Shown here piece by piece: positions 1 through 64,000 of a stretch of DNA of 64,000 nt. Numbering within the stretch: position 1 is the first letter of the stretch; each line of letters begins with the position of its first letter. The notes below the pieces were generated by a model. It saw only the letters and a list, made by a program, of their open reading frames with translations, made no database searches and was not told the DNA's origin. This DNA is from Frigoribacterium endophyticum (lineage in GTDB: Bacteria; Actinomycetota; Actinomycetes; Actinomycetales; Microbacteriaceae), in contig NZ_JAAOYV010000001.1 in the NCBI RefSeq assembly GCF_011759585.1, positions 372,001-436,000 of the forward strand. The letters are read 5' to 3'. A program made the position numbers and the translations under genes.

Positions 1-141
1 GCGGTCGCACGGCGGTCCTCGACCGACGATAGGGCCGCGGGCGCCCCGGCGGCATCCGCCGACCGGACGAGGCGGAGCGGGCCCGGCTGCGCTGCGCGGG
101 GGAGGACCGGTCGTGCCCGCCGACCTTGTTACAGTCCTCCG

Positions 142-819
142 GTGACGACCGACGTGCTCCTCGCCTCCCTGCCCGCCGCCTCCGGGGGGTTCCTCCTCTT
201 CGACCCCGAGGCGCTGCTGCCCGCCCTCGGGCCGTGGGCGCTCGCCGGCATCTCGCTGATGATCTTCATCGAGTCGGGCGTGCTCTTCCCCTTCCTGCCC
301 GGCGACTCCCTCCTGTTCACGGCCGGCCTGCTGCACGAGCCGCTCGGCCTCGAGGTGTGGGTGATCGCGCTCTGCGCGTTCGTCGCGGCCTTCCTGGGCG
401 ACCAGGTCGGCTTCTTCCTCGGCCACACCTTCGGGCGCCGGTGGTTCCGCCCCGACGCGCGCGTGCTGAAGACCGCGCACCTCGAGAAGGCGGAGGCGTT
501 CTTCGCCAAGTACGGCGGCGTCTCGCTCATCCTCGGCCGCTTCGTGCCGATCGTCCGCACCTACGTGCCCCTGGCCGCCGGCACCGCGGGCTACACCTAC
601 CGCAAGTTCGTCGTCTTCAACGTCATCGGCGCCTTCCTCTGGGCGGTCGGCATGGTGGTGCTCGGCTCGCTGCTCGGCGGGGTGCCGATCATCCGCGACC
701 ACGTCGACGTCTGGGCGATCGTGCTCGTGGTCGTGTCGGTGATGCCGATCGTCGTCACCGTGCTGCGCAAGGCCCTGGCCGGACGCCGCGACCGGGCCGC
801 CGCCGCGAAGGGCCTCTGA
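142..819 (+). CDS. DedA/SNARE-associated family membrane protein
   Basis: This is a 225-aa polytopic membrane protein of the DedA (VTT-domain) family, whose members are linked to undecaprenyl-phosphate or lipid flipping and membrane homeostasis. The family core is visible: an ESG...FPFLPGDSLL stretch at about residues 40-60, a GDQ..FFLG motif near 93, and a GRFVPIVRT motif near 133 followed by AAGTAGY. At least four hydrophobic segments are present. The GTG start at 142 lies 6 nt after a TACAGT -10 box at 130-135, which suggests a leaderless mRNA. The next gene begins 4 nt after its stop. The substrate cannot be inferred from sequence. Confidence 0.9.
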   Translation: MTTDVLLASLPAASGGFLLFDPEALLPALGPWALAGISLMIFIESGVLFPFLPGDSLLFTAGLLHEPLGLEVWVIALCAFVAAFLGDQVGFFLGHTFGRRWFRPDARVLKTAHLEKAEAFFAKYGGVSLILGRFVPIVRTYVPLAAGTAGYTYRKFVVFNVIGAFLWAVGMVVLGSLLGGVPIIRDHVDVWAIVLVVVSVMPIVVTVLRKALAGRRDRAAAAKGL

Positions 820-823
820 GGCC

Positions 824-1531
824 GTGACGGCGGGCGCGACGCGGGCGAGCGAGGCCGCGACCGGCCTCGTCGACCGGCACCGCGCCTCCGGCCGGCGCCG
901 CACCGTCGTCGGGCTGGCGGGCGAGCCCGGCGCGGGCAAGAGCACCCTGGCGGCCCAGCTCGTCGTCGCGCTCGCGGCCGCGGGGCTGAGGGCCGTCGTC
1001 GTTCCGATGGACGGCTTCCACCTGGCGAACGCCGAGCTCGACCGCCTCGGGCGCCGCGACCGCAAGGGCGCCCCCGACACCTTCGACGCCGACGGCTACG
1101 TCGCGCTGCTGGGGCGCCTCGCGGCGCCGGGGCCGCGCCCGGTCTGGGCACCCGACTTCGACCGCGACCTCGAGGAGGCGGTGGCCGGCTCGATCGCCGT
1201 CGCGCCCGAGGTCGAGGTGGTCGTCACCGAGGGCAACTACCTCCTCCTGGACGCCGAGCCGTGGACGGCGGCCCGCGCCGCCCTGCACGAGGCGTGGTTC
1301 GTCGAGGTCGACCCGGCGGAGCGCCTGCGACGCCTCGTCGCCCGGCACGTGCGCTTCGGCAAGGACGAGGAGGCGGCCCTCGCGTGGGCGACCGGCCCCG
1401 ACGAGGGCAACGCCCGGCTGGTGCGCGCCGGACGGGCGTCGGCCGACCTGGTCGTCGTCGCGGACGCCGGTGCGGGTCCGGGCCCGGGGCACGGCCTGCG
1501 CCCGGAGCCCGGCGTCGGGGGCCTCTCGTAG
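824..1531 (+). CDS. P-loop nucleoside/nucleotide kinase family protein
   Basis: This 235-aa cytoplasmic protein has a Walker A motif (GEPGAGKST, residues 33-41) and a downstream MDGFH segment near residue 62, typical of the uridine kinase/phosphoribulokinase-like fold. A TEGNYLLL strand near residue 135 and an RLRRLVARH segment resembling the lid region also match the family. It probably phosphorylates a nucleoside, sugar or vitamin precursor, but nothing in the sequence fixes the substrate. It follows dedA by 4 nt and precedes a histidine phosphatase by 12 nt, so co-transcription is likely. The GTG start was chosen for spacing and because the conserved region begins soon after it. Confidence 0.8.
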   Translation: MTAGATRASEAATGLVDRHRASGRRRTVVGLAGEPGAGKSTLAAQLVVALAAAGLRAVVVPMDGFHLANAELDRLGRRDRKGAPDTFDADGYVALLGRLAAPGPRPVWAPDFDRDLEEAVAGSIAVAPEVEVVVTEGNYLLLDAEPWTAARAALHEAWFVEVDPAERLRRLVARHVRFGKDEEAALAWATGPDEGNARLVRAGRASADLVVVADAGAGPGPGHGLRPEPGVGGLS

Positions 1532-1543
1532 GCTGGGCGCATC

Positions 1544-2230
1544 ATGCGACTGCTCCTGATCCGACACGGCCAGACCCCCGACAACGTCATCGGCGCCCTC
1601 GGCACCACCGCGCCCGGCGCCCGCCTGACCGACCTGGGCCTGCGCCAGGCGGAGGCCCTGCCGGCCGCGCTCGCGGCGGAGACGATCGGCGCGCTGTTCG
1701 TCAGCACGCTCGTGCGCACCGAGCTGACGGCGGCGCCCCTGGCCGCGGCGCGGGGCCTCGAGCCCGTCGTGCTCGACGGCCTCCGCGAGGTCGTCGCGGG
1801 CGACCTCGAGATGCGCGCCGACCCCGCTGCGGGCGCCGCCTACATGGGCACGGTCGCCCGGTGGGTCGTCGGCGACCGCGACGCACGGATGCCCGGGGCC
1901 GAGAGCGGCCACGAGTTCCTGGCCCGCTACGACGCGGCGATCGAGCGCGCGACGGCCGACGGCCACGGCACGGTGGCCGTGGTGAGCCACGGCGCGGCCG
2001 TGCGCGGCTGGGTCGGCTGCCGGGTGGCGGGGGCGGGCGGCACGTTCGTCCGTGACCACGACCTCTCGAACACGGGCGTGGTCGTCGTCGAGGGCAGCAC
2101 GACCGACGGCTTCCGCCTCGTCTCGTGGGAGGGCACGCCCCTCGGCGGCGCCGACCTCGACGACCCGACGGCCGACGACCCGACGGGCGAGGCCCCGGCC
2201 GACGTCGTCGACGCCCCGGCCCGGCCGTAG
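1544..2230 (+). CDS. Histidine phosphatase (phosphoglycerate mutase-like) family protein
   Basis: This 228-aa enzyme belongs to the histidine phosphatase superfamily. The N-terminal catalytic RHGQTPDN motif is at residues 7-14 and the second catalytic histidine is in VVSHGAAVRGW at about residue 147. A TANNNT-like TAGGCT lies at 1529-1534, 9 nt before the ATG, so this gene may have its own promoter inside the dedA-kinase cluster. The C-terminal 25 residues are an Asp/Ala/Pro-rich tail without recognisable domain. The substrate (phosphosugar, phosphoglycerate or a nucleotide) is unknown. Confidence 0.88.
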   Translation: MRLLLIRHGQTPDNVIGALGTTAPGARLTDLGLRQAEALPAALAAETIGALFVSTLVRTELTAAPLAAARGLEPVVLDGLREVVAGDLEMRADPAAGAAYMGTVARWVVGDRDARMPGAESGHEFLARYDAAIERATADGHGTVAVVSHGAAVRGWVGCRVAGAGGTFVRDHDLSNTGVVVVEGSTTDGFRLVSWEGTPLGGADLDDPTADDPTGEAPADVVDAPARP

Positions 2231-2242
2231 GGCGGGGGTCGC

Positions 2243-3343
2243 CTAGGCGGCGACCACCTCGTCCTCCTCCGTCACGGGCGCGAGCTCGTCGGCCAGCCGC
2301 GTGCGGTGGACGCTGCCGAGGTGCACGAGCCCGGCGACGAGCAGGCCGGCGACCAGCCAGAGGGCGAGGACGAGCACGTCGCGGCCGATGCCCTGGCCGG
2401 CGAAGTAGACGACGGTCTGCGTCGCGTGCAGCCACGCGGCGCCGTTCCAGAAGCTGCTGAGCGCGGCGAAGAACGGCGGCACGAGGCCGGCGGCGAACAC
2501 TCCGCCCGAGCTGGTGAAGTTGAGCATCACGAAGAGCATCGTGAGCAGGGGCGTGGTCCAGTGCCGGAGCAGCGGGTGCAGGCCGACGCCGATGACGACG
2601 ATCGTCGAGACGTACAGCCAGCTGAGCAGCCACAGCTGGCCGAGGGCGTGGTCGACGATGCCGTAGACCGGCCCGACGACGACGGTGCCGATCGCGGCCA
2701 CGACGGCGGCGGTGACGACGGCGATGCCGAGGCGGGCGGCCAGGCGCGTGCGGGCCGGAGCGACGACCGCCGAGATCGCGGCCGCGCTCGCGTACCCGCC
2801 GACGCTGAGCGCGACGAGCAGGAAGAAGAGGCCCTGGCCCGTGGGGTCGCCCTCGCCCGAGGGCACGACGTCCTCGACCTGCAGCGGCAGCTGCTGCTGG
2901 TACGCCACGGGCAGGAAGACCTTCTGCACGACGGACGCCGTCGTGTCGCTCGCGGCGCTCGAGACGAAGAGGGTGGCGTCGTCCGCGGTCGCCTCGTAGG
3001 CGGCGACGACCTCCCGGTCGGCGACGAGGCCCCGGGCGGCGCCCTCGTCGGCGACCGTACGGACGTCGAGGGCGTCGGGCGCCCGGTCGTTGAGGGTCTG
3101 GGCGAAGACCTCGGCCTCGGCGCTGGTGCCCACGACGGCGACGGGCAGGTGGTGGGGCGCGGGGTGGCCGAACGCTCCGAGGTAGGCCAGGGCCATCCCC
3201 GCGGCGAGGAAGAGGGGGATGAGGAGGTGCAGGCCGAGCCCTCGCCAGAACCGGGGGTCGAGGCGCGGGCGGCGGCCCGCCGCCGGGGCGGCGCTCGCGG
3301 TCGGAGCGGTCGTGGTCGAGGGGGAGTGTTTGTGTTGCACCAT
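2243..3343 (-). CDS. YhgE/Pip-like multi-pass membrane protein
   Basis: This 366-aa protein has one N-terminal transmembrane helix, an extracytoplasmic domain of about 150 residues and then five more helices. That layout resembles YhgE/Pip or ABC-2 permease-like proteins, which are often exporter components under MarR or TetR control. I chose the ATG at 3343 over a GTG at 3352 because a TAGGGT -10 box on the minus strand (3356-3351) lies 7 nt upstream, giving a leaderless transcript. A perfect 9-bp inverted repeat at 3331-3351 covers the -10 edge and the start codon. The MarR gene is divergent and 74 bp away, so it is the likely repressor. Confidence 0.72.
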   Translation of the reverse strand: MVQHKHSPSTTTAPTASAAPAAGRRPRLDPRFWRGLGLHLLIPLFLAAGMALAYLGAFGHPAPHHLPVAVVGTSAEAEVFAQTLNDRAPDALDVRTVADEGAARGLVADREVVAAYEATADDATLFVSSAASDTTASVVQKVFLPVAYQQQLPLQVEDVVPSGEGDPTGQGLFFLLVALSVGGYASAAAISAVVAPARTRLAARLGIAVVTAAVVAAIGTVVVGPVYGIVDHALGQLWLLSWLYVSTIVVIGVGLHPLLRHWTTPLLTMLFVMLNFTSSGGVFAAGLVPPFFAALSSFWNGAAWLHATQTVVYFAGQGIGRDVLVLALWLVAGLLVAGLVHLGSVHRTRLADELAPVTEEDEVVAA

Positions 3344-3351
3344 GCAACACA
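3331..3351. promoter_or_regulatory. Candidate MarR operator (perfect 9-3-9 palindrome)
   Basis: TGTGTTGCA, a CCA spacer and TGCAACACA form a perfect 21-bp inverted repeat. It overlaps the predicted transcription start, the last base of the -10 box and the ATG of the minus-strand membrane protein. It lies 66 bp upstream of the divergent MarR start. Size and symmetry fit MarR-family sites; assigning it to this MarR is inference. Confidence 0.7.
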
Positions 3352-3417
3352 CCCTAGCCCTCGAGCGCGCGCGGTGCCAGCTCGTCGTGCACGGGCTCGC
3401 CCTCGTAGGCTCGGGGC

Positions 3418-3903
3418 GTGCAAGCCGACGACCAGACCACCGGCATCGACGCCGTCTACGCCGAGCTCGAGCGGGTCTCCCGCCGGGCGGTGGCGCGAGC
3501 CCGTGCCCGCAGCGCCCCCCTCTCGTTCGTCGAGCACTCGCTCGTGACCTTCATCGCCTCGCACCCGGGCTGTCGGGCGATCGACATCGCCGCCGACTTC
3601 TCGCTGAACCGGTCGACCGTGTCGCGTCAGCTCGCGGGCCTGGTCGAGCTCGGGCTCGTGACGACGGTGGGCGAGGAGGCGCCGGCCGGGTCGGCGGAGA
3701 CGCGCCGCGGCCAGGTGCTCGCGCTCACCCCCCGCGGCGACGAGCTGCTCGCGCGGTCCGTCGACGCCAACCGCGCCGCCCTCGCCGAGCGCCTGGACGG
3801 CTGGCGGGCGGACGAGGTGGAGCAGCTCGCCGCGTCGCTGCACCGTCTCAACACCGCCTTCGGCGACGGCGCCCCCGGGGGACAAGACGCGGTGCTGGTG
3901 TGA
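3418..3903 (+). CDS. MarR family transcriptional regulator
   Basis: This 161-aa protein has a central winged helix-turn-helix: AIDIAADFSLNRSTVSRQLAGL at about residues 57-78 contains the recognition helix, and a wing follows with a basic ETRRGQV segment. Flanking helices would form the dimer interface. The GTG start is 6 nt after TAGGCT (3406-3411), consistent with leaderless expression. It is divergent from a membrane protein whose start codon is covered by a palindrome, so it probably represses that gene in response to a small molecule. Confidence 0.85.
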   Translation: MQADDQTTGIDAVYAELERVSRRAVARARARSAPLSFVEHSLVTFIASHPGCRAIDIAADFSLNRSTVSRQLAGLVELGLVTTVGEEAPAGSAETRRGQVLALTPRGDELLARSVDANRAALAERLDGWRADEVEQLAASLHRLNTAFGDGAPGGQDAVLV

Positions 3904-4043
3904 CTCGTGTGACTCGTGAGGCCCCCTGTGCACCCTCAACTGGGGACAGATCCATCCACAGGCATCGGGCCCGACGGGTTTACCCTCGCCGGTCGCGCAC
4001 CTAGGGTGGAGGAGTTCCCCGGCCGGGAGGACGCGCCCACGAG

Positions 4044-5459
4044 GTGCGGAGACCGGCGTCCCTCCTCCAGTTAGGTACCGCCTCCGTGAGCCACGCCGTC
4101 TCCGTCCCGTCCGCCCGCAGCGCACTCGTCGCTGTCTCGACGCTCCTGGTGGCCCTCGCCATCGTCGTCGCGGGCGTGGTGGTCGGTGGCTCGCCCGCCC
4201 GTGCGGCGTCGTACCCCAGCTGGGACGACGTGACGGCGGCCCGCGCGAACGAGAGCACGAAGCAGGCGCAGATCACGGAGCTCCAGGGCCTGCTGACCGG
4301 GCTCCAGACCGCCGCCGCCGACGCGCAGGCCGAGGCCGACCGCCTGGGCGCCGCCTTCCAGGCCGCGCAGGAGTCCGTCGACGCCGAGGCCGCCAAGCTC
4401 GCCGAGCTCGAGGCCCAGGTCGCCGAGAAGAAGGCCATCGCCGACGAGAGCCAGAAGCGTGCCGGCCAGGTCGCCGCGCAGCTCGCCCGGACGGGCGGCG
4501 GAGACGTCTCGACCCAGCTCGCCGCCGACGCCCAGGGCGCCGACGACCTCCTCTACCGCCTCGGCGCGATGAGCAAGATCACGGAGCAGGCCGAGGGCAT
4601 CCGTGCCCAGGCCGTCTCCGACCGCAACGTCGTGCAGTCGCTGACCGACCAGGCCGGCGTCGCCAAGGAGGCGCTCGACGGCCTCCGTGACGCCGCCGAG
4701 GCCTCCATGGCGGAGGCGCAGACCGCGTCCGACGCCGCCGCCGCGGCCGTCACCGCCCAGCAGGAGAACGAGGGCCGCCTCCAGGCCCAGCTCGCCGCCC
4801 TGCAGTCGGAGACCGCGGTCACCGAGCAGCAGTACCAGGCCGGGGTCGAGGCCGAGAAGGCCCGCCTCGCCGCCGAGGAGGCCGCGCGTCAGGCCGAGGC
4901 CGCGCGCCAGGCCGAGGCCCTCCGCCAGCAGCGCGCCGCGGCCGCGGCGGCGGCGGCCGCCGCCGCGGCGGCCCGGCCGGCTCCCTCCGCTCCGGCGCCC
5001 GCGCCGAGCTCGCCCGGGGTCGTCGCCCCGGCCCCCTCCCCGTCCGGCGCGGCCTGGGTGCGCCCGAGCGGCGGCGGCATCTCGAGTGGCTACGGCATGC
5101 GGGTCAACCCCGTCACCGGCATCTACACGAACCACGACGGCGTCGACCTCGCCCCGGGCTGCGGCTCGCCCATCTACGCGGCCTCCTCCGGCACCGTCGA
5201 CTACGCCGGCTCGTACGGCGGCTACGGCAACTACGTGCGGATCGCGCACGCCGGCGGGCTGAGCACGGCCTACGGCCACATCGTGAACGGCGGCATCCGC
5301 GTGTCGAAGGGCCAGTCGGTCGTCGCCGGCCAGCTGATCGCCCTCGTCGGCTCGACCGGCAACTCGACCGGCTGCCACCTGCACTTCGAGACCCGCGTCT
5401 CGGGCGCCTCGACGAACCCGGTGCCCTTCATGGCGGCGCGGGGCGTCAGCCTCCGCTAG
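4044..5459 (+). CDS. Secreted coiled-coil M23 family peptidase
   Basis: This 471-aa cell-envelope protein has an N-terminal signal sequence (hydrophobic run around residues 24-48, Ala-rich cleavage region), a long Ala/Glu/Gln-rich coiled coil (about 60-290), a poly-Ala then Pro/Ser/Ala linker, and a C-terminal LytM/M23 domain. The zinc ligands are visible in NHDGVD (near 365) and HLHFE (near 445). Such proteins cleave peptidoglycan cross-links or activate amidases at division sites. A TAGGGT -10 box is at 4002-4007 and a GGAGG lies 13 nt before the GTG at 4044. A GTG at 4086 is an alternative start that would still keep the signal peptide. Confidence 0.88.
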   Translation: MRRPASLLQLGTASVSHAVSVPSARSALVAVSTLLVALAIVVAGVVVGGSPARAASYPSWDDVTAARANESTKQAQITELQGLLTGLQTAAADAQAEADRLGAAFQAAQESVDAEAAKLAELEAQVAEKKAIADESQKRAGQVAAQLARTGGGDVSTQLAADAQGADDLLYRLGAMSKITEQAEGIRAQAVSDRNVVQSLTDQAGVAKEALDGLRDAAEASMAEAQTASDAAAAAVTAQQENEGRLQAQLAALQSETAVTEQQYQAGVEAEKARLAAEEAARQAEAARQAEALRQQRAAAAAAAAAAAAARPAPSAPAPAPSSPGVVAPAPSPSGAAWVRPSGGGISSGYGMRVNPVTGIYTNHDGVDLAPGCGSPIYAASSGTVDYAGSYGGYGNYVRIAHAGGLSTAYGHIVNGGIRVSKGQSVVAGQLIALVGSTGNSTGCHLHFETRVSGASTNPVPFMAARGVSLR

Positions 5460-5498
5460 CGGGCCTCGGCTCCGATCGAGGGCCAGCGCACCGGTCTG

Positions 5499-5531
5499 GG
5501 GCGCAGAGCAGACGGCGGGCGCAGAGCAGAC
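5499..5531. repeat. Two 15-bp direct repeats upstream of the acetyltransferase gene
   Basis: The sequence GGGCGCAGAGCAGAC occurs at 5499-5513 and again at 5517-5531, an 18-nt period. The pair sits just upstream of the CAAGAT box that precedes the acetyltransferase start. It could be a regulator site or a simple duplication. Confidence 0.6.
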
Positions 5532-5557
5532 CCCGAGCGGAGTGGCAAGATCGACAG

Positions 5558-6088
5558 GTGTCGAACGCTCCCGCCCTGCCCTCCGTCCACCTCGAGCACG
5601 TCGACTGGCACGACCTCCGCGCCGTCGAGCTCCGCGCCCGGATGGACGCCGAGATGTCGGCGGTCTACAGCGCGGGCCGCGAGCCCGACCCCGACGACGT
5701 CGTCGCCGCGCGGGACGCCGCTCTCCTCGTGCACCCCGAGAAGGTCCGTGCCACCCTCCTCGTGGTCGACCCCGACGGCACAGCCCTCGGCCACGCCGCC
5801 CTCTACGACCGGGGCGGCGAGTGGGAGGTCAAGCGCGTCATCGTCGACCGTGAGCAGCGCGGCCGGGGCATCGGGCGCCTCCTGATGGCCGGCGTCGAGG
5901 CCGACGCCCGCGCGGCGGGCGCCCCGCGGATGATCCTGCAGACCGGCGACCGCCAGCCCGACGCGGTGGCGCTCTACGAGAAGACGGGCTGGACGGGCAT
6001 CCCCACCTACGAGCCCTACGTCACCACCATCCCGCAGTCGATCTGCTTCGAGAAGGTGCTCGTCGGGGCGGAGCAGCACGCCGGTTAG
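5558..6088 (+). CDS. GNAT family N-acetyltransferase
   Basis: This 176-aa cytoplasmic enzyme has the GNAT acetyl-CoA binding motif A as EQRGRGIGRLLM at about residues 103-114, preceded by the strand VKRVIVD and followed by LYEKTGWTG. The acceptor substrate is unknown. The GTG start is 6 nt after CAAGAT (5546-5551). The next gene's promoter begins directly at its 3' end. Confidence 0.88.
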   Translation: MSNAPALPSVHLEHVDWHDLRAVELRARMDAEMSAVYSAGREPDPDDVVAARDAALLVHPEKVRATLLVVDPDGTALGHAALYDRGGEWEVKRVIVDREQRGRGIGRLLMAGVEADARAAGAPRMILQTGDRQPDAVALYEKTGWTGIPTYEPYVTTIPQSICFEKVLVGAEQHAG

Positions 6089-6098
6089 GGTGGGCACC

Positions 6099-6464
6099 GT
6101 GATCACGCGACGCGACGCCGCCCTCCGCCTCGACATCCCCCTCGAGATGGCCGCCCGGCACGGCATCCCCGCCCGCCTCACGGTCGACGAGCTGCTCGAG
6201 CTCGAGAAGTCGCCCCCGGCCTGGCTGGTGCAGTCCCGCGCGAACCGGACGGGCAAGCCCGTCTGGGTCGACCTGTCGTGCGTCGTCTGCGGCTACCACG
6301 AGGCCGCGCGGCCGAAGAAGTGGTGGCCGGAGTGGACGCACCTCAGCTGTGACGACCACCACGCCGACGAGCTGCCGACCCCGGCCGACGGCGTCGTGCG
6401 CACCGAGGTCGACGGCGTCGGCAGCCGGTTCGTGGCGGTCGTCGACGTCGAGCTGACCCGCTAG
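6099..6464 (+). CDS. Small Cys/His-containing protein of unknown function
   Basis: This 121-aa protein is not recognised. It contains a CVVCGYHE segment and, about 25 residues later, SCDDHH, so four to five Cys/His residues could bind zinc. The region between is Trp/Lys-rich (KKWWPEW). I place the start at the GTG at 6099, 7 nt after TAGGGT (6086-6091). A GTG at 6090 overlaps that -10 box and is less likely. The stop codon shares a CTAG with the stop of the convergent gene. A role cannot be assigned. Confidence 0.7.
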   Translation: MITRRDAALRLDIPLEMAARHGIPARLTVDELLELEKSPPAWLVQSRANRTGKPVWVDLSCVVCGYHEAARPKKWWPEWTHLSCDDHHADELPTPADGVVRTEVDGVGSRFVAVVDVELTR

Positions 6465-7345
6465 GCGCCGTAGCCGACCGACGCCGGGGGAGCGATCCCC
6501 GCGACGACGTGCACAGCCGCCTGCCGCGCGTCGTCGGCGAGGAGCAGTCGCTGCAGGTGCTGGTCGTGCCACCGGGCGAGCTCCCGCGGGGTCACGTCGT
6601 CGACACCGTCGGCGACCGTGTAGCGGAACGCCACGGGGTCGCCGTCGACGGCGACGGTCCGCCTCTCGCCGAGCTCCGCGCCGTCCGCCGTGTCGACGAA
6701 GACCTCTCGGCCCGGGTCGTCCGAGGCGGGCAGCACGACGTCGACCCGGGGGTGGGCCGCACCGACGGCGGGCCCCTCGACCCCCGTGCCGAGCCGCGCC
6801 TCCACGAGCCGGGCCGATCCCGCGGCGGCGGGGCGGGTCTCGTCGTGCCCCGCGGCGACGTCGTCGACGACCCGTCGCACGTCGTCGTCGATGCGCTCGC
6901 CCTGCTGCTGCAGCGCCGCGGCGGCGGCGCGCAGCCAGGCCTCGACGGCGCGGGTCTCGTCGGCGGACCAGCCCGTGGGCTCGGCCGAGCTGACGGAGAA
7001 GTCGGCCGCGTCGATCGACCACTCCCAGGCGAGCAGCGCCCGCGTGAAGGCGGAGGGGGAGGGCAGCACCGCGAGGGTGCCCCGCCGGAGGCCGGGCGCC
7101 CAGTGCAGCTCGGGGTCGGTGAGCAGGTGCTGCACGGCGGCGGCCTCGGGCACGGCCGCCGTGGCGGGCACCGTGAACCAGGCCCGGACCGCACGCCACG
7201 ACGAGGACCGCCGGGGGAGGGCGTCGTGCTCGCGCGGCACGAGCACGGTCAGCGGTCGCCCGCCTGCGTCGCGCCCCGTCAGGTCGCGCTCGGCGGGGTC
7301 GAGGTCTTCGGGGTTGAGGTCGGGCACGGAGGTCGATGATGCCAC
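6461..7345 (-). CDS. Hypothetical protein downstream of a nuclease gene
   Basis: This 294-aa, acidic, Ala-rich protein has no signal peptide or membrane segment and I recognise no family. Trp-containing stretches (AWEWSIDAADFSV near 105, AWLRAAAAALQQQ near 130) suggest a folded globular domain. It lies 25 bp downstream of the endonuclease gene on the same strand, so the two are probably co-transcribed. A partner or inhibitor role is a guess from that position alone. The start is GTG. Its stop overlaps the convergent gene by 4 bp. Confidence 0.65.
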   Translation of the reverse strand: MASSTSVPDLNPEDLDPAERDLTGRDAGGRPLTVLVPREHDALPRRSSSWRAVRAWFTVPATAAVPEAAAVQHLLTDPELHWAPGLRRGTLAVLPSPSAFTRALLAWEWSIDAADFSVSSAEPTGWSADETRAVEAWLRAAAAALQQQGERIDDDVRRVVDDVAAGHDETRPAAAGSARLVEARLGTGVEGPAVGAAHPRVDVVLPASDDPGREVFVDTADGAELGERRTVAVDGDPVAFRYTVADGVDDVTPRELARWHDQHLQRLLLADDARQAAVHVVAGIAPPASVGYGA

Positions 7346-7370
7346 GCGGGGCCCGGAGGCGCGGGGCGGG

Positions 7371-8402
7371 TCAGAAGGTCAGCTGGTCGACCGAGGTGAG
7401 CGGCACCCAGCCCGGCCGCAGCCCCTCCGGCGGCTGGACGGTCGGCACGGTCTGCAGGGAGTCGGCCTCGGCGAGCTGCGCGATCTCGAGCCCCGTGAGG
7501 GCGGCGATGTCGCGGACGGGCACCTGGAAGGTGCGGTACTCGCCCAGGGGCGGCGGGTCGCCGGCCTCGTGGGCCCGGGCGAAGGCGGCCTCGAGGTCGA
7601 CGCCGTCGAGCTCGGGGCCCTGGTCGAGCAGGTAGCCCGCGGTGCGGAGCGCGGCTCCGCCCCCGGTCGCCCAGGCCGCGATCTTGAAGAAGCTGCGGGG
7701 GATGCGGACCCCGCGGTAGGGGGCGTCGTCGTCGAGCAGCACCGGCCCGGTGAAGACGGTCAGGCGCTGCCGGTGCACCTGGGCGTACTGCAGCACCTGG
7801 TCCTCCAGGCCGAGCCAGAGCTCGGCCGACTGGTTGAAGTCGGCGGCCTGCGGCGCGGCGTTCGTGTACGAGAACGTGTCGCGGTTCGCACGGGAGGCGA
7901 CCGCGGGCGATCCCCAGACCGGGTCGCGTCGACGGACGAGGTGGCCGCGGTCGAGGTCGTTGCGGGCGTAGACCTCGGGGCCGCACTGCTCGTCGGCGGG
8001 CACGCGCTCGTCGAGGTGCCAGTCGTCGCCCCGCTCGAGGTCGATCAGCGAGTCGCCGTCGACGTTGACCACGGTCAGCGCCGCCAGGCGCCGGGCCGGG
8101 TCGAGCAGCACGGTGAAGTGCGCGTAGGGCAGCTCGCGGACGACGCGGCCGCCGGTGTCGGGCAACGGGACGCCCACGGCGAGGAAGCCGGGGTCGTAGC
8201 CCGTGGCCGAGGCCGCGTCGGGCCCGTCCGGGTCGAGGCCGGCGAGGTCGGCGTCGACGGGCCCTGCGGCGTCGCCGGTGCCAGTGTCGGTGCCGGCGAG
8301 GTCGGCGTCGACGGGCCCTGCGGCGTCGCCGGTGCCAATGTCGGTGCCGGTGTCAGCTCCGTCCAGCCCTGCACGTGCGTCCTGGTCGCCTGTGGTCGTC
8401 AT
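7371..8402 (-). CDS. DNA/RNA non-specific endonuclease family protein
   Basis: This 343-aa protein carries the beta-beta-alpha-Me nuclease signature DRGHLVRR at about residue 150, with the catalytic histidine in DRGH, and a following NRDTFSYTNAAPQ segment containing the usual metal-binding Asn context. NucA-type enzymes are usually secreted, but no signal peptide is seen: the N-terminus is an acidic Gly/Asp/Ala region containing an exact 18-residue tandem repeat. The ATG has a strong AGGAGG ribosome site. The unknown gene at 6461-7345 follows in the same transcript. The physiological target is unknown. Confidence 0.85.
   Translation of the reverse strand: MTTTGDQDARAGLDGADTGTDIGTGDAAGPVDADLAGTDTGTGDAAGPVDADLAGLDPDGPDAASATGYDPGFLAVGVPLPDTGGRVVRELPYAHFTVLLDPARRLAALTVVNVDGDSLIDLERGDDWHLDERVPADEQCGPEVYARNDLDRGHLVRRRDPVWGSPAVASRANRDTFSYTNAAPQAADFNQSAELWLGLEDQVLQYAQVHRQRLTVFTGPVLLDDDAPYRGVRIPRSFFKIAAWATGGGAALRTAGYLLDQGPELDGVDLEAAFARAHEAGDPPPLGEYRTFQVPVRDIAALTGLEIAQLAEADSLQTVPTVQPPEGLRPGWVPLTSVDQLTF
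8238..8345. repeat. 54-bp in-frame tandem duplication inside the endonuclease gene
   Basis: Positions 8238-8291 and 8292-8345 match at 53 of 54 bases (G8284 versus A8338). The unit encodes 18 residues (TDxGTGDAAGPVDADLAG) twice near the N-terminus of the endonuclease, so the reading frame is kept. Confidence 0.95.
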
Positions 8403-8466
8403 CCGCGCCTCCTGCCGGTGGGGCCCTCGGCCCCTCGCGGGTCATGGTGCACCCGGCCGCCGACAT

Positions 8467-8494
8467 CCGCCCGGGGGCCGCGGCGCCCGGGCGG
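8467..8494. terminator. GC-rich hairpin between PadR and endonuclease genes
   Basis: CCGCCCGGG (8467-8475) pairs with CCCGGGCGG (8486-8494) across a 10-nt loop. It lies downstream of the PadR stop on the minus strand. There is no T-run, as is common for actinobacterial terminators. Confidence 0.5.
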
Positions 8495-8579
8495 ACGACG
8501 GAGGAGGCGCGGCGCAGCGGCTGCTGCACCGTGCCTCCTCGGGGCGGTCGCGTGCCCGGCACCGGCCGGGCCGGCGTCG

Positions 8580-9224
8580 CTAGTCGGCCAGGATGGCGTA
8601 CAGGGCGCGACGGGTCTCGTCGAGCTTCGCCGTCGCGGCCGCCCGCTGGGCGTCGGTGACGCCGGTGCGGAACTGCTGGACCGCGCCGAAGAGCTTGCCG
8701 AGGCTCTCGCGGAACTCGTCCGAGCCCTCGGCGTCGCCGGCCGTGGCGGCCCAGGCCGCCTCGATGGCGTCGGCCTGCTCCGCGACGTAGGTGCGGCCGG
8801 CCTCGGTCAGCGAGTACTCGCCCTTGGCGTCGGTGGCGGTCTCGACGCCGTCGACGATGAAGCCCTCGTCGACGAGCTGCTGCAGCGTCGGGTACACCGA
8901 GCCGGGGCTCGGCTTCCAGACGCCGTCGGTGCGCTCGGCGATGGCCTTGATCAGGCCGTAGCCGTTCGACGGGGCGTCGGCCAGGAGCGACAGGATCGCG
9001 AGGCGGACGTCGCCGCGGCGGGCGCGCCCGCGGCCGCCGCGGTGCGGGCCGCCGGGGCCGGGGAAGCCGGGGCCGCCGAAGCCGGGGAACCCGAGGCCGG
9101 AGAAGCCCGGCCCGGGGCGGCCGGAGCGGCCGAAGGGGCGGCCGAAGCGCGCTCCGCCCGCGAGCGGGTCGTGCGAGCGGCGGTCGTGGTCGTGGTGCTG
9201 GTCGTCCTCGTGGTGCTGTGCCAT
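8580..9224 (-). CDS. PadR family transcriptional regulator
   Basis: This 214-aa regulator has a His/Asp- and Gly/Phe/Pro-rich N-terminal extension (residues 1-75). A PadR winged helix follows from RRGDVRLAILSLL, including NGYGLIKAI and the signature PSPGSVYPTLQQLVDEG, with a C-terminal helical dimerisation part. I chose the ATG at 9224 because GGAAGGA lies just upstream and the longer frame adds only low-complexity residues. The promoter at 9329-9357 is flanked by repeated CGACAYAT-type motifs, suggesting autoregulation. It has no divergent target gene, so its regulon is unclear. Confidence 0.87.
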   Translation of the reverse strand: MAQHHEDDQHHDHDRRSHDPLAGGARFGRPFGRSGRPGPGFSGLGFPGFGGPGFPGPGGPHRGGRGRARRGDVRLAILSLLADAPSNGYGLIKAIAERTDGVWKPSPGSVYPTLQQLVDEGFIVDGVETATDAKGEYSLTEAGRTYVAEQADAIEAAWAATAGDAEGSDEFRESLGKLFGAVQQFRTGVTDAQRAAATAKLDETRRALYAILAD

Positions 9225-9319
9225 GGGGGCACGTCCTTCCGGTCGGGGGTCTCGACCGGGCGGAGGCCGCGGGCTGAGTGGCGGGGCGGCTCGGGGTCGA
9301 GTGTCGCGGACCATTCCGC

Positions 9320-9373
9320 GATGTGTCGAAGATATGTCGCTGAAAGTCGTTCGTCAACCCCTGACGACACATC
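9320..9373 (-). promoter_or_regulatory. PadR promoter with candidate operator repeats
   Basis: On the minus strand TTGACG (9357-9352) and TATCTT (9334-9329) are separated by 17 nt, a near-consensus housekeeping promoter. CGACATAT and CGACACAT flank the -10 box. A 9-bp inverted repeat, GATGTGTCG (9320-9328) and CGACACATC (9365-9373), brackets the whole promoter. Confidence 0.7.
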
Positions 9374-9391
9374 CACGGCCCGGAGGACGAC

Positions 9392-9424
9392 GGAGGCGCG
9401 CCCCCGGTGCGGGGACGCGCCTCC
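9392..9424. terminator. Hairpin terminator downstream of the CitE-like gene
   Basis: GGAGGCGCG (9392-9400) pairs with CGCGCCTCC (9416-9424), and an inner CCCC/GGGG extends the stem past one mismatch. It lies 18 nt beyond the stop of the minus-strand lyase gene. Confidence 0.6.
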
Positions 9425-9442
9425 TCGGGTGCTGCGCCGGGC

Positions 9443-10363
9443 TCAGCTCGCGGGGGCGACGCCGAAGGCCGTGGCGAGCTTCTCGATCTTCTGCGCGCGG
9501 CCGAGGCGGGGCAGGTCGCTGCCGTCGCGGATGACCCGGCCGCGGCCCTCGAAGTCGGCGAGGAAGTCCTGGGCCCAGGCGACGTCGGAGGGCGTCGGGC
9601 TGATGACCTCGTTGATCACCGGGAGCTGCTCGACGTCGAGGCAGAGCTTGCCGGTGAGGCCGAGCGCGACCGCGACGCCCGCCTGCTCGCGGAGCACCGG
9701 GTGGCTGCTGCCGACGGTCGGGCCGTCGATCGGGCCGGGCAGGCCGCCGATGCGGCTCGCGACCACGAGGCGCGAGCGCGGGTAGGCCATGGCGAGGTCG
9801 TCGGCGCTCGTGCCGGTGTCGCGGCGGTAGTCGCCGCTGCCGAAGGCGAGGCGGAAGGCGCCGCGGGCCTTGGCGATCGACGGGCTCTCCTCGATGCCGA
9901 GGGCCGACTCGACCAGTGCGAGCACCCGCACCGCGCCTCCCAGCCGGTCGAAGGTCTCGGTGACGTGCTCGGGCGCCTCCGTCTTGGCGAGCATGACGCC
10001 CTGCAGGCCGGGCAGGCCGAGGAGGGCGTCGACGTCGTCCGACCAGAAGTCGGTGGAGCGGTCGTTGATGCGCACCCAGGCCTCGCCGCCGTCGCGGAGC
10101 CAGGCGACGACGTCGTCGCGGGCGGCGGGCTTGCGGGCGGGGTCGACGGCGTCCTCGATGTCGAGCACCATCTGGTCGGCCCGCGACGCCGCCGCGGGGG
10201 TGAACCGGTCGGGGGCCGTGCCGGGCACGAGCAGCCAGCTGCGGGCGATGTCGGCCGGGGGCTTCGGGCGACGTCGCCCGTCGGGGCGGGAGGACGGCTC
10301 GCCGCCGGGGGTCGGTGCTGCGGTCGCGGCGTCTGCGGGCGCGGTGTCTGCGGTCTCGGTCAT
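9443..10363 (-). CDS. CitE-like HpcH/HpaI aldolase/citrate lyase family protein
   Basis: This 306-aa protein matches the CoA-ester lyase (CitE/malyl-CoA lyase-like) TIM-barrel family: RSWLLVPGTAPDRF at 42-55, MVLDIEDAVDP near 65 (metal and substrate site), VRIND near 95, LAKTE near 125 and ALVESALGI near 150. It probably cleaves or forms a short-chain acyl-CoA C-C bond in the cytoplasm. The first 35 residues are a low-complexity extension, so a shorter protein is possible. It is monocistronic, with a hairpin after its stop. Confidence 0.85.
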   Translation of the reverse strand: MTETADTAPADAATAAPTPGGEPSSRPDGRRRPKPPADIARSWLLVPGTAPDRFTPAAASRADQMVLDIEDAVDPARKPAARDDVVAWLRDGGEAWVRINDRSTDFWSDDVDALLGLPGLQGVMLAKTEAPEHVTETFDRLGGAVRVLALVESALGIEESPSIAKARGAFRLAFGSGDYRRDTGTSADDLAMAYPRSRLVVASRIGGLPGPIDGPTVGSSHPVLREQAGVAVALGLTGKLCLDVEQLPVINEVISPTPSDVAWAQDFLADFEGRGRVIRDGSDLPRLGRAQKIEKLATAFGVAPAS

Positions 10364-10572
10364 GGGACGTCCTCGTCTCGGTCGGCGGCCGGTGGTCGCG
10401 TCAGGCGGTCGCCCCCACGGTACCGGTCCGCCCCCCGAGGGCGGGGCGTCCCGGCTTCTGGGAGGAGACGGGCGTACCGTTCAGCGAGATCACAGGCGTC
10501 CGACGCCCGCACCCCCGCGGCGTCGTCGATGCCGGCACCTGAGCACGAGTCCCCGAACACGAGGAGCGCACC

Positions 10573-12114
10573 ATGACCGACGAACGATCCCCCCGGGCCG
10601 ACGGCACCGACGACCACGCCGAGGGACGCGTCGACGAGGGCCGCCCCGAGGCCGGGGCCCCTGCCGTCGACTTCGGCGGCCCCGCCGAGCCCGCCCGCGA
10701 CCCCGCCGACCACGAGCACGACGGCTCCGACTCCGCGACGCGCGCCCTGCCGGTCACCGGTGACGAGCCCGGCCGCCACGACGACGGCGTCGAGCCGCGC
10801 GGCGAGCTCTTCCCGCCCGCCGCGTCGCTCGCCGACGACCAGGCGACCCCGACGACCGCCGACGGCTCCGTCGCGGCCGCCGAGGTGCCGGGAGGCGACC
10901 AGGGTCGCCGCGTCGACGCCGGCGACGGCCGCGGCACGACCATCGACGGCGACGCGACCGTCGACCCCGACCAGCTCGAGCCCGAGCGCCGTGACGGCGT
11001 CGACCGCGACGGCGAGACGGAGGTCATCGCACCGCTGAGCAGCGACGACCGCGACCACGACGCTCGCCACGACGGCGACGCCGACCGCCGCGACGACGCC
11101 GACCGCCGCGACGACGCGACCGTCCCCCCGGTCGTGGCCCCCGTCGCCCCCGGCGCGCGCGCCTGGTCGGCCGGGTCGTCCTCCGACGACGACGGCCCGC
11201 GCCGCCCGCTCCACGACGACGAGGCCCTCCGTGCCGCCGAGGCCGCCCGCGCCGAGCCGGTCCGCGACTCCTCCGACCGCGACGGCGACCGCGACGGCGA
11301 CCGCGACGCCGACCGCGACCGCGACTCCCGTGACGGCGCCGTGGCCGTCGGTGCCGGTGCCGCCGCCGCGGCGGGCGCCGGTGCCGCCGCCGCCCACGCC
11401 CGCTCCGACGACGGCCGGATCGGCGACGCCCGCACGACCCCCGCCCCCGCCGCCGGCCGCACCCCGACCGGAGCGGTCGAGCGCGACCGCACCGGCGGCT
11501 ACCCGACCACCGACGACGGCGACATCGACCGCGTCGGCCTCCGCCGCGACCTCCTCGCCGAGCAGAAGGAGGAGTTCGGCGGCATGCGCTTCGGTGCCGG
11601 CCTGCTGGGCTGGTTCGCCGCGACCGGCCTCGGCGTGGTGCTGTTCTCGATCCTCGCGTCGATCACGGCGGCCGTCGTCGTCGGCTCGTCGCCCAGCGCC
11701 TCGCCGCTGGCGCTGCAGCAGACGCTCGCCGACCAGGGCCCGGTGCTCTCGCTCGTCGTGGGCATCGGCGTGCTCGTCATCGTCTTCGTCGGCTACCTCG
11801 TCGGCGGCTACACCGCCTCCCGCGTGGCTCGCTTCTCGGGTCTCAAGCAGGGGCTCGCGACCTGGCTCTGGGGCCTCGTGATCACGATCGTCACCACGGT
11901 CGTCGTCGGCGTCGTCGCCGTCCAGGCGGGCGACCAGAGCTCTCCGAACTCCATGGTGCCGACGGTCGACGACCTGACCTCGATGTCGGTCGAGAGCCTG
12001 ATCTTCCTCGGCCTGGTGCTCGTCCTGAGCCTCCTGGGCGCGCTCCTCGGCGGCGTGCTCGGGCAGCGCTGGCACCGCCGCGTCGACCGCTTCATCCCCG
12101 AGCACCAGGTCTGA
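10573..12114 (+). CDS. Membrane protein with long Asp/Arg-rich cytoplasmic region
   Basis: This 513-aa protein has about 330 residues of highly charged low-complexity sequence, including short DG/DR repeats (RDGDRDGDRDADRDRD). Its C-terminal domain of about 170 residues has four hydrophobic helices, resembling small four-TM YrzE-type membrane proteins. The C-terminus is basic (RWHRRVDRF). GAGG precedes the ATG by 8 nt. It sits 46 bp ahead of a lipoprotein gene, so the two may form an envelope-associated unit. The function is unknown; the disordered region may act as a tether or spacer. Confidence 0.75.
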   Translation: MTDERSPRADGTDDHAEGRVDEGRPEAGAPAVDFGGPAEPARDPADHEHDGSDSATRALPVTGDEPGRHDDGVEPRGELFPPAASLADDQATPTTADGSVAAAEVPGGDQGRRVDAGDGRGTTIDGDATVDPDQLEPERRDGVDRDGETEVIAPLSSDDRDHDARHDGDADRRDDADRRDDATVPPVVAPVAPGARAWSAGSSSDDDGPRRPLHDDEALRAAEAARAEPVRDSSDRDGDRDGDRDADRDRDSRDGAVAVGAGAAAAAGAGAAAAHARSDDGRIGDARTTPAPAAGRTPTGAVERDRTGGYPTTDDGDIDRVGLRRDLLAEQKEEFGGMRFGAGLLGWFAATGLGVVLFSILASITAAVVVGSSPSASPLALQQTLADQGPVLSLVVGIGVLVIVFVGYLVGGYTASRVARFSGLKQGLATWLWGLVITIVTTVVVGVVAVQAGDQSSPNSMVPTVDDLTSMSVESLIFLGLVLVLSLLGALLGGVLGQRWHRRVDRFIPEHQV

Positions 12115-12160
12115 CCGACCGGTGCCCCGCACGACCCCACCACAGAGACAAGGAACCACC

Positions 12161-12883
12161 ATGCGCCACCTCGACCGCTCCTCCCTCGTCCGGACGACGC
12201 TCGGCGTCGTCGCCGCCGGGGCCCTGGCCTTCACGCTCGTCGCGTGCTCGTCGACCTCCGACTCGGAGAGCAACAACACGGCCCCGACCCACCCCGTCAA
12301 CGAGCCCGACGAGCGCGAGGGTTCGTCGGTCGCCGAGACCCCGGCCGCGAGCGTGCCGAGCCTCGCGGGCGGCGTCGACACGCAGGTCGCCGTCGACGCG
12401 TCGTTCGTCGACGCGCTCGGCACGCTGGGCCTCACGCCCGGCGTCGTCGGCACGGCGACCTTCACCGGCGGCACGTTCTCGTTCCCGATCACGGGCGGCA
12501 ACGTCGACTACTACGGCCCCGACAGCGAGGTGCGCCCGTACGTGCAGGGCTTCATCGAGCACGACGGCTCGGGCCTCAGCCTCACCGCGGCCGACGGCAC
12601 CGTCGTCGAGCTGACGGACTTCGACATCGACCCCGGCGAGTCGAAGCTCTACGGCGACGTGACGGTCGACGGCACGGTCGCGGCCGAGCACGCGTACCTG
12701 TTCAACCTCTGGGGCGGCACGCTCGAGCCGCTCCGCACCGAGGGCTCGAACGCCGTGCTCGAGGGCACGACGGTGCACGTCAGCCCGGCCGCCGCCTCGC
12801 TGCTCAACGAGACGTTCGGCACCGAGGCCGTCGAGGACGAGATGCTCGTCGGCGTCGCCACGATCACGGTCGCCACGCAGTAG
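12161..12883 (+). CDS. Putative lipoprotein of unknown function
   Basis: This 240-aa protein has a type II signal peptide with lipobox LVAC (Cys at about residue 28), a Ser/Asn/Glu-rich linker and a globular beta-rich domain of about 170 residues. Features such as FPITGGNVDYYGPDS, EHDGSGL and a terminal VGVATITV suggest an HtaA-like or other beta-sandwich, but I cannot name the family with certainty. The ATG at 12161 follows AAGGA at 9-nt spacing; an upstream in-frame ATG at 12122 has no such site. It is probably co-transcribed with the membrane protein before it. Confidence 0.8.
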   Translation: MRHLDRSSLVRTTLGVVAAGALAFTLVACSSTSDSESNNTAPTHPVNEPDEREGSSVAETPAASVPSLAGGVDTQVAVDASFVDALGTLGLTPGVVGTATFTGGTFSFPITGGNVDYYGPDSEVRPYVQGFIEHDGSGLSLTAADGTVVELTDFDIDPGESKLYGDVTVDGTVAAEHAYLFNLWGGTLEPLRTEGSNAVLEGTTVHVSPAAASLLNETFGTEAVEDEMLVGVATITVATQ

Positions 12884-12900
12884 CACCGACCTGGTCGCCC

Positions 12901-12937
12901 CGAGACCGCTCGTCCCGTCACGGGGCGGGCGGTCTCG
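12901..12937. terminator. Hairpin terminator after the lipoprotein gene
   Basis: CGAGACCGC (12901-12909) pairs perfectly with GCGGTCTCG (12929-12937), with an inner CCCG/CGGG stem. It starts 17 nt after the lipoprotein stop codon. Confidence 0.75.
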
Positions 12938-12993
12938 TCGTCGGTGCCTGCAGCACGCTGCCTCGCTCCGGCGCAAGCCCCTGAACAAAGAAG

Positions 12994-13020
12994 TTCGGCA
13001 TACCGAAACCTGTGTAGGGT
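12994..13020 (+). promoter_or_regulatory. Nramp gene promoter with candidate metalloregulator operator
   Basis: TTCGG and CCGAA (12994-13007, spacer CATA) form an inverted repeat in the -35 to -10 interval. The -10 box TAGGGT is at 13015-13020, 7 nt before the ATG of the Nramp transporter. DtxR/MntR regulators bind dyads at such positions in manganese-transporter promoters; MntR is an inference. Confidence 0.6.
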
Positions 13021-13027
13021 CGAGCGC

Positions 13028-14314
13028 ATGCCGACGATCGACGCCCGCCGCCGTGACGACGACGCCCCCGGGGAGGCGCGGGTCGACCAGCCCTCCGCGG
13101 TCGCCCTCCCGAGGCCCCGGGGCACCCTGCTCGGCCCCGCGTTCGTCGCGGCCATCGCCTACGTCGACCCCGGCAACGTCGCCGCCAACCTCACCGCCGG
13201 CGCGCAGTACCAGTACCTGCTGCTCTGGGTGCTCGTCGCGGCGAACGCCATCGCCGTGCTCGTGCAGTACCTGTCGGCGAAGCTCGGCATCGTCACCGGA
13301 CGGTCGCTGCCGGAGGTGCTCGGCGACCGGCTCGGCCGGAAGCGGCGGCTGGTGTTCTGGGGCCAGGCCGAGGTCGTCGCGGCCGCGACCGACGTCGCCG
13401 AGATCATCGGCGGGGCGCTGGCGCTGCAGCTGCTCTTCGGCGTGCCGCTCGTCGTCGGCGGCCTGATCACGGGCGCCGTGTCGCTCGGCCTCCTGATGCT
13501 GACGCGCTACCGCCGCGGCCACGTCTTCCAGACGATCGTCATCGCGCTCCTGGCCGTCCTCACGATCGGGTTCTGCGCCGGCCTGCTCTTCTCGCCCCCG
13601 TCGGCGGGCGACATGCTGGCCGGGCTCGTGCCGCGGTTCGAGGGCAGCCAGTCGGTGCTGCTCGCCGCGTCGATGCTCGGGGCGACGGTCATGCCGCACG
13701 CGGTGTACCTGCACTCCGCGCTCGTGCGCGACCACCACGGCACGGTGACCGAGGGCGCCGACCGCCGTCGCGTGCTCCGGGCCACCCGGTGGGACGTCGT
13801 CTTCGCCCTCGTCATCGCCGGTGGCGTGAACATCGCCATGCTCGTCCTGGCCGCGTCGACCCTGCCCGGCCGCACCGGCACCGACACCATCCCCGGCGCC
13901 CACGACGCGATCGCCGACGCCCTCGGGCCGGTCGTCGGCGTCCTGTTCGCCGTCGGCCTGCTGGCCTCGGGCCTCGCGTCGACGTCGATCGGCGCGATGG
14001 CGGGCGCCGAGATCATGCGCGGCCTGCTGCACGTGCGCCTGCCGCTGTTCGTCCGCCGGGTGGTCACGCTGGTGCCGGCGCTCGTGCTGCTCGCCACGGG
14101 CATCAGCCCGACCTGGCTGCTCGTGCTCAGCCAGGTCGTGCTGAGCTTCGGCATCGCGTTCGCGCTGATCCCGCTCGTGATCGCCACGAGCGACGCCCGC
14201 CTCATGGGCACGGGCGTCAACGCGAGGGCCACGCGTGTCGCGGCCTGGGCCTGCGCGGTCGTCGTCGTGGCCCTCAACGTCGCGCTCATCTGGCTGACCG
14301 TCACGGGCTCGTAG
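13028..14314 (+). CDS. mntH: Nramp family divalent metal (Mn2+/Fe2+) transporter
   Basis: This 428-aa protein has about 11 transmembrane helices. The family motif DPGN is present near residue 44 in helix 1, where the Asp and Asn bind metal, and the MPHAVYLHS motif near 220 in helix 6 supplies Met and His. It imports Mn2+ (or Fe2+) with protons across the plasma membrane. The ATG at 13028 is 7 nt after TAGGGT, so the mRNA is probably leaderless. A dyad in the promoter suggests metal-dependent repression. It stands alone. Confidence 0.92.
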   Translation: MPTIDARRRDDDAPGEARVDQPSAVALPRPRGTLLGPAFVAAIAYVDPGNVAANLTAGAQYQYLLLWVLVAANAIAVLVQYLSAKLGIVTGRSLPEVLGDRLGRKRRLVFWGQAEVVAAATDVAEIIGGALALQLLFGVPLVVGGLITGAVSLGLLMLTRYRRGHVFQTIVIALLAVLTIGFCAGLLFSPPSAGDMLAGLVPRFEGSQSVLLAASMLGATVMPHAVYLHSALVRDHHGTVTEGADRRRVLRATRWDVVFALVIAGGVNIAMLVLAASTLPGRTGTDTIPGAHDAIADALGPVVGVLFAVGLLASGLASTSIGAMAGAEIMRGLLHVRLPLFVRRVVTLVPALVLLATGISPTWLLVLSQVVLSFGIAFALIPLVIATSDARLMGTGVNARATRVAAWACAVVVVALNVALIWLTVTGS

Positions 14315-14341
14315 GAGTCGCCTCCGCCTCCCGCAGGCCGG

Positions 14342-15490
14342 TCAGCCCCGCTCGGTGCGGCCCTGCCGCGCGTCCCCGTCGTGCTCGGCGCTCCGGGGGT
14401 CGGCGCCCGCGTCGCCGCCCGCGTCGTGCTCGGCGCCCGAGTCGTCGTCGTGGTCGTGCCGGCGGTCGTGGTCGCGCTCGGCCCGGTCGAAGGCGGCCTG
14501 CATCGCCTCGGCGTGGTCGGTCTTCGCCTCGGCGACGCCCGCGTCGTCGCCCCGTGCGATCGCGAGGCCCTCGCGGAGGCTCGCGCCGGCCGCGGCCAGC
14601 GACTCGCCGAGGGTGGGCCGGAAGTCACGGCGCTCGTCGCCGTCGCCGGCGTCGACGTACTCGTGCAGCACGCGGCCCTCGTCGCGGTGCACGGGCTTCT
14701 CGGCGTGCTCGACGCAGAGGCGCGCGACCTCCTGGGCGTGGGCGTGCATGACGGAGTGCGCGGCCCCCGGCATCTCCCACAGGCGCGACGAGGGCAGCAG
14801 CTCGCCGACGCGCTCCACCCACCCGCGCGGCGCGACGGCGTCGTGCTCGCCACGGATCACGAGGGTGTCGGCCTGCACGCGGGGCAGGACGTCCTCGATC
14901 GGGTAGGTCATCATCTTCGGCAGCACCTGCGAGAACCAGTGCACGCCGCAGGCGAGGTAGGCGCGCAGGGCGAGCACCTTGACGCGGCCGGGCTCGTGCC
15001 AGGCGGCCTGGACGAAGCGCCGGCCCGCCGTCAGCACACGGCGCTCGGCGGGGTTGATCACCGGCCCGATCAGCACGAGGGTCGACAGCTCGGGGCGCCG
15101 CGCCGCGAGGTCGGTGACGATCTGCGTGCCCATCGAGTGCCCGACGACGATCGGGTCGGTCAGGCCGAGGTCGTCGATGACGGCGCCGACGAGGTCGGCG
15201 AACTGCGAGATCTCGAGGGCCCGGCCCGGGTGGGGGACACCGGCGAACCCGGGCAGGTCGAGGGCGTGCACCGGGCCGAAGCGGTTGAGGTCGGGCGCGA
15301 GGCGCTCGAAGTAGTCCGACGAGACGCCGATGCCGGGCACGAGCACGAACGGCCGGTCGCCCGTCGTGCCGATCGTGCTGACGCGGACGTAGAGGTCGCC
15401 GCGCTCGACGCGCTGCACGGTGACCTGCGTGCTCGACTCGTCACGGTCGCGCTGCTGGGTGCGGGCCACGCGCCTCCTCGGGGTCGTCAC
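14342..15490 (-). CDS. Alpha/beta-hydrolase with charged C-terminal tail
   Basis: This 382-aa protein has an alpha/beta-hydrolase fold with nucleophile elbow GHSMGT at about residue 118, oxyanion-region PGIGVSSDYF near 53 and a probable catalytic histidine in AAHSVMH near 246. The last 90 residues are His/Asp/Glu-rich and low complexity (runs of DHDRRHDHDDD), unusual for the family and possibly metal-binding or disordered. No signal peptide is present. The start codon is GTG. The substrate is unknown. Confidence 0.85.
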   Translation of the reverse strand: MTTPRRRVARTQQRDRDESSTQVTVQRVERGDLYVRVSTIGTTGDRPFVLVPGIGVSSDYFERLAPDLNRFGPVHALDLPGFAGVPHPGRALEISQFADLVGAVIDDLGLTDPIVVGHSMGTQIVTDLAARRPELSTLVLIGPVINPAERRVLTAGRRFVQAAWHEPGRVKVLALRAYLACGVHWFSQVLPKMMTYPIEDVLPRVQADTLVIRGEHDAVAPRGWVERVGELLPSSRLWEMPGAAHSVMHAHAQEVARLCVEHAEKPVHRDEGRVLHEYVDAGDGDERRDFRPTLGESLAAAGASLREGLAIARGDDAGVAEAKTDHAEAMQAAFDRAERDHDRRHDHDDDSGAEHDAGGDAGADPRSAEHDGDARQGRTERG

Positions 15491-15573
15491 CGCGCCGAGG
15501 ACCGACGCGGACGGCCCAGTCTGGCACCGCCCCCGACGACGCCGCTGGGCGTGCTCCGGTCAGCGTGGGTCGG

Positions 15574-15921
15574 TCAGTCGACGAGCGTGTAGAGGCTGAG
15601 GTGGTTGCCGTCGGGGTCGGGGAAGTCGACCACGTCGAGGACGCCGGGCACGTGGACGACCTCGGGCAGCTCGAGGCCGAGCTCGACCAGCCGGGCCCGC
15701 TCGGCGTGGACGTCGTCGACGCCGAGTCGCAGCACCGCCGTCGCGGAGCCGGTCGGGGCCTCCTCGCCGAGCTGCAGCCAGCAGCCGCCGAGGTCGTACT
15801 CGACGATGCCCTCGACCGGGTCGAGCTGGGGGCCGTCGACGTCGAGCACCGACTCGTACCAGCACCGGGCCGCGACGAGGTCGCTGACCGAGAGTCCGAC
15901 GGTGACGCTGCTGATGCGCAT
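15574..15921 (-). CDS. VOC/glyoxalase family protein
   Basis: This 115-aa single-domain protein of the vicinal oxygen chelate superfamily shows the paired beta-alpha-beta-beta-beta layout: MRISSVTVGLSVSDL at the start and DPDGNHLSLYTL near the end, a hallmark of glyoxalase/dioxygenase-like members. I chose the ATG at 15921 because a CAGACT -10-like box lies 6 nt upstream (15933-15928); the longer frame adds only basic residues. It could be a lyase, a resistance protein or a binding protein. Confidence 0.82.
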   Translation of the reverse strand: MRISSVTVGLSVSDLVAARCWYESVLDVDGPQLDPVEGIVEYDLGGCWLQLGEEAPTGSATAVLRLGVDDVHAERARLVELGLELPEVVHVPGVLDVVDFPDPDGNHLSLYTLVD

Positions 15922-15954
15922 GCGGCGAGTCTGGCAGGGGCGACGGCCGGGGCG

Positions 15955-16033
15955 CGACGCCACGCCAGGCGCGTCACGTCGGGGGCGTCACGCCAGGGGC
16001 GTCGCGTCGAGGCGTCGCGTCGGGGGCGTCAGG
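15955..16033. repeat. Short imperfect GGCGTCRCG-type direct repeats
   Basis: The spacer between the VOC and DUF1990 genes holds about five imperfect copies of a roughly 14-nt GC-rich unit built on GCGTCRCGTCGGGG. The last copy runs into the 3' end of the DUF1990 gene. It looks like slippage-generated repeat sequence. Confidence 0.55.
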
Positions 16034-16562
16034 CCGCGAGCACCGGGTCGAGCGCGCGCAGGTTCCGGTGCAGCACCGTGCCGAGCGCCAGCCTCGCCGC
16101 CGGCCCGGCCGCGCGCATGTACCAGGCCGCCGGGCGCCAGACGACGCGGATGTCGAGGGTGACACGCCCGTCGTGGTGCTGGTGCACGAGGTAGCTCTCC
16201 CAGCCGCGCTGCGGGTGGCCGACGAGCGCCGCGTGGCCGAAGCCGGCGGTGCGCTCGTCGTCGACGACGGCGAAGACGCGGCACGCCACCCGCGACCGCA
16301 GCGGGCCGACCGGGATCGCCCAGACGTTCACGTCGCCGACGACGGCCCGCTCGGGCACCTGCTCGGGCACGAAGCCCGAGCCGCGGTGCACCTCGAACCG
16401 CAGCACCGCGTCGGCGGCGCGTCGGAAGTCGTCGTCGCCGTGGCCGATCACGCGGCTCGCCGTGGTGAGGCGGAACCCGGGAGGCGCGTGCCGGGTGAGC
16501 GTGGGCCGCCCGGTGAACGCGTAGTCGGGTCCGAAGCCCTGCGGGGCGGTCGATGACGTCAT
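16029..16562 (-). CDS. DUF1990 family protein
   Basis: This 177-aa protein resembles the actinobacterial DUF1990 family: an N-terminal YAFTGRPTLT segment, FRRAADAVLRFEVHRGSGF near residue 55, FGHAALVGHPQRGWESYLV near 110 and a terminal RNLRALD. The biochemical role of the family is not known to me. I chose the ATG at 16562, 6 nt after CAGGCT (16574-16569). It is divergent from the hydrolase gene starting at 16610, and the two starts are only 47 bp apart. Confidence 0.8.
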   Translation of the reverse strand: MTSSTAPQGFGPDYAFTGRPTLTRHAPPGFRLTTASRVIGHGDDDFRRAADAVLRFEVHRGSGFVPEQVPERAVVGDVNVWAIPVGPLRSRVACRVFAVVDDERTAGFGHAALVGHPQRGWESYLVHQHHDGRVTLDIRVVWRPAAWYMRAAGPAARLALGTVLHRNLRALDPVLAA

Positions 16563-16609
16563 GCGACGAGCCTGGCACGCCCGCCTGCACGCTCGGGCAG
16601 GATCGTGGC

Positions 16610-17221
16610 GTGACCGCACCCACGAGCTACCTCGTCCTGCACGGCTGGCAGAACCGGCGACCGGCCGACCACTGGCAGCACCGGCTCGCCGACGAGCTGG
16701 AGGCGCGGGGCCTCGTCGTCCGCTACCCGCAGCTGCCCGACCCCGACCGGCCGCGCCTCGCCGAGTGGCAGGCCGTGGTGCGCGCCGAGCTCGCCGCCCT
16801 CCCCGACGGCCCGGTGACGGTGGTCTGCCACAGCCTCGCCTGCCTGACCTGGCTGCAGCTGCAGGCCGGCGACGCGCCTCCGCGGGCGGACCGCGTGGCG
16901 CTGGTGGCGCCTCCCTCGCCCGAGCTGGTCGCGGGGCAGGAGGCCGTCCGGGAGTTCGCCGGGGGAGACACGTTCGACGGGCGGCGCCTCTCGCTCGGCG
17001 CCCGCGGCCGGCCGGGCTCGGCCCCCGCCGACGACGCCGTGCTCGTGGCGGGCGACGACGACCCGTGGCTGCCCCTCGGCCTGGTCGACACGTGGGAGTC
17101 GCGGGTCGAGGCCGCCCTGCACGTCGTGCCCCGGGGCGGTCACCTCACCCCCGACTCCGGCTACGGCGCCTGGCCCGCGGTGCTCGCCTGGGCCCTCGGG
17201 AGTCGGTTCGAGGCCCGCTAG
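16610..17221 (+). CDS. RBBP9/YdeN family alpha/beta-hydrolase
   Basis: This 203-aa serine hydrolase begins with the family opening LVLHGWQNR..DHWQ (residues 8-22). It has a nucleophile elbow CHSLAC near residue 77, an acid in DDPWLPL near 150 and a catalytic His in PRGGHL near 180. The GTG at 16610 lies 6 nt after CAGGAT (16598-16603). Its TAG stop shares CTAG with the stop of the convergent aminopeptidase. The natural substrate is unknown. Confidence 0.88.
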   Translation: MTAPTSYLVLHGWQNRRPADHWQHRLADELEARGLVVRYPQLPDPDRPRLAEWQAVVRAELAALPDGPVTVVCHSLACLTWLQLQAGDAPPRADRVALVAPPSPELVAGQEAVREFAGGDTFDGRRLSLGARGRPGSAPADDAVLVAGDDDPWLPLGLVDTWESRVEAALHVVPRGGHLTPDSGYGAWPAVLAWALGSRFEAR

Positions 17222-18507
17222 CTCGCGGCGACCGGGGCGAGGAACGCCGCCGCGGCGCGGGCGAGGTGGCCCGGGTCGTCGACGCCGCACAGCTCGCGGG
17301 CGGAGTGCATGCTGAGCAGCGGCACGCCCACGTCGATGGTGCGGACGCCGAGGCGGGTCGCGGTGATCGGCCCGATCGTGGAGCCGCAGGGCACCGCGTT
17401 GTTCGAGACGAACTCCTGGTACGGCACTCCGGCCTGCTCGCACGAGCGCGCCCACTCGGCCGCGCCGGGCCCGTCGGTGGCGTAGCGCTGCTTCGCGTTG
17501 ATCTTCAGCAGCGGCCCGCGGTTGACGACGGGCTGGTTCACCGGGTCGTGGCGCTCGGGGTAGTTCGGGTGCACGGCGTGGCCCGCGTCGGCGGAGAGGC
17601 ACCACGAGCCGGCGAGGGCGCGGAGCCGGTCGACCTCGGTGCCGCCGAGCCCGGCCGTGACGCGGGTCACGACGTCGGAGAGCATCGGGCCGGCTGCGCC
17701 CGAGGGCGTCTCGGAGCCGACCTCCTCGTGGTCGAAGGCCGCGAACACGGCGACGTCGGCGAGCTCGACGCCCGACGCCGCGACGTCGAGCAGCGCGACG
17801 AGGCCGGCGTGCGTCGAGGTGAGGTTGTCCATGCGCCCGGCGGCGAAGAGGTCGCCCGTCAGGCCGATGACGGCGGGAGGCGCGGTGTCGGCCACCGAGA
17901 TGTCGTACCCGGCGACGTCGTCGCCGGTCAGGCCGGCGAGCCCCGCGAGGTGACCGAGCACGTCGGCGTCGGCGAGGGGGCCGACCCCGACCACGGGGTC
18001 GAGGTGACGCTGCGGGTCGAGCGCGAGGCCGTCGTTGACGCCGCGGTCGAGGTGGACGGCCAGCTGCGGGAAGCGCAGCACCGGCCCGGTGCGGACGAGG
18101 TGCACCTCGCCGGTGCGCGTCACGAGCCGGCCGGCGAACTCGAGGTCGCGGTCGAGCCACGAGTTGTAGAGGGGGCCGCCGTAGACCTCCACGCCGGCCT
18201 GCAGCCAGCCGCGGGTGCCGGTCGTGCTCCTCGGCTTCAGCTTGAAGCCGGGAGAGTCGGTGTGCGCGCCCACGATCCGGTACGGGGTGGTCGCGGTGGC
18301 CCCCGCGGGCTGGATCCAGGCGATCACGGCGCCGTCGCGGAGGACGTAGCGGCGGCCCGGCCCCGTCGGCCACTCGGCCCGCTCGTCGAGCCGGTCGAAT
18401 CCCGCCGCGTCGAGCCGACGGGCGGCCTCGGCCGCGGCGTGGAAGGAGGAAGGCGAGGCCTGGATGAAGGAGGCGAGGTCGTCGAGGTGCGCGCGCGAGG
18501 AGGTCAT
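17218..18507 (-). CDS. M18 family aminopeptidase
   Basis: This 429-aa dinuclear-zinc aminopeptidase removes N-terminal residues, typically Asp/Glu, in the cytoplasm. Family signatures are seen: ASPSSFHAAAEAARRL near the start, the metal ligand His in GAHTDSPGFKLKP near 85, FDHEEVGSETPSGA near 260, DAGHAVHPNYPERH near 315 and a terminal MHSARELCG. I prefer the ATG at 18507 over one at 18519, because CATGCT (18520-18515) would then sit 7 nt upstream like other leaderless promoters here. Confidence 0.93.
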   Translation of the reverse strand: MTSSRAHLDDLASFIQASPSSFHAAAEAARRLDAAGFDRLDERAEWPTGPGRRYVLRDGAVIAWIQPAGATATTPYRIVGAHTDSPGFKLKPRSTTGTRGWLQAGVEVYGGPLYNSWLDRDLEFAGRLVTRTGEVHLVRTGPVLRFPQLAVHLDRGVNDGLALDPQRHLDPVVGVGPLADADVLGHLAGLAGLTGDDVAGYDISVADTAPPAVIGLTGDLFAAGRMDNLTSTHAGLVALLDVAASGVELADVAVFAAFDHEEVGSETPSGAAGPMLSDVVTRVTAGLGGTEVDRLRALAGSWCLSADAGHAVHPNYPERHDPVNQPVVNRGPLLKINAKQRYATDGPGAAEWARSCEQAGVPYQEFVSNNAVPCGSTIGPITATRLGVRTIDVGVPLLSMHSARELCGVDDPGHLARAAAAFLAPVAAS

Positions 18508-18560
18508 CCCCACCAGCATGCCACCCGGCCCCGCCCGGCGGGGGCCGGCGCCCGGCGGGG

Positions 18561-18848
18561 TCAGCGCCCGGCGCTGCCGCCGACCTGGGCGCCCGGCTCG
18601 GGGCCGCTCTCGCCGCGGCCGTCCTCGTCCTCGGCGACGAGGCCCGCGGTCGCCTCTCCCGAGTAGCCGGCGGGGTCGACGGCGACGTAGTCCTCCTCGC
18701 CGGAGGTGGTGCCGCCGAGGGGCGAGACGAGGTCGTCGTCGGCCGTCGTGTCGTCGCCGCTCGCGGGGGAGGCCTGCGGGTCGTCCCGGAACGTCGCGAG
18801 GGCCGCCGCCTCGACGGCCTCCTGGTCGTGGTCGCTCTGGTCGCTCAT
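18561..18848 (-). CDS. Small acidic protein of unknown function
   Basis: This 95-aa, strongly acidic, probably disordered protein (Asp/Glu/Gly/Ser-rich) has no recognised domain. The ATG at 18848 has a GAGAGGA ribosome site upstream. It is an isolated short gene 41 bp before the aminopeptidase on the same strand. Its function is unknown. Confidence 0.6.
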   Translation of the reverse strand: MSDQSDHDQEAVEAAALATFRDDPQASPASGDDTTADDDLVSPLGGTTSGEEDYVAVDPAGYSGEATAGLVAEDEDGRGESGPEPGAQVGGSAGR

Positions 18849-18958
18849 GGGGCGTCCTCTCGTGGTCGTGACCCCGACCCTAGGCGCGGCCCGCTCCGCC
18901 CGCCCGCTCCGCCCGCCCGCCTCCCGCGCCCCCGGCCGACACCTGTCGTCACGAGCTG

Positions 18959-19010
18959 TTGACACCGGCTCACCCTCGTGTACAGTCACGAACACCTAGT
19001 GCAGCTAGGT
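18959..19010 (+). promoter_or_regulatory. MFS sugar-transporter promoter and downstream palindrome
   Basis: TTGACA (18959-18964) and TACAGT (18981-18986) are 16 nt apart. ACCTAG-TGCAG-CTAGGT (18994-19010) is a perfect 6-bp-arm dyad at the expected transcription start, a classic repressor position. GAGGAGG precedes the ATG at 19031. Confidence 0.75.
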
Positions 19011-19030
19011 TTTGACTCGAGGAGGCGTCA

Positions 19031-20308
19031 ATGGCCCTGTCCGGCCCGCGCGGTGAGACCGTGCTCACCCAACCCGTCAGCACGATCCGAGTGGGCAGGG
19101 GCTACCTGGCCGCCCTCGGCTTCGCCCAGTTCGGCCTGTTCGTGGCCCTGCTCTCGCCGGTCTTCGTGAGCATGCAGCTCAAGGCCCAGCAGCTCGCGCC
19201 CGACAGCCCCGAGACCCTCGTCGGCCAGGTGCTGCCGATCGGCGCCCTCGGCGCCCTGATCGCCAACCCGCTGATCGGTGCCCTGAGCGACCGCACCCGC
19301 ACCCGCTGGGGCCGTCGTCGCCCCTACCTGGTCGGCGGCGTGGTGCTGCTCACCGTCGCCCTCGGCCTCGTGGCGGCGGCGCCCGACCAGCTCACGCTGA
19401 CCCTCGCCTGGCTGCTCGCGCAGATCGCCGCCAACGCCGTGCTCGCCACCCTGATCGCGAGCTTCGCCGACAACGTGCCCGAGGTGCAGCGCGGCCGGGC
19501 GTCGAGCATCATCGCCCTGGCGCAGAACGTCGCCATCCTCGCCGGCCTCTACCTGGCCGTGTACCTCGTCGGCAACCTCCCGGTGCTGTTCGTCCTGCCG
19601 GGCGTGCTGGCCGTCGTCCTGGTGCTCGTCTACGCCGTGGTGGCCCGCGACGAGCTGCCCGCCTACGAGCTCAAGAAGTTCACGTTCGTGAACCTGGTCA
19701 GCTCGTTCTGGACCAACCCGATCAAGAACCCCGACTTCGGCCTCGCCTGGTGGTCACGCTTCCTGATCACGCTCGGCACGTTCATGTTCACGACGTACCG
19801 CCTGCTCTACATGGAGCGCCACCTCGGCATCGAGGACGTCGCCGAGGCCACGGCCGCCGTCGCCTTCGGCGTGCTGCTCTACACGATCGCCCTGCTCGTC
19901 AGCGCGGCGGTCTCGGGCTGGCTGAGCGACCGCACCGGTCGTCGCAAGGTCTTCGTCGCCGGCTCGACCCTCGTCTTCGCGGTCGGTCTCGTGATGCTCG
20001 CGCACGCCGAGACGGTCACCGGGTTCTACGTCGCCGAGGTCGTGATGGGCTTCGCCTTCGGCATCTACGCCGCCGTCGACACCGCCCTGATCGTCGACGT
20101 GCTGCCGAACGCCGACCGCCCCGGCAAGGACCTCGGCGTCATCAACATCGCCAACGCCCTGCCGCAGTCGCTCGCCCCGGCGCTCGCCCTGGCCCTGCTC
20201 GGCATCGGCAGCGCGACGAACGACAACTACGTCGTCATGCTCTGGGGCGCGGGCATCGTCACCGTGATCGGCGCGCTCGTCATCATCCCGATCCGCCGCG
20301 TGCGCTGA
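19031..20308 (+). CDS. SLC45/GPH-like MFS sugar transporter
   Basis: This 425-aa, 12-helix permease carries the loop 2-3 signature DRTRTRWGRRRPYLVGG at about residues 84-100 and the half-repeat SDRTGRRKVF near 297. Both are typical of GPH and SLC45-like sugar:cation symporters. It probably imports a disaccharide or glycoside. A strong Shine-Dalgarno precedes the ATG. A TetR regulator (convergent) and a cytoplasmic GH3 glycosidase follow, suggesting uptake coupled to intracellular hydrolysis. Confidence 0.85.
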   Translation: MALSGPRGETVLTQPVSTIRVGRGYLAALGFAQFGLFVALLSPVFVSMQLKAQQLAPDSPETLVGQVLPIGALGALIANPLIGALSDRTRTRWGRRRPYLVGGVVLLTVALGLVAAAPDQLTLTLAWLLAQIAANAVLATLIASFADNVPEVQRGRASSIIALAQNVAILAGLYLAVYLVGNLPVLFVLPGVLAVVLVLVYAVVARDELPAYELKKFTFVNLVSSFWTNPIKNPDFGLAWWSRFLITLGTFMFTTYRLLYMERHLGIEDVAEATAAVAFGVLLYTIALLVSAAVSGWLSDRTGRRKVFVAGSTLVFAVGLVMLAHAETVTGFYVAEVVMGFAFGIYAAVDTALIVDVLPNADRPGKDLGVINIANALPQSLAPALALALLGIGSATNDNYVVMLWGAGIVTVIGALVIIPIRRVR

Positions 20309-20354
20309 CGCCGCGCCCCGGCCCCTGGGCCGCGAGGAGGCGGTGGTCGCCCGG

Positions 20355-20951
20355 TCAGGCCGGCGCGGCCACCGTCGCGGTGCGGAGGGCCAGCTCCCAG
20401 ACGAGCCGCACGTGCTCGGCCATGTCGGTGCGGGGGTCGAGCATCCACTGCAGCTGCATGCCGTCGCTGACGGCGACCAGCACCCCGGCGAGCGTGACGG
20501 CGTCGACGTCGGGGGCGATCTGCCCGGCGACCTGCCGTCGCTCGATCGCCGTCGTGAAGTCGACGCGCAGCCGGGCGTACCGCTCGACGAAGTAGTCGCG
20601 GGCGGCGTGCCCGGGGTCGCTCGTCGCGGCCGTCGACAGGCTCGCGAACAGCTGCACGAGCCCGGGGGTCTCGGAGTTGTGCCGGATCACCGCGAGCAGC
20701 AGGTCGACGATGTCGTCGAGCTCGGCCCAGCGGGCCGAGTCGGCCTCGTCGCGGGCGCGGAGGATGGCGGTGAAGAGCCCCTCCTTGCTGTCGAAGTAGT
20801 GCAGCAGGCCGGCCTGGGTGAGCCCGACCGCGTCGGCCAGCTCCTTCACCGAGGTGGCACGGAACCCGTTGCGGGCCACCACCTCGAGCGCGACCCGCAG
20901 GATCTCCTCGCGCTTCGCGATCCCCTTCGCGTACGAACCCCGTTGTGCCAT
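20355..20951 (-). CDS. TetR family transcriptional regulator
   Basis: This 198-aa repressor has an N-terminal TetR helix-turn-helix: KREEILRVALEVVARNGF, then TSVKELADAVGLTQAGLLHYF with the recognition helix near residue 45. An all-alpha ligand domain follows. I chose the ATG at 20951 because TAGCCT (20964-20959) lies 7 nt upstream. It is divergent from the GH3 glycosidase and convergent with the MFS transporter. The AACCG dyad in the divergent spacer is the likely operator. The inducer is probably a sugar. Confidence 0.88.
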   Translation of the reverse strand: MAQRGSYAKGIAKREEILRVALEVVARNGFRATSVKELADAVGLTQAGLLHYFDSKEGLFTAILRARDEADSARWAELDDIVDLLLAVIRHNSETPGLVQLFASLSTAATSDPGHAARDYFVERYARLRVDFTTAIERRQVAGQIAPDVDAVTLAGVLVAVSDGMQLQWMLDPRTDMAEHVRLVWELALRTATVAAPA

Positions 20952-21007
20952 GTGCGCCAGGCTACCCACCCCCCGTCGGCTCGGCCGCCACCGACGCCAC
21001 GAAAACC

Positions 21008-21035
21008 AACCGCTGTTCGGTTTTGTCGAGTAGCG
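21008..21035 (+). promoter_or_regulatory. GH3 promoter region with candidate TetR operator
   Basis: AACCG-CTGTT-CGGTT (21008-21022) is an inverted repeat just upstream of TAGCGT (21030-21035), a likely -10 box for the glycosidase gene. It lies between the divergent TetR and GH3 genes. Confidence 0.6.
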
Positions 21036-21097
21036 TTCCCCCCACGCGGTGCTGCGCCGGCCGCGACCGATCTCCGACCACCACCGGAAGGCCCCTC

Positions 21098-23566
21098 GTG
21101 ACTCCCTCCTCCGCCGGCGACGACGCCGTCACCGCCCGCCTCACCGAGCTGCTCGGGCAGCTGTCGCTCGAGCAGGAGGTCCAGCTGCTCACCGGCCGTG
21201 ACTTCTGGACGAGCTGGCCGGTCGAGCAGATCGGCCTCCGCCGCATGCTGTTCTCCGACGGCCCCTCCGGGGTGCGCGGCGAGTTCTGGGACGAGCGCGA
21301 CCCGTCGCTGAACCTCCCGAGCGGAACGGCGCTCGCCGCCACCTGGGATCTCGAGGTGGCCCGCCGCTACGGCCACGCCTCCGCCGTCGAGGCCCGCCGC
21401 AAGGGCGTCGACGTCGTGCTCGGCCCGACCATCAACCTGCACCGCTCCCCGCTCGGCGGCCGTCACTTCGAGGCCTTCAGCGAAGACCCCGTGCTGACCG
21501 CCGACCTCGCGGCCGCCTACGTGACGGGCGTCCAGGAGAACGGCGTCGGGGCCACCCCCAAGCACTACGTCGCCAACGACTTCGAGACCGAGCGCTTCAC
21601 CGCCGACGTCGTCGTCGGCGACCGGGCCCTCCGCGAGCTGTACCTGCTCGCCTTCGAGAAGAGCGTCGTGGAGGCGCGGGCCTGGCTGGTCATGAGCGCC
21701 TACAACTCGGTCAACGGCACCACCGCCACCGAGAACGACCTGCTCGAGACGCCGCTCAACAGCGAGTGGGGCTTCGACGGCGTCGTCATCAGCGACTGGA
21801 CGGCGGTGCGCTCCGTCGACAGCGCCCGCGCCTCCCAGGACCTCGTCATGCCCGGCCCGGTCGGGCCCTGGGGCGACGCGCTGGTCGCCGCCGTGCGTGA
21901 CGGCTCGGTCGACCGAGCCGACGTCGACCGCAAGGTGCTCCGCCTGCTCCGTCTCGCCGCCCGCGTCGGCGCCCTCGAGGGGTTCGAGGGCACCGACCCC
22001 GTGCACGTCGAGGACGGCGTCGCCTTCGCCCGCGAGGCCGAGGCCGCCGGCGCCGTGCTCGTGGCCAACGACGGGCTGCTGCCCGTCGCCCCCGGCAGCG
22101 TGCGCCGCATCGCGGTGGTCGGCGACAACGCCGACCGGGCCCGCACCCAGGGCGGCGGCAGTGCGACCGTTGTGCCCGAGAGCGTGGTCAGCCCGGTCGA
22201 GGGCGTCCGGGCCGCCTTCCCCGACGCGGAGGTGACCTGGTCGGTCGGCGCGGTCGTGCAGGAGGGCGTCGCCGAGCTGCCGCTCGCCGAGCTGACGAAC
22301 CCGGCGACGGGCGAGCCCGGCGTGCACGTGCGCTTCCTCGACGAGGCCGGCGACGAGATCTTCGCGGAGGAGCGACGGGCCACCGCCCTGGTCTACCTCG
22401 GCGGCGACGCGCCCGTCGAGCGCCTGCACGAGCTGGAGGTCAGCACCACCTGGACCCCCGCCTCCTCGGGCCGGGTCCGGCTCGGCTTCGCCTCGATCGG
22501 CGAGGCCACCTTCGTGGTCGACGGCGAGGAGCTCTTCACCGCCCGCACCGAGGCCGACGGCGACGAGCTGGGCGCGGCGCTGCTCGCCCCGCCGAGCGAG
22601 TCGCACCCGCTCGACGTCGAGGCGGGCCGCCCGGTCGAGCTGGTCATCCGCTACCGCCGGGCCGAGACGAGCGGCGAGGCCTTCGCCGGCACCATGATGT
22701 TCACCGCCGGGCTCGACGCCGACGACACCGACCCGCAGCAGCTGATCGACGAGGCGGCCGCCGCGGCCGCCGACGCCGACCTCGTCGTGCTCGTCGTGGG
22801 CACCAACAGCAAGGTCGAGTCGGAGGGCTTCGACCGCTCGACGCTCGCGCTGCCCGGCCGCCAGGACGACCTCGCCCGCGCCGTGCTCGCCGCGAACCCG
22901 CGCACCGTCGCCGTCGTCAACGCCGGCTCGCCGGTCGAGCTGCCCTGGCGCGACGAGGCCGCCGCGGTGCTGCTCACCTGGTTCGGCGGGCAGGAGTACG
23001 GCCACGCCCTCGGCGACCTCCTGGTCGGCGACGCGGAGCCCGGCGGCCGCCTGCCCACGACCTGGCCCGCGGCCACGGCCGACGTGCCGGTGCTCGACGT
23101 CACGCCGGTCGACGGCACCGTCCGCTACGACGAGGGCATCCACGTCGGCTACCGGGCCTGGCTCCGCGCCGACGTCGAGCCGGCCTGGCCGTTCGGCCAC
23201 GGCCTCGGCTACACGAGCTGGCGCCAGTCGGGCCTCGAGGTCTCCGACACGGTGGCCGAGGGAGGCGCGGTGACCATCACCGTCCAGGTCGAGAACACGG
23301 GCGCCCGCGCGGGCAAGCACGTGGTGCAGGTCTACGCGTCGCGCCCCGACTCGGTCGTGGAGCGCCCCGCGCTCTGGCTCGTGGGCTTCCGGCCCGTCGA
23401 GCTCGCGGCGGGCGGGTCGGCCGTGGTGACGGTCGAGGTGGCGGCGCGGGCCTTCGCCGACTGGCGCGACGGCGCGTGGGCGCACGAGCCCGGCGAGTTC
23501 ACGCTGCACGTCGGCACGTCGGTGGCCGAGCTGCCCCTGACGGCGACGACGGTGCTCACCGCCTGA
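21098..23566 (+). CDS. Glycoside hydrolase family 3 protein with PA14-like insert
   Basis: This 822-aa beta-glucosidase-type enzyme has an N-terminal barrel with KHYVANDFETERF near 150 and the nucleophile Asp in GVVISDW near 228. An alpha/beta sandwich (VAVVNAGSPVELPW) carries an inserted PA14-like beta domain near 400-530. A C-terminal fibronectin III-like domain ends the protein. There is no signal peptide, so it acts on imported glycosides. The GTG at 21098 has GGAAGG upstream; the longer frame adds only non-conserved sequence. It is probably controlled by the divergent TetR and fed by the MFS permease. Confidence 0.92.
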   Translation: MTPSSAGDDAVTARLTELLGQLSLEQEVQLLTGRDFWTSWPVEQIGLRRMLFSDGPSGVRGEFWDERDPSLNLPSGTALAATWDLEVARRYGHASAVEARRKGVDVVLGPTINLHRSPLGGRHFEAFSEDPVLTADLAAAYVTGVQENGVGATPKHYVANDFETERFTADVVVGDRALRELYLLAFEKSVVEARAWLVMSAYNSVNGTTATENDLLETPLNSEWGFDGVVISDWTAVRSVDSARASQDLVMPGPVGPWGDALVAAVRDGSVDRADVDRKVLRLLRLAARVGALEGFEGTDPVHVEDGVAFAREAEAAGAVLVANDGLLPVAPGSVRRIAVVGDNADRARTQGGGSATVVPESVVSPVEGVRAAFPDAEVTWSVGAVVQEGVAELPLAELTNPATGEPGVHVRFLDEAGDEIFAEERRATALVYLGGDAPVERLHELEVSTTWTPASSGRVRLGFASIGEATFVVDGEELFTARTEADGDELGAALLAPPSESHPLDVEAGRPVELVIRYRRAETSGEAFAGTMMFTAGLDADDTDPQQLIDEAAAAAADADLVVLVVGTNSKVESEGFDRSTLALPGRQDDLARAVLAANPRTVAVVNAGSPVELPWRDEAAAVLLTWFGGQEYGHALGDLLVGDAEPGGRLPTTWPAATADVPVLDVTPVDGTVRYDEGIHVGYRAWLRADVEPAWPFGHGLGYTSWRQSGLEVSDTVAEGGAVTITVQVENTGARAGKHVVQVYASRPDSVVERPALWLVGFRPVELAAGGSAVVTVEVAARAFADWRDGAWAHEPGEFTLHVGTSVAELPLTATTVLTA

Positions 23567-23618
23567 CGCCCGGCGCCCGCCGGGGCGCTGCGGCGTTCCG
23601 GGGTGCTGCCGGCCCCGC

Positions 23619-24578
23619 TCAGGGCGCGGTCGGCAGCACCGCGGCCCAGAGGTGGAACAGGGCGTAGGCGCGGAAGGGCGACCACGGGGCCGAGGCCGCC
23701 TCCGCCTCCTTCGTGGTCGCCCCGCCGAGCACCCGGCGCAGCACGAGGTCGCCGGCCGGCCACGCGTCGCGGTCGCCGAGGGCGCGCACGGCGAGGTACT
23801 CGACCGTCCAGGGGCCGATGCCCGGCACGGCGAGCAGCCGTCGTCGGGCGTCGGCGAGGTCGACGTCGGGCGAGACCACCAGGCCGTCGGCGACGACCGT
23901 CGCCAGGGCCGAGAGCGTGCGTGCCCGGGCGTTGGTCACGCCCACCGCGGCGCGCAGCTCGTCGACGTCGACGGCGGCCAGCGCCTCCGCGCGCGGGAAG
24001 CGCCGGAGGCCCGTGCCGGGCACGTCGACGCCGTGCGCGGCGACGAGCCGCCCGGTGAACGTGCGGGCCGCGGCGAGCGAGACCTGCTGCCCGAGCACGG
24101 TCATCACCGCCGTCTCGAAGCCGTCGGGGCTGCCGGTGACGCGGATGCCCGGCCGGGCCCGCACGAGCGGGCCCAGCACCGGGTCGGCGCCGAGCGCGGC
24201 CTGCACCGCGCCGGTGTCGCCGTCGAGGTCGAGCCAGCGCCGGGTCAGCGCCGCGGCGCGGTCGAGGTCGGCCGGGCCCAGGTCGACGCCGTCGGCGGGC
24301 ACGACGTCGACCTCGACGACGTCGGGGCCGAAGTGCACGTCGAGCCGGCCGAGCCGAGCGGCCCCGTCGACCCCGGCCCCGCCGAGGTCGACGACCCGGG
24401 AGTGGGTCGAGGCCGCCACGTCGGTCAGCTCGGCGCCCGGCACGCTGTGCGCGGCGAGCAGGCCGACCGCGTGGGCCGGGTCGTAGTCGCCGTCGACGGC
24501 GAGCGACAGGCGACGAGCGCGGGAGTCGCGGGTCGGCTCCGCCGCGGAGCCCCCCGGGGCCGTGCCCCCGGCCGTCAC
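23619..24578 (-). CDS. alkA: AlkA-type DNA-3-methyladenine glycosylase II
   Basis: This 319-aa base-excision enzyme has an AlkA N-terminal region followed by an HhH-GPD domain: SPDGFETAVMTVLGQQVS near 150, then LLAVPGIGPWTVEYLAVRALGD near 250-270, where the hairpin and catalytic Asp region lie. It removes alkylated purines from DNA. There is no Ada N-terminal methyl acceptor domain. The GTG start overlaps the stop of tag by 4 bp, so it is the last gene of the alkylation-repair operon. Confidence 0.9.
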   Translation of the reverse strand: MTAGGTAPGGSAAEPTRDSRARRLSLAVDGDYDPAHAVGLLAAHSVPGAELTDVAASTHSRVVDLGGAGVDGAARLGRLDVHFGPDVVEVDVVPADGVDLGPADLDRAAALTRRWLDLDGDTGAVQAALGADPVLGPLVRARPGIRVTGSPDGFETAVMTVLGQQVSLAAARTFTGRLVAAHGVDVPGTGLRRFPRAEALAAVDVDELRAAVGVTNARARTLSALATVVADGLVVSPDVDLADARRRLLAVPGIGPWTVEYLAVRALGDRDAWPAGDLVLRRVLGGATTKEAEAASAPWSPFRAYALFHLWAAVLPTAP

Positions 24579-25174
24579 GGCGTCTCCGCCCACACCCCGG
24601 ACGACCCGCGCCGGTGGCTGTCGACGAGGTGGGTGTCGACGATGCCCGTCGCCTCCATCAGGGCGTGCATGGTGGTCGGGCCCACGAACCGGAAGCCCAC
24701 GGACTTCAGGGCGCGCGACAGGGCGACGCTCTCCGGCGAGGTCGTCGGCACCTCGGCCGCCGTGGCCGGGCGGGGCGTCTCGGCGGGCCGGAACGACCAG
24801 ACGAGGTCCACGAGCCCGCCCGCGTCGCGCAGGGCGACGGTGGCGCGGGCGTTGGCGACGGTCGCGTCGACCTTGAGCCGGTTGCGGACGATGCCCGCGT
24901 CGGCCATCAGTCGTGCCCGGTCGTCGTCGTCGAACGCGGCCACGACGTCGGGGTCGAAGTCGCGGAACGCCGCCCGGAAGGCAGGCCGCTTGCGCAGGAT
25001 GGTCGCCCACGACAGCCCCGACTGGAACGCCTCGAGGCTCAGCCGCTCGAACAGCCCCCGCTCGTCGCGGACGGGCATGCCCCACTCGGTGTCGTAGTAC
25101 TCGCGCATCAGGGGGTCGACGGCCGCCCAGGCGGGGCGGGCGAGCCCGTCGTCGCCGATCACCACGTCGCTCAC
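24575..25174 (-). CDS. tag: DNA-3-methyladenine glycosylase I
   Basis: This 199-aa enzyme excises 3-methyladenine from DNA. Tag signatures are clear: YYDTEWGMPVRDERGLFERLSLEAFQ near 25-50, SGLSWATILRKRPAFR, and FRFVGPTTMHALMEATGIVDTH near 165, including the residues around the zinc-snap His. GTG start. It overlaps the neighbouring methyltransferase and alkA genes by 4 bp each, implying translational coupling. Confidence 0.95.
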   Translation of the reverse strand: MSDVVIGDDGLARPAWAAVDPLMREYYDTEWGMPVRDERGLFERLSLEAFQSGLSWATILRKRPAFRAAFRDFDPDVVAAFDDDDRARLMADAGIVRNRLKVDATVANARATVALRDAGGLVDLVWSFRPAETPRPATAAEVPTTSPESVALSRALKSVGFRFVGPTTMHALMEATGIVDTHLVDSHRRGSSGVWAETP

Positions 25175-25755
25175 GGTGTCGCCTCCAGGTCGATCAGCAG
25201 GGCCTTGGCCTCGGGGCCGCCACGGTAGCGGCCGGCCGCGCCGTCGCTCCGCACCACGCGGTGGCACGGCACGACGAGCGGCAGCGGGTTGGTCGCGCAG
25301 GCCGTGCCGACGGCCCGCACGGCGCGGGGGCTGCCCGCCGCCGCGGCGACGGCGGCGTAGCTCGCCGTCCGACCGTAGGGGATCTCGGGCAGGTGCTCGA
25401 GCACGGCGAGCTGGAACGCCCGCGAGAGCCGCCGGTCGAGCGGCAGGTCGAAGGCGCGACGGCGGCCGGCGAAGTACTCGTCGAGCTGGCGAGCGGCCGC
25501 GTCGAGCCGGGCCGGGGCCCGCAGCACGCGCGGGCTGACCGTCGTCGCGAGTCGGTCGAGCACGGCGTCGTGCCCCTCGACCTCGAAGGCGACCCGCACG
25601 AGGCCGACCTCCGTCGCGGCGAGCAGGAGGCGGCCGACGGGGGAGTCGAGGGTGCTCCAGGCCACGTCGAGCACGCCGGCGTCGGCCGCGCCGGCGGCGA
25701 GCCGGGCGCGCAGCACGGCGAGGTCGACCTGCTCGGCGGGGGTCGGGTCGGTCAC
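25171..25755 (-). CDS. ogt: Methylated-DNA-protein-cysteine S-methyltransferase (copy B)
   Basis: This 194-aa suicidal repair protein transfers O6-alkyl groups from guanine to its own cysteine. The active site VVPCHRVV is near residue 160, with upstream YGRTASY and the Arg-finger region RAVGTACATNP. There is no Ada N-terminal DNA-binding part. GTG start. It lies third in the operon, directly after the sigma-factor gene with a 4-bp overlap. Confidence 0.94.
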   Translation of the reverse strand: MTDPTPAEQVDLAVLRARLAAGAADAGVLDVAWSTLDSPVGRLLLAATEVGLVRVAFEVEGHDAVLDRLATTVSPRVLRAPARLDAAARQLDEYFAGRRRAFDLPLDRRLSRAFQLAVLEHLPEIPYGRTASYAAVAAAAGSPRAVRAVGTACATNPLPLVVPCHRVVRSDGAAGRYRGGPEAKALLIDLEATP

Positions 25756-26306
25756 GAGGGTCCTCCGGGTCGGCGACGGCGGGGTGCGGGCGGGAGCGCC
25801 CGGTGCGGGTCCGAGGGCGGCGCCGGGGGCGGGGGCGGGGGCACCAGCGCCGTCCGCAGCGCGGCGACCCCGTCGCTCGCCGCCCGGCGGGCGGCGTCGT
25901 GGCTGACCCCGGTGGCCTCCGAGACCTCGCGGTGGCTGAGCCCGGCGAGGTGGTGGCCGACGACGGCGACGCGCTGGCGGTGCGGCAGCCCGCGGACGGC
26001 GTCGAGCAGCTCGTCGTCACGGGCGAGCACCTCGTCGAAGGGCCGGGGTGCGGGCGGCTCGGGCAGCGTCTCGACCGGGAGCGCTCGGCGGGCCTGCCCG
26101 CGCAGCACGTCGAGGGCCTTGCGGCGCGCGACGGTCACGAGCCAGGCCTCGACGTTCGTCCCCGGCGGCAGCCCGGGCCAGGCGACGAGCGCGGCGAGGA
26201 AGGTCTCCGACCAGGCGTCGTCGGCGTCGGCCGGCGGCAGCAGGGCACGGCAGACGCGCAGCACGGTGACCCCGTGCTGCTCGACGGCGCGGTCGAACGG
26301 GCCCAC
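25752..26306 (-). CDS. ECF-type sigma-70 family RNA polymerase sigma factor
   Basis: This 184-aa protein has sigma region 2 (DADDAWSETFLAALVAWPGL...EAWLVTVARRKALDVLRGQARR, residues 26-75) and region 4 (LPHRQRVAVVGHHLAGLSHREVSEATGVSHDAARR, about 105-140). A Pro/Arg-rich tail ends the protein. No anti-sigma gene is adjacent. It starts with GTG 1 nt after the upstream methyltransferase stop and overlaps the downstream one by 4 bp. Its position inside an alkylation-repair operon suggests it controls the response to alkylating damage, but that is inference. Confidence 0.88.
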   Translation of the reverse strand: MGPFDRAVEQHGVTVLRVCRALLPPADADDAWSETFLAALVAWPGLPPGTNVEAWLVTVARRKALDVLRGQARRALPVETLPEPPAPRPFDEVLARDDELLDAVRGLPHRQRVAVVGHHLAGLSHREVSEATGVSHDAARRAASDGVAALRTALVPPPPPPAPPSDPHRALPPAPRRRRPGGPS

Positions 26307-26307
26307 G

Positions 26308-26910
26308 TCAGAACAGCCGGCTCTCGCGCCGCTCGGCGGGCTCCTCGAGGGCCAGCAGGAACCTCTTGCGCTCCAGCCCGCCCGCGTAGCCGGTGAGGGC
26401 CCCGCCGGCGCCGACCACCCGGTGGCACGGCACGACGATGCTCAGCGGGTTCAGCGCGTTCGCGGCGCCGACGGCCCGGGCCAGCCCGACCCCGCCGAGG
26501 CCCACGGCGAGCTGGCCGTAGGTGCGGGTCTCGCCGTGGGGGATCGTGCGGAGGGCCGCCCAGACCCGCTGGCGGAAGTCGTCGCCGCGCGGCGCGAGCG
26601 GCAGGTCGAAGGCCGTCCGCTCGCCGGCGAAGTACTGCCCGAGCTGCCGGGCCACCTCGCCGAAGTCGCTCGCGCCGGTGCCGACGTCGGAGCGCGCGCC
26701 CAGGGAGTCGCGGGTCGGCCCGCGCCGGTGGCCCTCGAACCACAGGCCCACGAGCCCGTCGACGCCCCCCGCGACGGTCAGCAGGCCCACGGGCGTGCTC
26801 GTGGTGGTGTGCACGACCGTCGCGTCGGGGGCCGCGGTCGGGGCTGCGTCGTCCGTGCCCCTGCCCGTGCCCGTGGTGCCCGCTCCGCGCGCGCTGCCGG
26901 TCTCCGTCAC
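26308..26910 (-). CDS. ogt: Methylated-DNA-protein-cysteine S-methyltransferase (copy A)
   Basis: This 200-aa protein is a second O6-alkylguanine methyltransferase and the first gene of the operon. It has VVPCHRVVG near residue 160, HGETRTYGQLA and ARAVGAANALNP, so all key residues appear intact. Its N-terminus is a Gly/Thr-rich stretch of about 35 residues absent from copy B. The GTG at 26910 has GAGGAGA upstream; the longer frame was rejected for lack of conservation. A TAGCAT box (26938-26933) may be the -10 element. Confidence 0.93.
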   Translation of the reverse strand: MTETGSARGAGTTGTGRGTDDAAPTAAPDATVVHTTTSTPVGLLTVAGGVDGLVGLWFEGHRRGPTRDSLGARSDVGTGASDFGEVARQLGQYFAGERTAFDLPLAPRGDDFRQRVWAALRTIPHGETRTYGQLAVGLGGVGLARAVGAANALNPLSIVVPCHRVVGAGGALTGYAGGLERKRFLLALEEPAERRESRLF

Positions 26911-27042
26911 GGTCGTCTCCTCGCCTCTGCCGATGCTACCCACGCTGCAGACGCGCGAGAGGGGGCGGATGTGAGGTGGCCGTCGCGAGTTCGTCCCCCG
27001 ACCGGTGGGCGAGTGCACCGACCGACCTGGTAGACAAGCTGG

Positions 27043-27058
27043 TGCACCCTCGGGTGCA
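27043..27058. repeat. Perfect 7-bp-arm palindrome in the acyP-ogt spacer
   Basis: TGCACCC (27043-27049) and GGGTGCA (27052-27058) flank a 2-nt centre. It lies in the 270-nt non-coding spacer after the acylphosphatase gene and upstream of the alkylation operon. It may be a short terminator hairpin or a regulator site. Confidence 0.5.
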
Positions 27059-27138
27059 GCCCGGTCCGGGGACTCCACGCTGTCGGGTGCGTGCGAGCTC
27101 CCGGGCCGGGTCCCGGCACGCGGGCCCTCGCCGACGGT

Positions 27139-27170
27139 GCCGCCCGCCGCCCGCCGCCCGCCGCCCGCCG
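27139..27170. repeat. Heptamer tandem repeat (GCCGCCC)
   Basis: Four complete GCCGCCC units and a partial fifth lie immediately downstream of the acylphosphatase stop codon. A pure heptameric array of this kind is prone to slipped-strand copy-number change. Confidence 0.9.
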
Positions 27171-27180
27171 ACGCTGCCGT

Positions 27181-27459
27181 TCAGTGGCGCGTCTCGAAGC
27201 CGCCCTCGCCGATCGGCGACAGCTCGCTCACGTCGACCCCGTCGACGCGGGAGCCCCGCGGGCCCTCCGTGAGCCACTCCAGCAGCTGGCCCACCGCCTC
27301 CGGCGTGCCCTCGGCCTCCGTCTCGACGGTGCCGTCGGGGAGGTTGCGCACGAACCCGGCGACGCCGAGCCGGTCGGCCTCGCCCTCGGTAGAGAAGCGG
27401 AAGCCCACGCCCTGCACGAGGCCGCGGACCACCGCGCGCCGTCTGATCACGTCGTCCAT
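27181..27459 (-). CDS. acyP: Acylphosphatase
   Basis: This 92-aa enzyme hydrolyses acyl phosphates in the cytoplasm. It has the phosphate-binding loop VQGVGFRF (residues 16-23, with the catalytic Arg) and the GFVRNLPDGTVE motif (about 34-45, with the catalytic Asn). Its length is typical. It stands alone, flanked by hairpins. Confidence 0.95.
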   Translation of the reverse strand: MDDVIRRRAVVRGLVQGVGFRFSTEGEADRLGVAGFVRNLPDGTVETEAEGTPEAVGQLLEWLTEGPRGSRVDGVDVSELSPIGEGGFETRH

Positions 27460-27541
27460 GCTGCGACCGTACCCGCGCCTCCCGCGCTCGGGCCCGCCTA
27501 GCCCGGCCGCCCTGCCCGGCCGCCCTGCCCCGTCACGACGA

Positions 27542-27599
27542 CGGGCGGGTGCGACCCGGGCGGTCCGTCGTCGACGCCCGCCCGGCTCGCACCCGCCCG
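27542..27599. terminator. Long hairpin downstream of the aldo/keto reductase gene
   Basis: CGGGCGGGTGCGA (27542-27554) pairs perfectly with TCGCACCCGCCCG (27587-27599), a 13-bp stem with a 32-nt loop. It lies 17 nt beyond the minus-strand aldo/keto reductase stop. Confidence 0.7.
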
Positions 27600-27615
27600 C
27601 CGTGGGCCGTCCGCG

Positions 27616-28602
27616 CTAGCGGTCGACCGTCGACATGTCGGCGTACCGGTCGCCCTGGGGCGCGGCCACCGCGTCGAGCTGCTCGACCTGCGCGGCCGTG
27701 AGCACGACGTCGTCGGCGGCGACGTTCTCGTCGAGGTACGTGCGGCGCTTCGTGCCGGGGATCGGCACGACTCCCTCGCCCTTGGCGAGAAGCCACGCCA
27801 GCGCGACCTGGCCGGGCGTCGCCCCGACCTCGCGGGCCACGGCGTCGACCTGCTCGACGATGCGGACGTTCGCGGCGAGGTTGTCCCCGCTGAACCGCGG
27901 CGCGAAGCGGCGGAAGTCGTCGTCGGCGAGCTCGTCGACCGAGCGCAGGGCACCGGTGAGGAACCCGCGGCCGAGCGGCGAGTACGGCACGAAGCCGATG
28001 CCGAGCTCGCGCACGAGCGGCACGATCTCGGCCTCGGGGTCGCGGCTCCAGAGCGACCACTCGGTCTGCAGGGCGGTGATCGGGTGGGTGGCGTGGGCCC
28101 GGCGGATCGTCTCGGGAGCCGCCTCGGACAGGCCGAGGTGGCGGACCTTGCCCGCCGTGACGAGCTCCGCCATGGCACCGACCGTCTCCTCGATCGGCAC
28201 CTGCGGGTCGACGCGGTGCTGGTAGTAGAGGTCGACGTGGTCGAGCCCGAGCCGCTGCAGCGAGCGGTCGATCGAGCGGCGCACGTACTCGGGCCGGCCG
28301 TCGACCGCGCGCTCCTTCCGCGCCTCGGGGTCGGTGACGTTGCCGAACTTGGTCGCGACGACGACGCCGTCGCGTCGGCCGCGCAGGGCGCGCCCCAGCA
28401 GCTGCTCGTTCGTGTGCGGGCCGTACATGTCGGCGGTGTCGAGCAGGGTCACGCCGTGGTCGAGCGCGGCGTGGACCACCCGCACCGACTCGTCGTCGTC
28501 GGTGCCGCTGCCGGTGTAGAACGCGGACATGCCCATCAGGCCGAGGCCGAGGCGGCCCACGTCGAGTCCGCCGTCGACGTTGCCGAGTGTCGTGTGCTTC
28601 AT
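27616..28602 (-). CDS. Aldo/keto reductase family oxidoreductase
   Basis: This 328-aa NADPH-dependent barrel enzyme of the YajO/YghZ-like group has a [16 protein letters not shown] segment with the catalytic Asp and Tyr near residue 55, a TKFG lysine motif near 83, and an [13 protein letters not shown] cofactor loop near 275. It probably reduces aldehydes or ketones. I chose the ATG at 28602; the longer frame adds non-conserved residues. It is divergent from a VOC protein gene. Confidence 0.92.
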
Positions 28603-28667
28603 GCAGACCACGCAACACCCGCTGTCGGGGTGCCCGCTGGGAGGGGGACACCTCGCGCCCACGGGTC

Positions 28668-28697
28668 TTGACACGGTCGACGGCGCCTCGCCATCAT
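28668..28697 (+). promoter_or_regulatory. Probable promoter of the VOC gene
   Basis: TTGACA (28668-28673) is followed after 18 nt by CATCAT (28692-28697) upstream of the VOC gene start at 28755. The -35 box is perfect; the -10 is weak. Confidence 0.55.
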
Positions 28698-28754
28698 GCG
28701 GGAGACGACCGGCGGCGACGGGCCGCCGGCGCCCCGCAGAGAGGCGGCGCACCG

Positions 28755-29207
28755 ATGCCCACCATGATCTTCGTCAACCTGGCCGTCGACGACGTCGCCC
28801 GGTCGCGCGCCTTCTTCGAGGCCCTGGGGTACTCGATCAACGAGGGGTTCAGCGACGAGAACGCCGTCAGCGTCGTGATCAGCGACACGATCACCGCGAT
28901 GCTGCTCACGAGGCCGTTCTTCGCGGAGTTCACCCGCAAGACGATCATCGACGCCACCACCTCGACCGAGGTGCAGCTCGCCCTCAGCGCCGAGAGCAAG
29001 GAGGAGGTCGACGCGACGTACGCCGCCGCGCTCGCCGCGGGGGCGACGCCGGCCGGCGAGCAGGACCACGGCTTCATGTACTCGAAGAGCTTCGACGACC
29101 TCGACGGCCACCACTGGGACTTCGTCTGGATGGATCCGGCCGCGGCCGCGGGCGGTGCCCCGGAGCTCAGCGTCGACGAGATGCGCGCGGGCACGACGGT
29201 CGCCTGA
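28755..29207 (+). CDS. VOC family protein (PhnB/glyoxalase-like)
   Basis: This 150-aa protein begins [26 protein letters not shown] and ends with [14 protein letters not shown], typical of PhnB-like or glyoxalase/bleomycin-resistance-type VOC proteins. The ATG at 28755 was selected because the conserved fold begins there. Enzymatic activity is unknown. A strong hairpin follows the gene. Confidence 0.9.
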
Positions 29208-29215
29208 CCGCCTGG

Positions 29216-29254
29216 GGGAGGCGCGGTGCCGGCCCCGCCCGCACCGCGCCTCCC
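29216..29254. terminator. Perfect 14-bp hairpin terminator
   Basis: GGGAGGCGCGGTGC (29216-29229) pairs with GCACCGCGCCTCCC (29241-29254) over an 11-nt loop. It lies between the convergent VOC and alcohol dehydrogenase genes and probably acts in both directions. Confidence 0.8.
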
Positions 29255-29277
29255 GAAGGCCCCGCGTCGCGGCCCGG

Positions 29278-30489
29278 CTACGAGCCCGTCGTCAGCTCGA
29301 CCTTCAGCCACCCCGGCTCGCGCCGGTCGAACGCCTCGTACGCCGCGATCGCGTCGGTCACCGGCTCGCGCTCGGTGATCAGCGCGGTCGGGTCGAACAG
29401 CCCGGCGGCGACGCGCTCGATGAGCGGCGGCGTGACGGAGTGGTGGTCGCAGTTGCCCATCCGCACCGTGAGGTTCTTGAGCATCGCGGCACCGATCGGG
29501 TACGTCTCGACCGTGGGTGCGTAGACGCCGATGATGCCGATGCGGCCGTACTTGGCGACCATCTCGACGGCCCAGCGGGCGGCCTGCGACGGCGCGTTCC
29601 CCGGCACCCACTGGTCGCCCTGCGGGGCGGCGTCGGGCGCGACCTGCGCGACCTCCGCCTCGAACGCGGCGGCCTGCTCGGCGTCGGGGGCGGCCGGGCC
29701 GTGGGCGGCGTGCTGTGCGTCGACGCCGACCGCGTCGATGACGGCGTCGACGCCGATGCCGTTCGTGAGCTCCTTGACGACCGCGACCGGGTCCTCCCGG
29801 CTGAAGTCGACGACCTCGGCGTTCTGGGCCAGGGCCTGGGCGAGGCGGTCCTCGAGGTGGTCGATCGCGATCACGCGGGCGGCGCCCTGCTGGAACGCCG
29901 ACGCGATCGCGAACTGGCCGACGACGCCGGCGCCGAGCACGGCCACGGTGTCGCCGCGGCGGACGCCGGCGAGCTCGGCCCCGAACCACCCGGTGGGGTA
30001 GATGTCGCTGAGCAGGATCGCCTGGTCGTCGCTGACCGTGTCGGGCAGCGGGTGCAGGGTGTTCCGGGCCCACGGCACCCGCACGTACTCGGCCTGCAGA
30101 CCATCGACCGGGCCGGTCGAGGCGGGCCCGCCGAAGAAGCTCGTGCCGGCGTCGGGGCCGTTCGGGTTCGCGACGTCGCACTGCGCGGTGTGGCCCTCGC
30201 GGCAGTACCGGCACGCGCCGCACGAGACCGTGCTGTCGATGATCACCCGGTCGCCGGGGCTGAAGCCGCGCACGGCGTCGCCGACCTCGGTGACGACGCC
30301 GACGGCCTCGTGGCCGAGGATCGTGCCCTCGACCATCGGCGCCATCGTGCCGCGCACGAAGTGCAGGTCGGTGCCGCAGATCGCGCTGCGGGTGACGCGC
30401 ACGATCGCGTCGTTCGGGTCGGTGATGGTGGGCTGCTCGACGTCGTCGAGACGGATGTCTCCGACGCCGTGCCAGACGACTGCCTTCAC
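29278..30489 (-). CDS. Zinc-dependent alcohol dehydrogenase (formaldehyde dehydrogenase-like)
   Basis: This 403-aa medium-chain dehydrogenase has the catalytic-zinc region ICGTDLHFVRG and GHEAVGVV (residues 35-70) and a structural-zinc cluster CGACRYCREGHTAQC near 95. The dinucleotide-binding motif VLGAGVVGQFA is near 185. Residues DSTVS and the DIYPTGWFGAE segment match glutathione-independent formaldehyde dehydrogenase-like members. AGGAGGAA precedes the GTG at 30489. It probably detoxifies an aldehyde or alcohol with NAD+. Confidence 0.9.
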   Translation of the reverse strand: MKAVVWHGVGDIRLDDVEQPTITDPNDAIVRVTRSAICGTDLHFVRGTMAPMVEGTILGHEAVGVVTEVGDAVRGFSPGDRVIIDSTVSCGACRYCREGHTAQCDVANPNGPDAGTSFFGGPASTGPVDGLQAEYVRVPWARNTLHPLPDTVSDDQAILLSDIYPTGWFGAELAGVRRGDTVAVLGAGVVGQFAIASAFQQGAARVIAIDHLEDRLAQALAQNAEVVDFSREDPVAVVKELTNGIGVDAVIDAVGVDAQHAAHGPAAPDAEQAAAFEAEVAQVAPDAAPQGDQWVPGNAPSQAARWAVEMVAKYGRIGIIGVYAPTVETYPIGAAMLKNLTVRMGNCDHHSVTPPLIERVAAGLFDPTALITEREPVTDAIAAYEAFDRREPGWLKVELTTGS

Positions 30490-30622
30490 GGGGTTCCTCC
30501 TGGGCTCTGCGGGTCTGTGGGCGGGATGGCCCACGGGCACACGCGGCCGTGCCGCGTGCCCGGACGACGGTAGGCCGGGCGTCGCCCCGCCACCCGCCGA
30601 GTCCGCTCCGTGAACGGGGTAC

Positions 30623-30690
30623 GGCCCGGTCAGCACGCCGGCCCGGTCAGCACGGCGGCCCGGTCAGCACGTCAGCCCGGTCAGCACGGC
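30623..30690. repeat. 17-bp tandem repeat, four copies
   Basis: Units of RGCCCGGTCAGCACGNC occur at 30623, 30640, 30657 and 30674 with one or two differences each. The array lies in the spacer between the surface-protein and alcohol dehydrogenase genes, beside a terminator hairpin. Confidence 0.9.
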
Positions 30691-30726
30691 GGCCCCGTCG
30701 CCGGTCGGGTGACCGGCGGCGGGGCC
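30691..30726. terminator. 16-bp hairpin terminator after the surface-protein gene
   Basis: GGCCCCGTCGCCGGTC (30691-30706) and GACCGGCGGCGGGGCC (30711-30726) pair with one G-T wobble across a GGGT loop, 23 nt beyond the minus-strand stop. Confidence 0.8.
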
Positions 30727-30748
30727 GAGGGGCGCGGGAGGCGCGGTG

Positions 30749-32821
30749 TCAGTCCTCCGACCCGCTCACGACGGCCCGCTGTCGGCGCCGCAGCACGGCT
30801 CGGCCCGTCACGAGGCCGAGGCCCACGACCAGCAGCGCCGCCCCGAGGCCGAGCGGCCAGGACGCGTCGGCGCCCGTGAAGGCGAGGTCGCCGGGCCGCC
30901 CGGCGGGACGGACCGTCGGGGCCGTGCCGGGGGCCACGGGGGCCGCGCTCGCCGTCGGCGCCGGTCCGGCCGTGGGGCCGGGGGAGGGCTCGGGCGTGGG
31001 GCCGGGCGTCGGCTCGGGCGCCACGACGGTCACGGCGACCGTGCCGAGCCCGGCGTCCGCGAACCCTGTCGTGAAGGGCACGGCACCGGCGACGTCGCCG
31101 TCGACGATGAGGCGGTAGTCGGTGCCGGGGTCGAGGCCGTCGAGCACGAAGCGACCGTCGGCGTCGGTCGTGGTCTCGGCCACCGGCGCGTCGCCGGTGG
31201 CGGGCAGCACCGCGACCGGAGCATCGGCGACGGGTTCGCCGTCCTGGTCGACGACCGTGCCGTCGACGCTGACCGACTCGGGCGCGGGCACCTCGAGCAC
31301 GAGCGGCGTCGCGGGGGCGCCGGCGGCCGGGGTGGTGAACGGGACCGCCGCCTCCGCCTGCTCGTCGACGACGATGACGTAGTCGGTCTCGGGCAGCAGC
31401 CCGTCGACCTCGAAGCCGCCCGCGGCGTCGGTCTCGACGGTCGCGACGGTCTCGGTGGGCTCGCCGCCGTCGGCCGGCACGAGCACCACGTCGAGCGTGG
31501 CGCCCGCGGCGGGCGCTCCGTCGGGGCCGGCGATCGTGCCGCTCACCTCGACGGTGGGCTCGGGGGCCGGCGCGGGCACCGGGCGGAAGAAGCCGACCGG
31601 CAGCACGCCGCCGCTGTTGGGCACGAGCGTGCCGAGCGACTCGCCCGTGTCGGCGCGGAAGAGCTCGTACGACGTCGTCGGGGCGAGGTCGGCGACGGTC
31701 GCCGTGCCGTCGTCGGCCGTGGTGACCTCGGCCACCGTGGCGCCCGAGGCGCGCTCGACGAGCCTCAGCGGCAGGTCAGGCACGGGCGTCCCCTCGGTGT
31801 CGACGATCGTCGCGGTGACCGCGACCGACGTCGGCGCGGGCGCCGGCGCGGTCGGGAAGGCGACGTCGGCGACACCGTCGGCGGACGTCAGGTCGACGAC
31901 GACGTCCTCCGCGGCGGGGGTCCCCGCCGGCGGCTCGACGGTGACGCGCCAGCCCGGCGCGGCGGTGAGGGCCGGCACGACGTACTCGCCGCGGGCGTTC
32001 GTGGTGGTCTCCGCGACGACGGTGCCGGAGGCGTCGCGGACGGTGACGGCCGCTGCCGGGAAGGCCGCGCCTCCCTCGGTCACGGTGCCGGTGAGCGATT
32101 GCGTCCGCGTCGCGAACCAGGTCTGGAAGACCGGGAAGCCCGAGCGCTGCTGGAAGGTCAGCGTGAGCGAGCCGAGCGGCACGGTCGGGCTGAACCAGGC
32201 CGCGGCGCCCTCGGTGTCGAGGGCGCCGGCGTTGCCGAGCAGCACGCCGGTCGAGGAGTCCCAGGTGGGCACGTCGCCGAGGCCGGCCGCGTCGCACGAG
32301 GGGCCGCCGGCGACGCGGCAGTAGTTGTAGGCCGAGCCGAAGCCCAGCGCCGAGGCGGGCACGGCCGCTCCGGCCGGGTCGGTCGCGGTGACGGTCACCT
32401 GGTCGGCGTCGATGTCGCCGAGCACGAACGACCAGCCGGCCGAGGGGGTCGCGGAGCCGAACGTGTAGGTGGTGACCGAGGCGGCGGAGGCGACGGGTCG
32501 GTCGAGCTGCGGCCGCAGGTTGAGGTAGGGCAGGCCCCGGCTCGACCCGTAGCGCTCGCCGGGCGCGGTGGAGGCGGCCTGCCAGGTGCTCGAGCCGCTC
32601 GGCACCGTGGCCTGGCGCGAGGTCGAGGTGAAGGTCGTCTCGGGGAAGCCGCCGGGCAGCGACATCGTGCCGGACCACTCGCGAGCGCTCCCGCTGAGCG
32701 TGAAGCTGCCCCAGGCGCCGGCCTGGGCGGCGGAGGCGGTGGTCGCCCCTGCGAGGGCGAGCCCGAGCGCGACGACGGCGACGGTGCCGGCCGCGGCGCC
32801 GCGGCGGAGCGCGGCCCTCAC
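30749..32821 (-). CDS. Secreted repeat protein with LAFTG sorting signal
   Basis: This 690-aa surface protein has a signal peptide (residues 1-32, cleavage after ATTASA), an N-terminal domain of about 230 residues and then several carboxypeptidase-regulatory/CNA-B-like beta modules. The modules show DxxGxxVPxL...TxYxL and DGRFxLxGLxPGTDYxL patterns. The C-terminus has LAFTG, a hydrophobic helix and RRRQR, a class E-like sortase signal. It is probably anchored to peptidoglycan as an adhesin or stalk. The GTG start overlaps the stop of a small upstream ORF and has no ribosome site of its own. Confidence 0.87.
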   Translation of the reverse strand: MRAALRRGAAAGTVAVVALGLALAGATTASAAQAGAWGSFTLSGSAREWSGTMSLPGGFPETTFTSTSRQATVPSGSSTWQAASTAPGERYGSSRGLPYLNLRPQLDRPVASAASVTTYTFGSATPSAGWSFVLGDIDADQVTVTATDPAGAAVPASALGFGSAYNYCRVAGGPSCDAAGLGDVPTWDSSTGVLLGNAGALDTEGAAAWFSPTVPLGSLTLTFQQRSGFPVFQTWFATRTQSLTGTVTEGGAAFPAAAVTVRDASGTVVAETTTNARGEYVVPALTAAPGWRVTVEPPAGTPAAEDVVVDLTSADGVADVAFPTAPAPAPTSVAVTATIVDTEGTPVPDLPLRLVERASGATVAEVTTADDGTATVADLAPTTSYELFRADTGESLGTLVPNSGGVLPVGFFRPVPAPAPEPTVEVSGTIAGPDGAPAAGATLDVVLVPADGGEPTETVATVETDAAGGFEVDGLLPETDYVIVVDEQAEAAVPFTTPAAGAPATPLVLEVPAPESVSVDGTVVDQDGEPVADAPVAVLPATGDAPVAETTTDADGRFVLDGLDPGTDYRLIVDGDVAGAVPFTTGFADAGLGTVAVTVVAPEPTPGPTPEPSPGPTAGPAPTASAAPVAPGTAPTVRPAGRPGDLAFTGADASWPLGLGAALLVVGLGLVTGRAVLRRRQRAVVSGSED

Positions 32822-32919
32822 GCGGCGGGCGCCGTGGCCGAGGCGGCCGGGACGGGCCGCGGGCCGGGCCCGGGCTTCGGGGCGGGCGTGGGAGCGGGTG
32901 TGGCGGCAGACGTGGTCAT
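32818..32919 (-). CDS. Pro/Ala-rich 33-aa upstream ORF coupled to the surface-protein gene
   Basis: An ATG at 32919 with a GAGGGGA ribosome site opens a 33-residue Pro/Ala/Thr-rich frame. Its TGA overlaps the GTG of the surface-protein gene (GTGA). The surface-protein GTG lacks a Shine-Dalgarno, so translation of this ORF would deliver ribosomes to it. It may be a coupling peptide rather than a functional protein. Confidence 0.5.
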   Translation of the reverse strand: MTTSAATPAPTPAPKPGPGPRPVPAASATAPAA

Positions 32920-33017
32920 CGTGGTCCCCTCGACCGGGCCCCCTGATGAGCCCGTCCCCCGAGGCTAGCCGCGAGCTGAGCGTCTGTCACCGACGGATCG
33001 GCGACCGGGGACGAGAA

Positions 33018-33059
33018 CGGCACCGCCGCCTCCCGGGGTGACGGGGGCTGACGGTGCCG
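33018..33059. terminator. Hairpin downstream of the small basic protein gene
   Basis: CGGCACCG (33018-33025) pairs with CGGTGCCG (33052-33059), with GC-rich sequence between. It lies 33 nt beyond the minus-strand stop at 33093. Confidence 0.55.
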
Positions 33060-33092
33060 GGGCGCTGCCGCCGACGCGGCGCTCGGAGGGAG

Positions 33093-33230
33093 CTAGCGCT
33101 TCTTGACGTTCGAGACGGCGTCCTCGGAGTGGGAGGCGGTGCCGCGCTTGTCCTTCTTGTCGGCCCGCTTCTCCTTGAGCGACCGCGTCGCGGTCGTCTT
33201 GGTGGACTTCTTCGTCGATTTCTCTGCCAT
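33093..33230 (-). CDS. Small Lys/Arg-rich protein
   Basis: This 45-aa very basic protein starts MAEKSTKKSTKTT, contains RSLKEKRADKKDKR and ends NVKKR. GGAGG precedes the ATG by 9 nt, and codon use is like its neighbours, so I consider it real. Short Lys-rich proteins with a SLKEKRADK core are common in actinobacteria, but I cannot name a function; nucleic-acid or ribosome binding is possible. Confidence 0.7.
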   Translation of the reverse strand: MAEKSTKKSTKTTATRSLKEKRADKKDKRGTASHSEDAVSNVKKR

Positions 33231-33380
33231 GGTGGTGCCTCCGTCGCCCGTCCACGATGGACCGGTGCGCCGGAGCCTACGGTGCGGTGCCCCGATGCTC
33301 GCTACCCTCGTCGATGTTCACGGCTCACGCACGGCAGGGCGTGTCGAGGACGCCCTACCCGACAGCGCCCGAGAGGCACC

Positions 33381-34769
33381 ATGACCGACGACGTCGCCAC
33401 GCAGGCACCGCCCACGCGCACCGAGCGCCTGGACGAGCTGCCCTTCACCCGCAAGCACGGCCGGCTGCTCGTCGGCAGCGGCGTCGGCTGGGCCCTCGAC
33501 GCCCTCGACGTCGGCCTCGTCTCGTTCGTCATCGCCCAGCTCGCGGTCGTCTGGAGCTCCGACCGCGGCGCGCTGGCGTTCGTCGCCTCTGCCGGCTTCG
33601 CGGGCATGGCGATCGGCGCGGCCCTCGGCGGCACGCTGTCCGACCGCCTCGGGCGCAAGACCGTCTTCGCCCTCACCCTCCTCGTCTACGGCCTGGCGAC
33701 CGGCGTCTCCGCGCTCAGCTGGTCGGTCGGGGCGCTGCTCGTGCTGCGCTTCGTCGTGGGGCTGGGCCTCGGCTCCGAGCTGCCGGTGGCCTCGACGCTC
33801 GTCTCCGAGTTCTCGCCGCGTCGCATCCGCGGCCGCGTCGTCGTGCTGCTCGAGGCGTTCTGGGCGGTCGGCTCGATCGCGGCGGCGCTGGTCGGCTACC
33901 TGGTGGTGCCGACCAGCAACGACGGCTGGCGCTGGGCGCTGCTGATCGGGGCCCTCCCGGCGGCGTACGCCGTGTTCGTGCGGCTGCGCATGCCCGAGTC
34001 GGTGCGGTACCTCGAGTCGCGGGGGCGGCACGACGAGGCCGAGCGCACCGTCCGGGCCTTCGAGCGGGCCGCCGGGGTGCCCGCCCCCGACCCGGCCGAC
34101 GTCGCGGCCGCGGCGACCAGGGCGACGGCCCTCGAGGAGGCGCGGGTCGCGTCGGGCGCTCGCCGAGCCTCCCTCTCCGCCCTCCTGCGCGACGGGCTCC
34201 GCCGGCGGACGGTCGCCCTGTGGCTCGTCTGGGCGGCGACGAACTTCTCGTACTACGGCGCCTTCGTCTGGCTGCCGACGCTGCTCGTCGAGGCGGGCTT
34301 CCCGCTCGTCAAGTCGTTCGAGTACACGTTGCTCATCACGCTGGCGCAGCTGCCCGGCTACGCCGTCTCGGCCTGGCTCATCGAGCGCTGGGGCCGTCGG
34401 GCCACCCTGGCGGCCTTCCTGCTCGGCTCCGCGGTGGCCGCCGCCGCGTTCGGGGCGGGCGTCGTCAGCGGGAGCGCGACGCACATCGTGGTCTCGGGCG
34501 CGGCCCTGTCGTTCGCGAACCTCGGGGCGTGGGGCGCCCTGTACGCGGTCACCCCCGAGCTCTACCCGACGCGGCTGCGCGGCACGGGGTCGGGCTGGGC
34601 CGCCGGGGTCGGGCGCGTCGCCTCGATCGTCGCGCCCCTCTCGGTGCCCCCGCTGCTCGTGCTGGGCGGCGCGCCCCTGCTCTTCGTCGTCTTCGGCGCG
34701 GTGTTCCTCGTCGCGGCCGCCGCGGCCCTCGCCCTGCCCGAGCTGCGCGGCACGAGGCTCGCCGAGTGA
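33381..34769 (+). CDS. MFS transporter (sugar/organic acid permease type)
   Basis: This 462-aa, 12-helix permease carries DALDVGLVSFV in helix 1 and GGTLSDRLGRKTVF in loop 2-3, typical of the metabolite:H+ symporter group. PELYPTRLRGTGSGWAAG lies near residue 395. The substrate is probably an organic or aromatic acid or a sugar. The ATG at 33381 has a GAGAGGC-like site. The last 4 bp overlap the nuclease gene, so the two are co-translated. Confidence 0.88.
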   Translation: MTDDVATQAPPTRTERLDELPFTRKHGRLLVGSGVGWALDALDVGLVSFVIAQLAVVWSSDRGALAFVASAGFAGMAIGAALGGTLSDRLGRKTVFALTLLVYGLATGVSALSWSVGALLVLRFVVGLGLGSELPVASTLVSEFSPRRIRGRVVVLLEAFWAVGSIAAALVGYLVVPTSNDGWRWALLIGALPAAYAVFVRLRMPESVRYLESRGRHDEAERTVRAFERAAGVPAPDPADVAAAATRATALEEARVASGARRASLSALLRDGLRRRTVALWLVWAATNFSYYGAFVWLPTLLVEAGFPLVKSFEYTLLITLAQLPGYAVSAWLIERWGRRATLAAFLLGSAVAAAAFGAGVVSGSATHIVVSGAALSFANLGAWGALYAVTPELYPTRLRGTGSGWAAGVGRVASIVAPLSVPPLLVLGGAPLLFVVFGAVFLVAAAAALALPELRGTRLAE

Positions 34770-35386
34770 GCGGCGGTCGCGCGCGGAGCCGCCGTCGTCG
34801 GTCGTCGCTGCTCGGCGTCGTGGTCGTCGTCGTGGCCGCGGTGGTCGTGGTGGCGTTCCCGCAGCTCCTGGACGGCTCGCGCGACGGGTCGGGCCCGGGC
34901 GCCGGCTCGGTCCCGGGCACGGGCTCGTCTCCCGCGGTCGCGGTGCCCGCCGCCGTCCCCGAGGGCGCCGCGCAGGCCACGGTCGAGCGCGTGGTCGACG
35001 GCGACACCGTGATCGTCGTGCTCGCCGACGGCGGTGCGCGCGAGCGCGTCCGCCTCATCGGCGTCGACACCCCCGAGACCGTGCAGCCCGACGCCCCGGT
35101 CGACTGCTTCGGCCCCGAGGCGAGCGCGTTCACGACCACGAGCCTGCCGGCGGGGTCGGTCGTCTGGCTCGAGGCCGACGCCTCGCAGGGCGACGCCGAC
35201 CGGTACGACCGCCTGCTGCGCTACGTCTGGACGCCCGCGGGGGTGATGCTCAACCACGACCTGGTCGCCCAGGGGTACGGCCGTGAGGACACCTACGACG
35301 ACCCGTACCGCTACCGCGACGCCTTCGTCGCCGCCGAGGCCACGGCCGAGGGCTCGGGCGTCGGCCTCTGGTCCGCCTGCGGCTGA
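34766..35386 (+). CDS. Membrane-anchored thermonuclease (SNase) family protein
   Basis: This 206-aa protein has an N-terminal basic stretch and one hydrophobic helix (about residues 14-33), a Gly/Ser-rich linker and a staphylococcal nuclease-like domain. The domain shows VERVVDGDTVIV, RLIGVDTPET (catalytic Arg), DRYDRLLRYVW and a terminal AEGSGVGLWSAC. It probably acts outside the membrane on nucleic acid. Its GTG overlaps the transporter stop by 4 bp, and its last 76 bp overlap the convergent exporter gene. Confidence 0.9.
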   Translation: MSGGRARSRRRRSSLLGVVVVVVAAVVVVAFPQLLDGSRDGSGPGAGSVPGTGSSPAVAVPAAVPEGAAQATVERVVDGDTVIVVLADGGARERVRLIGVDTPETVQPDAPVDCFGPEASAFTTTSLPAGSVVWLEADASQGDADRYDRLLRYVWTPAGVMLNHDLVAQGYGREDTYDDPYRYRDAFVAAEATAEGSGVGLWSACG

Positions 35387-37461
35387 CCGCGGCGCCGGCT
35401 CGGCCACCAGAACGCGTCGCCGGTGAGGAAGACCAGCGCCGGCACGAGCACGGTCCGCACGACGAGGGTGTCGAGCAGCACGCCGATGCAGACGACGACG
35501 CCGACCTGCGTGAGGGCGACGACCGGCAGCACGCCGAGCACGGCGAAGACGGCCGCGAGCAGCACGCCCGCGCTCGTGATGACGGCGCCCGTCGAGGCGA
35601 GCGCGCGCACCATGCCCTCGCGGGTGCCGTGCCGCTCGCGCTCCTCCCTCGCCCGGGTCGTGAGGAAGATGTTGTAGTCCACCCCGAGGGCCACGAGGAA
35701 GAGGAAGGCGTACAGGGTCACCGCCGTGTCGAGGGCCGGGAACCCCAGCACGTGCTGGAACAGCCAGGTCGACGCGCCGAGGCTCGCCGTGAAGGTGGCG
35801 AGCACCGACGCGATGAGCAGCACCGGGGCGACCAGCGACCGGAGCAGCAGGGCCAGGACGGCGAAGACGACGGCGAGGATGATCGGGGCGATCAGGCGGA
35901 GGTCGGCCTGCGCGGCGGTGCGCTCGTCGTAGGCCGTCGCGTCGCTGCCGCCGACGAGGGCGTCCGACACCGCGCCTCCGGCCCCGGCGTAGGCGTCGCG
36001 GAGCGCCTGGACGGCGACGAACGCGTCGTCGCTCTCCGGCTCGGCCGCGAGCTGGACGTCGACGCGGGTCAGCCCGGAGGCCTCCTCGCCGGCGGTCGCG
36101 GAGTCGACGCCGTCGACGCCCTCGGCCTCGGCCACGGCGTCGGCGGCCGCCGCGGACGGCACGAGCACCGTCGTCTGGCTGGTGAGGCCGGCCGAGAACG
36201 AGTCGTCGACGATGCGCTGGGCGGTGACCGAGTCGGGGTCGCCGAGCAGCTGGTCGGTCTGCGAGAGGCCGACCGCGTAGCCGCCGAGGCCCAGGCAGAG
36301 CACTCCGAGCCCGGCGACCGCGGCGACGCTCACGACCACCGGCCGGCGCTGCACGCCCCGGCCGAGGCGCTCCCAGGCGCCCTGCTTCCGGGCCGCGTGG
36401 TGGTGGGGCTCGTCGGCGCCGAGGGAGCCAGGGGCGGAGGCGCGGGGCACGAAGGGCCAGAACAGCCCGCGACCGCAGACCACGAGGGCGGCCGGCAGCA
36501 CGACGAGGGCGAAGACGACCGCGACCACGACGCCCAGGGCACAGGCCACGCCTAGGGCGCGGTTGCCCGCGAGGGAGGCGAGCACGAGGGTGGCGAGGCT
36601 GAGCGCGACCGTGCCGCCGCTCGCCGCGATCGCCGGCCCGGCGCTCGTCACGGCGGTGCGCATCGCCCGGTGCCGGTCGTCGTCGCGCAGCAGCTCCTCG
36701 CGGTAGCGGGCGACCAGCAGGAGCGCGTAGTTCGTGCCCGCGCCGAAGACGAGCACCGAGAGGATCCCCGAGATCGAGGCGTCGACGGTCACCCCGAGCG
36801 GCTCAGCCAGGGCCGCCACGACCCGCCCCGCGAGGCCGTCGGCGACGCCGACGACGGCGAGCGGCACGATCCACAGCACGGGGCTGCGGTAGGTGACGAT
36901 CAGCAGCACGGCGACGACGACCACCGTGACGAGCAGGAGGCGGAAGTCCGCCCCCGCGAACGAGTTCGAGACGTCGTCCTGGAAGCCCACGGGCCCGGTC
37001 AGGTACGCCGAGAGGTCGTCGGGCAGCCCCTCCGAGGCGGCGTCGCGCAGCTCGCCGGCCACGCCCGACAGGTCGGCGTCGACGTCGGCGGCGGCGAGCG
37101 GCACGGCGACGAGCGCCGCGGCGCCGTCGTCGCTGACCTGCGGGCGGACGGCCTGCGGGGTGGTCGACAGGGCGGCGAGGGCCTCGGCGCGGGCGGAGAC
37201 CGACGCGACGTCCGCGTCGGAGAGGGCGGCGCCTCCTCGGCTCCAGACGACGATGCCGACGGTCGTGTCGGACGAAGGGAACTCGTCGAGCAGGGCGGTC
37301 ACCTCCGCCGCCTGGCTGTCGTCGGGGAGCCCGGAGGGCGGGAACGCGTCGTCGCCGCCGGAGGGCAGGAGGGCGAAGAGCAGGGCGACGGCGACGAGGG
37401 TGCCGCCGAGGACGGCCCAGGCCGACCGGTGGCCGCTGACGAGGCGGGCGAGTGCGCGCAC
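35311..37461 (-). CDS. MMPL family RND-type transporter
   Basis: This 716-aa exporter has two repeated halves, each with a large extracytoplasmic domain (after helix 1 and after helix 7) and a bundle of helices. The motif GAGTNYALLLVARYREE near residue 245 and its second-half counterpart GVDYNIFLTTRAREER near 590 are diagnostic. MMPL proteins export lipids or drugs. GAAGGA precedes the GTG at 37461. A MarR gene is divergent 91 bp away and probably represses it. Confidence 0.93.
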   Translation of the reverse strand: MRALARLVSGHRSAWAVLGGTLVAVALLFALLPSGGDDAFPPSGLPDDSQAAEVTALLDEFPSSDTTVGIVVWSRGGAALSDADVASVSARAEALAALSTTPQAVRPQVSDDGAAALVAVPLAAADVDADLSGVAGELRDAASEGLPDDLSAYLTGPVGFQDDVSNSFAGADFRLLLVTVVVVAVLLIVTYRSPVLWIVPLAVVGVADGLAGRVVAALAEPLGVTVDASISGILSVLVFGAGTNYALLLVARYREELLRDDDRHRAMRTAVTSAGPAIAASGGTVALSLATLVLASLAGNRALGVACALGVVVAVVFALVVLPAALVVCGRGLFWPFVPRASAPGSLGADEPHHHAARKQGAWERLGRGVQRRPVVVSVAAVAGLGVLCLGLGGYAVGLSQTDQLLGDPDSVTAQRIVDDSFSAGLTSQTTVLVPSAAAADAVAEAEGVDGVDSATAGEEASGLTRVDVQLAAEPESDDAFVAVQALRDAYAGAGGAVSDALVGGSDATAYDERTAAQADLRLIAPIILAVVFAVLALLLRSLVAPVLLIASVLATFTASLGASTWLFQHVLGFPALDTAVTLYAFLFLVALGVDYNIFLTTRAREERERHGTREGMVRALASTGAVITSAGVLLAAVFAVLGVLPVVALTQVGVVVCIGVLLDTLVVRTVLVPALVFLTGDAFWWPSRRRGQPQADQRPTPEPSAVASAATKASR

Positions 37462-37474
37462 GAGTGTCCTTCAG

Positions 37475-37497
37475 TTGATGGAAGTCTTAGTTGCTGA
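37475..37497 (+). promoter_or_regulatory. Divergent MMPL/MarR promoter region with half-site repeats
   Basis: The AT-rich stretch between 37470 and 37505 contains CAGTTGATG and TAGTTGCTG, an imperfect direct repeat one and a half helical turns apart, and a TTGATG/GAGTAT-like pair 17 nt apart. It stands out from the GC-rich surroundings and is the probable MarR-controlled region. Confidence 0.45.
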
Positions 37498-37552
37498 GAG
37501 TATTGCACGGCGGCGACCCTGCGTCGGCGAGAATCAGTGCACAGGAGGCGCG

Positions 37553-38116
37553 ATGACCGACCCAGACCCGGCTCACCCCGACGTGCGAGACGCGCCGGGC
37601 GCGCCCGCCCGCGCCGGGGCCCGCCGCGACGTCGTCACGGCCATGCAGCGGCTCACCACCGAGTCGCAGCGGGTCGCCCAGGCGTTCGCGGCCCAGCAGG
37701 GGCTCGGCCACATCGACCTCGAGGCGCTGCTGCACGTCATGCAGGCGGAGCAGCGGGGCGACCCGGTCACGTCGGGCCGCCTCGGCGACGTCCTGGGCGT
37801 GACGTCCGGCGCCGCCACGGGCGTCATCGACCGCCTCGAGCGCGCGGGCCACGTGCACCGCACGCGCGACGAGGTCGACCGGCGCCGGGTCATCGTGCGC
37901 TACGACGAGGCGGCCCGCGCCGTCGCCGGCCGTTTCTTCGGGCCCCTAGGCGCGCTGAGCGACCGGGTGATGGCGGGCTACGACGACGCCGAGCTGCAGA
38001 CCGTCCGGAGGTTCCTCGGCGAGATGGCGGCGGCGATGGGCGAGCACGCCCGCACCGTCGGGCGGCCCGACCCCGACCCCGATCCGACCTCGAGCCCCGC
38101 CCCGGAGGCACCATGA
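37553..38116 (+). CDS. MarR family transcriptional regulator
   Basis: This 187-aa regulator has a winged helix: VTSGRLGDVLGVTSGAATGVIDRLERAGHVHRT at about residues 70-102, then the wing DEVDRRRVIV. An AGGAGG site precedes the ATG at 37553. It is divergent from the MMPL exporter, and its stop overlaps the sdaA start (ATGA), so the regulator and serine dehydratase are translated from one mRNA. The Pro/Asp-rich C-terminus is atypical. Confidence 0.87.
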   Translation: MTDPDPAHPDVRDAPGAPARAGARRDVVTAMQRLTTESQRVAQAFAAQQGLGHIDLEALLHVMQAEQRGDPVTSGRLGDVLGVTSGAATGVIDRLERAGHVHRTRDEVDRRRVIVRYDEAARAVAGRFFGPLGALSDRVMAGYDDAELQTVRRFLGEMAAAMGEHARTVGRPDPDPDPTSSPAPEAP

Positions 38117-39537
38117 CCGACCACGTCTCGGCCCTCGACCTGTTCTCGGTCGGCATCGGGCCCTCGAGCTCGCACACCGTCGGGCCCATGCGGGCCGCCC
38201 GCCTCTTCCTCGACGGGGTCGACGCCGCGGGCCTGCTCGACGACGTCGCCCGGGTGGAGGTCGTCCTCTACGGCTCGCTCGCCGCGACCGGCCTCGGGCA
38301 CGGCACCCCGTCGGCGGTGCTCGCGGGCCTGGCGGGCATGGAGCCCGAGACCTGTGACCCGCTCGTGGTCTCGTCGATGCAGCGCTCCGTCGAGCAGGGC
38401 GGCGGCCTCCGGCTGCTCGGCCGGCACCAGGTCGCCTTCGCGCCGAACGACCTCCGCATGGCGCCCCTGACCCGCATGCCGCGGCACCCCAACGCCATGA
38501 GCCTCGAGGCCCGCGACGCCGACGGCGCGACCCTCGCGCGGGAGGTCTGGTTCTCGACCGGCGGCGGGTTCGTCGTCCGCGACGGCGACGACGAGCACGT
38601 CGTGCCCGCCGCCGAGGCCCCGTTCGCCTTCGTCGACGCCGACGACCTGCTCCGGCTCTGCGACGCCGAGGGCGTCGGCATCGCCGAGCTGGCCTGGCGC
38701 AACGAGGTCGCGGTGCACGGCGAGGCCGCGGCGGCCGCGGGCCTCGCCGCGCGCTGGGCCGCGATGGAGGCCTGCGTCGACGCCGGCCTCGCCGCCTCGG
38801 GGGTGCTGCCCGGCTGGATGAAGGTGCCGCGACGGGCCCGCCAGATCGCCGAGATGCTGCGGGTGCAGGAGGAGCGGGCGACCGCCTTCGCGATCGGGGG
38901 CTCCGCGGTCGACCAGGGCCGCGCCTCCTCGTTGCTCACCTCCGACCTGCCGGCGCAGTGGCTGCAGGCCTACGCGATGGCCGTGAACGAGGAGAACGCC
39001 GGGGGCGGCCGGGTCGTCACCGCGCCGACCAACGGGGCCGCGGGCATCATCCCCGCCGTCGGGTACTACGCGATGCGGTTCCACGGGGTGACGCGCGACG
39101 AGCTCGAGCGCGGCTACCTGCTCACGGCCGCCGCGATCGGGTCGCTCTACAAGCGCAACGCCTCGATCTCCGGCGCCGAGGCCGGCTGCCAGGGGGAGGT
39201 CGGCTCGGCCGCCTCGATGGCGGCGGGGGCGCTCACCGCCGTGCTCGGCGGCACGCCGCGCCAGGTCGAGAACGCGGCCGAGATCGCCATGGAGCACCAC
39301 CTCGGCCTCACCTGCGACCCCGTGGGGGGCTTCGTGCAGGTGCCGTGCATCGAGCGCAACGCCATCGCGGCGGGCACGGCGGTCGCCGCGACGCGGATGG
39401 CGCTGCTCGGCGACGGCAGCCACGTCGTCAGCCTCGACACCGTGATCGAGACGATGCGCCAGACCGGGCGCGACATGGCCGACAGCTACAAGGAGACCAG
39501 CCGCGCCGGGCTCGCCGTCAACGTCGTCGAGTGCTGA
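38113..39537 (+). CDS. sdaA: L-serine ammonia-lyase (single-chain, iron-sulfur type)
   Basis: This 474-aa enzyme deaminates L-serine to pyruvate. The beta domain starts [24 protein letters not shown]; the alpha domain contains [19 protein letters not shown] and 4Fe-4S cysteines in [17 protein letters not shown] and QVPCIERN. It ends with [11 protein letters not shown]. The length is that of the fused alpha-beta form. The start overlaps the MarR stop by 4 bp. Confidence 0.96.
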
Positions 39538-39561
39538 GCGGGCGGGCAGGCCGCCGGGCGC

Positions 39562-39590
39562 GGCCGGGCGGGCACGGAGCCCGTCCGGCC
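39562..39590. terminator. Bidirectional hairpin between sdaA and metalloprotease
   Basis: GGCCGGGCGGGC (39562-39573) pairs with GCCCGTCCGGCC (39579-39590), one wobble, 5-nt loop. It lies between the convergent stops. Confidence 0.7.
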
Positions 39591-39618
39591 GACCCGGCCG
39601 CCCCGGCTGCCCCGCCGG

Positions 39619-41820
39619 TCAGCGCACCCGCAGCGTGACGCCCGCCGAGGTGCTGCCGAGCACGTCGGGCGTGCCCGAGTAGCGCACCGAGACCACCGGG
39701 CTGCCGGCCGTGGCGTACCGCGGCAGCGTCACGGCCGCGGTGCCCTGGCCGGTCGAGGTCAGGGCGACGGTCTGCACGGCGCGTCCGTCCGAGAGCACGG
39801 TGACCGAGCCGGCCGGCGAGGCGACGCCGGCGACGCGCACGGTGACGGTGGCCGTCGTGGCGGTGTTCCGTGCAGGGCTCGTCGTGGCGGGCGTGATCGC
39901 CACCGTCGAGCTCGCGGGCACGACCGTGACCGTCTGGGGCGCGCTGACCGACTTCACGAGCGACGTCGACGAGGGCGCGAACGAGGCCGTGAACGACCAC
40001 TGGCCGGCCGACGTGCTCGCGGGCACGACCCACGACGCGGTGCCCGAGGTCAGCGGCACGACGGCCACCGGCACGCCGGAGCGCGTGAAGGTCACGCTGC
40101 CGGCGGGCCAGCTGCCGGCCACCTGGGGCACGGTCGCGGTGAGCGTCGTCGTGGTCGAGCCGAAGGTCTGCTGCGGGCCGCTCACGCGGAGCGACGTGGT
40201 CGTCGCGCCGGCCGCCACGGTGAGCGTCTGCGGTGCCGAGCTAGACGCGGTGACGGCCGGGTCGGCGGGCGTGAAGGAGGCGCGCAGCGCGTGGCTCCCC
40301 GCCGCCAGCGTCGTCGGCACGGCGATCGTCGTGCGGCCCCCCGTGCCCACGGGCACGGTCGACAGCACGGTCGAGCCGTCGACGAGGCTCACGGTGCCCG
40401 CGGGCGCCGTGCCGTCGGCGCGGGTCACGACGGCGGTCGCCGTCGCGCCGGCTCCGCCGTAGGTCTGCGAGGCGTTGGAGAGGGTCAGCGCGGTGGAGGT
40501 CGACACGGCGCCGCGGGGCCCGCGGAGGGAGACGTCGAGCACGGCTCCGCCCTGGGGCGAGAGGCTCGCCACGGCGACGGTGAAGCCGCCGCCGGCGCTC
40601 GTGAACGACTCGCCGGCGTCGAGGTGGGTGTCGCGGCGGGCGGGGTCGGCCGCTGCGTCGGTGCCGACCGCGAGGGCCACCGTCGTGGCGAAGCCGCCGG
40701 GCTGGGGGAGGGCGCGCAGCACGCGCACGCTGCCCGTGGCGGCCGAGCTGTCGAGCGCGCACTTCGTGAAGCCGGTCGCGACGACCGTGCAGCGGGGTGC
40801 ACCGCCGGCGAACTCGGCGCTCGACCGGTCGCGGCCCGTGGCCGTGCGGTACTCCAGCACGTAGTGCTGGCCGCTGACGGGGTCGGTGACGTCGACGGCG
40901 CGGCCGGTGGCCGCGGTGTCGAGCGAGGGCAGCACGACGCGCTTGGTGGTCGCCGGCGTGCTCAGCGCGACGGTGCTCGGCAGCCAGCCGAGGCGCATCC
41001 GCTGCGGGGACGACAGGTGCGGGCGGGCGCCCGACACCGAGTAGCCCATGATGTCGAGGTGGTCGCCGTACTCCTCGGTGGGGCAGGCGGCGTCGGCCGC
41101 GCTGCGGAAGTCGCCGGGGGCGCCGTCGTACGAGGTCGTGCTGCGGCAGAGCGCCGAGCCGGCGTGGCCGAGCCCGAGGTTGTGGCCGAACTCGTGCAGC
41201 AGCACGGGCACGCCGAGCTGCTGGCCGAGGCCGTACGAGCTGACGATCTCGCCGCCGTCGCCGCCGATCGTGCCGAACGCCTGCGTGCCGCACGCCTCGC
41301 GGGGCAGCACGAGCAGGTGCTTCTCGGTGCCGGCCCAGCCGTACGAGGCGAAGGAGCCGCCGAAGGCCGAGGCCTTGACCTTGCTCAGCGTCGCGGACGC
41401 GTCGCAGCTCGTGCCGCCGAGGGAGCGCTCCTCGACGCCCCCGAGGCGGACGTCGACGCGGCCGCCCGACTCCTCCCACCAGTAGTCGTGCAGCGCGGTG
41501 ACGGCGGCGTCGATCGACGCGCGGTCGAGCGAGGTCACCGTGTCGTCGGTCGTGGCGGCGGTGGCCGACACGGTGCTCACCCAGAGGGTGTGGACGACCG
41601 GGCCGGTCGTGGTCGCGTCGTCGAGGGCGTCGGCCCGGGCGAGCGCCGAGGGCGGCACGACGAGCTGGTCCTTCGGCAGGGAGGCGGTGGTCGGGGCGGG
41701 CGCCGGTGCGGCGCTCGCGGGCGCGGCGGGCGCGGCGACCAGGCCGGCGAGCAGCAGGCCGGTCGCGAGGAGGCCGGCGGCGAGGGCCGACGGCAGGCGG
41801 GCAGGGAGGGATGACGGCAC
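39619..41820 (-). CDS. Secreted zinc metalloprotease with Ig-like repeats
   Basis: This 733-aa exported protein has a signal peptide (residues 1-38) and a gametolysin/reprolysin-like metalloprotease domain. The zinc motif HEFGHNLGLGH is at about 209-219 and a Met-turn DIMGYS near 258. A beta region and three Big-type Ig-like repeats follow, each of about 95 residues and ending in a QTLTV, QTVTV or TLRVR strand. It probably degrades extracellular protein. GTG start with GGAGAA. No propeptide cysteine switch is obvious. Confidence 0.9.
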   Translation of the reverse strand: MPSSLPARLPSALAAGLLATGLLLAGLVAAPAAPASAAPAPAPTTASLPKDQLVVPPSALARADALDDATTTGPVVHTLWVSTVSATAATTDDTVTSLDRASIDAAVTALHDYWWEESGGRVDVRLGGVEERSLGGTSCDASATLSKVKASAFGGSFASYGWAGTEKHLLVLPREACGTQAFGTIGGDGGEIVSSYGLGQQLGVPVLLHEFGHNLGLGHAGSALCRSTTSYDGAPGDFRSAADAACPTEEYGDHLDIMGYSVSGARPHLSSPQRMRLGWLPSTVALSTPATTKRVVLPSLDTAATGRAVDVTDPVSGQHYVLEYRTATGRDRSSAEFAGGAPRCTVVATGFTKCALDSSAATGSVRVLRALPQPGGFATTVALAVGTDAAADPARRDTHLDAGESFTSAGGGFTVAVASLSPQGGAVLDVSLRGPRGAVSTSTALTLSNASQTYGGAGATATAVVTRADGTAPAGTVSLVDGSTVLSTVPVGTGGRTTIAVPTTLAAGSHALRASFTPADPAVTASSSAPQTLTVAAGATTTSLRVSGPQQTFGSTTTTLTATVPQVAGSWPAGSVTFTRSGVPVAVVPLTSGTASWVVPASTSAGQWSFTASFAPSSTSLVKSVSAPQTVTVVPASSTVAITPATTSPARNTATTATVTVRVAGVASPAGSVTVLSDGRAVQTVALTSTGQGTAAVTLPRYATAGSPVVSVRYSGTPDVLGSTSAGVTLRVR

Positions 41821-41994
41821 GGGGGTTCTCCGGTCGGGGCGGGGGAGGGGCGCGGCCCGACCGTCGGGTGGTCAGGGCAGCGGCGCGCAGCGTTCATGCA
41901 TGCGCATGGAACTGATCGTGCCTCGCTCCTGCCGGGGCGGCACTCCCCAGAACGAGTCCGTCCGGTGTCGGCGGCCATCGGTAGCCTCGTCCGC

Positions 41995-42699
41995 ATGGCC
42001 GCTCCCCGTCGCTCCTCCTCCCGCGCCGCCCGCTCGGGCGCCGTCCCGGGCGGCGGCACCGACGCGCCCCGCATCGAGCACGTCGACCCGACCGGCCTCG
42101 TCGACGTGACGGGCGACTCCCTCGCCGCGCACGACGACCGCGAGCGGGAGCGCCTCGTCGACGCCGACCTCGTCGACCGCGACCTCGAGGGCGTCGTCCT
42201 CCGCGAGTGCGTGCTCGAGGCACCCCGGCTCGGCGGAGCGCGCCTCCGGGGCGCGCGGTTCGTCGAGACGGTCGTCGCCGACTCGTTCGCCCCCGAGCTC
42301 GCCGCCGGGCGCAGCACCTGGCACGACGTCCGCGTCGAGCGCCCGCGCTGGGGCTCGGCCGAGCTGTTCGACGCCGACTGGCGCTCCGTCCGGGTCGTCG
42401 GCGGCAAGATCGACTACCTGAACCTGCGGGGGGCCCGGCTCACCGACGTCGTGCTCGAGGGCTGCAGCGTCGGCGAGCTCGACCTCGGCGGCGCGGAGGC
42501 CCTGCGGGTGGCCCTCGTCGACTGCCGCGTCGGCACGCTCGACGTGACCCGCGCCTCCCTCGCCCACGTCGATCTGCGCACGACCTCGTTCGACCGCGTC
42601 GACGGGCTCGACGGGCTCCGGGGGGCGACCGTCGACGCGCTGCAGCTCCAGGTGCTGGCTCCCGCCCTCGCGGCGCACCTGGGGCTCGCCGTCGACTGA
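41995..42699 (+). CDS. Pentapeptide-repeat-like protein
   Basis: This 234-aa protein has a short Arg/Ser/Ala-rich N-terminus and then repeated A(D/N)LxX-type pentapeptides, such as LVDADLVDRDLEGVVLREC, LGGARLRGARFVE and YLNLRGARLTDVVLEG, which build a right-handed quadrilateral beta helix. The function is unknown; some relatives mimic DNA or protect gyrase. The ATG is 7 nt after TAGCCT (41982-41987). Confidence 0.8.
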   Translation: MAAPRRSSSRAARSGAVPGGGTDAPRIEHVDPTGLVDVTGDSLAAHDDRERERLVDADLVDRDLEGVVLRECVLEAPRLGGARLRGARFVETVVADSFAPELAAGRSTWHDVRVERPRWGSAELFDADWRSVRVVGGKIDYLNLRGARLTDVVLEGCSVGELDLGGAEALRVALVDCRVGTLDVTRASLAHVDLRTTSFDRVDGLDGLRGATVDALQLQVLAPALAAHLGLAVD

Positions 42700-42760
42700 G
42701 CCTCGTCGCTGCGCCGCGCCGCGCCGTGTCGCGGGTGGGCGGCGGCGTAGCCTCGACGGC

Positions 42761-43348
42761 ATGATCGACGTCGACTGGAGCACCGGCAGCTGGACGACCG
42801 CGCCCGCGCGCGTGGAGGTGGGCGACGACGGGATGCGCGTGACCGCCGTCGAGGGCAGCGACGCCTGGCGCGTCACCTCCTACGGGTTCGTGCACGACAC
42901 GGAGCACGCCCTCCTCGCGCCGTTCGAGCAGGGCACCGCGGTCGAGGTGTCGTTCCGTCTCGACTTCTCGGCCCAGTTCGACCAGGCCGGCGTCTTCGTC
43001 AGGGTCGACGACGAGACGTGGACGAAGGCGGGCGTCGAGCGCAGCGACGGTGAGGACGGCCTCGGCGCCGTCGTCACCCGGGGCGTCTCGGACTGGTCGC
43101 TCGCGCCCGTCCCCGGCTGGCACGGCCGCGAGGTCACCGTCCGGGCCAGCCGCTCCGGCGACGCCCTGACGGTCCGTGCCCGCGTGGACGACGAGCCGTG
43201 GCGCCTGGTGCGGGTGTCGCCGCTAAACGCGGACGCGGCGGCGACGGCGGGGCCGATGTGCTGCGCCCCCTCGCGCGACGGCCTCACCGTGCACTTCACC
43301 GCCTGGCGGACCGGGCCGGCCGACGAGGGCCTGCACCCTCCGACCTGA
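42761..43348 (+). CDS. DUF1349 family concanavalin-like protein
   Basis: This 195-aa beta-sandwich protein of the DUF1349 type has FDQAGVFVRVDDETWTKAGVE near residues 73-91 and the surrounding family strands (DWSLAPVPGW, RVDDEPWRLVRVSP). There is no signal peptide. It probably binds a carbohydrate or is an uncharacterised cytoplasmic factor. The ATG at 42761 lies 7 nt after TAGCCT (42748-42753). Confidence 0.87.
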   Translation: MIDVDWSTGSWTTAPARVEVGDDGMRVTAVEGSDAWRVTSYGFVHDTEHALLAPFEQGTAVEVSFRLDFSAQFDQAGVFVRVDDETWTKAGVERSDGEDGLGAVVTRGVSDWSLAPVPGWHGREVTVRASRSGDALTVRARVDDEPWRLVRVSPLNADAAATAGPMCCAPSRDGLTVHFTAWRTGPADEGLHPPT

Positions 43349-43408
43349 CCCGGCGGGGCGACGTGACGGGGCGTGACGGCGGCCGAGGCCGCTGTCGGGG
43401 CCCGGTGC

Positions 43409-43414
43409 TATCGT
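43409..43414 (+). promoter_or_regulatory. ribE: Probable -10 box of the rib operon
   Basis: TATCGT at 43409-43414 would start transcription near 43421, just ahead of the FMN aptamer. Confidence 0.5.
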
Positions 43415-43426
43415 CGCCGGTGAGCA

Positions 43427-43563
43427 ACGCGCTCCGGGGTCAGCGAAAATCTGAACCGGCGGTCACAGTCCGCGACCCGGTGCGGCCCCCAGACGGTGGT
43501 CGCCCCGGTTGAACCGGTGGAACTCCGGTACCGACGGTCACAGTCCGGAAGGGAGGCAGCGCG
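43427..43563 (+). promoter_or_regulatory. FMN riboswitch (RFN element)
   Basis: The conserved RFN blocks are present in order: CTCCGGGGTCAGCGAAAATC near 43432, ACCGGCGGTCACAGTCCGCG near 43454, GGTTGAACCGGTGGAACTCC near 43507, CCGACGGTCACAGTCCGGAA near 43531 and GGGAGGCAGCGC at the end. It binds FMN and reduces expression of the downstream riboflavin genes. The expression platform (43564-43649) includes a GAGCC/GGCTC hairpin close to the leader-ORF ribosome site, so translational control is likely. Confidence 0.97.
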
Positions 43564-43649
43564 GGCCAGGGCTCGTCGACGACGGCGCCCGGGCTGGCCG
43601 CGACCTCGCGTCGTCCCCGGAGAGCCCCAGCAGGCTCACCGACGGAGAC

Positions 43650-43733
43650 ATGATGACCACCACCCTCGCCCCGCGGCGCCGGCCGACGCCGGTGCCCGCC
43701 CTCCCGTCCCTCCTGCCGACGGCGGTGATCTGA
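43650..43733 (+). CDS. 27-aa leader ORF between FMN riboswitch and ribE
   Basis: ATG at 43650 (or 43653), with a GGAG ribosome site, opens a short Thr/Pro/Leu/Arg-rich frame that ends 1 nt before the ribE start. ribE has no separate Shine-Dalgarno, so re-initiation from this ORF would couple riboswitch state to ribE translation. The peptide itself resembles nothing I know. Confidence 0.5.
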   Translation: MMTTTLAPRRRPTPVPALPSLLPTAVI

Positions 43734-43734
43734 C

Positions 43735-44376
43735 GTGTTCACGGGGCTCGTCGAGGAGAAGGGCCGTGTCGTGCGGCTCGCCGACGTGGGCGACAGCGTC
43801 CGCCTCACGGTGCACGGGCCGCTCGCGGTCGACGGCGCCGAGCACGGCGACTCCATCTCGGTCAGCGGCGTCTGCCTCACCGTGGTCGAGCGCGACGGGG
43901 AGTCGTTCACGGCCGACGTCATGAAGCAGACGCTGGTCATGAGCACCCTGGGCGACCTCGAGCCCGGCCTGCCCGTCAACCTCGAGCGGGCGGCCCGCGT
44001 GGGCGACCGCCTCGGCGGCCACATCGTGCAGGGCCACGTCGACGGCACGGCGTCCGTGCTCGAGACGGAGGAGGGCGACGCCTGGCGGCGCGTGCGCCTG
44101 AGCCTCGCCGACGACCTCTCGCCCCTCCTCGTCGACAAGGGCTCCGTCACGCTCGACGGCGTGAGCCTCACCGTCAGCGGCATCAGCGAGCCGGGGGCCG
44201 ACGAGGGGTGGTTCGAGGTCAGCCTGATCCCCGAGACCCTCGCCGCCACGACGCTCGGCGACAAGGCCCCGGGCGACCGGGTCAACGTCGAGACCGACGT
44301 CCTGGCGCGCCACGTGCGCCGCATGCTCGCCCTCGACGCCACCGCCGGCGCGCACCGCTCCGGCCGGGCGTCGTGA
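43735..44376 (+). CDS. ribE: Riboflavin synthase alpha subunit
   Basis: This 213-aa enzyme dismutates 6,7-dimethyl-8-ribityllumazine to riboflavin. It has two lumazine-binding repeats: [11 protein letters not shown] at the start, [10 protein letters not shown] near 43, [11 protein letters not shown] near 97 and the second-repeat [11 protein letters not shown] near 140. GTG start. The downstream ribB gene overlaps by 4 bp. Confidence 0.97.
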
Positions 44377-45110
44377 CCGAGGCCTCGGGCGCCCGCGCGG
44401 GTGCCCGCGAGGCGCCTCGGCGCACCGGTGCCGAGCCCCTCGACGACGTCGCGACCGTCCTCGAGCACCTCCGCCGCGGGCGGCCGGTGATCGTCGTCGA
44501 CGACGAGTCGCGCGAGAACGAGGGCGACGTGGTGCTGAGCGCCGAGCTGGCGAGCCAGGAGTGGCTGGCCTGGACGGTGCGGGTCTCGTCCGGGTTCGTC
44601 TGCGCCCCGATGTCGGCGGAGATCGCCGACCTCCTCGACCTGCCGCCCATGGTCGCCCGCAACGAGGACGCCCGCGGCACCGCGTACACGGTCAGCGTCG
44701 ACGCGGCCGAGGGCGTGACCACGGGCATCAGCGCCTCCGACCGCGCCCGCACCCTGCGGGTCCTGGCCGACCCGGCCTCCGTCCGCGACGACCTGCACCG
44801 CCCCGGCCACGTCATCCCGCTCCGGGCCCGGCCCGGCGGGGTGCTCGAGCGCGACGGCCACACCGAGGCGGCCGTCGACCTGATGGTGGCCGCCGGCCTC
44901 CGCCCCGTCGCCGCGATCAGCGAGATCGTCGCCGACGACGGCGAGATGATGCGGCTGCCCGGCCTCATCGAGCTGGGGCGCCGCGAGGGCGTCCCCGTCG
45001 TGACCATCGCCCAGGTCGTCGCCCACCGCCTCGCGGCCGGCCCGGCCGCCCCCACCACCCCCGGCGACCTCCCCGGTCGCCCCGCCCCCACCGAGAGGAC
45101 CACCGCATGA
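44373..45110 (+). CDS. ribB: 3,4-dihydroxy-2-butanone-4-phosphate synthase
   Basis: This 245-aa enzyme makes the four-carbon riboflavin precursor from ribulose 5-phosphate. Signatures are [12 protein letters not shown] near residue 45, TAYTVSVDA near 105, [13 protein letters not shown] and [26 protein letters not shown] near 145. Unlike many bacterial homologues it has no GTP cyclohydrolase II domain; after residue 215 there is only a short Pro-rich tail. GTG start overlapping ribE. Confidence 0.95.
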
Positions 45111-45613
45111 GCGGCGCAGGAGCACCCACCGAGCAGGAGCCCGTCGACGGCCGCGGCCTGCGCGTCACCGTCGTCGCCGGCACCTGGCACACCGCGATCA
45201 GCGACGGCCTGCTCGCCGGCGCGCTCGCCACGATCGCCGAGCTCGGCGCCGAGGCGACCGTCGTCCGTGTGCCCGGCAGCTTCGAGCTGCCCGTCGTGGC
45301 GAAGGCCGCCCTCGAGGCCGGTGCCGACGCCGTCGTGGCGCTCGGCGTGATCATCCGCGGCGGCACCCCGCACTTCGAGTACGTCTCCGACGCCGCGACG
45401 TCGGGCCTGCTCCGCGTGACGCTCGACAGCGGCAAGCCGGTCGGCTTCGGCGTGCTCACCCTCGACGACGAGCAGCAGGGCCTCGACCGGGCCGGGCTGC
45501 CCGGCTCGAAGGAGGACAAGGGGCGCGAGGCCGCCCACGCGGCCGTCTCGACCGCCGTCCAGCTGCGCGACATCGCGCGCCGCGCCTCCTCGGGTCGCGT
45601 CGTCGGGTTCTGA
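45107..45613 (+). CDS. ribH: 6,7-dimethyl-8-ribityllumazine synthase
   Basis: This 168-aa enzyme condenses the ribB product with 5-amino-6-ribitylaminouracil. Signatures are [14 protein letters not shown] near residue 58, [16 protein letters not shown] near 84 (catalytic His) and [11 protein letters not shown] near 118. ATG overlapping ribB by 4 bp. A perfect 17-bp hairpin follows. Confidence 0.97.
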
Positions 45614-45640
45614 CCCCTCCGGCGTCCTGACGACCGAGAC

Positions 45641-45677
45641 GACGACGGCCGGCCCCCCGAGGGGGCCGGCCGTCGTC
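45641..45677. terminator. Bidirectional 17-bp perfect hairpin
   Basis: Positions 45641-45657 pair fully with 45661-45677 around a CGA loop, between the stops of ribH and the convergent hydrolase. No T-run follows. Confidence 0.85.
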
Positions 45678-45687
45678 GCGGAGGGGG

Positions 45688-46488
45688 CTAGTGCTCGCCG
45701 AGGACCTCGTCGAGGAAGCCGCGCATCTGCAGCCACGAGCGGCGGTTCGCCGTCTCCTGGAACTGCGCGCCGTGCTCGGGGCTGTCGGTGCCCGGCACCG
45801 CGAAGGCGTGCATCGCCCCGCTGTAGCTGACGACCTGCCAGTCGCCGACCTCGGCGTCGCGCAGCTCGTCCTCGAAGCCGACGACCGCGTCGTCCGGCAC
45901 GACCGGGTCGGCCGCGCCCGTCAGCACGAGCAGGGGAGCCTTGACGGCTCCCTTCTCGGCGGGCGCCCCGGTGCCGAGGCCGCCGTGGAACGACACGACC
46001 CCCGCCACGTCGGCGCCCGAGCGGGCGAGCTCGAGGGCCCCGGAGCCGCCGAAGCAGTAGCCCATCACGGCGATGCGCTCGGGGTCGACGCCGGGCTCGG
46101 AGCGGAGGCGCTCCAGGTTGGCGGTGAGGCGGGCGCGGAACGCCGCGACGTCGCCGTACCAGGCGCCGGCCTCGGCGGCCGCCTCGCCGGGGCCGGGGCG
46201 GACGCCCTGGCCGTAGACGTCGCCGGCCAGCGCCACGTAGCCGAGGCGCGCCAGCATCTGGGCGCGCACCTTGACGTGGTCGACGACGCCGAACCAGTCG
46301 TGCAGCACGAGCACTGCGGGTCGGAGGGCGCCGTCGGCGTCGCCGGGCGTGGCGAGGAAGCCCTCGAGGGGCGTGCCGTCGTGGTCGTAGACCACGTCGC
46401 CCGCCTCGACGGTGCCGGTGTCGGGCACGCTGTCGAGCAGGTCGCGGAGGTCGGGGGAGAGGTCGGGGGCAGGGGGCGTCGTGGTCAC
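45688..46488 (-). CDS. Dienelactone hydrolase family protein
   Basis: This 266-aa alpha/beta-hydrolase has a Cys nucleophile in GYCFGG near residue 145, the segment LVLHDWFGVVDHVK near 62, acid in TGAADPVVP near 195 and a His in SGAMHAF near 228. It probably hydrolyses lactones or esters in aromatic degradation or detoxification. The GTG at 46488 lies 6 nt after TACCGT (46500-46495). The TetR gene upstream may regulate it. Confidence 0.92.
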   Translation of the reverse strand: MTTTPPAPDLSPDLRDLLDSVPDTGTVEAGDVVYDHDGTPLEGFLATPGDADGALRPAVLVLHDWFGVVDHVKVRAQMLARLGYVALAGDVYGQGVRPGPGEAAAEAGAWYGDVAAFRARLTANLERLRSEPGVDPERIAVMGYCFGGSGALELARSGADVAGVVSFHGGLGTGAPAEKGAVKAPLLVLTGAADPVVPDDAVVGFEDELRDAEVGDWQVVSYSGAMHAFAVPGTDSPEHGAQFQETANRRSWLQMRGFLDEVLGEH

Positions 46489-46507
46489 CCCGTGACGGTA
46501 CTCCCGC

Positions 46508-47065
46508 TCAGCCGACGAGTCGCCGGACCGCCTGCTCGACGACGTCGCACCGCCGCTGGTGCGGGCCCTGGTGCAGGTTCGTCGCGGTCGGCGTGACGAA
46601 CCAGGCCAGCACGCTGCCGAACACCATCGTCAGCAGCTCGTCGGCGTCCCAGTCGGAGGGGATGTCGCCCGAGGCCTGCGCCGCCCGGACGGCCTCGCGG
46701 CGCCGGTCGAGCTGCTCGTGGTCGACGACCCCGGGGCTCGGCAGCGTGACGCCCTCGATCTGGCCCCAGAGCAGCAGGCGCGCGTCGTCGGCGTGCATCG
46801 CCAGGTGGTCGTACAGCCTGCTCGCCCACTGCGGCAGGTCGTGCGCGTCGAACGGGACGGCCTCCAGCCAGCGGTCGATGCTCTCGCCCAGGGCGGCGTC
46901 GAACAGGTCGCGCTTCGTCGAGAAGTGGGCGTAGAGCCGCTCCTTGCTCGCCTCGGCCTCGCGGGCGATGGAGTCGACGCGGGCACCGGCGAGGCCGCGG
47001 GCGGCGAACTCGACGTGCGCCGCCTCGAGGATGCGGTCCCGCGGAGGGGTGGCTCGACGTGGCAT
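46508..47065 (-). CDS. TetR family transcriptional regulator
   Basis: This 185-aa repressor has an N-terminal HTH: DRILEAAHVEFAARGLAGARVDSIAREAEASKERLYAHFSTK at residues 9-50. A helical ligand-binding domain with many Trp and Leu residues follows. The ATG is 6 nt after TAAGCT (47077-47072). It lies 19 bp upstream of the dienelactone hydrolase gene. Confidence 0.88.
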   Translation of the reverse strand: MPRRATPPRDRILEAAHVEFAARGLAGARVDSIAREAEASKERLYAHFSTKRDLFDAALGESIDRWLEAVPFDAHDLPQWASRLYDHLAMHADDARLLLWGQIEGVTLPSPGVVDHEQLDRRREAVRAAQASGDIPSDWDADELLTMVFGSVLAWFVTPTATNLHQGPHQRRCDVVEQAVRRLVG

Positions 47066-47133
47066 GGCCCGAGCTTAGGGCGCGGGCGGACCGGACGGAA
47101 CGGTCCGGACGACCCCCGTCCAGGTCCGGCCAG

Positions 47134-47161
47134 GACGGGGGACGGGGGACGGGGGCCGGGG
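47134..47161. repeat. Heptamer tandem repeat (GACGGGG)
   Basis: Three exact GACGGGG units (47134, 47141, 47148) and a GCCGGGG variant lie in the spacer between the TetR and acetyltransferase genes. Confidence 0.85.
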
Positions 47162-47219
47162 GCTGGGCGTGGGCGGCGGCCGGAGCGGTGGCCGGAGCGG
47201 CTGAGCGGGAGGCGCGGGC

Positions 47220-47663
47220 TCAGACGGCCGGGACGACCCGTGACATCGGCACGTGCGGGATGCCGTCCTCCAGGAAGGGCTCGCCGTCCACGACGAAGCC
47301 GAAGCGCGCGTACCAGCCCTCGAGGTGCGCCTGGGCGTCGAGCCGCACGAGGCGGCCGGGGCAGTCGGCGAGTGCCCGCTCCATCAGCTGGGCGGCGAGC
47401 CCGCGGCCGCGGGCCGACGCGGCGGTCGCGACACGGCCGATCCGCCGGTCGTCGCCGTCGCAGAGCAGCCGGACCGTGGCCAGCACCTCGCCGTCCTCCT
47501 CGACCCAGAGCATCTGCGCGTCGGGCTCGACGTCGCGCCCGTCGAGCTCGGGGTAGGGGCACTCCTGCTCGACGACGAAGACGTCGACCCGCAGCTTCAG
47601 CAGCCCGTAGAGCGCGAGGGGGTCGATGTCACGGACGGCGGAGGCGCGGTGCAGGAGGGTCAC
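47220..47663 (-). CDS. ElaA-like GNAT N-acetyltransferase
   Basis: This 147-aa enzyme matches ElaA-type GNATs: LYGLLKLRVDVFVVEQECPYPELDGRD near 20-45, GRVATAASARGRGLAAQLME near 76-95 (acetyl-CoA loop) and WYARFGFVVDGEPFLEDGIPH near 115. The GTG is 6 nt after TACCGT (47675-47670). The substrate is unknown. Confidence 0.9.
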   Translation of the reverse strand: MTLLHRASAVRDIDPLALYGLLKLRVDVFVVEQECPYPELDGRDVEPDAQMLWVEEDGEVLATVRLLCDGDDRRIGRVATAASARGRGLAAQLMERALADCPGRLVRLDAQAHLEGWYARFGFVVDGEPFLEDGIPHVPMSRVVPAV

Positions 47664-47727
47664 GGAGCCACGGTAGCGTCCGGCCGCCCCCGCACGTCAC
47701 CGGCGCCCGCCCCGGCGGTCGGTGACT

Positions 47728-47772
47728 CGGCACCGCTCACGCCGGCACCGCTCACGCCGGCACTGCTCACAT
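47728..47772. repeat. 15-bp tandem repeat, three copies, entering a gene end
   Basis: CGGCACCGCTCACGC at 47728 and 47743 and a variant at 47758 run consecutively. The third copy includes the stop codon of the minus-strand epimerase gene, so expansion would alter its 3' end context. Confidence 0.85.
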
Positions 47773-48552
47773 CGGCTCCCCGAGCGGGTGGTCGACGAAG
47801 CTGCCGCCGATCGGCGTCGAGCCGCCCACCGCCGGCTCGTCGACCTCGTCGGCGAAGGCCTCGGCGTCGTCGACCGGGTGGTAGCCGACGGCCTCGCCCG
47901 CCGCGAGGGAGACCGGGCGCCGCGTGTTGCGGGAGACGCCCCAGACGACGTGGTGGCCGGTGGCCGTGGTGGTGAGGGCGGCCTCGACGAGGCGGGCGGC
48001 GTCGCCGGCCGACAGCCAGGTGCCGAGGCTCCGGGCGTCGAAGGGCCGCTCGACCGCGGTCATGATGCGCGCCGAGACGACGAGTTGGCCCGCGCGGTCG
48101 GCGTAGAGGCTGCCCATGGCCTCGAGCACGACCTTGCTCAGGCCGTAGAACGTGTCGGGACGCGCGGCCGGCACCTCGTGCTCGGCCGCGGCGCTCCAGG
48201 GCAGGTAGCCGGCGGCGTGCACGGAGCTCGCGGCGAGCACCCGCCGCACCCCGGCACGCACGGCGGCCTCGTGCACGGCGTGGGCCCCCTCGACGTTGAC
48301 GTCGCGGATGTCCTCCCACGACCGCTCGTCGGCGTACGCGGCGAGGTGCACGACGAGGTCGGCGCCGCGGATCGCCTCGGTCAGGGCGTCGAGGTCGGTC
48401 ACCCCGACGACCGCGGCCGACTCGGTCGGCGCGAGAGGCTCGGCCGGGGCGACCAGGTCGAGCAGGCGCACCTCGTGCCCCGCCGCGGCGAGGTGCGGCC
48501 GGATCATGGCCGCGACCTTGCCGGCGCCCCCGGTGACGGCGATGACCGACAC
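47767..48552 (-). CDS. NAD-dependent epimerase/dehydratase (uronate dehydrogenase-like)
   Basis: This 261-aa extended short-chain dehydrogenase has the Rossmann motif TGGAGKVA (residues 7-14), VVHLAAY near 68 and the catalytic set Ser (SSVHAAGYLPW) and YGLSK near 135. The HAAGY segment and length suggest a uronate dehydrogenase-like protein. GTG start. It begins 4 nt after the serine hydrolase stop, so it is in the same operon. Confidence 0.88.
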   Translation of the reverse strand: MSVIAVTGGAGKVAAMIRPHLAAAGHEVRLLDLVAPAEPLAPTESAAVVGVTDLDALTEAIRGADLVVHLAAYADERSWEDIRDVNVEGAHAVHEAAVRAGVRRVLAASSVHAAGYLPWSAAAEHEVPAARPDTFYGLSKVVLEAMGSLYADRAGQLVVSARIMTAVERPFDARSLGTWLSAGDAARLVEAALTTTATGHHVVWGVSRNTRRPVSLAAGEAVGYHPVDDAEAFADEVDEPAVGGSTPIGGSFVDHPLGEPM

Positions 48553-48556
48553 GGCG

Positions 48557-49972
48557 TCAGCGCCCGGTGTCGGCGCGCACCGACAGGGTCTGCACGCGGG
48601 GAGGGTCCTCCGGGGTCAGCCGGACCTCGAGCCGCAGGGCCCCGCGTCGCCCGGGCAGCCACCACACGCGGTGCGACGGCGTCGCCGACTCCGCGGCGGG
48701 CACCGCGCCCGCGCCCTCGTCGTCGTGGTCGAGCAGTCCGCCGACCGCCTCGAGCTCGCGGGCCCACAGGGCTCGGCGGCGCACGAGCGGCACGTCGAGC
48801 TCGACGTTCTCGCTGAGGAGGCCCGCCGGCACCTCGCGCCCGCGCACGACGGCCTCGACCAGGGGCATCGCGGCGAGGGTCTCGGGCCACGGAGCGACGA
48901 CGACCCGCGCCTCCGCGGCGTCGGCCATCATGCCGTCGAGGGCCCGGCTGACGGGCACGGCGACCTGGGCGTAGGTGGCGTTCTCGAGGCCCACGGCACC
49001 GAGGCCGGTGGCGGTCTGCCAGCGCATGTGGGCGGAGAAGCCGGGGTAGCCGCCGGAGTGCGACACGACGGTGCCGAAGTCGGGGTACTCCTCGACGAAG
49101 AGGCCGAAGCCGTAGCCCGAGGGGTGCGCCCCCCGGCCGGGCACGAGGCGGTGGAGCTGCTGCATCTCGCGGCGGGAGGCGCGGCTCAGCACCCCGTCGA
49201 CGTCGCCGCGGCCCTCGGGGTCGAACGCCGACGACAGCCACCGGGCCCAGCGGGCGAGGTCGGTCGTGGTGCTGAACAGCCCGCCGATGGGCGAGAACGC
49301 GCCGGGGCCCGAGAAGGGCAGGGGCTCCCACCCGTCGTCGACCGGCCGGTGCCCGACGGCGACGCCGCCGGTGGCGAGCACGTCGGCCTCGAAGCCGGTC
49401 GAGGGCAGCCCGATGGGGCCGAGGAGCGTCTGCTCGACGACCTCGCGGTAGGGGCGGCCGGCCGCGCTCGCGACGACGCGCCCGAGCAGGGCCCAGCCCA
49501 GGTTCGAGTAGGCGAAGGTCGTGCCGGGCACGCTGTCGAAGCGCAGACCGCGCCGCAGCAGGGCATCGAGCTCGTCGTCGGTGATCGACTCCTGGCGGTC
49601 GCCCCAGGGGTCGTCGGTCGGCAGGCCGCCCGACATCGTCATCAGCATCCGCACCGTCGGCACGGGCGAGTCGCCCGTGGGCAGCGCGACGTCGGCGAAG
49701 GCGGGCACGAAGTCGGTGACGGGCGCGTCGAGCACGAGCTGCCCCGCGTCGCGGAGCGCCAACAGCGCCGCCGCGGTGAAGCTCTTCGTGCAGGAGGCGA
49801 TCCGGTAGGCGGTGTGCGGCCCCGGCAGGGCGCCCGCGACCTCGCCGCGGGCGCCGTGGTGCGTGACGCCGTCGTGGTCGAAGGTGGCGAACACGACGCT
49901 GGGCGCTCGACGTTCGGCCTGGCGCGCGTCGAAGACGGCGTCGATGCCGGAGGGGCGGGCTGGGTCGGTCAT
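48557..49972 (-). CDS. Serine hydrolase of the beta-lactamase/class C family
   Basis: This 471-aa protein has the penicillin-binding fold: SCTKSF with the SxxK nucleophile near residue 60, YSNLGW (YxN) near 157 and a later SHSGGYPGF near 300. No signal peptide is seen, so it may be a cytoplasmic esterase or D-aminopeptidase-like enzyme. The C-terminal 130 residues form a beta-rich extra domain. The ATG is 10 nt after a heptamer array, with GAGAGG next to the start. Confidence 0.9.
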   Translation of the reverse strand: MTDPARPSGIDAVFDARQAERRAPSVVFATFDHDGVTHHGARGEVAGALPGPHTAYRIASCTKSFTAAALLALRDAGQLVLDAPVTDFVPAFADVALPTGDSPVPTVRMLMTMSGGLPTDDPWGDRQESITDDELDALLRRGLRFDSVPGTTFAYSNLGWALLGRVVASAAGRPYREVVEQTLLGPIGLPSTGFEADVLATGGVAVGHRPVDDGWEPLPFSGPGAFSPIGGLFSTTTDLARWARWLSSAFDPEGRGDVDGVLSRASRREMQQLHRLVPGRGAHPSGYGFGLFVEEYPDFGTVVSHSGGYPGFSAHMRWQTATGLGAVGLENATYAQVAVPVSRALDGMMADAAEARVVVAPWPETLAAMPLVEAVVRGREVPAGLLSENVELDVPLVRRRALWARELEAVGGLLDHDDEGAGAVPAAESATPSHRVWWLPGRRGALRLEVRLTPEDPPRVQTLSVRADTGR

Positions 49973-49980
49973 GGTGCCTC

Positions 49981-50022
49981 TCGGTGCTCGGTGCTCGGTG
50001 CTCGGTGCTCGGTGCTCGGTGC
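49981..50022. repeat. Six-copy heptamer repeat (TCGGTGC) upstream of a ribosome site
   Basis: Six perfect TCGGTGC units fill most of the 66-bp spacer between photolyase and serine hydrolase genes, ending 8 nt before the hydrolase start codon. Copy-number change would alter the leader and spacing of that gene. Confidence 0.95.
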
Positions 50023-50038
50023 TCGGGCGGTGCGGCGG

Positions 50039-51418
50039 TCAGGCCGACGCGGGGGAGGCGCGGCGCATCGTCTCGTAGGCGTCGAGGGCGCGGCGCCGCG
50101 ACTCCTTCAGGTCGACCATCGGCTCGGGGTAGTCGTCGGTGTCGATCTCGGGCACCCATGCCCGGACGTAGTTGCGCTCCTTGTCGAACTTCTCGCCCTG
50201 CAGCACGGGGTTGAAGACCCGGAAGTAGGGGGCGGCATCGGCGCCGGAGCCCGCCGTCCACTGCCAGTTGGCGGGGTTGTTCGCCTCGTCGGCGTCGACG
50301 AGGGTGTCCCAGAACCACTGCTCGCCGACTCGCCAGTCGACCAGGAGGTTCTTGATCAGGAAGCTCGCCGTCGCCATCCGCACCCGGTTGTGCATCCACC
50401 CGGTCGTCCAGAGCTGGCGCATGCCGGCGTCGACGAGCGGCACGCCCGTGCGGCCCTGACGCCAGGCGTCGATCTCGGACTCGGGGACGTCGGCCCACGG
50501 GAAGGCCTCGAACTCGGGGCGGTAGCTGACCGTCGCCAGGTCGGGCGACGAGAAGAGGATGGTGTGGTTGAACTCGCGCCAGACCACTTCGCGGAGGAAC
50601 GACTGCGCCCGCTCCCGCGAGGCGGGCGGGAGGTCGCCCCGCATGCGGTGCCAGATCTGGAACGGGCTGACCTCGCCGAAGCGCAGCCGGGGCGACATGC
50701 GGCTCGTCGCCTCCTGGGCGGGGAAGTCGCGCTCGCCGTAGTCGGCCAGGTGGCCGGTGGCGAACTCCTCCAGGGCGTCCAGCGCGGCGGCCTCGCCCGG
50801 GGTCCAGGTCTCGCGCAGCCCGGCGGCCCAGTCGGGCTGCGTCGGCAGCAGCTGCCACGAGTCGAGGTCGTCGCTGGCCGGGGCGGTCTCGGGAGGGCGC
50901 AGGGTGTCGGGAGCGTCGAGCGGGTGCCGGGGCTCGGGCCGGTCGAGGCAGGCCCGCCAGAACGGGGTGAAGACCTTGAACGGCTGGCCCTGGCCGGTCT
51001 GCACCGTCCACGGCTCGAAGAGGAGGTTGGCGGCGAAGCTCTCGGCCACGAGGCCCTCGTCGCGGAGCGCGGTCTTCAGGGCCGCGTCGGTGTCGCGGGG
51101 CACCTTGCCGTAGCGGCGGTTCCAGTAGACGGCGCCGGCGCCGACCTCGGCCACGACGGCCGGCAGCACCTCGGCGGCGGGGCCGCGGCGGAGGGTCAGA
51201 CCGGCCCCGAGCTCACGCAGGGCACCGTCGAGCGCCACCAGGCTGTGGTGGAGCCACCAGCGGGCGGCCCCGCCGAGAGGGCGGATGCCCGGGGTCTCGT
51301 CGTCGAGCACGACGAGCACGACCACCGGCTCGCCGCGGTCGACCGCGGCCACGAGGGCGGGGTTGTCGGCGACCCGGAGGTCGTCGCGCAGCCAGACGAC
51401 GGAGGGGGACGAGGTCAC
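50039..51418 (-). CDS. phr: Deoxyribodipyrimidine photolyase
   Basis: This 459-aa light-driven repair enzyme has an N-terminal antenna domain (VVWLRDDLRVADNPAL, residues 7-22) and a C-terminal FAD domain with SPRLRFGEVSP near 238, REFNHTIL near 285, MRQLWTTGWMHNRVRM near 335 and ANNPANWQWTAGSG near 385. All flavin-contacting motifs look intact. It repairs UV-induced pyrimidine dimers. The GTG overlaps the MarR stop by 4 bp. Confidence 0.96.
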   Translation of the reverse strand: MTSSPSVVWLRDDLRVADNPALVAAVDRGEPVVVLVVLDDETPGIRPLGGAARWWLHHSLVALDGALRELGAGLTLRRGPAAEVLPAVVAEVGAGAVYWNRRYGKVPRDTDAALKTALRDEGLVAESFAANLLFEPWTVQTGQGQPFKVFTPFWRACLDRPEPRHPLDAPDTLRPPETAPASDDLDSWQLLPTQPDWAAGLRETWTPGEAAALDALEEFATGHLADYGERDFPAQEATSRMSPRLRFGEVSPFQIWHRMRGDLPPASRERAQSFLREVVWREFNHTILFSSPDLATVSYRPEFEAFPWADVPESEIDAWRQGRTGVPLVDAGMRQLWTTGWMHNRVRMATASFLIKNLLVDWRVGEQWFWDTLVDADEANNPANWQWTAGSGADAAPYFRVFNPVLQGEKFDKERNYVRAWVPEIDTDDYPEPMVDLKESRRRALDAYETMRRASPASA

Positions 51419-51915
51419 GAGGCGGCACCGACCTCGGCGTCGGCCCTGGTCGTCGCGCCCGGGTCGCCGGGGTCGCCCGTCGTGTCGCCGAGGCGGAGCC
51501 GCGTGCAGAGGTCGGTCAGCGTGACGAGCTCGTCGTGGTCGAGGCTGCCGCCCACGCGGCGCCTGATGGCGGCCGCGTGGTCGACGGCGGTGCGTCGGTA
51601 GAGGTCGTAGCCGTGGTCGGTGAGGGCGACGATGATGCCGCGCCCGTCGCCGGGGTCGGTCTGCTTCTCGACGACCCCCTTGCTCGCCAGGCGGTCGACG
51701 AGGCGGCTGATGCTCGGCTGGGTGAGCAGGAGGTGCCGGGTGAGGTCGCGGATGCGGGCCCGCCGCTCGGGCTGGCTCGACAGGTTGAAGAGGACGTCGT
51801 ACTCGTTGAACGAGATGTCGTCGGTGGGGAAGGCGGCGTTCAGCTCGCGCATGATGCTCACCTGTGCTCGGAACAGGGCCTCCCAGGCCCCGACGGCCAC
51901 GGCTGTCTCGCTCAT
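51415..51915 (-). CDS. MarR family transcriptional regulator coupled to photolyase
   Basis: This 166-aa protein has the MarR winged helix: FNEYDVLFNLSSQPERRARIRDLTRHLLLTQPSISRLVDRLASKGVVEKQ at about residues 37-87, then the wing DPGDGRGIIV. The ATG has GAGG upstream. It shares an operon with phr. A 10-bp palindrome beside its -10 box may be its own operator. Confidence 0.88.
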   Translation of the reverse strand: MSETAVAVGAWEALFRAQVSIMRELNAAFPTDDISFNEYDVLFNLSSQPERRARIRDLTRHLLLTQPSISRLVDRLASKGVVEKQTDPGDGRGIIVALTDHGYDLYRRTAVDHAAAIRRRVGGSLDHDELVTLTDLCTRLRLGDTTGDPGDPGATTRADAEVGAAS

Positions 51916-51934
51916 GTCGCCACCTCGTCTCGTG

Positions 51935-51949
51935 TCGACGTCGAGTCTA
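51935..51949 (-). promoter_or_regulatory. MarR-phr promoter with adjacent palindrome
   Basis: On the minus strand TAGACT (51949-51944) is a good -10 box. The palindrome TCGACGTCGA (51935-51944) abuts it at the expected transcription start. Confidence 0.55.
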
Positions 51950-52054
51950 CGAAGAACGGCCGACAGGGGGACGCCGCGCGGCGCTCACGAGACAGGCGAG
52001 CCGGCCCACGCGCCGGCGAGCGAGCGTCGGGGTCGAGTCGGGCCCGGACGTGAC

Positions 52055-52085
52055 AGAGGGCCGGTCGCGAGGCGACCGGCCCTCT
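52055..52085. terminator. 14-bp perfect hairpin terminator
   Basis: AGAGGGCCGGTCGC (52055-52068) pairs with GCGACCGGCCCTCT (52072-52085) around a GAG loop. It probably ends the minus-strand winged-helix transcript, 155 nt past the stop; reading plus, it is followed by a pyrimidine-rich tail. Confidence 0.8.
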
Positions 52086-52161
52086 TCCCTTGCACCAAGA
52101 GTGTCCTGCAATCACATTCCGTGTCGGCTGCCACAGCAAACAACCTCAACGCGGTCAATCT

Positions 52162-52202
52162 ATAACGGTGCGGTAACGGAGGTCTAGTTACCGAACCGTT
52201 AT
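52162..52202. repeat. 16-bp inverted repeat (15/16) with internal half-sites
   Basis: ATAACGGTGCGGTAAC (52162-52177) and GTTACCGAACCGTTAT (52187-52202) are reverse complements except at one position, with a 9-nt spacer. Each arm carries two half-sites (AACGGT and GGTAAC). It lies 38 nt beyond the winged-helix stop and can form a strong hairpin or bind a dimeric or tetrameric regulator. Confidence 0.9.
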
Positions 52203-52239
52203 CTTGCTGGGAACTTCCCCTGAGGGGGACCCCCGGCCC

Positions 52240-53025
52240 TCAGAAGACGTCGGGCGACGGGGTCGACGCGTGACGGATCGACACGTCGGCGTGGCGGTCG
52301 AAGCGGTAGCCGACCCCGCGCACGGTGCGCACGATGTCCTCGAAGGCTCCGAGCTTCGACCGCAGCCGACGCACGTGCACGTCGATCGTGCGCTCGTTGG
52401 GGGCCTCGCCGTCGTCGTCCGACCAGAGACCCGAGATCAGCTCGGCGCGCTCGATCGTGCGGCCCTCGCGCAGCACGAGGTACTGCAGCAGCTCGAACTC
52501 CTTGTAGGTCAGCGGGGCGGTCTCGCCGTCGAGCAGGAGGCGCTTCCGCGAGATGTCGACGACGACGCCCCCGCGGGCGCCGGGCTCCTCGTCCTCCACG
52601 GTCGGCCGGCGTGCCGCGAGCGCGGAGGGGTCGTGCAGGGCGAGCCGGACGACGTCGACGTCGCGGCCGCCGGCGCCGGTCGGCGCGAGCGCCACGGCGG
52701 CGTGGGTCTCGGCGCCGGGGGCGATCCGTGCGACGAGGGCCTTGATCTGCGCGACGATCTCGCCGAGGTCGGTGTCGGCCTCCGCGGCCTTGAGCTCGTC
52801 GATGCCGACGTAGAGGGCGAAGCCGCGGGCCTCGGTGCCCTCGGGCACCGTGCGGGGCCGGGGGGCGGCGGGCCGGGCGGGGGCGCTCGCCTCGGGAGCC
52901 GGAGCGGCGCTCAGGGGGCGGCCGCTCGGCGCGACGGCGACGGGGGCGGCGCCGACGGGGCTGGTGACGACGGGGCTGGTGGCGACGGCGGGGGCGGTGA
53001 CGGGGCGGTCGAGGATGAGGGACAT
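52240..53025 (-). CDS. Winged-helix (OmpR-type C-terminal domain) transcriptional regulator
   Basis: This 261-aa protein has a Pro/Ala/Val-rich N-terminus (about residues 10-60), a central alpha/beta region (FALYVGIDELKAAE...) and a C-terminal Trans_reg_C winged helix. The helix shows LTYKEFELLQYLVLREGRTIERAELISGLW near 170-200, RTIDVHVRRLRSKLG near 212 and IVRTVRGVGYRFD near 230. There is no phosphoacceptor receiver domain, so it is not a typical response regulator. A long leader with a mini-ORF precedes it. Confidence 0.85.
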   Translation of the reverse strand: MSLILDRPVTAPAVATSPVVTSPVGAAPVAVAPSGRPLSAAPAPEASAPARPAAPRPRTVPEGTEARGFALYVGIDELKAAEADTDLGEIVAQIKALVARIAPGAETHAAVALAPTGAGGRDVDVVRLALHDPSALAARRPTVEDEEPGARGGVVVDISRKRLLLDGETAPLTYKEFELLQYLVLREGRTIERAELISGLWSDDDGEAPNERTIDVHVRRLRSKLGAFEDIVRTVRGVGYRFDRHADVSIRHASTPSPDVF

Positions 53026-53309
53026 GGGTACGCGGGGTCCTTGCGTGAGGTGAGCCGCGCCCCCGGGCGTCGTCGGCCGGGGGAGTGCTCGGTGTGTGTC
53101 GGTGCCCGGGGCCTCGATGACGAGGCCTCTGCCGGGGGGCAGCGGTGCCGGGGCGGACGGCCCGTCGAGCGGGAGCTCAGGGCCGAGGGGATGCGCGTCG
53201 GAGGTGGTGACGCGTGTGCATCCGGGAGTCGCGGTTCAGCAGCAGGGTCGTGCGGCGAACTCGGCAGCGCGCTCGGCGCGGCACGGCGACTCGGCGAGGT
53301 GCGACCTGA

Positions 53310-53408
53310 TCAGGCACACATTCGACACAGGACGACGGCGCTCGGCATCATCATGCCGGTGCTCCCGGAGGCCTCGGGGGAGGTCGGGATGAACACGCTG
53401 TCAGTCAT
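53310..53408 (-). CDS. Leaderless 32-aa mini-ORF ahead of the winged-helix gene
   Basis: The minus-strand frame from ATG 53408 to TGA 53310 encodes 32 residues with a GMMMPSAVVLCRMCA end containing two cysteines. GAAGAT (53421-53416) lies 7 nt before the ATG, and TTGACA (53445-53440) is 18 nt further up. This is the same leaderless layout used by many genes here. It may be a small protein or a regulatory leader peptide. Confidence 0.5.
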   Translation of the reverse strand: MTDSVFIPTSPEASGSTGMMMPSAVVLCRMCA

Positions 53409-53415
53409 GGGGTCG

Positions 53416-53445
53416 ATCTTCTGTCACTCGTGCACGGCCTGTCAA
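53416..53445 (-). promoter_or_regulatory. Promoter of the mini-ORF/winged-helix transcript
   Basis: TTGACA (53445-53440) and GAAGAT (53421-53416), 18-nt spacing, directly downstream of the upp terminator. The -35 box is perfect, the -10 is moderate. Confidence 0.55.
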
Positions 53446-53459
53446 GGCAGCACGACGAA

Positions 53460-53506
53460 GCGCCCGATCCGTGCGCCACGTCGGGTGACGTGGCCGGATC
53501 GGGCGC
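53460..53506. terminator. upp: Long hairpin terminator of upp
   Basis: GCGCCCGATCCG (53460-53471) pairs with CGGATCGGGCGC (53495-53506), and an inner CCACGTC/GACGTGG stem (53476-53482, 53487-53493) closes the loop. It lies 41 nt beyond the upp stop on the minus strand. Confidence 0.8.
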
Positions 53507-53547
53507 TGCGGGGAGGGAGCGGGGGAGGCGCCGGTGCGGCGCCGGGG

Positions 53548-54180
53548 TCAGGCCAGGCCGTAGAGGCGGTCGCCCGCGTCGCCCAGCCCGGGCACGATGT
53601 AGCCGTTCTCGTCGAGCTTCTCGTCGACGGCGCCCAGCACGATGCTCACGTCACGGCCGTGCATCGCGGCCTCGACGGCGGCGAGGCCCTCGGGGGCCGC
53701 GATCAGGCAGACCGCCGTCACGTCGACGGCGCCGCGCTCGAGCAGGTAGTCGATGGCGGCGATCAGCGAGCCGCCGGTGGCCAGCATCGGGTCGAGCACG
53801 AAGCACTGTCGGTTCGACAGGTCGTCGGGCAGGCGTTCGGCGTACGTCGTCGGCTGCAGGGTCTCCTCGTCGCGGACCATGCCGAGGAACCCGACCTCGG
53901 CGGTCGGCACCAGCGTCGTCATGCCCTCGAGCATGCCGAGGCCGGCGCGGAGGATCGGGACGACGAGCGGCCGCGGCTGGCTGATGGCCAGCCCGGTGGT
54001 CGGGCCGACGGGGGTCTGGATCTCGATCGGGGTGGTGCGGACCCCGCGGGTGGCCTCGTAGGCCAGCAGCGTCACGAGCTCTTCGGTGAGGGCCCGGAAG
54101 GTCGGTGACGGCGTGCTCGCGTCGCGGAGCACGGTCAGCTTGTGGGTGATCAGGGGATGGTCCGCTACGTGCACTCGCAT
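53548..54180 (-). CDS. upp: Uracil phosphoribosyltransferase
   Basis: This 210-aa salvage enzyme makes UMP from uracil and PRPP. It has [19 protein letters not shown] at the start, [13 protein letters not shown] near 80, the PRPP-binding loop [11 protein letters not shown] near 130 and [16 protein letters not shown] at the end. I chose the ATG at 54180, 7 nt after TACCGT (54193-54188), rather than a GTG 9 nt upstream. It is divergent from tadA. Confidence 0.97.
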
Positions 54181-54236
54181 AGGCTCCACGGTAGCGGAGT
54201 CGTCCGCCCCCGACGCCCGTCGACCCGAGGAGCCCC

Positions 54237-54752
54237 GTGACCGCCGTGCCCCCCGAGCTCGCCCGGTGGATGGGGGCCGCGCTCGCCGAGGCGGAGGGCT
54301 GCGCCGTCTCCGGCGACGTGCCCGTCGGGGCCGTGGTGCTCGACGCCGACGGCGTCGTGATCGCGACCGGGCGCAACGAGCGTGAGCTCTCGCAGGACCC
54401 GACGGCCCACGCCGAGGTCCTGGCGCTCCGGGCCGCCGCCCGCCACACGGGTGACTGGCACCTCACGGGCACGACCCTCGTCGTCACCCTCGAGCCGTGC
54501 CCCATGTGCGCGGGCGCCATCCTCGCGGCGCGGGTGCCGCGGGTGGTCTTCGGGGCCTGGGACGAGAAGGCGGGAGGCGCGGGCAGCGTCTACGACATCC
54601 TCCGCGACCGCCGGCTGCCGCACCGCGCCGAGGTCGTGGCGGGCGTCCGCGAGCCCGAGTGCCGGGCCCAGCTGGACGACTTCTTCGCCGCCCGCCGTGC
54701 CGACGACGGCACCGGCACGGCGGCCGCAGCCGGGGCCGGGGCCGACGGCTAG
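54237..54752 (+). CDS. tadA: tRNA-adenosine deaminase-like nucleoside deaminase
   Basis: This 171-aa zinc deaminase converts the wobble adenosine of tRNA-Arg to inosine. It has [11 protein letters not shown] near 29, the HAE motif ([11 protein letters not shown]) near 61 and PCPMCAGAI near 91. GAGGA precedes the GTG. The C-terminal 20 residues are an Ala/Gly-rich tail. Its TAG shares CTAG with the convergent transporter stop. Confidence 0.94.
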
Positions 54753-55711
54753 TCGGCCGCGCGGATCACGATCGCGTCGGTCGCCGGAGCCACGTGGCCC
54801 GGCTCCACCCACACGTCGGGCTCGACGTAGATCACGCGGGCGATCGGCACGGCCTCGCGCACGCGCGACTCGACCGTGTTGATCGCGGCGGCGACGTCGC
54901 TGAGCAGCGTGCGACCGGGCATGGCCACCTTCGCGGCGACGAGCAGCTCCTCCGGGCCGAGGTACAGGGTCTTCATGTGGATGATCGACTCGACCTCCGG
55001 GCCGTCGGTCACGGCGGCGCGGATGGCGGCGACGTCGGCGGCCGAGGCGCCCTCGCCGACCAGCAGGCTCTTCGTCTCGATGCCGAGCACGACCGCCACC
55101 GCGACGAGCAGCACGCCGATGAGGAGCGTCCCGATCGCGTCGAAGACCCCGTCGCCCGTGATCCAGGTCAGCACGACGCCGACCATGGCGAAGGTGAGGC
55201 CCAGGAGGGCCGCGGCGTCCTCCAGCAGCACGACCGGCAGCTCGGGGGCCTTGGCGCGGCGGATGAACGAGACCCAGCTCTGGCTGCCCTTCGACGGCCG
55301 TGCCTCGCGGATCGCGGTGCGGAGCGAGAAGCCCTCGAGGCCGAGCGAGATCGCGAGCACGAGCACGGGCAGCCAGGGCACCTCGAGCGGGTGCGGCTCG
55401 CGGAGCTTCTCGACGCCCTCGTAGAGCGAGAAGACCCCGCCCACGCTGAACAGGATGATCGAGACGACGAAGGCGAAGACGAAGCGCTCGCGCCCGTAGC
55501 CGAAGGGGTGCTCCTCGTCGGCGGCCTTCTTCGCGCGCCGCCCGCCGAGCAGCAGGAGCAGCTGGTTGCCGGAGTCGGCCAGCGAGTGCACGCCCTCGGC
55601 GAGCATCGACGACGACCCGGAGAAGGCCCAGGCGATGAACTTGGTCACCGCGATGCCGAGGTTCGCGGCCAGTGCCGCGAAGATCGCCTTGTTGCCGCCG
55701 GAAGTGCTCAT
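54749..55711 (-). CDS. Cation diffusion facilitator (SLC30-like) transporter
   Basis: This 320-aa membrane protein of the CDF family has about six helices. Metal-site helices are visible as MLAEGVHSLADSGNQ near residue 36 and LLEDAAALLGL near 166. HPFGYGRERFVF follows helix 2, and a C-terminal cytoplasmic domain (IHMKTLYLGPEELLVAAKV) ends the protein. It probably exports Zn2+ or another divalent cation. The second site has ED in place of the usual HxxxD, as in SLC30A9-type members. Confidence 0.9.
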   Translation of the reverse strand: MSTSGGNKAIFAALAANLGIAVTKFIAWAFSGSSSMLAEGVHSLADSGNQLLLLLGGRRAKKAADEEHPFGYGRERFVFAFVVSIILFSVGGVFSLYEGVEKLREPHPLEVPWLPVLVLAISLGLEGFSLRTAIREARPSKGSQSWVSFIRRAKAPELPVVLLEDAAALLGLTFAMVGVVLTWITGDGVFDAIGTLLIGVLLVAVAVVLGIETKSLLVGEGASAADVAAIRAAVTDGPEVESIIHMKTLYLGPEELLVAAKVAMPGRTLLSDVAAAINTVESRVREAVPIARVIYVEPDVWVEPGHVAPATDAIVIRAAD

Positions 55712-55758
55712 GGTGTCCGATCCCCTCGTGGTGCTCAGCTCGATCTTAGGATGGCCTG

Positions 55759-56610
55759 ATGGTCACCACTCTCCCCACCACGGCGATCCTCGGCGCCGGC
55801 TCGATGGGCGGCGCGATCCTCGCGGGTCTGCTCTCGCCCGACGTCGTCGTCGAGGGCGGCGTCCGCGTCACGAACCGCACCGAGGCCAAGGCCGTCGCGC
55901 TCCGCCGCGGCTCGGTCACCTCGCTCGCCACCGAGACCGACCCGACCGCCAACGCCTCGGCGGTCGTCGGGGCGTCGGTCGTGCTGATCGGCGTCAAGCC
56001 CGGCATGGTCGTCGACCTCCTCCGCGAGATCGGCCCGGCCCTCGAGCCCGGCACCGTCGTCGTCAGCCTCGCCGCGGGCGTCACGACGGCCACGATGGAG
56101 GCGGCGCTGCCCGAGCACGTGCCCGTGCTCCGGTCGATGCCGAACACGCCCGCCGTGGTCGGCCTCGCCGTCACGGGCCTGGCCGCCGGCTCCCGCTCCT
56201 CGGAGGCCGACCTCGGGCTGGCGCGACGCGTCTTCGAGGTGGTCGGCGACGTCGTCGTCGTGCCCGAGGAGCAGATCGACGCCCTCAGCACGATCTCCGG
56301 CTCGGGCCCGGCCTACGTCTTCTACCTGATCGAGCAGCTGCAGGAGGCGGCGGTCGCGCTGGGCTTCACGCCCGCGCAGGCGGCCACGCTCGTCCAGGGC
56401 ACGTTCCGCGGGGCGAGCGAGCTGCTCGCCGCGAGCGACCTGCTGCCGGCCGCCGAGGCCCCGGCGGAGCTGCGTCGTCGCGTGACGAGCCCGGGCGGCA
56501 CCACCGAGCGGGCGGTCGCGGAGCTCGCCGACGGCGGCCTCCGCGAGCTGTTCGAGCGTGCGACGCAGGCCGCGCTGGCCCGCAACCGGGAGATCGCGGC
56601 CGGCAGCTGA
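55759..56610 (+). CDS. proC: Pyrroline-5-carboxylate reductase
   Basis: This 283-aa enzyme performs the last step of proline synthesis with NADPH. It has an N-terminal Rossmann motif GAGSMGGAI (residues 11-19), SMPNTPAVVG near 130 and SGSGPAYVFYLIEQL near 181. The family signature near the end is RRVTSPGGTTERAVAELADGGL. The ATG is 6 nt after TAGGAT (55747-55752). Confidence 0.96.
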   Translation: MVTTLPTTAILGAGSMGGAILAGLLSPDVVVEGGVRVTNRTEAKAVALRRGSVTSLATETDPTANASAVVGASVVLIGVKPGMVVDLLREIGPALEPGTVVVSLAAGVTTATMEAALPEHVPVLRSMPNTPAVVGLAVTGLAAGSRSSEADLGLARRVFEVVGDVVVVPEEQIDALSTISGSGPAYVFYLIEQLQEAAVALGFTPAQAATLVQGTFRGASELLAASDLLPAAEAPAELRRRVTSPGGTTERAVAELADGGLRELFERATQAALARNREIAAGS

Positions 56611-56688
56611 GCGTGGCGGGCGGCGAGCCCGGCAGGCTCCCCGGTGGCGTGCGGCGACGAGTCGACCGATCGCCCTCCGCGACGCGCC

Positions 56689-57360
56689 TCAGCTGTCGAG
56701 GGCGGCGAACCGCTCGATCGCCCGGCTGTCGCCGGAGACGATGATGAGGTCGTGGTCGCTGATGACCGTCTCGGGCGTCGCCTCCTCGAACGCGCCTCCC
56801 GGGCTCTTCACGCCGACGATGGTGATGCCGTACTTCTTGCGGATGTTCGAGCTCGCGAGCGAGGCTCCCCGCACCGGCTTCGGTGGGTACATCTTGACGA
56901 TCGCGAAGGCGTCGTCGAACTCGATGTAGTCGAGCATGCGGCCCGAGACGAGGTGCGCGACGCGCTCGCCGGCCTCGCGCTCCGGGTAGATGACGTGGTT
57001 GGCGCCGATGCGGGCCAGGATCTTGCCGTGCGACTGGCTGATCGCCTTCGCCCAGATCTGCGGCACCTTCAGGTCGACGAGGTTCGCGGTGATCAGCACG
57101 CTCGCCTCGATCGATGAGCCGACGGCGACGACCGCGATCGAGAAGTCCTGGGCGCCGATCTGCTTGAGCGCGTCGATGCTGCGGGCGTCGGCCTGCACCG
57201 CGTGGGTGACCCGGTCGGCCCACTTCTGCACGAGGCCCGCGTCGGTGTCGACGGCGAGCACGTCCCTGTCTTGTCGCTCGAGCTGGCCGGCGGTGGCGGC
57301 GCCGAACCGGCCGAGGCCGATGACGAGCACCGGGGCGTCGTGCTTGATCTTGTCAACCAA
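56689..57360 (-). CDS. ktrA: KtrA/TrkA-type potassium channel regulatory subunit
   Basis: This 223-aa cytoplasmic RCK protein gates a KtrB channel. It has a Rossmann motif VIGLGRFGAATA (residues 13-24), VLAVDTDAGLVQKW, and IGANHVIYPEREAG near 118, followed by a TrkA-C domain. Its start is an unusual TTG at 57360, overlapping the ktrB end by 8 bp; no ATG or GTG gives the conserved N-terminus. Confidence 0.94.
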   Translation of the reverse strand: MVDKIKHDAPVLVIGLGRFGAATAGQLERQDRDVLAVDTDAGLVQKWADRVTHAVQADARSIDALKQIGAQDFSIAVVAVGSSIEASVLITANLVDLKVPQIWAKAISQSHGKILARIGANHVIYPEREAGERVAHLVSGRMLDYIEFDDAFAIVKMYPPKPVRGASLASSNIRKKYGITIVGVKSPGGAFEEATPETVISDHDLIIVSGDSRAIERFAALDS

Positions 57361-58810
57361 CGATCGGTCGCTCCTCGGCTCGCGTGAACAGCTGGCGTCG
57401 CTGGCTGGCGGCCAGGGCGACGGAGAGTGTCACTGTACCAACGCGGCCCATCCACATCGTGACCGCGAGGATGTACTTGCCGGAGTCGGGGAGGCGGTCG
57501 GTCAGCCCCGTCGACAGGCCCGAGGTGGCGAAGGCCGAGATCGACTCGAACAGCACGTGGTCGAGGGGCTCCTTGGTGATGTGCATGATCAGGATGCTCG
57601 ACACGGCGACGATCGTCGCGCCCCAGAGCACCACGCTGACCGACAGGCGGAGGACGTCGCTCGGGATCCGGCGGCCGAACGCCTCCATCGAGCGGTTGCC
57701 CCGGGCCTCGGCGAACGCGGCGAGGAAGAGGACGGCCAGGGTCGTCACCTTGATGCCGCCGGCCGTCGACGCCGACCCGCCGCCGATGAACATGAGCATG
57801 TCGGTGACGAGCAGCGACGAGCCGTTGAGCTCGGAGATGTCGATGGTCGCGAACCCGCCCGACCTCGTCATCGTGCTGAGGAAGAGCGACTGGAAGATCG
57901 TCGGCCCGGCCGCGATGTCGCCGAAGGTCTCCGGGTTGTCGAACTCGAGCACGATGTAGAGGACGGTGCCCGCCAGGAGCAGGACGCCGCTGGTCACCAG
58001 CGTGAGCTTGACGTGGACCGACCAGCGGCGCGGGTTGCGGGGGTTGCGGGCCAGCGCGTAGATGACGGGGAACCCGATGCTGCCGAGGAAGACGCCGACC
58101 ATGATCAGCGACAAGAACCAGTAGTCGTCGGCGAACGGGGCGAGCCCGTCGGCGTTCGGCGTGAAGCCGGTGTTCGTGAAGGCCATCGCCGAGTAGTAGA
58201 AGCTGTCGAGCACCGCGTCGCCGAGGGGGATGCCGTCGAGCAGCACGCGGGGGATGAGCAGCAGCGCGATGACGGTCTGGATCACGGCCGAGCTGAGGGC
58301 CACGGTGGCGAGCAGCCCGCCCACCTCGCCGAGCCGCACGGCCTGGCCCTCAGGCACCGGGCCCGCGTGCACGCGGAGGGGGTTGCTGTCGGAGGCGGCC
58401 ATCAGCCGGGCGCGGAGGCCCAGCTTCCGCGAGACCACCAGCCCCATGATCGACGCGAGCGTCAGCACGCCGATGGCGCCGATCTGCACCCCGACGAAGA
58501 TGACGACGTGCCCGAACAGCGACCAGTGCGTGGCCATGTCGACGGTCGCGAGCCCGGTGACGCAGATGACCGAGACGGCGGTGAAGAGGGAATCGGCCAA
58601 CGGGGTCCTGCTGCCCTCGGCCGACGAGACCGGCAGCGAGAAGACGAGCGTGAAGACCACGATGAGGCCGGTGAAGATCATGATGGCGAACCGCGCCGGC
58701 GAGTGCCGCCCGATGTCGTCGATCCACTCGGAGAGCCGCGCGAAGGGGCTGCGGGGGTCTCGACGGGGCAGGCGCCGATCGGCGACGGAGGGGCGCGACA
58801 CGGTCGTCAT
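57353..58810 (-). CDS. ktrB: KtrB/TrkH-type potassium transporter subunit
   Basis: This 485-aa membrane protein has four M1-P-M2 repeats with selectivity-filter segments such as TVSVICVTGLATV near 80, AMAFTNTGFTPN near 218, TRSGGFATIDI near 315 and SAFATSGLSTGL near 430. It conducts K+ uptake. The ATG start lies 34 bp from the divergent ArsR-type gene. It is translationally coupled to ktrA. Confidence 0.95.
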   Translation of the reverse strand: MTTVSRPSVADRRLPRRDPRSPFARLSEWIDDIGRHSPARFAIMIFTGLIVVFTLVFSLPVSSAEGSRTPLADSLFTAVSVICVTGLATVDMATHWSLFGHVVIFVGVQIGAIGVLTLASIMGLVVSRKLGLRARLMAASDSNPLRVHAGPVPEGQAVRLGEVGGLLATVALSSAVIQTVIALLLIPRVLLDGIPLGDAVLDSFYYSAMAFTNTGFTPNADGLAPFADDYWFLSLIMVGVFLGSIGFPVIYALARNPRNPRRWSVHVKLTLVTSGVLLLAGTVLYIVLEFDNPETFGDIAAGPTIFQSLFLSTMTRSGGFATIDISELNGSSLLVTDMLMFIGGGSASTAGGIKVTTLAVLFLAAFAEARGNRSMEAFGRRIPSDVLRLSVSVVLWGATIVAVSSILIMHITKEPLDHVLFESISAFATSGLSTGLTDRLPDSGKYILAVTMWMGRVGTVTLSVALAASQRRQLFTRAEERPIVG

Positions 58811-58844
58811 GGTACTCGGGGGCCGTGGTCGTTACTGTGGCTGC

Positions 58845-59366
58845 ATGCCCGACATCTTCAGCGTGATCGCCGACGGGACGCGCCGCGACCTCCTGAAGGT
58901 GCTGCTCGACGCGCACGTCTCGGCCGACTCGGCCACCGGCGACGTCAGCGTCGGCGAGATGGTCACGGCCCTCGGCCTCAGCCAGCCGACGGTGTCGAAG
59001 CACCTCCGCGTGCTCCGCGACGCCGGGCTCGTGCACGTCCGCGAGGTCGGCCAGCATCGCTACTACGGCATCGAGACCGTCCCGCTCGAGACCGTCGAGG
59101 ACTGGCTCATCCCCTTCCTCGGTGCGGGCGCCGCGGACGAGCTCGACGGCGTCGCCTCCGGCGCGTTCGCCGCGTGGGCGGGGGTGGCCATGCCGGCGCC
59201 CATCCGCCGGGCCGCCGAGAACCTCCCCGACGCGGGCGACGTCGGGAGCACGCTGGGCCGTGCCGTCGCGGACGCCCAGCACCGCGCCTCCTCGGCCCTG
59301 CACGACGCGCAGAGCGCCCTCGACGAGCGGGTCATCGAGCCGGTGCGCAAGCGCCTCGGCCGCTGA
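58845..59366 (+). CDS. ArsR-type winged-helix regulator with C-terminal extension
   Basis: This 173-aa protein begins DIFSVIADGTRRDLLKVLLDAH and has the HTH VGEMVTALGLSQPTVSKHLRVLRDAGLVHVREVGQHRYYGI at residues 37-77. A C-terminal helical region of about 80 residues (AQHRASSALHDAQSALDERV) is not typical of metal-sensing ArsR proteins, and no clustered Cys is present. The ATG is 6 nt after TACTGT (58833-58838). Confidence 0.87.
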   Translation: MPDIFSVIADGTRRDLLKVLLDAHVSADSATGDVSVGEMVTALGLSQPTVSKHLRVLRDAGLVHVREVGQHRYYGIETVPLETVEDWLIPFLGAGAADELDGVASGAFAAWAGVAMPAPIRRAAENLPDAGDVGSTLGRAVADAQHRASSALHDAQSALDERVIEPVRKRLGR

Positions 59367-59377
59367 CGACCGATCCG

Positions 59378-59406
59378 TTGCACGGGGTCGGCCACGCCCC
59401 TAGAGT
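59378..59406 (+). promoter_or_regulatory. Promoter of the small HTH gene
   Basis: TTGCAC (59378-59383) and TAGAGT (59401-59406) are 17 nt apart, giving a leader of about 46 nt with GAAGGTGG before the GTG at 59459. Confidence 0.75.
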
Positions 59407-59458
59407 GGCCACGACCCGGGAGCTGCCGCTGCCGGTGCCCGACGACGAAGGTGGACCC

Positions 59459-59653
59459 GTGGCGCACGACCTGTCAGACGTGAGGTTCCTCACGGTGGCC
59501 GAGGTGGCCGACATGATGCGCGTGTCGCGGATGACCGTGTACCGCATGGTGCACTCCGGCGAGCTGCCCGCGATCCGCTTCGGCCGCTCGTTCCGGGTGC
59601 CCGAGTCGGCCGTCGCGGCCGTCCTGCAGATCGGCGTCGCCGACGTCGGCTGA
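59459..59653 (+). CDS. Small excisionase/MerR-like helix-turn-helix protein
   Basis: This 64-aa DNA-binding protein is almost entirely one winged HTH of the excisionase type: FLTVAEVADMMRVSRMTVYRMVHSGELPAIRFGRSFRVPESAV. The GTG at 59459 gives a sensible ribosome site and the minimal domain. It sits next to the bS22 gene and has no integrase nearby, so it is a chromosomal regulator of BldC-like type rather than a phage factor. Confidence 0.85.
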   Translation: MAHDLSDVRFLTVAEVADMMRVSRMTVYRMVHSGELPAIRFGRSFRVPESAVAAVLQIGVADVG

Positions 59654-59659
59654 CGCCAC

Positions 59660-59689
59660 TTCGACATTCGGGTCCGGCCCTTGTAGACT
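59660..59689 (+). promoter_or_regulatory. Promoter of the bS22 gene
   Basis: TTCGAC (59660-59665) and TAGACT (59684-59689), 18-nt spacing, followed by an unusually T-rich 70-nt leader and GAGG before the ATG at 59762. Confidence 0.65.
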
Positions 59690-59761
59690 GCCCCGAGGTA
59701 TTTTTCCGCGGTTCTGTTTCGGACCCGGTTGTTCCGATCCAGTCCAATCAGCGAGGTCCAC

Positions 59762-59860
59762 ATGGGTTCTGTCATCAAGAAGCGTCGCAAGCGCATGGCG
59801 AAGAAGAAGCACCGCAAGCTGCTCCGCAAGACGCGCCACCAGCGTCGCAACAAGAAGTAG
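59762..59860 (+). CDS. Small ribosomal protein bS22 (AURKAIP1/COX24 domain)
   Basis: This 32-aa extremely basic protein starts MGSVIKKRRKRMAKKKHRKL and closely resembles the short bS22 protein of actinobacterial 30S subunits. It would sit in the rRNA core near the decoding region. An independent promoter and a strong rho-independent terminator flank it, consistent with high expression. Confidence 0.95.
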   Translation: MGSVIKKRRKRMAKKKHRKLLRKTRHQRRNKK

Positions 59861-60212
59861 CCGCCAGGCTCCGCGTGCCCCTGACCGTTCCGGTCAGGGG
59901 CCGCTTTCTTTTGTCGGCTCCTTCGGTGCCCATGGCGCCCTGCCGGGCGCTGCGCCCTGCCGGGCGCCGCCCTGCGGGCCAGCCGCCGACGCCGTAGCTT
60001 CCTGCTTCCCTCCCCTGCTGCTGCTGCTTCGTCGTTGGTGACAGCACATGCCGACCGATCTGCAGCTCGGACTCGTCCAGGGCGTGGATTCTCCCGTATC
60101 AGGAGGCCGTGAGTCGGCAATTGCGACAGAGGGGAGAGGAAGCGAGGAGCAGGGGATCGGTGGCACATCACGCCGCGGGATGCGCGGAGGCAGGGGCCGG
60201 TAGGGTCGGGGC
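59861..60212. other. 352-nt gene-free spacer after bS22
   Basis: After the bS22 terminator there are two direct copies of GCGCCCTGCCGGGCGC (59935 and 59952). About 200 nt of lower-GC sequence with CT-rich (60000-60030) and AG-rich (60130-60156) tracts follow that could pair imperfectly. I find no ORF or tRNA. A structured RNA is possible but unsupported. Confidence 0.6.
59877..59912 (+). terminator. Rho-independent terminator after bS22
   Basis: GCCCCTGACCG (59877-59887) pairs with CGGTCAGGGGC (59891-59901) around a TTC loop, followed by the T-rich CTTTCTTTT. It is the only classical U-tract terminator seen in the window. Confidence 0.95.
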
Positions 60213-60479
60213 GTGAGTGCTCCCCGCCTGTCCCTGCTGACGAAGCCCGGCTGCCACCTGTGCGACGACGCCCGCAGCGCCCTCGACGCCGTGCTCGCCG
60301 AGCCGGAGTTCGCGGCCCACGACCTCGGCTACGTCGAGACGAACATCCTCGACGACGCCGCCCTCCGCGACGAGTACGCGGAGGAGATCCCCGTCGTCCT
60401 CATCGACGACCGGGTGCACACCATCTGGCGCGTCGAGCCCGATCGCCTGCGCACCGCCCTGCGCAAGGCCGTCCTCTGA
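60213..60479 (+). CDS. Glutaredoxin-like thioredoxin-fold protein
   Basis: This 88-aa protein has a redox CHLC motif at residues 14-17 within LLTKPGCHLCDDA and a cis-Pro in EEIPVVLIDD near 60. It is the DUF836/glutaredoxin type common in actinobacteria, probably a thiol-disulfide exchanger in the cytoplasm. The GTG at 60213 lies 6 nt after TAGGGT (60201-60206). Confidence 0.9.
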   Translation: MSAPRLSLLTKPGCHLCDDARSALDAVLAEPEFAAHDLGYVETNILDDAALRDEYAEEIPVVLIDDRVHTIWRVEPDRLRTALRKAVL

Positions 60480-60541
60480 CGAGCTGACTCCCCGGCGCCG
60501 CCCTCCTGGCCGCCCGACTCCGCCGGCGACCCCCGCGACGA

Positions 60542-60579
60542 CGACGGGCCCGCCGAGATCGCTCTCGTCGGGCCCGTCG
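60542..60579. terminator. Bidirectional hairpin between glutaredoxin and aspS
   Basis: CGACGGGCCCG (60542-60552) pairs with CGGGCCCGTCG (60569-60579), with an inner GAG/CTC. It lies between the convergent stops. Confidence 0.75.
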
Positions 60580-60613
60580 CAGCGTCACGGTCCGCCCCGC
60601 AGGGCGGTGTCGA

Positions 60614-61948
60614 CTACGGCGTGAGGCGCGTCGGCCCGCGGAACAGGTACGTCACCTCGCGGAGGTTCGGCTGGTGCAGCATCAGCATCAGCACGCGCGC
60701 CAGGCCCATGCCGAAGCCACCGTGCGACGGGGCGCCGTAGCGGAAGAAGTCGAGGTAGCCGCCGAGCTCCTCCGGCTTCATGCCCTTCTCGCGGATCTGC
60801 GCCTCGAGCACCTCGACGCGGTGCTCGCGCTGGGCGCCCGTGGTGATCTCCGTGCCGTTGTAGATGAGGTCGTAGCTCTTCGTGAGCTGCGGGTCGTCGT
60901 CGTGGCGCATGTGGTAGAACGGCCGGATCGACGCGTCGTAGTCGGTGAGGAAGACGAAGTCGTGGTCGAACGTCTCCTTCACGTACGCGGCGATCTGGCG
61001 CTCGCCCTCCGGGTCCATGTCGGCGTCGGCCCGGGGCACGACGTAGCCGCGGTCGGCGACGATCTGCTTCGCCTCGGCCAGCGGGATGCGCGGGAAGGGC
61101 GTCGTGGGCACGGTCAGCTCGACGTCGAAGAGCTCCTGGATCTCGGCGCCGTGCTTCTCGACGACGGCCGTGAACGCGGCGACCAGGAGCTCCTCCTGCA
61201 TCTGCATGACGTCCTCGTGGGAGTCGACGTAGCTGATCTCGGCGTCGACGCTGGTGTACTCGGTCGCGTGCCGCGAGGTGAACGACGGGTCGGCACGGAA
61301 GACCGGGGCGATCTCGAAGATCTTGCCGAAGCCCGCCGACTGCGCCATCTGCTTGAAGAACTGGGGGCTCTGCGCAAGGAAGGCGCTGCCCTCGAAGTAG
61401 TCGACCTTGAAGAGCTCGGCGTTCGACTCGCTGGCCGACGCCATGATCTTCGGGGTGTGGATCTCGATGTAGCCGCGTTCGACCCAGTACGTGCGCATGG
61501 CGTGCTCGAAGGTCGTCTGCACGCGGAAGATGAGGGCGTTGCGCGGCACGCGCAGGTCGAGGAAGCGCCAGTCCATGCGCTTGTCGATGCCGCTGTCGGC
61601 GGCGATCGGGGTCTCGGGGTCGGCGAGGCTGTCGACGACGAGGGTGTCGATCTTCACCTCGATGCCGCCGAGCTTGACGCGCTCGTCGTGCTTGAGCTGG
61701 CCCGTCACGGTGACGAAGCTGCCCTGCGAGAGGCCGGAGATCGCGTCGGCGACCTCGTCGGTCTCGCCCGCCTCGGCGAGGACGTCGGCCGCGGTGCGCG
61801 GGCGGACGAGCTGGACGGCGCCGGACTCGTCGCGGAGGACGACGAACTGCACCTTCTTCTGGTCACGGACCGTGTCGACCCAGCCCGCCACCGTGACGGT
61901 GCCGTCGGGGAGGGGAGCGAGGTCGTTGATGAGGGTGCGTTCGATCAC
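60614..61948 (-). CDS. aspS: Aspartyl-tRNA synthetase, archaeal-type (probably Asp/Asn non-discriminating)
   Basis: This 444-aa class II synthetase has an OB-fold anticodon domain (VAGWVDTVRDQKKVQFVVLRD, residues 19-39), motif 2 (FRADPSFTSRHATEYTSVDAEISY near 220) and motif 3 (GFGMGLARVLMLML near 415). It lacks the roughly 120-residue GAD insertion of standard bacterial AspRS, so it is the short archaeal/eukaryal form. That form often charges tRNA-Asn as well and needs GatCAB. GTG start 8 nt after TAAAGT (61962-61957). Confidence 0.92.
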   Translation of the reverse strand: MIERTLINDLAPLPDGTVTVAGWVDTVRDQKKVQFVVLRDESGAVQLVRPRTAADVLAEAGETDEVADAISGLSQGSFVTVTGQLKHDERVKLGGIEVKIDTLVVDSLADPETPIAADSGIDKRMDWRFLDLRVPRNALIFRVQTTFEHAMRTYWVERGYIEIHTPKIMASASESNAELFKVDYFEGSAFLAQSPQFFKQMAQSAGFGKIFEIAPVFRADPSFTSRHATEYTSVDAEISYVDSHEDVMQMQEELLVAAFTAVVEKHGAEIQELFDVELTVPTTPFPRIPLAEAKQIVADRGYVVPRADADMDPEGERQIAAYVKETFDHDFVFLTDYDASIRPFYHMRHDDDPQLTKSYDLIYNGTEITTGAQREHRVEVLEAQIREKGMKPEELGGYLDFFRYGAPSHGGFGMGLARVLMLMLHQPNLREVTYLFRGPTRLTP

Positions 61949-62056
61949 GAGGCCCGACTTTACCGTGCGCGGGCGTCCCTGCGGACCCCGCACCGCGCCT
62001 CCTGTGGGTCTCCCCGGTGGGAGGTGTGCGCCGGGCCCCGACCTAGACTGGGGCGC

Positions 62057-62704
62057 ATGCCCGCCCAGCAGATCCACCTCGTGCGCCACGGTGAGGTGCA
62101 GAACCCCGACCACGTCCTCTACGGCCGACTCGAGGGCTTCGGGCTCAGCGAGCTCGGCCACCGCATGGCGGCCTCGTCGGCCGCGATGCTGCAGGCGCAG
62201 GGCGCCCCGGTCGCCGCGATCGTCGCCAGCCCGCTGCAGCGCACGCGCGAGAGCGCGGCTCCGTGGGCCGAGGCCTTCGAGCTGCCGGTGCAGGTCGACG
62301 AGCGCCTCATCGAGCCGACCAACAAGTACGAGGGGCGCCGCAGCGACTTCACGGTCGCGAAGCAGCTGGCCGTGCCCGCCGAGTGGCCGTGGATCGTCAA
62401 CCCGCTCAAGCCGAGCTGGGGCGAGGCCTACGTCAGCATCGCCGCCCGCATGCTCGCCGCGGTCGACGAGGCCTGGTCGAGCGTCGACGGCGGCGACGTC
62501 GTCCTCGTCAGCCACCAGCTGCCCATCTGGATGGTGCACCGCAGCGTCACCGGCGCGCGCCTCTTCCACGACCCGCGTCGCCGCCGCTGCTCGCTGTCGA
62601 GCGTGACGACCCTCGAGCGCCGCGGCGACCGCTTCGTCGAGGTGGGCTATCAGGATCCCGCGGCAGACTTGCTCGCGAACGCCGTCGACCTGGGAGCAGT
62701 GTGA
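62057..62704 (+). CDS. Histidine phosphatase family protein
   Basis: This 215-aa enzyme has the catalytic RHGEVQNP near residue 10, an RTRESAAPWAEAF segment and the second His in LVSHQLPIWMVH near 155. The ATG is 7 nt after TAGACT (62044-62049). The stop overlaps the ResA-like gene by 4 bp; this phosphatase commonly heads cytochrome c maturation operons in related actinobacteria. The substrate is unknown. Confidence 0.88.
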   Translation: MPAQQIHLVRHGEVQNPDHVLYGRLEGFGLSELGHRMAASSAAMLQAQGAPVAAIVASPLQRTRESAAPWAEAFELPVQVDERLIEPTNKYEGRRSDFTVAKQLAVPAEWPWIVNPLKPSWGEAYVSIAARMLAAVDEAWSSVDGGDVVLVSHQLPIWMVHRSVTGARLFHDPRRRRCSLSSVTTLERRGDRFVEVGYQDPAADLLANAVDLGAV

Positions 62705-63363
62705 CCACCCGAGCACCGTCCGACGGGGCCTCCGCGGCCCCGTCCACCACCCGTCCGTCCCTGCGTCGGCGCACCGTCCGCGGCCTCGCCGCCGCGGCCG
62801 TGCTCGCCCTCGCCCTCGCCGGCTGCACGTCGGCGAACGACGGCCTCGCGCAGCAGTACGCCGACGGCGGCACCGAGAACTACATCTCCGGCGAGGGCAC
62901 CGTGACGGAGGTCCCCGTCGACGAGCGACGCGACCCGGTCGAGTTCACGGCGACGACCGACGCGGGGGACGAGGTCTCGCGCTCCGACCTCGACGGCCAG
63001 GTCGTCGTTCTCAACTTCTGGTACGCCAGCTGCCCGCCCTGTCGGCAGGAGGCGCCCGACCTGCAGCAGCTCAGCGAGGCCCACGAGGGCGACGGCGTGC
63101 AGTTCCTCGGCGTGAACGTGCGCGACCAGGCCAAGACGTCGCTCGCCTTCGCCGAGAAGTTCGGCGTCACCTACCCCTCGGTCGTCGACACCAACGACGG
63201 CACCGTGCAGCTCGCGCTGGCGGGCACCATCGCCCCGAACTCCGTGCCGACGACGATCGTGCTCGACAAGCAGGGCCGCATCGCCGCGCGCATCCTGGGC
63301 GGGCTGCAGGGCCCCAGCATCCTCGACCAGCTGATCAAAGACGCCGTCGCCGAGCAGGCCTAG
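62701..63363 (+). CDS. resA: TlpA/ResA-like thiol-disulfide lipoprotein
   Basis: This 220-aa exported thioredoxin-fold protein has a lipobox LALAGC (Cys about residue 41). The redox motif CPPC is in NFWYASCPPCRQEAPDL near 110, and a cis-Pro in NSVPTTIVLD near 183. It keeps apocytochrome c heme-binding cysteines reduced. GTG start coupled to the phosphatase; the ccdA start follows its stop directly. Confidence 0.92.
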   Translation: MTTRAPSDGASAAPSTTRPSLRRRTVRGLAAAAVLALALAGCTSANDGLAQQYADGGTENYISGEGTVTEVPVDERRDPVEFTATTDAGDEVSRSDLDGQVVVLNFWYASCPPCRQEAPDLQQLSEAHEGDGVQFLGVNVRDQAKTSLAFAEKFGVTYPSVVDTNDGTVQLALAGTIAPNSVPTTIVLDKQGRIAARILGGLQGPSILDQLIKDAVAEQA

Positions 63364-64000
63364 GTGTACCAGGGCAACCCCTTCTTCGACGCGGTCGCCG
63401 GCGGGCAGCTGGCCGTCGCGCTGCCCGTGGCGGTGCTGGCGGGCCTGATCTCGTTCCTGTCGCCCTGCGTCCTCCCGCTCGTGCCCGGCTACCTCGGCTA
63501 CGTCGGCGGCCTGACCGGCGGCGCCCGCGACGACGCCGGCCGCGCCCGTGACCGTCGCCGGGTGGTCATCGGCGTGCTCCTCTTCATCGCCGGTTTCTCG
63601 GTCGTCTTCGTCGGGGCGAACCTCGCCTTCGGCGCCGTCGGCTTCTGGCTGATCCAGTGGCGCGAGCTGATCGTGCGCGTGATGGGGCTCGTCGTGATCG
63701 CGCTCGGCCTCGTCTTCATCGGCCAGTTCACGGTGCTGCAGCGCACCCTCAAGCCGGGCTTCACCCCGGCGACCGGCCTCGCCGGCGCCCCGCTGCTCGG
63801 CATCGTGTTCGGCCTCGGCTGGACCCCGTGCGTCGGGCCGACGCTCGCCGCCATCACGGCGATGTCGCTGAACACCGGGTCGGTCGGCCAGAGCGTGCTG
63901 CTCGGCGTGGCCTACTGCATCGGCCTCGGCGTGCCCTTCCTGCTCGTCGCCCTCGGCCTCGGCTGGGCGTCGCGCTCCATCTCGTTCGTCAAGCGGCACA
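63364..64000 (+). CDS. ccdA: Cytochrome c biogenesis protein CcdA (partial at window end)
   Basis: The frame from GTG 63364 stays open to the window edge (212 residues seen). It is a multi-helix protein of the CcdA/DsbD type: [22 protein letters not shown] near residue 24 with the first Cys-Pro, and [16 protein letters not shown] near 155 with the second Cys. It passes electrons from thioredoxin across the membrane to ResA. It begins right after the resA stop codon. Confidence 0.95.

Follow-up and report, generated by a model that had tools for sequence, protein, structure and literature searches.

An ECF sigma factor lies within an alkylation-repair operon

The window analyzed here is a 64,000-nucleotide stretch of the Frigoribacterium endophyticum genome (contig NZ_JAAOYV010000001.1, positions 372,001 to 436,000). 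Five of its minus-strand genes form one operon encoding methyltransferase A, an ECF sigma factor, methyltransferase B, Tag and AlkA; gene coordinates and Pfam matches agree with a first, sequence-only reading of the locus. In window coordinates, the operon and its upstream promoter contain the following features.

26947..26976, minus strand: ECF-type promoter CCTCAC-N17-CGTCTGC (-35 at 26976-26971, -10 at 26953-26947)
26308..26910, minus strand: methyltransferase A (mgtA), Ogt-type O6-alkylguanine methyltransferase, 200 aa, with PCHRV, PF01035 (109 bits) and PF02870
25752..26306, minus strand: ECF sigma factor, 184 aa, with sigma regions 2 and 4, a DADD motif, PF04542 (48 bits) and PF08281 (32 bits)
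25171..25755, minus strand: methyltransferase B (mgtB), the constant partner of the sigma factor, 194 aa, with PCHRV, PF01035 (104 bits) and PF02870
24575..25174, minus strand: tag, 3-methyladenine DNA glycosylase I, with PF03352 (218 bits)
23619..24578, minus strand: alkA, 3-methyladenine DNA glycosylase II, with PF06029 (53 bits) and PF00730 (42 bits), both above cut-off

The stop codon of A and the GTG start codon of the sigma gene are separated by 1 nt, and the remaining three junctions are 4-nt GTGA overlaps. Tag scores 222 bits against TIGR00624, slightly below the cut-off of 232.5, and AlkA scores 120 bits against NCBIfam PRK10308, also below cut-off. By bits, the top NCBIfam match of A is the Ogt model PRK10286, and that of B is PRK15435, the C-terminal half of Ada; each falls below its cut-off, and B scores higher against the Ada model than against the Ogt model. 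The short sigma protein matches the sigma70-ECF model TIGR02937 at 61.7 bits (cut-off 42.9), and its two Pfam domains also exceed their cut-offs. Because it retains the acidic DADD motif, which we take to lie in region 2.2, the sigma factor carries no sequence sign of intrinsic inactivity.

A Pfam scan of the five operon proteins and three flanking genes (an acylphosphatase, an aldo/keto reductase and a GH3 glycosidase) returned no anti-sigma domain, and none of the five operon proteins has an AraC-type domain. A search of the complete genome for PF02805, the Ada zinc domain, gave no match; the genome thus lacks an Ada regulator defined by that domain and its methyl-accepting cysteine. The initial impression that the locus has neither an anti-sigma gene nor an Ada activator domain is borne out within this scope.

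The sigma factor is a probable member of group ECF122

The pairing of such a sigma factor with a methyltransferase is not new. It has been published as group ECF122, which is described with 6-O-methylguanine methyltransferase neighbors and without an anti-sigma gene, is exemplified by a Cellulomonas protein, and has its mechanism listed as unknown (PMC8999054). We infer that the window's sigma factor belongs to this group. It is likewise an ECF sigma factor next to a 6-O-methylguanine DNA methyltransferase, neither the operon nor its three scanned flanking genes encode an anti-sigma domain, and our comparison brought out no difference between the two systems. In two Cellulomonas loci, L033 and L034, B likewise comes after a sigma orthologue (60% and 58% identity, respectively). 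Some of the promoter and context details found here may already be part of the ECF122 description.

Methyltransferase B is the constant neighbor of the sigma factor

Sigma orthologues are present in 26 of 40 relatives, a count that includes the window genome itself, and the order-level search gave 49 matches, in a subset of which adjacency was checked. Across the phylum we examined 98 sigma loci, leaving out duplicates (L040, L031 and L032). B is the next gene in 83 of the 83 loci whose sigma factor scores at least 108.5 bits, and is not the next gene in any of the 15 that score at most 97.3 bits (L027-L030, L035-L039, L156, L159, L160, L164, L166 and L167), a split that is favored by building the sigma profile from B-linked sigma factors. 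Synteny between the sigma gene and repair genes, whose absence the sequence-only reading had named as one possible refutation, is thus kept in relatives. Since the sigma factor and B remain adjacent across the phylum, the gene arrangement is, by this comparison of sequences, more than chance, although the adjacency by itself could reflect shared function only.

The 4-nt overlap between the two genes recurs in 27 of 28 loci in one set and in 22 of 29 in another, taking the B start codon nearest to the sigma stop codon. Overlapping genes downstream of ECF genes often encode anti-sigma factors. The other repair genes (mgtA, tag, alkA and a PF09859 oxygenase) vary between loci.

A tree places all 55 of 55 B proteins in a single clade, separate from 46 other methyltransferases; 17 of those 46 come from 13 relatives that lack the sigma factor, and all 17 fall outside the B clade. 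The tree leaves out two B proteins cut by contig ends (L060 and L062) and short alkyltransferase-like proteins, and two of 29 extra methyltransferase loci (L127 and L128) gave no reading frame by the PCHR filter. The window genome encodes another full-length methyltransferase away from the operon.

B retains the acceptor cysteine and the DNA-binding and catalytic residues of an O6-alkylguanine-DNA methyltransferase: all 47 aligned B proteins share C164, H165, R166, R147, Y133 and N156, whose roles we presume to be those of their counterparts in the human enzyme, and P163 is conserved in at least 90%. Pfam finds only PF01035 and PF02870 in B, with no known anti-sigma domain and no other DNA-binding regulator domain. 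The protein has an N-terminal extension of about 30 residues, and positions 1-37 of the B profile lie outside the match to the top-scoring solved structure. An AlphaFold2 prediction of B from five sequences gave a mean pLDDT of 44, which makes the model, its N-terminal helix included, too poor to interpret.

A is distributed differently. It lies directly upstream of the sigma gene in 14 of 16 congeners, is absent beside it in L002 and L003, and outside the genus is missing from most loci, with exceptions in L020 (G018), L042, L044 and L045, where it lies a short way upstream in the same orientation. A-type proteins form no sigma-linked clade. Going by distribution and tree, A is not a constant part of the sigma locus, and B is the conserved partner of the two methyl acceptors.

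A conserved promoter precedes the operon

Alignment of upstream regions revealed an ECF-type promoter, CCTCAC-N17-CGTCTRC, 36 nt before the A start codon. The same motif precedes orthologous operons; it is exact at L008, L010, L012 and L013 and has three mismatches at L026, and the count excludes L025, whose sigma gene is cut by a contig end. Because this conserved promoter lies upstream, the sigma factor very probably drives the window operon. The exact motif occurs at a single site in the 3.3-Mb genome and once in the window. Sites away from the operon were about as frequent as control matches: 10 exact matches in 40 genomes, compared with 10 for the reversed pattern, and six one-mismatch sites in the window genome, compared with four control matches. 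We rejected a wider regulon and treated these sites as chance, and thus claim no second sigma target.

A conserved hairpin also lies upstream of the operon. It has no Rfam match, and the stretches folded across it were those of the window and L007.

The sigma factor tends to replace Ada

No genome among the 40 relatives has both the sigma factor and Ada. Within the order the two co-occur in 6 of 149 genomes, compared with about 17 expected, and across the phylum in 6 of 296 when near-full Ada domains are counted or in 11 of 296 when every PF02805 match is counted; the Fisher tests take no account of relatedness. These distributions suggest that the sigma factor tends to replace Ada. The sequence-only proposal that a sigma factor fills Ada's role here, perhaps gated by alkylation of one of the two acceptor proteins, is partly supported: its first half gains from this avoidance and from the conserved promoter, but co-occurrence in the 6 genomes of the order keeps the replacement from being complete.

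A proposed mechanism and its alternatives

The sequences place the sigma gene in one operon with repair genes, downstream of an ECF-type promoter and beside B as a constant, co-inherited neighbor. We propose that this is a self-activating sigma operon that does Ada's job, with B as its dedicated partner and probable sensor; we assign this explanation as a whole a probability of about 0.55. The sigma factor would recognize the upstream promoter, and the operon would therefore activate itself, with an exact-motif regulon consisting of the window operon alone. Less certainly, unmethylated B would bind the sigma factor and hold it inactive until an O6-methylguanine methyl group is transferred to the PCHRV cysteine of B, which would change its shape and free the sigma factor. 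The freed sigma factor would then raise production of B, A, Tag and AlkA, and once lesions are gone, newly made unmethylated B would close the loop. B would act in repair and at the same time serve as the anti-sigma sensor, so that two proteins do what Ada does alone.

Sensing might instead reside elsewhere. In the sigma factor itself, cysteine 19 is invariant in an alignment of 15 close rows, but it lies outside both the invariant and the 90% columns of the 47-row alignment; sigma factors of a second clade carry other residues at this position while still having B beside them. We consequently dropped direct sensing by this cysteine, which we consider very improbable. Sensing by A, which fits its place before the sigma gene in most congeners and the four further loci, has fainter prospects still: A is not beside the sigma gene in two congeners (L002 and L003) or in most loci from other genera, and its type lacks a sigma-linked clade. 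On that distribution and tree we also dropped A as the gate.

Two other explanations merit more weight, though we consider both unlikely. The sigma factor could be limited simply by its amount, through autoregulation and perhaps an upstream trigger, with B carried along as a repair gene; the conserved promoter alone could make a positive loop, and the sigma-B interaction is a prediction. Yet B adjoins every high-scoring sigma gene while the other repair genes come and go, and it forms a dedicated clade even though the window genome has another full-length methyltransferase. Slightly less probable is that methylated B acts as a co-activator, binding and helping the sigma factor or RNA polymerase. 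The same adjacency, clade and active-site data fit this possibility, as does B's preference for the Ada model over the Ogt model, and methylation is what activates both Ada and Cada2 (PMC10957082); the retained DADD motif, however, gives no sign that the sigma factor needs activation by reason of intrinsic inactivity, and B has no other DNA-binding regulator domain in Pfam. Gating of the sigma factor by B methylation remains our preferred, less certain, part of the mechanism.

Relation to known systems and implications

Like the Ada responses (E. coli Ada and the AdaA/AlkA types), the window system is likely a self-amplifying operon containing methyltransferases and an alkA-type glycosylase, with a suicide methyltransferase as likely sensor; it differs in that the genome lacks PF02805, the operon lacks an AraC-type domain, and a sigma factor and ECF-type promoter would serve transcription. 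Cada2 of Caulobacter switches transcription through methylation of the PCHR cysteine in its methyltransferase domain (PMC10957082). The switch proposed for B is the same, but Cada2 fuses its methyltransferase to DNA-binding domains (PMC10957082), whereas here methyltransferase and sigma factor are separate. Canonical ECF sigma/anti-sigma pairs share the overlapping, co-inherited partner gene after the sigma gene and the conserved ECF-type promoter before it; B differs in resembling a soluble DNA-repair enzyme without a known anti-sigma domain.

What this analysis adds is the split of B adjacency by sigma score, the B clade, the promoter, the avoidance of Ada, and the inconstancy of A. With a constant partner, an invariant methyl-acceptor site and a conserved promoter, the ECF122 mechanism becomes accessible to reconstitution from few parts: the sigma factor, B, RNA polymerase and one promoter. 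In its fullest form, to which we give slightly less than even odds, a repair enzyme that spends itself would be the anti-sigma factor: one methyl transfer would free one sigma factor, lesions would be counted by stoichiometry, and the response would switch off as unmethylated B accumulates, giving an Ada-independent adaptive response widespread in the phylum. Should B prove to gate the sigma factor, an inducible response to alkylation would extend to many actinobacteria that lack Ada, and suicide repair enzymes would count as a further kind of anti-sigma factor.

A sigma factor and its methyltransferase partner

The sequence-only reading had placed five minus-strand genes at window 23619-26910, in the order methyltransferase A (mgtA), ECF sigma factor, methyltransferase B (mgtB), tag and alkA, joined by a 1-nt gap and then by 4-nt overlaps. 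Both positions and junctions were borne out, and Pfam backs every assignment. The operon's neighbors are an acylphosphatase gene upstream and a convergent GH3 glycosidase gene downstream. The 3.3-Mb genome (6 contigs, including the window) encodes four proteins with the PF01035 methyltransferase domain: A, B, a third at C1:904741 (C1 and C2 are contigs) and a short one at C2:814960, which we take for an alkyltransferase-like protein. The claim that an Ada activator domain is missing holds for the Ada zinc domain, PF02805, which has 0 matches in the whole genome.

Across 40 relatives (own genome counted), a sigma orthologue is present in 26 at E 1.4e-25 or better, and B directly follows it in all 26; weaker sigma matches occur in 4 of the remaining 14, and the other 10 have none at 1e-8. 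A phylum sample of 296 genomes contained 51 sigma loci in 50 genomes at E 5.5e-30 or better, with B as the next gene in 51/51 (cut by a contig end in loci L060 and L062). Another 12 loci, bordering on the sigma group, divide into 6 with B and 6 without. We then pooled 98 sigma loci with duplicates removed and scored them using one profile made from B-linked sigma factors. B is the gene immediately downstream of sigma, in the same orientation, in 83/83 loci scoring at least 108.5 bits, compared to 0/15 scoring 97.3 bits or less. If B is taken to begin at the start codon closest to the end of sigma, the two genes overlap by 4 nt in 27/28 loci of one set and 22/29 of another. Unlike the persistent sigma-B pair, A, tag and alkA are variably present.

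Some B-linked sigma factors (L050, L052, L056, L059, L063, L065, L069 and others) form a second group without the DAWSETF and RVCRA motifs, and CTCACG...CGTT lies upstream of several of them. Genome G298 has two sigma-B pairs (L067 and L136) and may thus reveal how each sigma stays specific for its partner.

Methyltransferase B is a dedicated partner of sigma. In a FastTree phylogeny, all 55 B proteins fall in one clade (support 0.894) apart from the 46 other methyltransferases included, of which 17 come from 13 relatives without sigma; A-type proteins intermix with methyltransferases unlinked to sigma. The best NCBIfam match of B is the C-terminal part of Ada (105.5 bits, under the model's cut-off), and that of A is the Ogt model. 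The B profile matches the best-scoring solved structure from position 38 onward, so an N-terminal extension falls outside the match. The CHRV acceptor motif and R147, Y133 and N156 are invariant in 47/47 aligned B proteins; given the roles of these residues in the human enzyme, B has probably retained its suicide-enzyme activity.

The gene following B varies. In L042 (141-869) and L047 (2582-3298) it encodes a PF09859 oxygenase, from a family whose Pfam name refers to damaged DNA, and its 4-nt overlap with the end of B indicates that other repair types join the operon. In L045 (627-899) and L049 (2561-2827) it encodes a small protein with a partial PF02805 match, from position 19 or 20 to 64; these sigma-B operons thus contain an Ada piece. 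By eye, we take the small proteins to be without the cysteine that accepts the methyl group in Ada.

A conserved promoter motif

Alignment of the upstream regions of 15 congeners revealed prominent ACCTCAC and CGTCT blocks, spaced by 17 nt, near the first gene and separate from a hairpin farther upstream. ECF promoters typically have CGTC in the -10 box. The motif CCTCAC-N17-CGTCTRC was found with at most one mismatch in 22/27 loci; four more carry it exactly, at a place that start-codon choice puts outside the counted stretch, and L026 has three mismatches. The core CTCAC-N17-CGT is exact in 57/82 B-linked loci (82 upstream stretches from 83 loci), compared to 0.5 expected from shuffles, and is present with at most one mismatch in 73/82, compared to 7.6 expected. 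The exact core is absent from all 15 sigma loci that lack B, and a version with one mismatch is present in one of them. In the 9/82 B-linked loci with two or three mismatches, either the promoter differs or the examined stretch missed it.

The exact 13-position motif occurs once in the own genome, before the operon. Of the 26 exact sites in the 40 genomes, 16 lie at the operon; the other 10 equal the number given by a reversed control pattern. The motif's position and conservation suggest that sigma binds the operon promoter. Where sigma is the first gene, as in L017, L022 and L024, its start codon follows the -10 box by 5-11 nt, and the transcript probably has no leader or almost none.

The conserved hairpin (window about 27055-27112, minus strand; loop ACCCGACAG) is located upstream of the operon promoter, in the interval that separates it from the acylphosphatase gene. 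One stem pair changes from G-C to A-T on both sides. Its core occurs once per genome in 14/16 genus members and is absent from the other 24/24 relatives, and an Rfam search with the hairpin returned no match. It is perhaps the acylphosphatase terminator, or regulatory.

The module tends to replace Ada

Within the 40 relatives, sigma occurs in 26 genomes, PF02805 in 7 and both together in 0; by genus, PF02805 is found in 0/11 sigma-bearing genera compared to 7/14 others (Fisher p = 0.007). Across 149 genomes of the order, sigma occurs in 49, PF02805 in 51 and both in 6, compared to about 17 expected (p = 4e-5). The shared genomes come from genera g15 (one), g23 (one) and g243 (four), and in g16, g21 and g24 both occur, never in the same genome. 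Avoidance is weaker in the phylum sample, where near-full Ada domains (67 genomes) are present in 6/50 genomes with sigma and 61/246 without (p = 0.03), and all PF02805 matches (106) in 11/50 and 95/246 (p = 0.02). These p values carry no correction for relatedness. Because shared genomes fall below expectation, yet some exist, the module tends to replace Ada and can coexist with it.

Proposed mechanism

We infer that the module belongs to the known group ECF122 (example WP_057211282.1, Cellulomonas). In its passages on ECF122, a 2022 review (PMC8999054), the sole match of a full-text search for the group, lists it among those without an anti-sigma factor, names 6-O-methylguanine DNA methyltransferases among its neighbors and gives its mechanism as unknown. 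By their titles and abstract openings, none of the matches listed in literature searches on sigma factors and alkylation repair describes an experiment on a sigma/methylguanine-methyltransferase pair; most subscription papers lie outside the search.

Gene order, the sigma-B partnership, the promoter motif and the intact acceptor site of B are direct observations. We infer with good support that sigma activates its own operon, and with moderate support that B is the sensor. B could act as an anti-sigma or as a co-activator. In the Caulobacter regulator Cada2, methylation of a PCHR cysteine can serve as the switch (PMC10957082). We favor an anti-sigma role because B occupies the position where anti-sigma genes often sit, because sigma retains an acidic motif where region 2.2 would lie, and because a loop producing its inhibitor along with its activator is self-terminating. 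Sigma would activate its operon, B would act as the anti-sigma sensor, and the loop, by producing its own inhibitor, would turn itself off.

The sigma-B pair is a real, widely kept regulatory module. The sequence evidence supports its role in alkylation repair well, with B as the putative gate of sigma.
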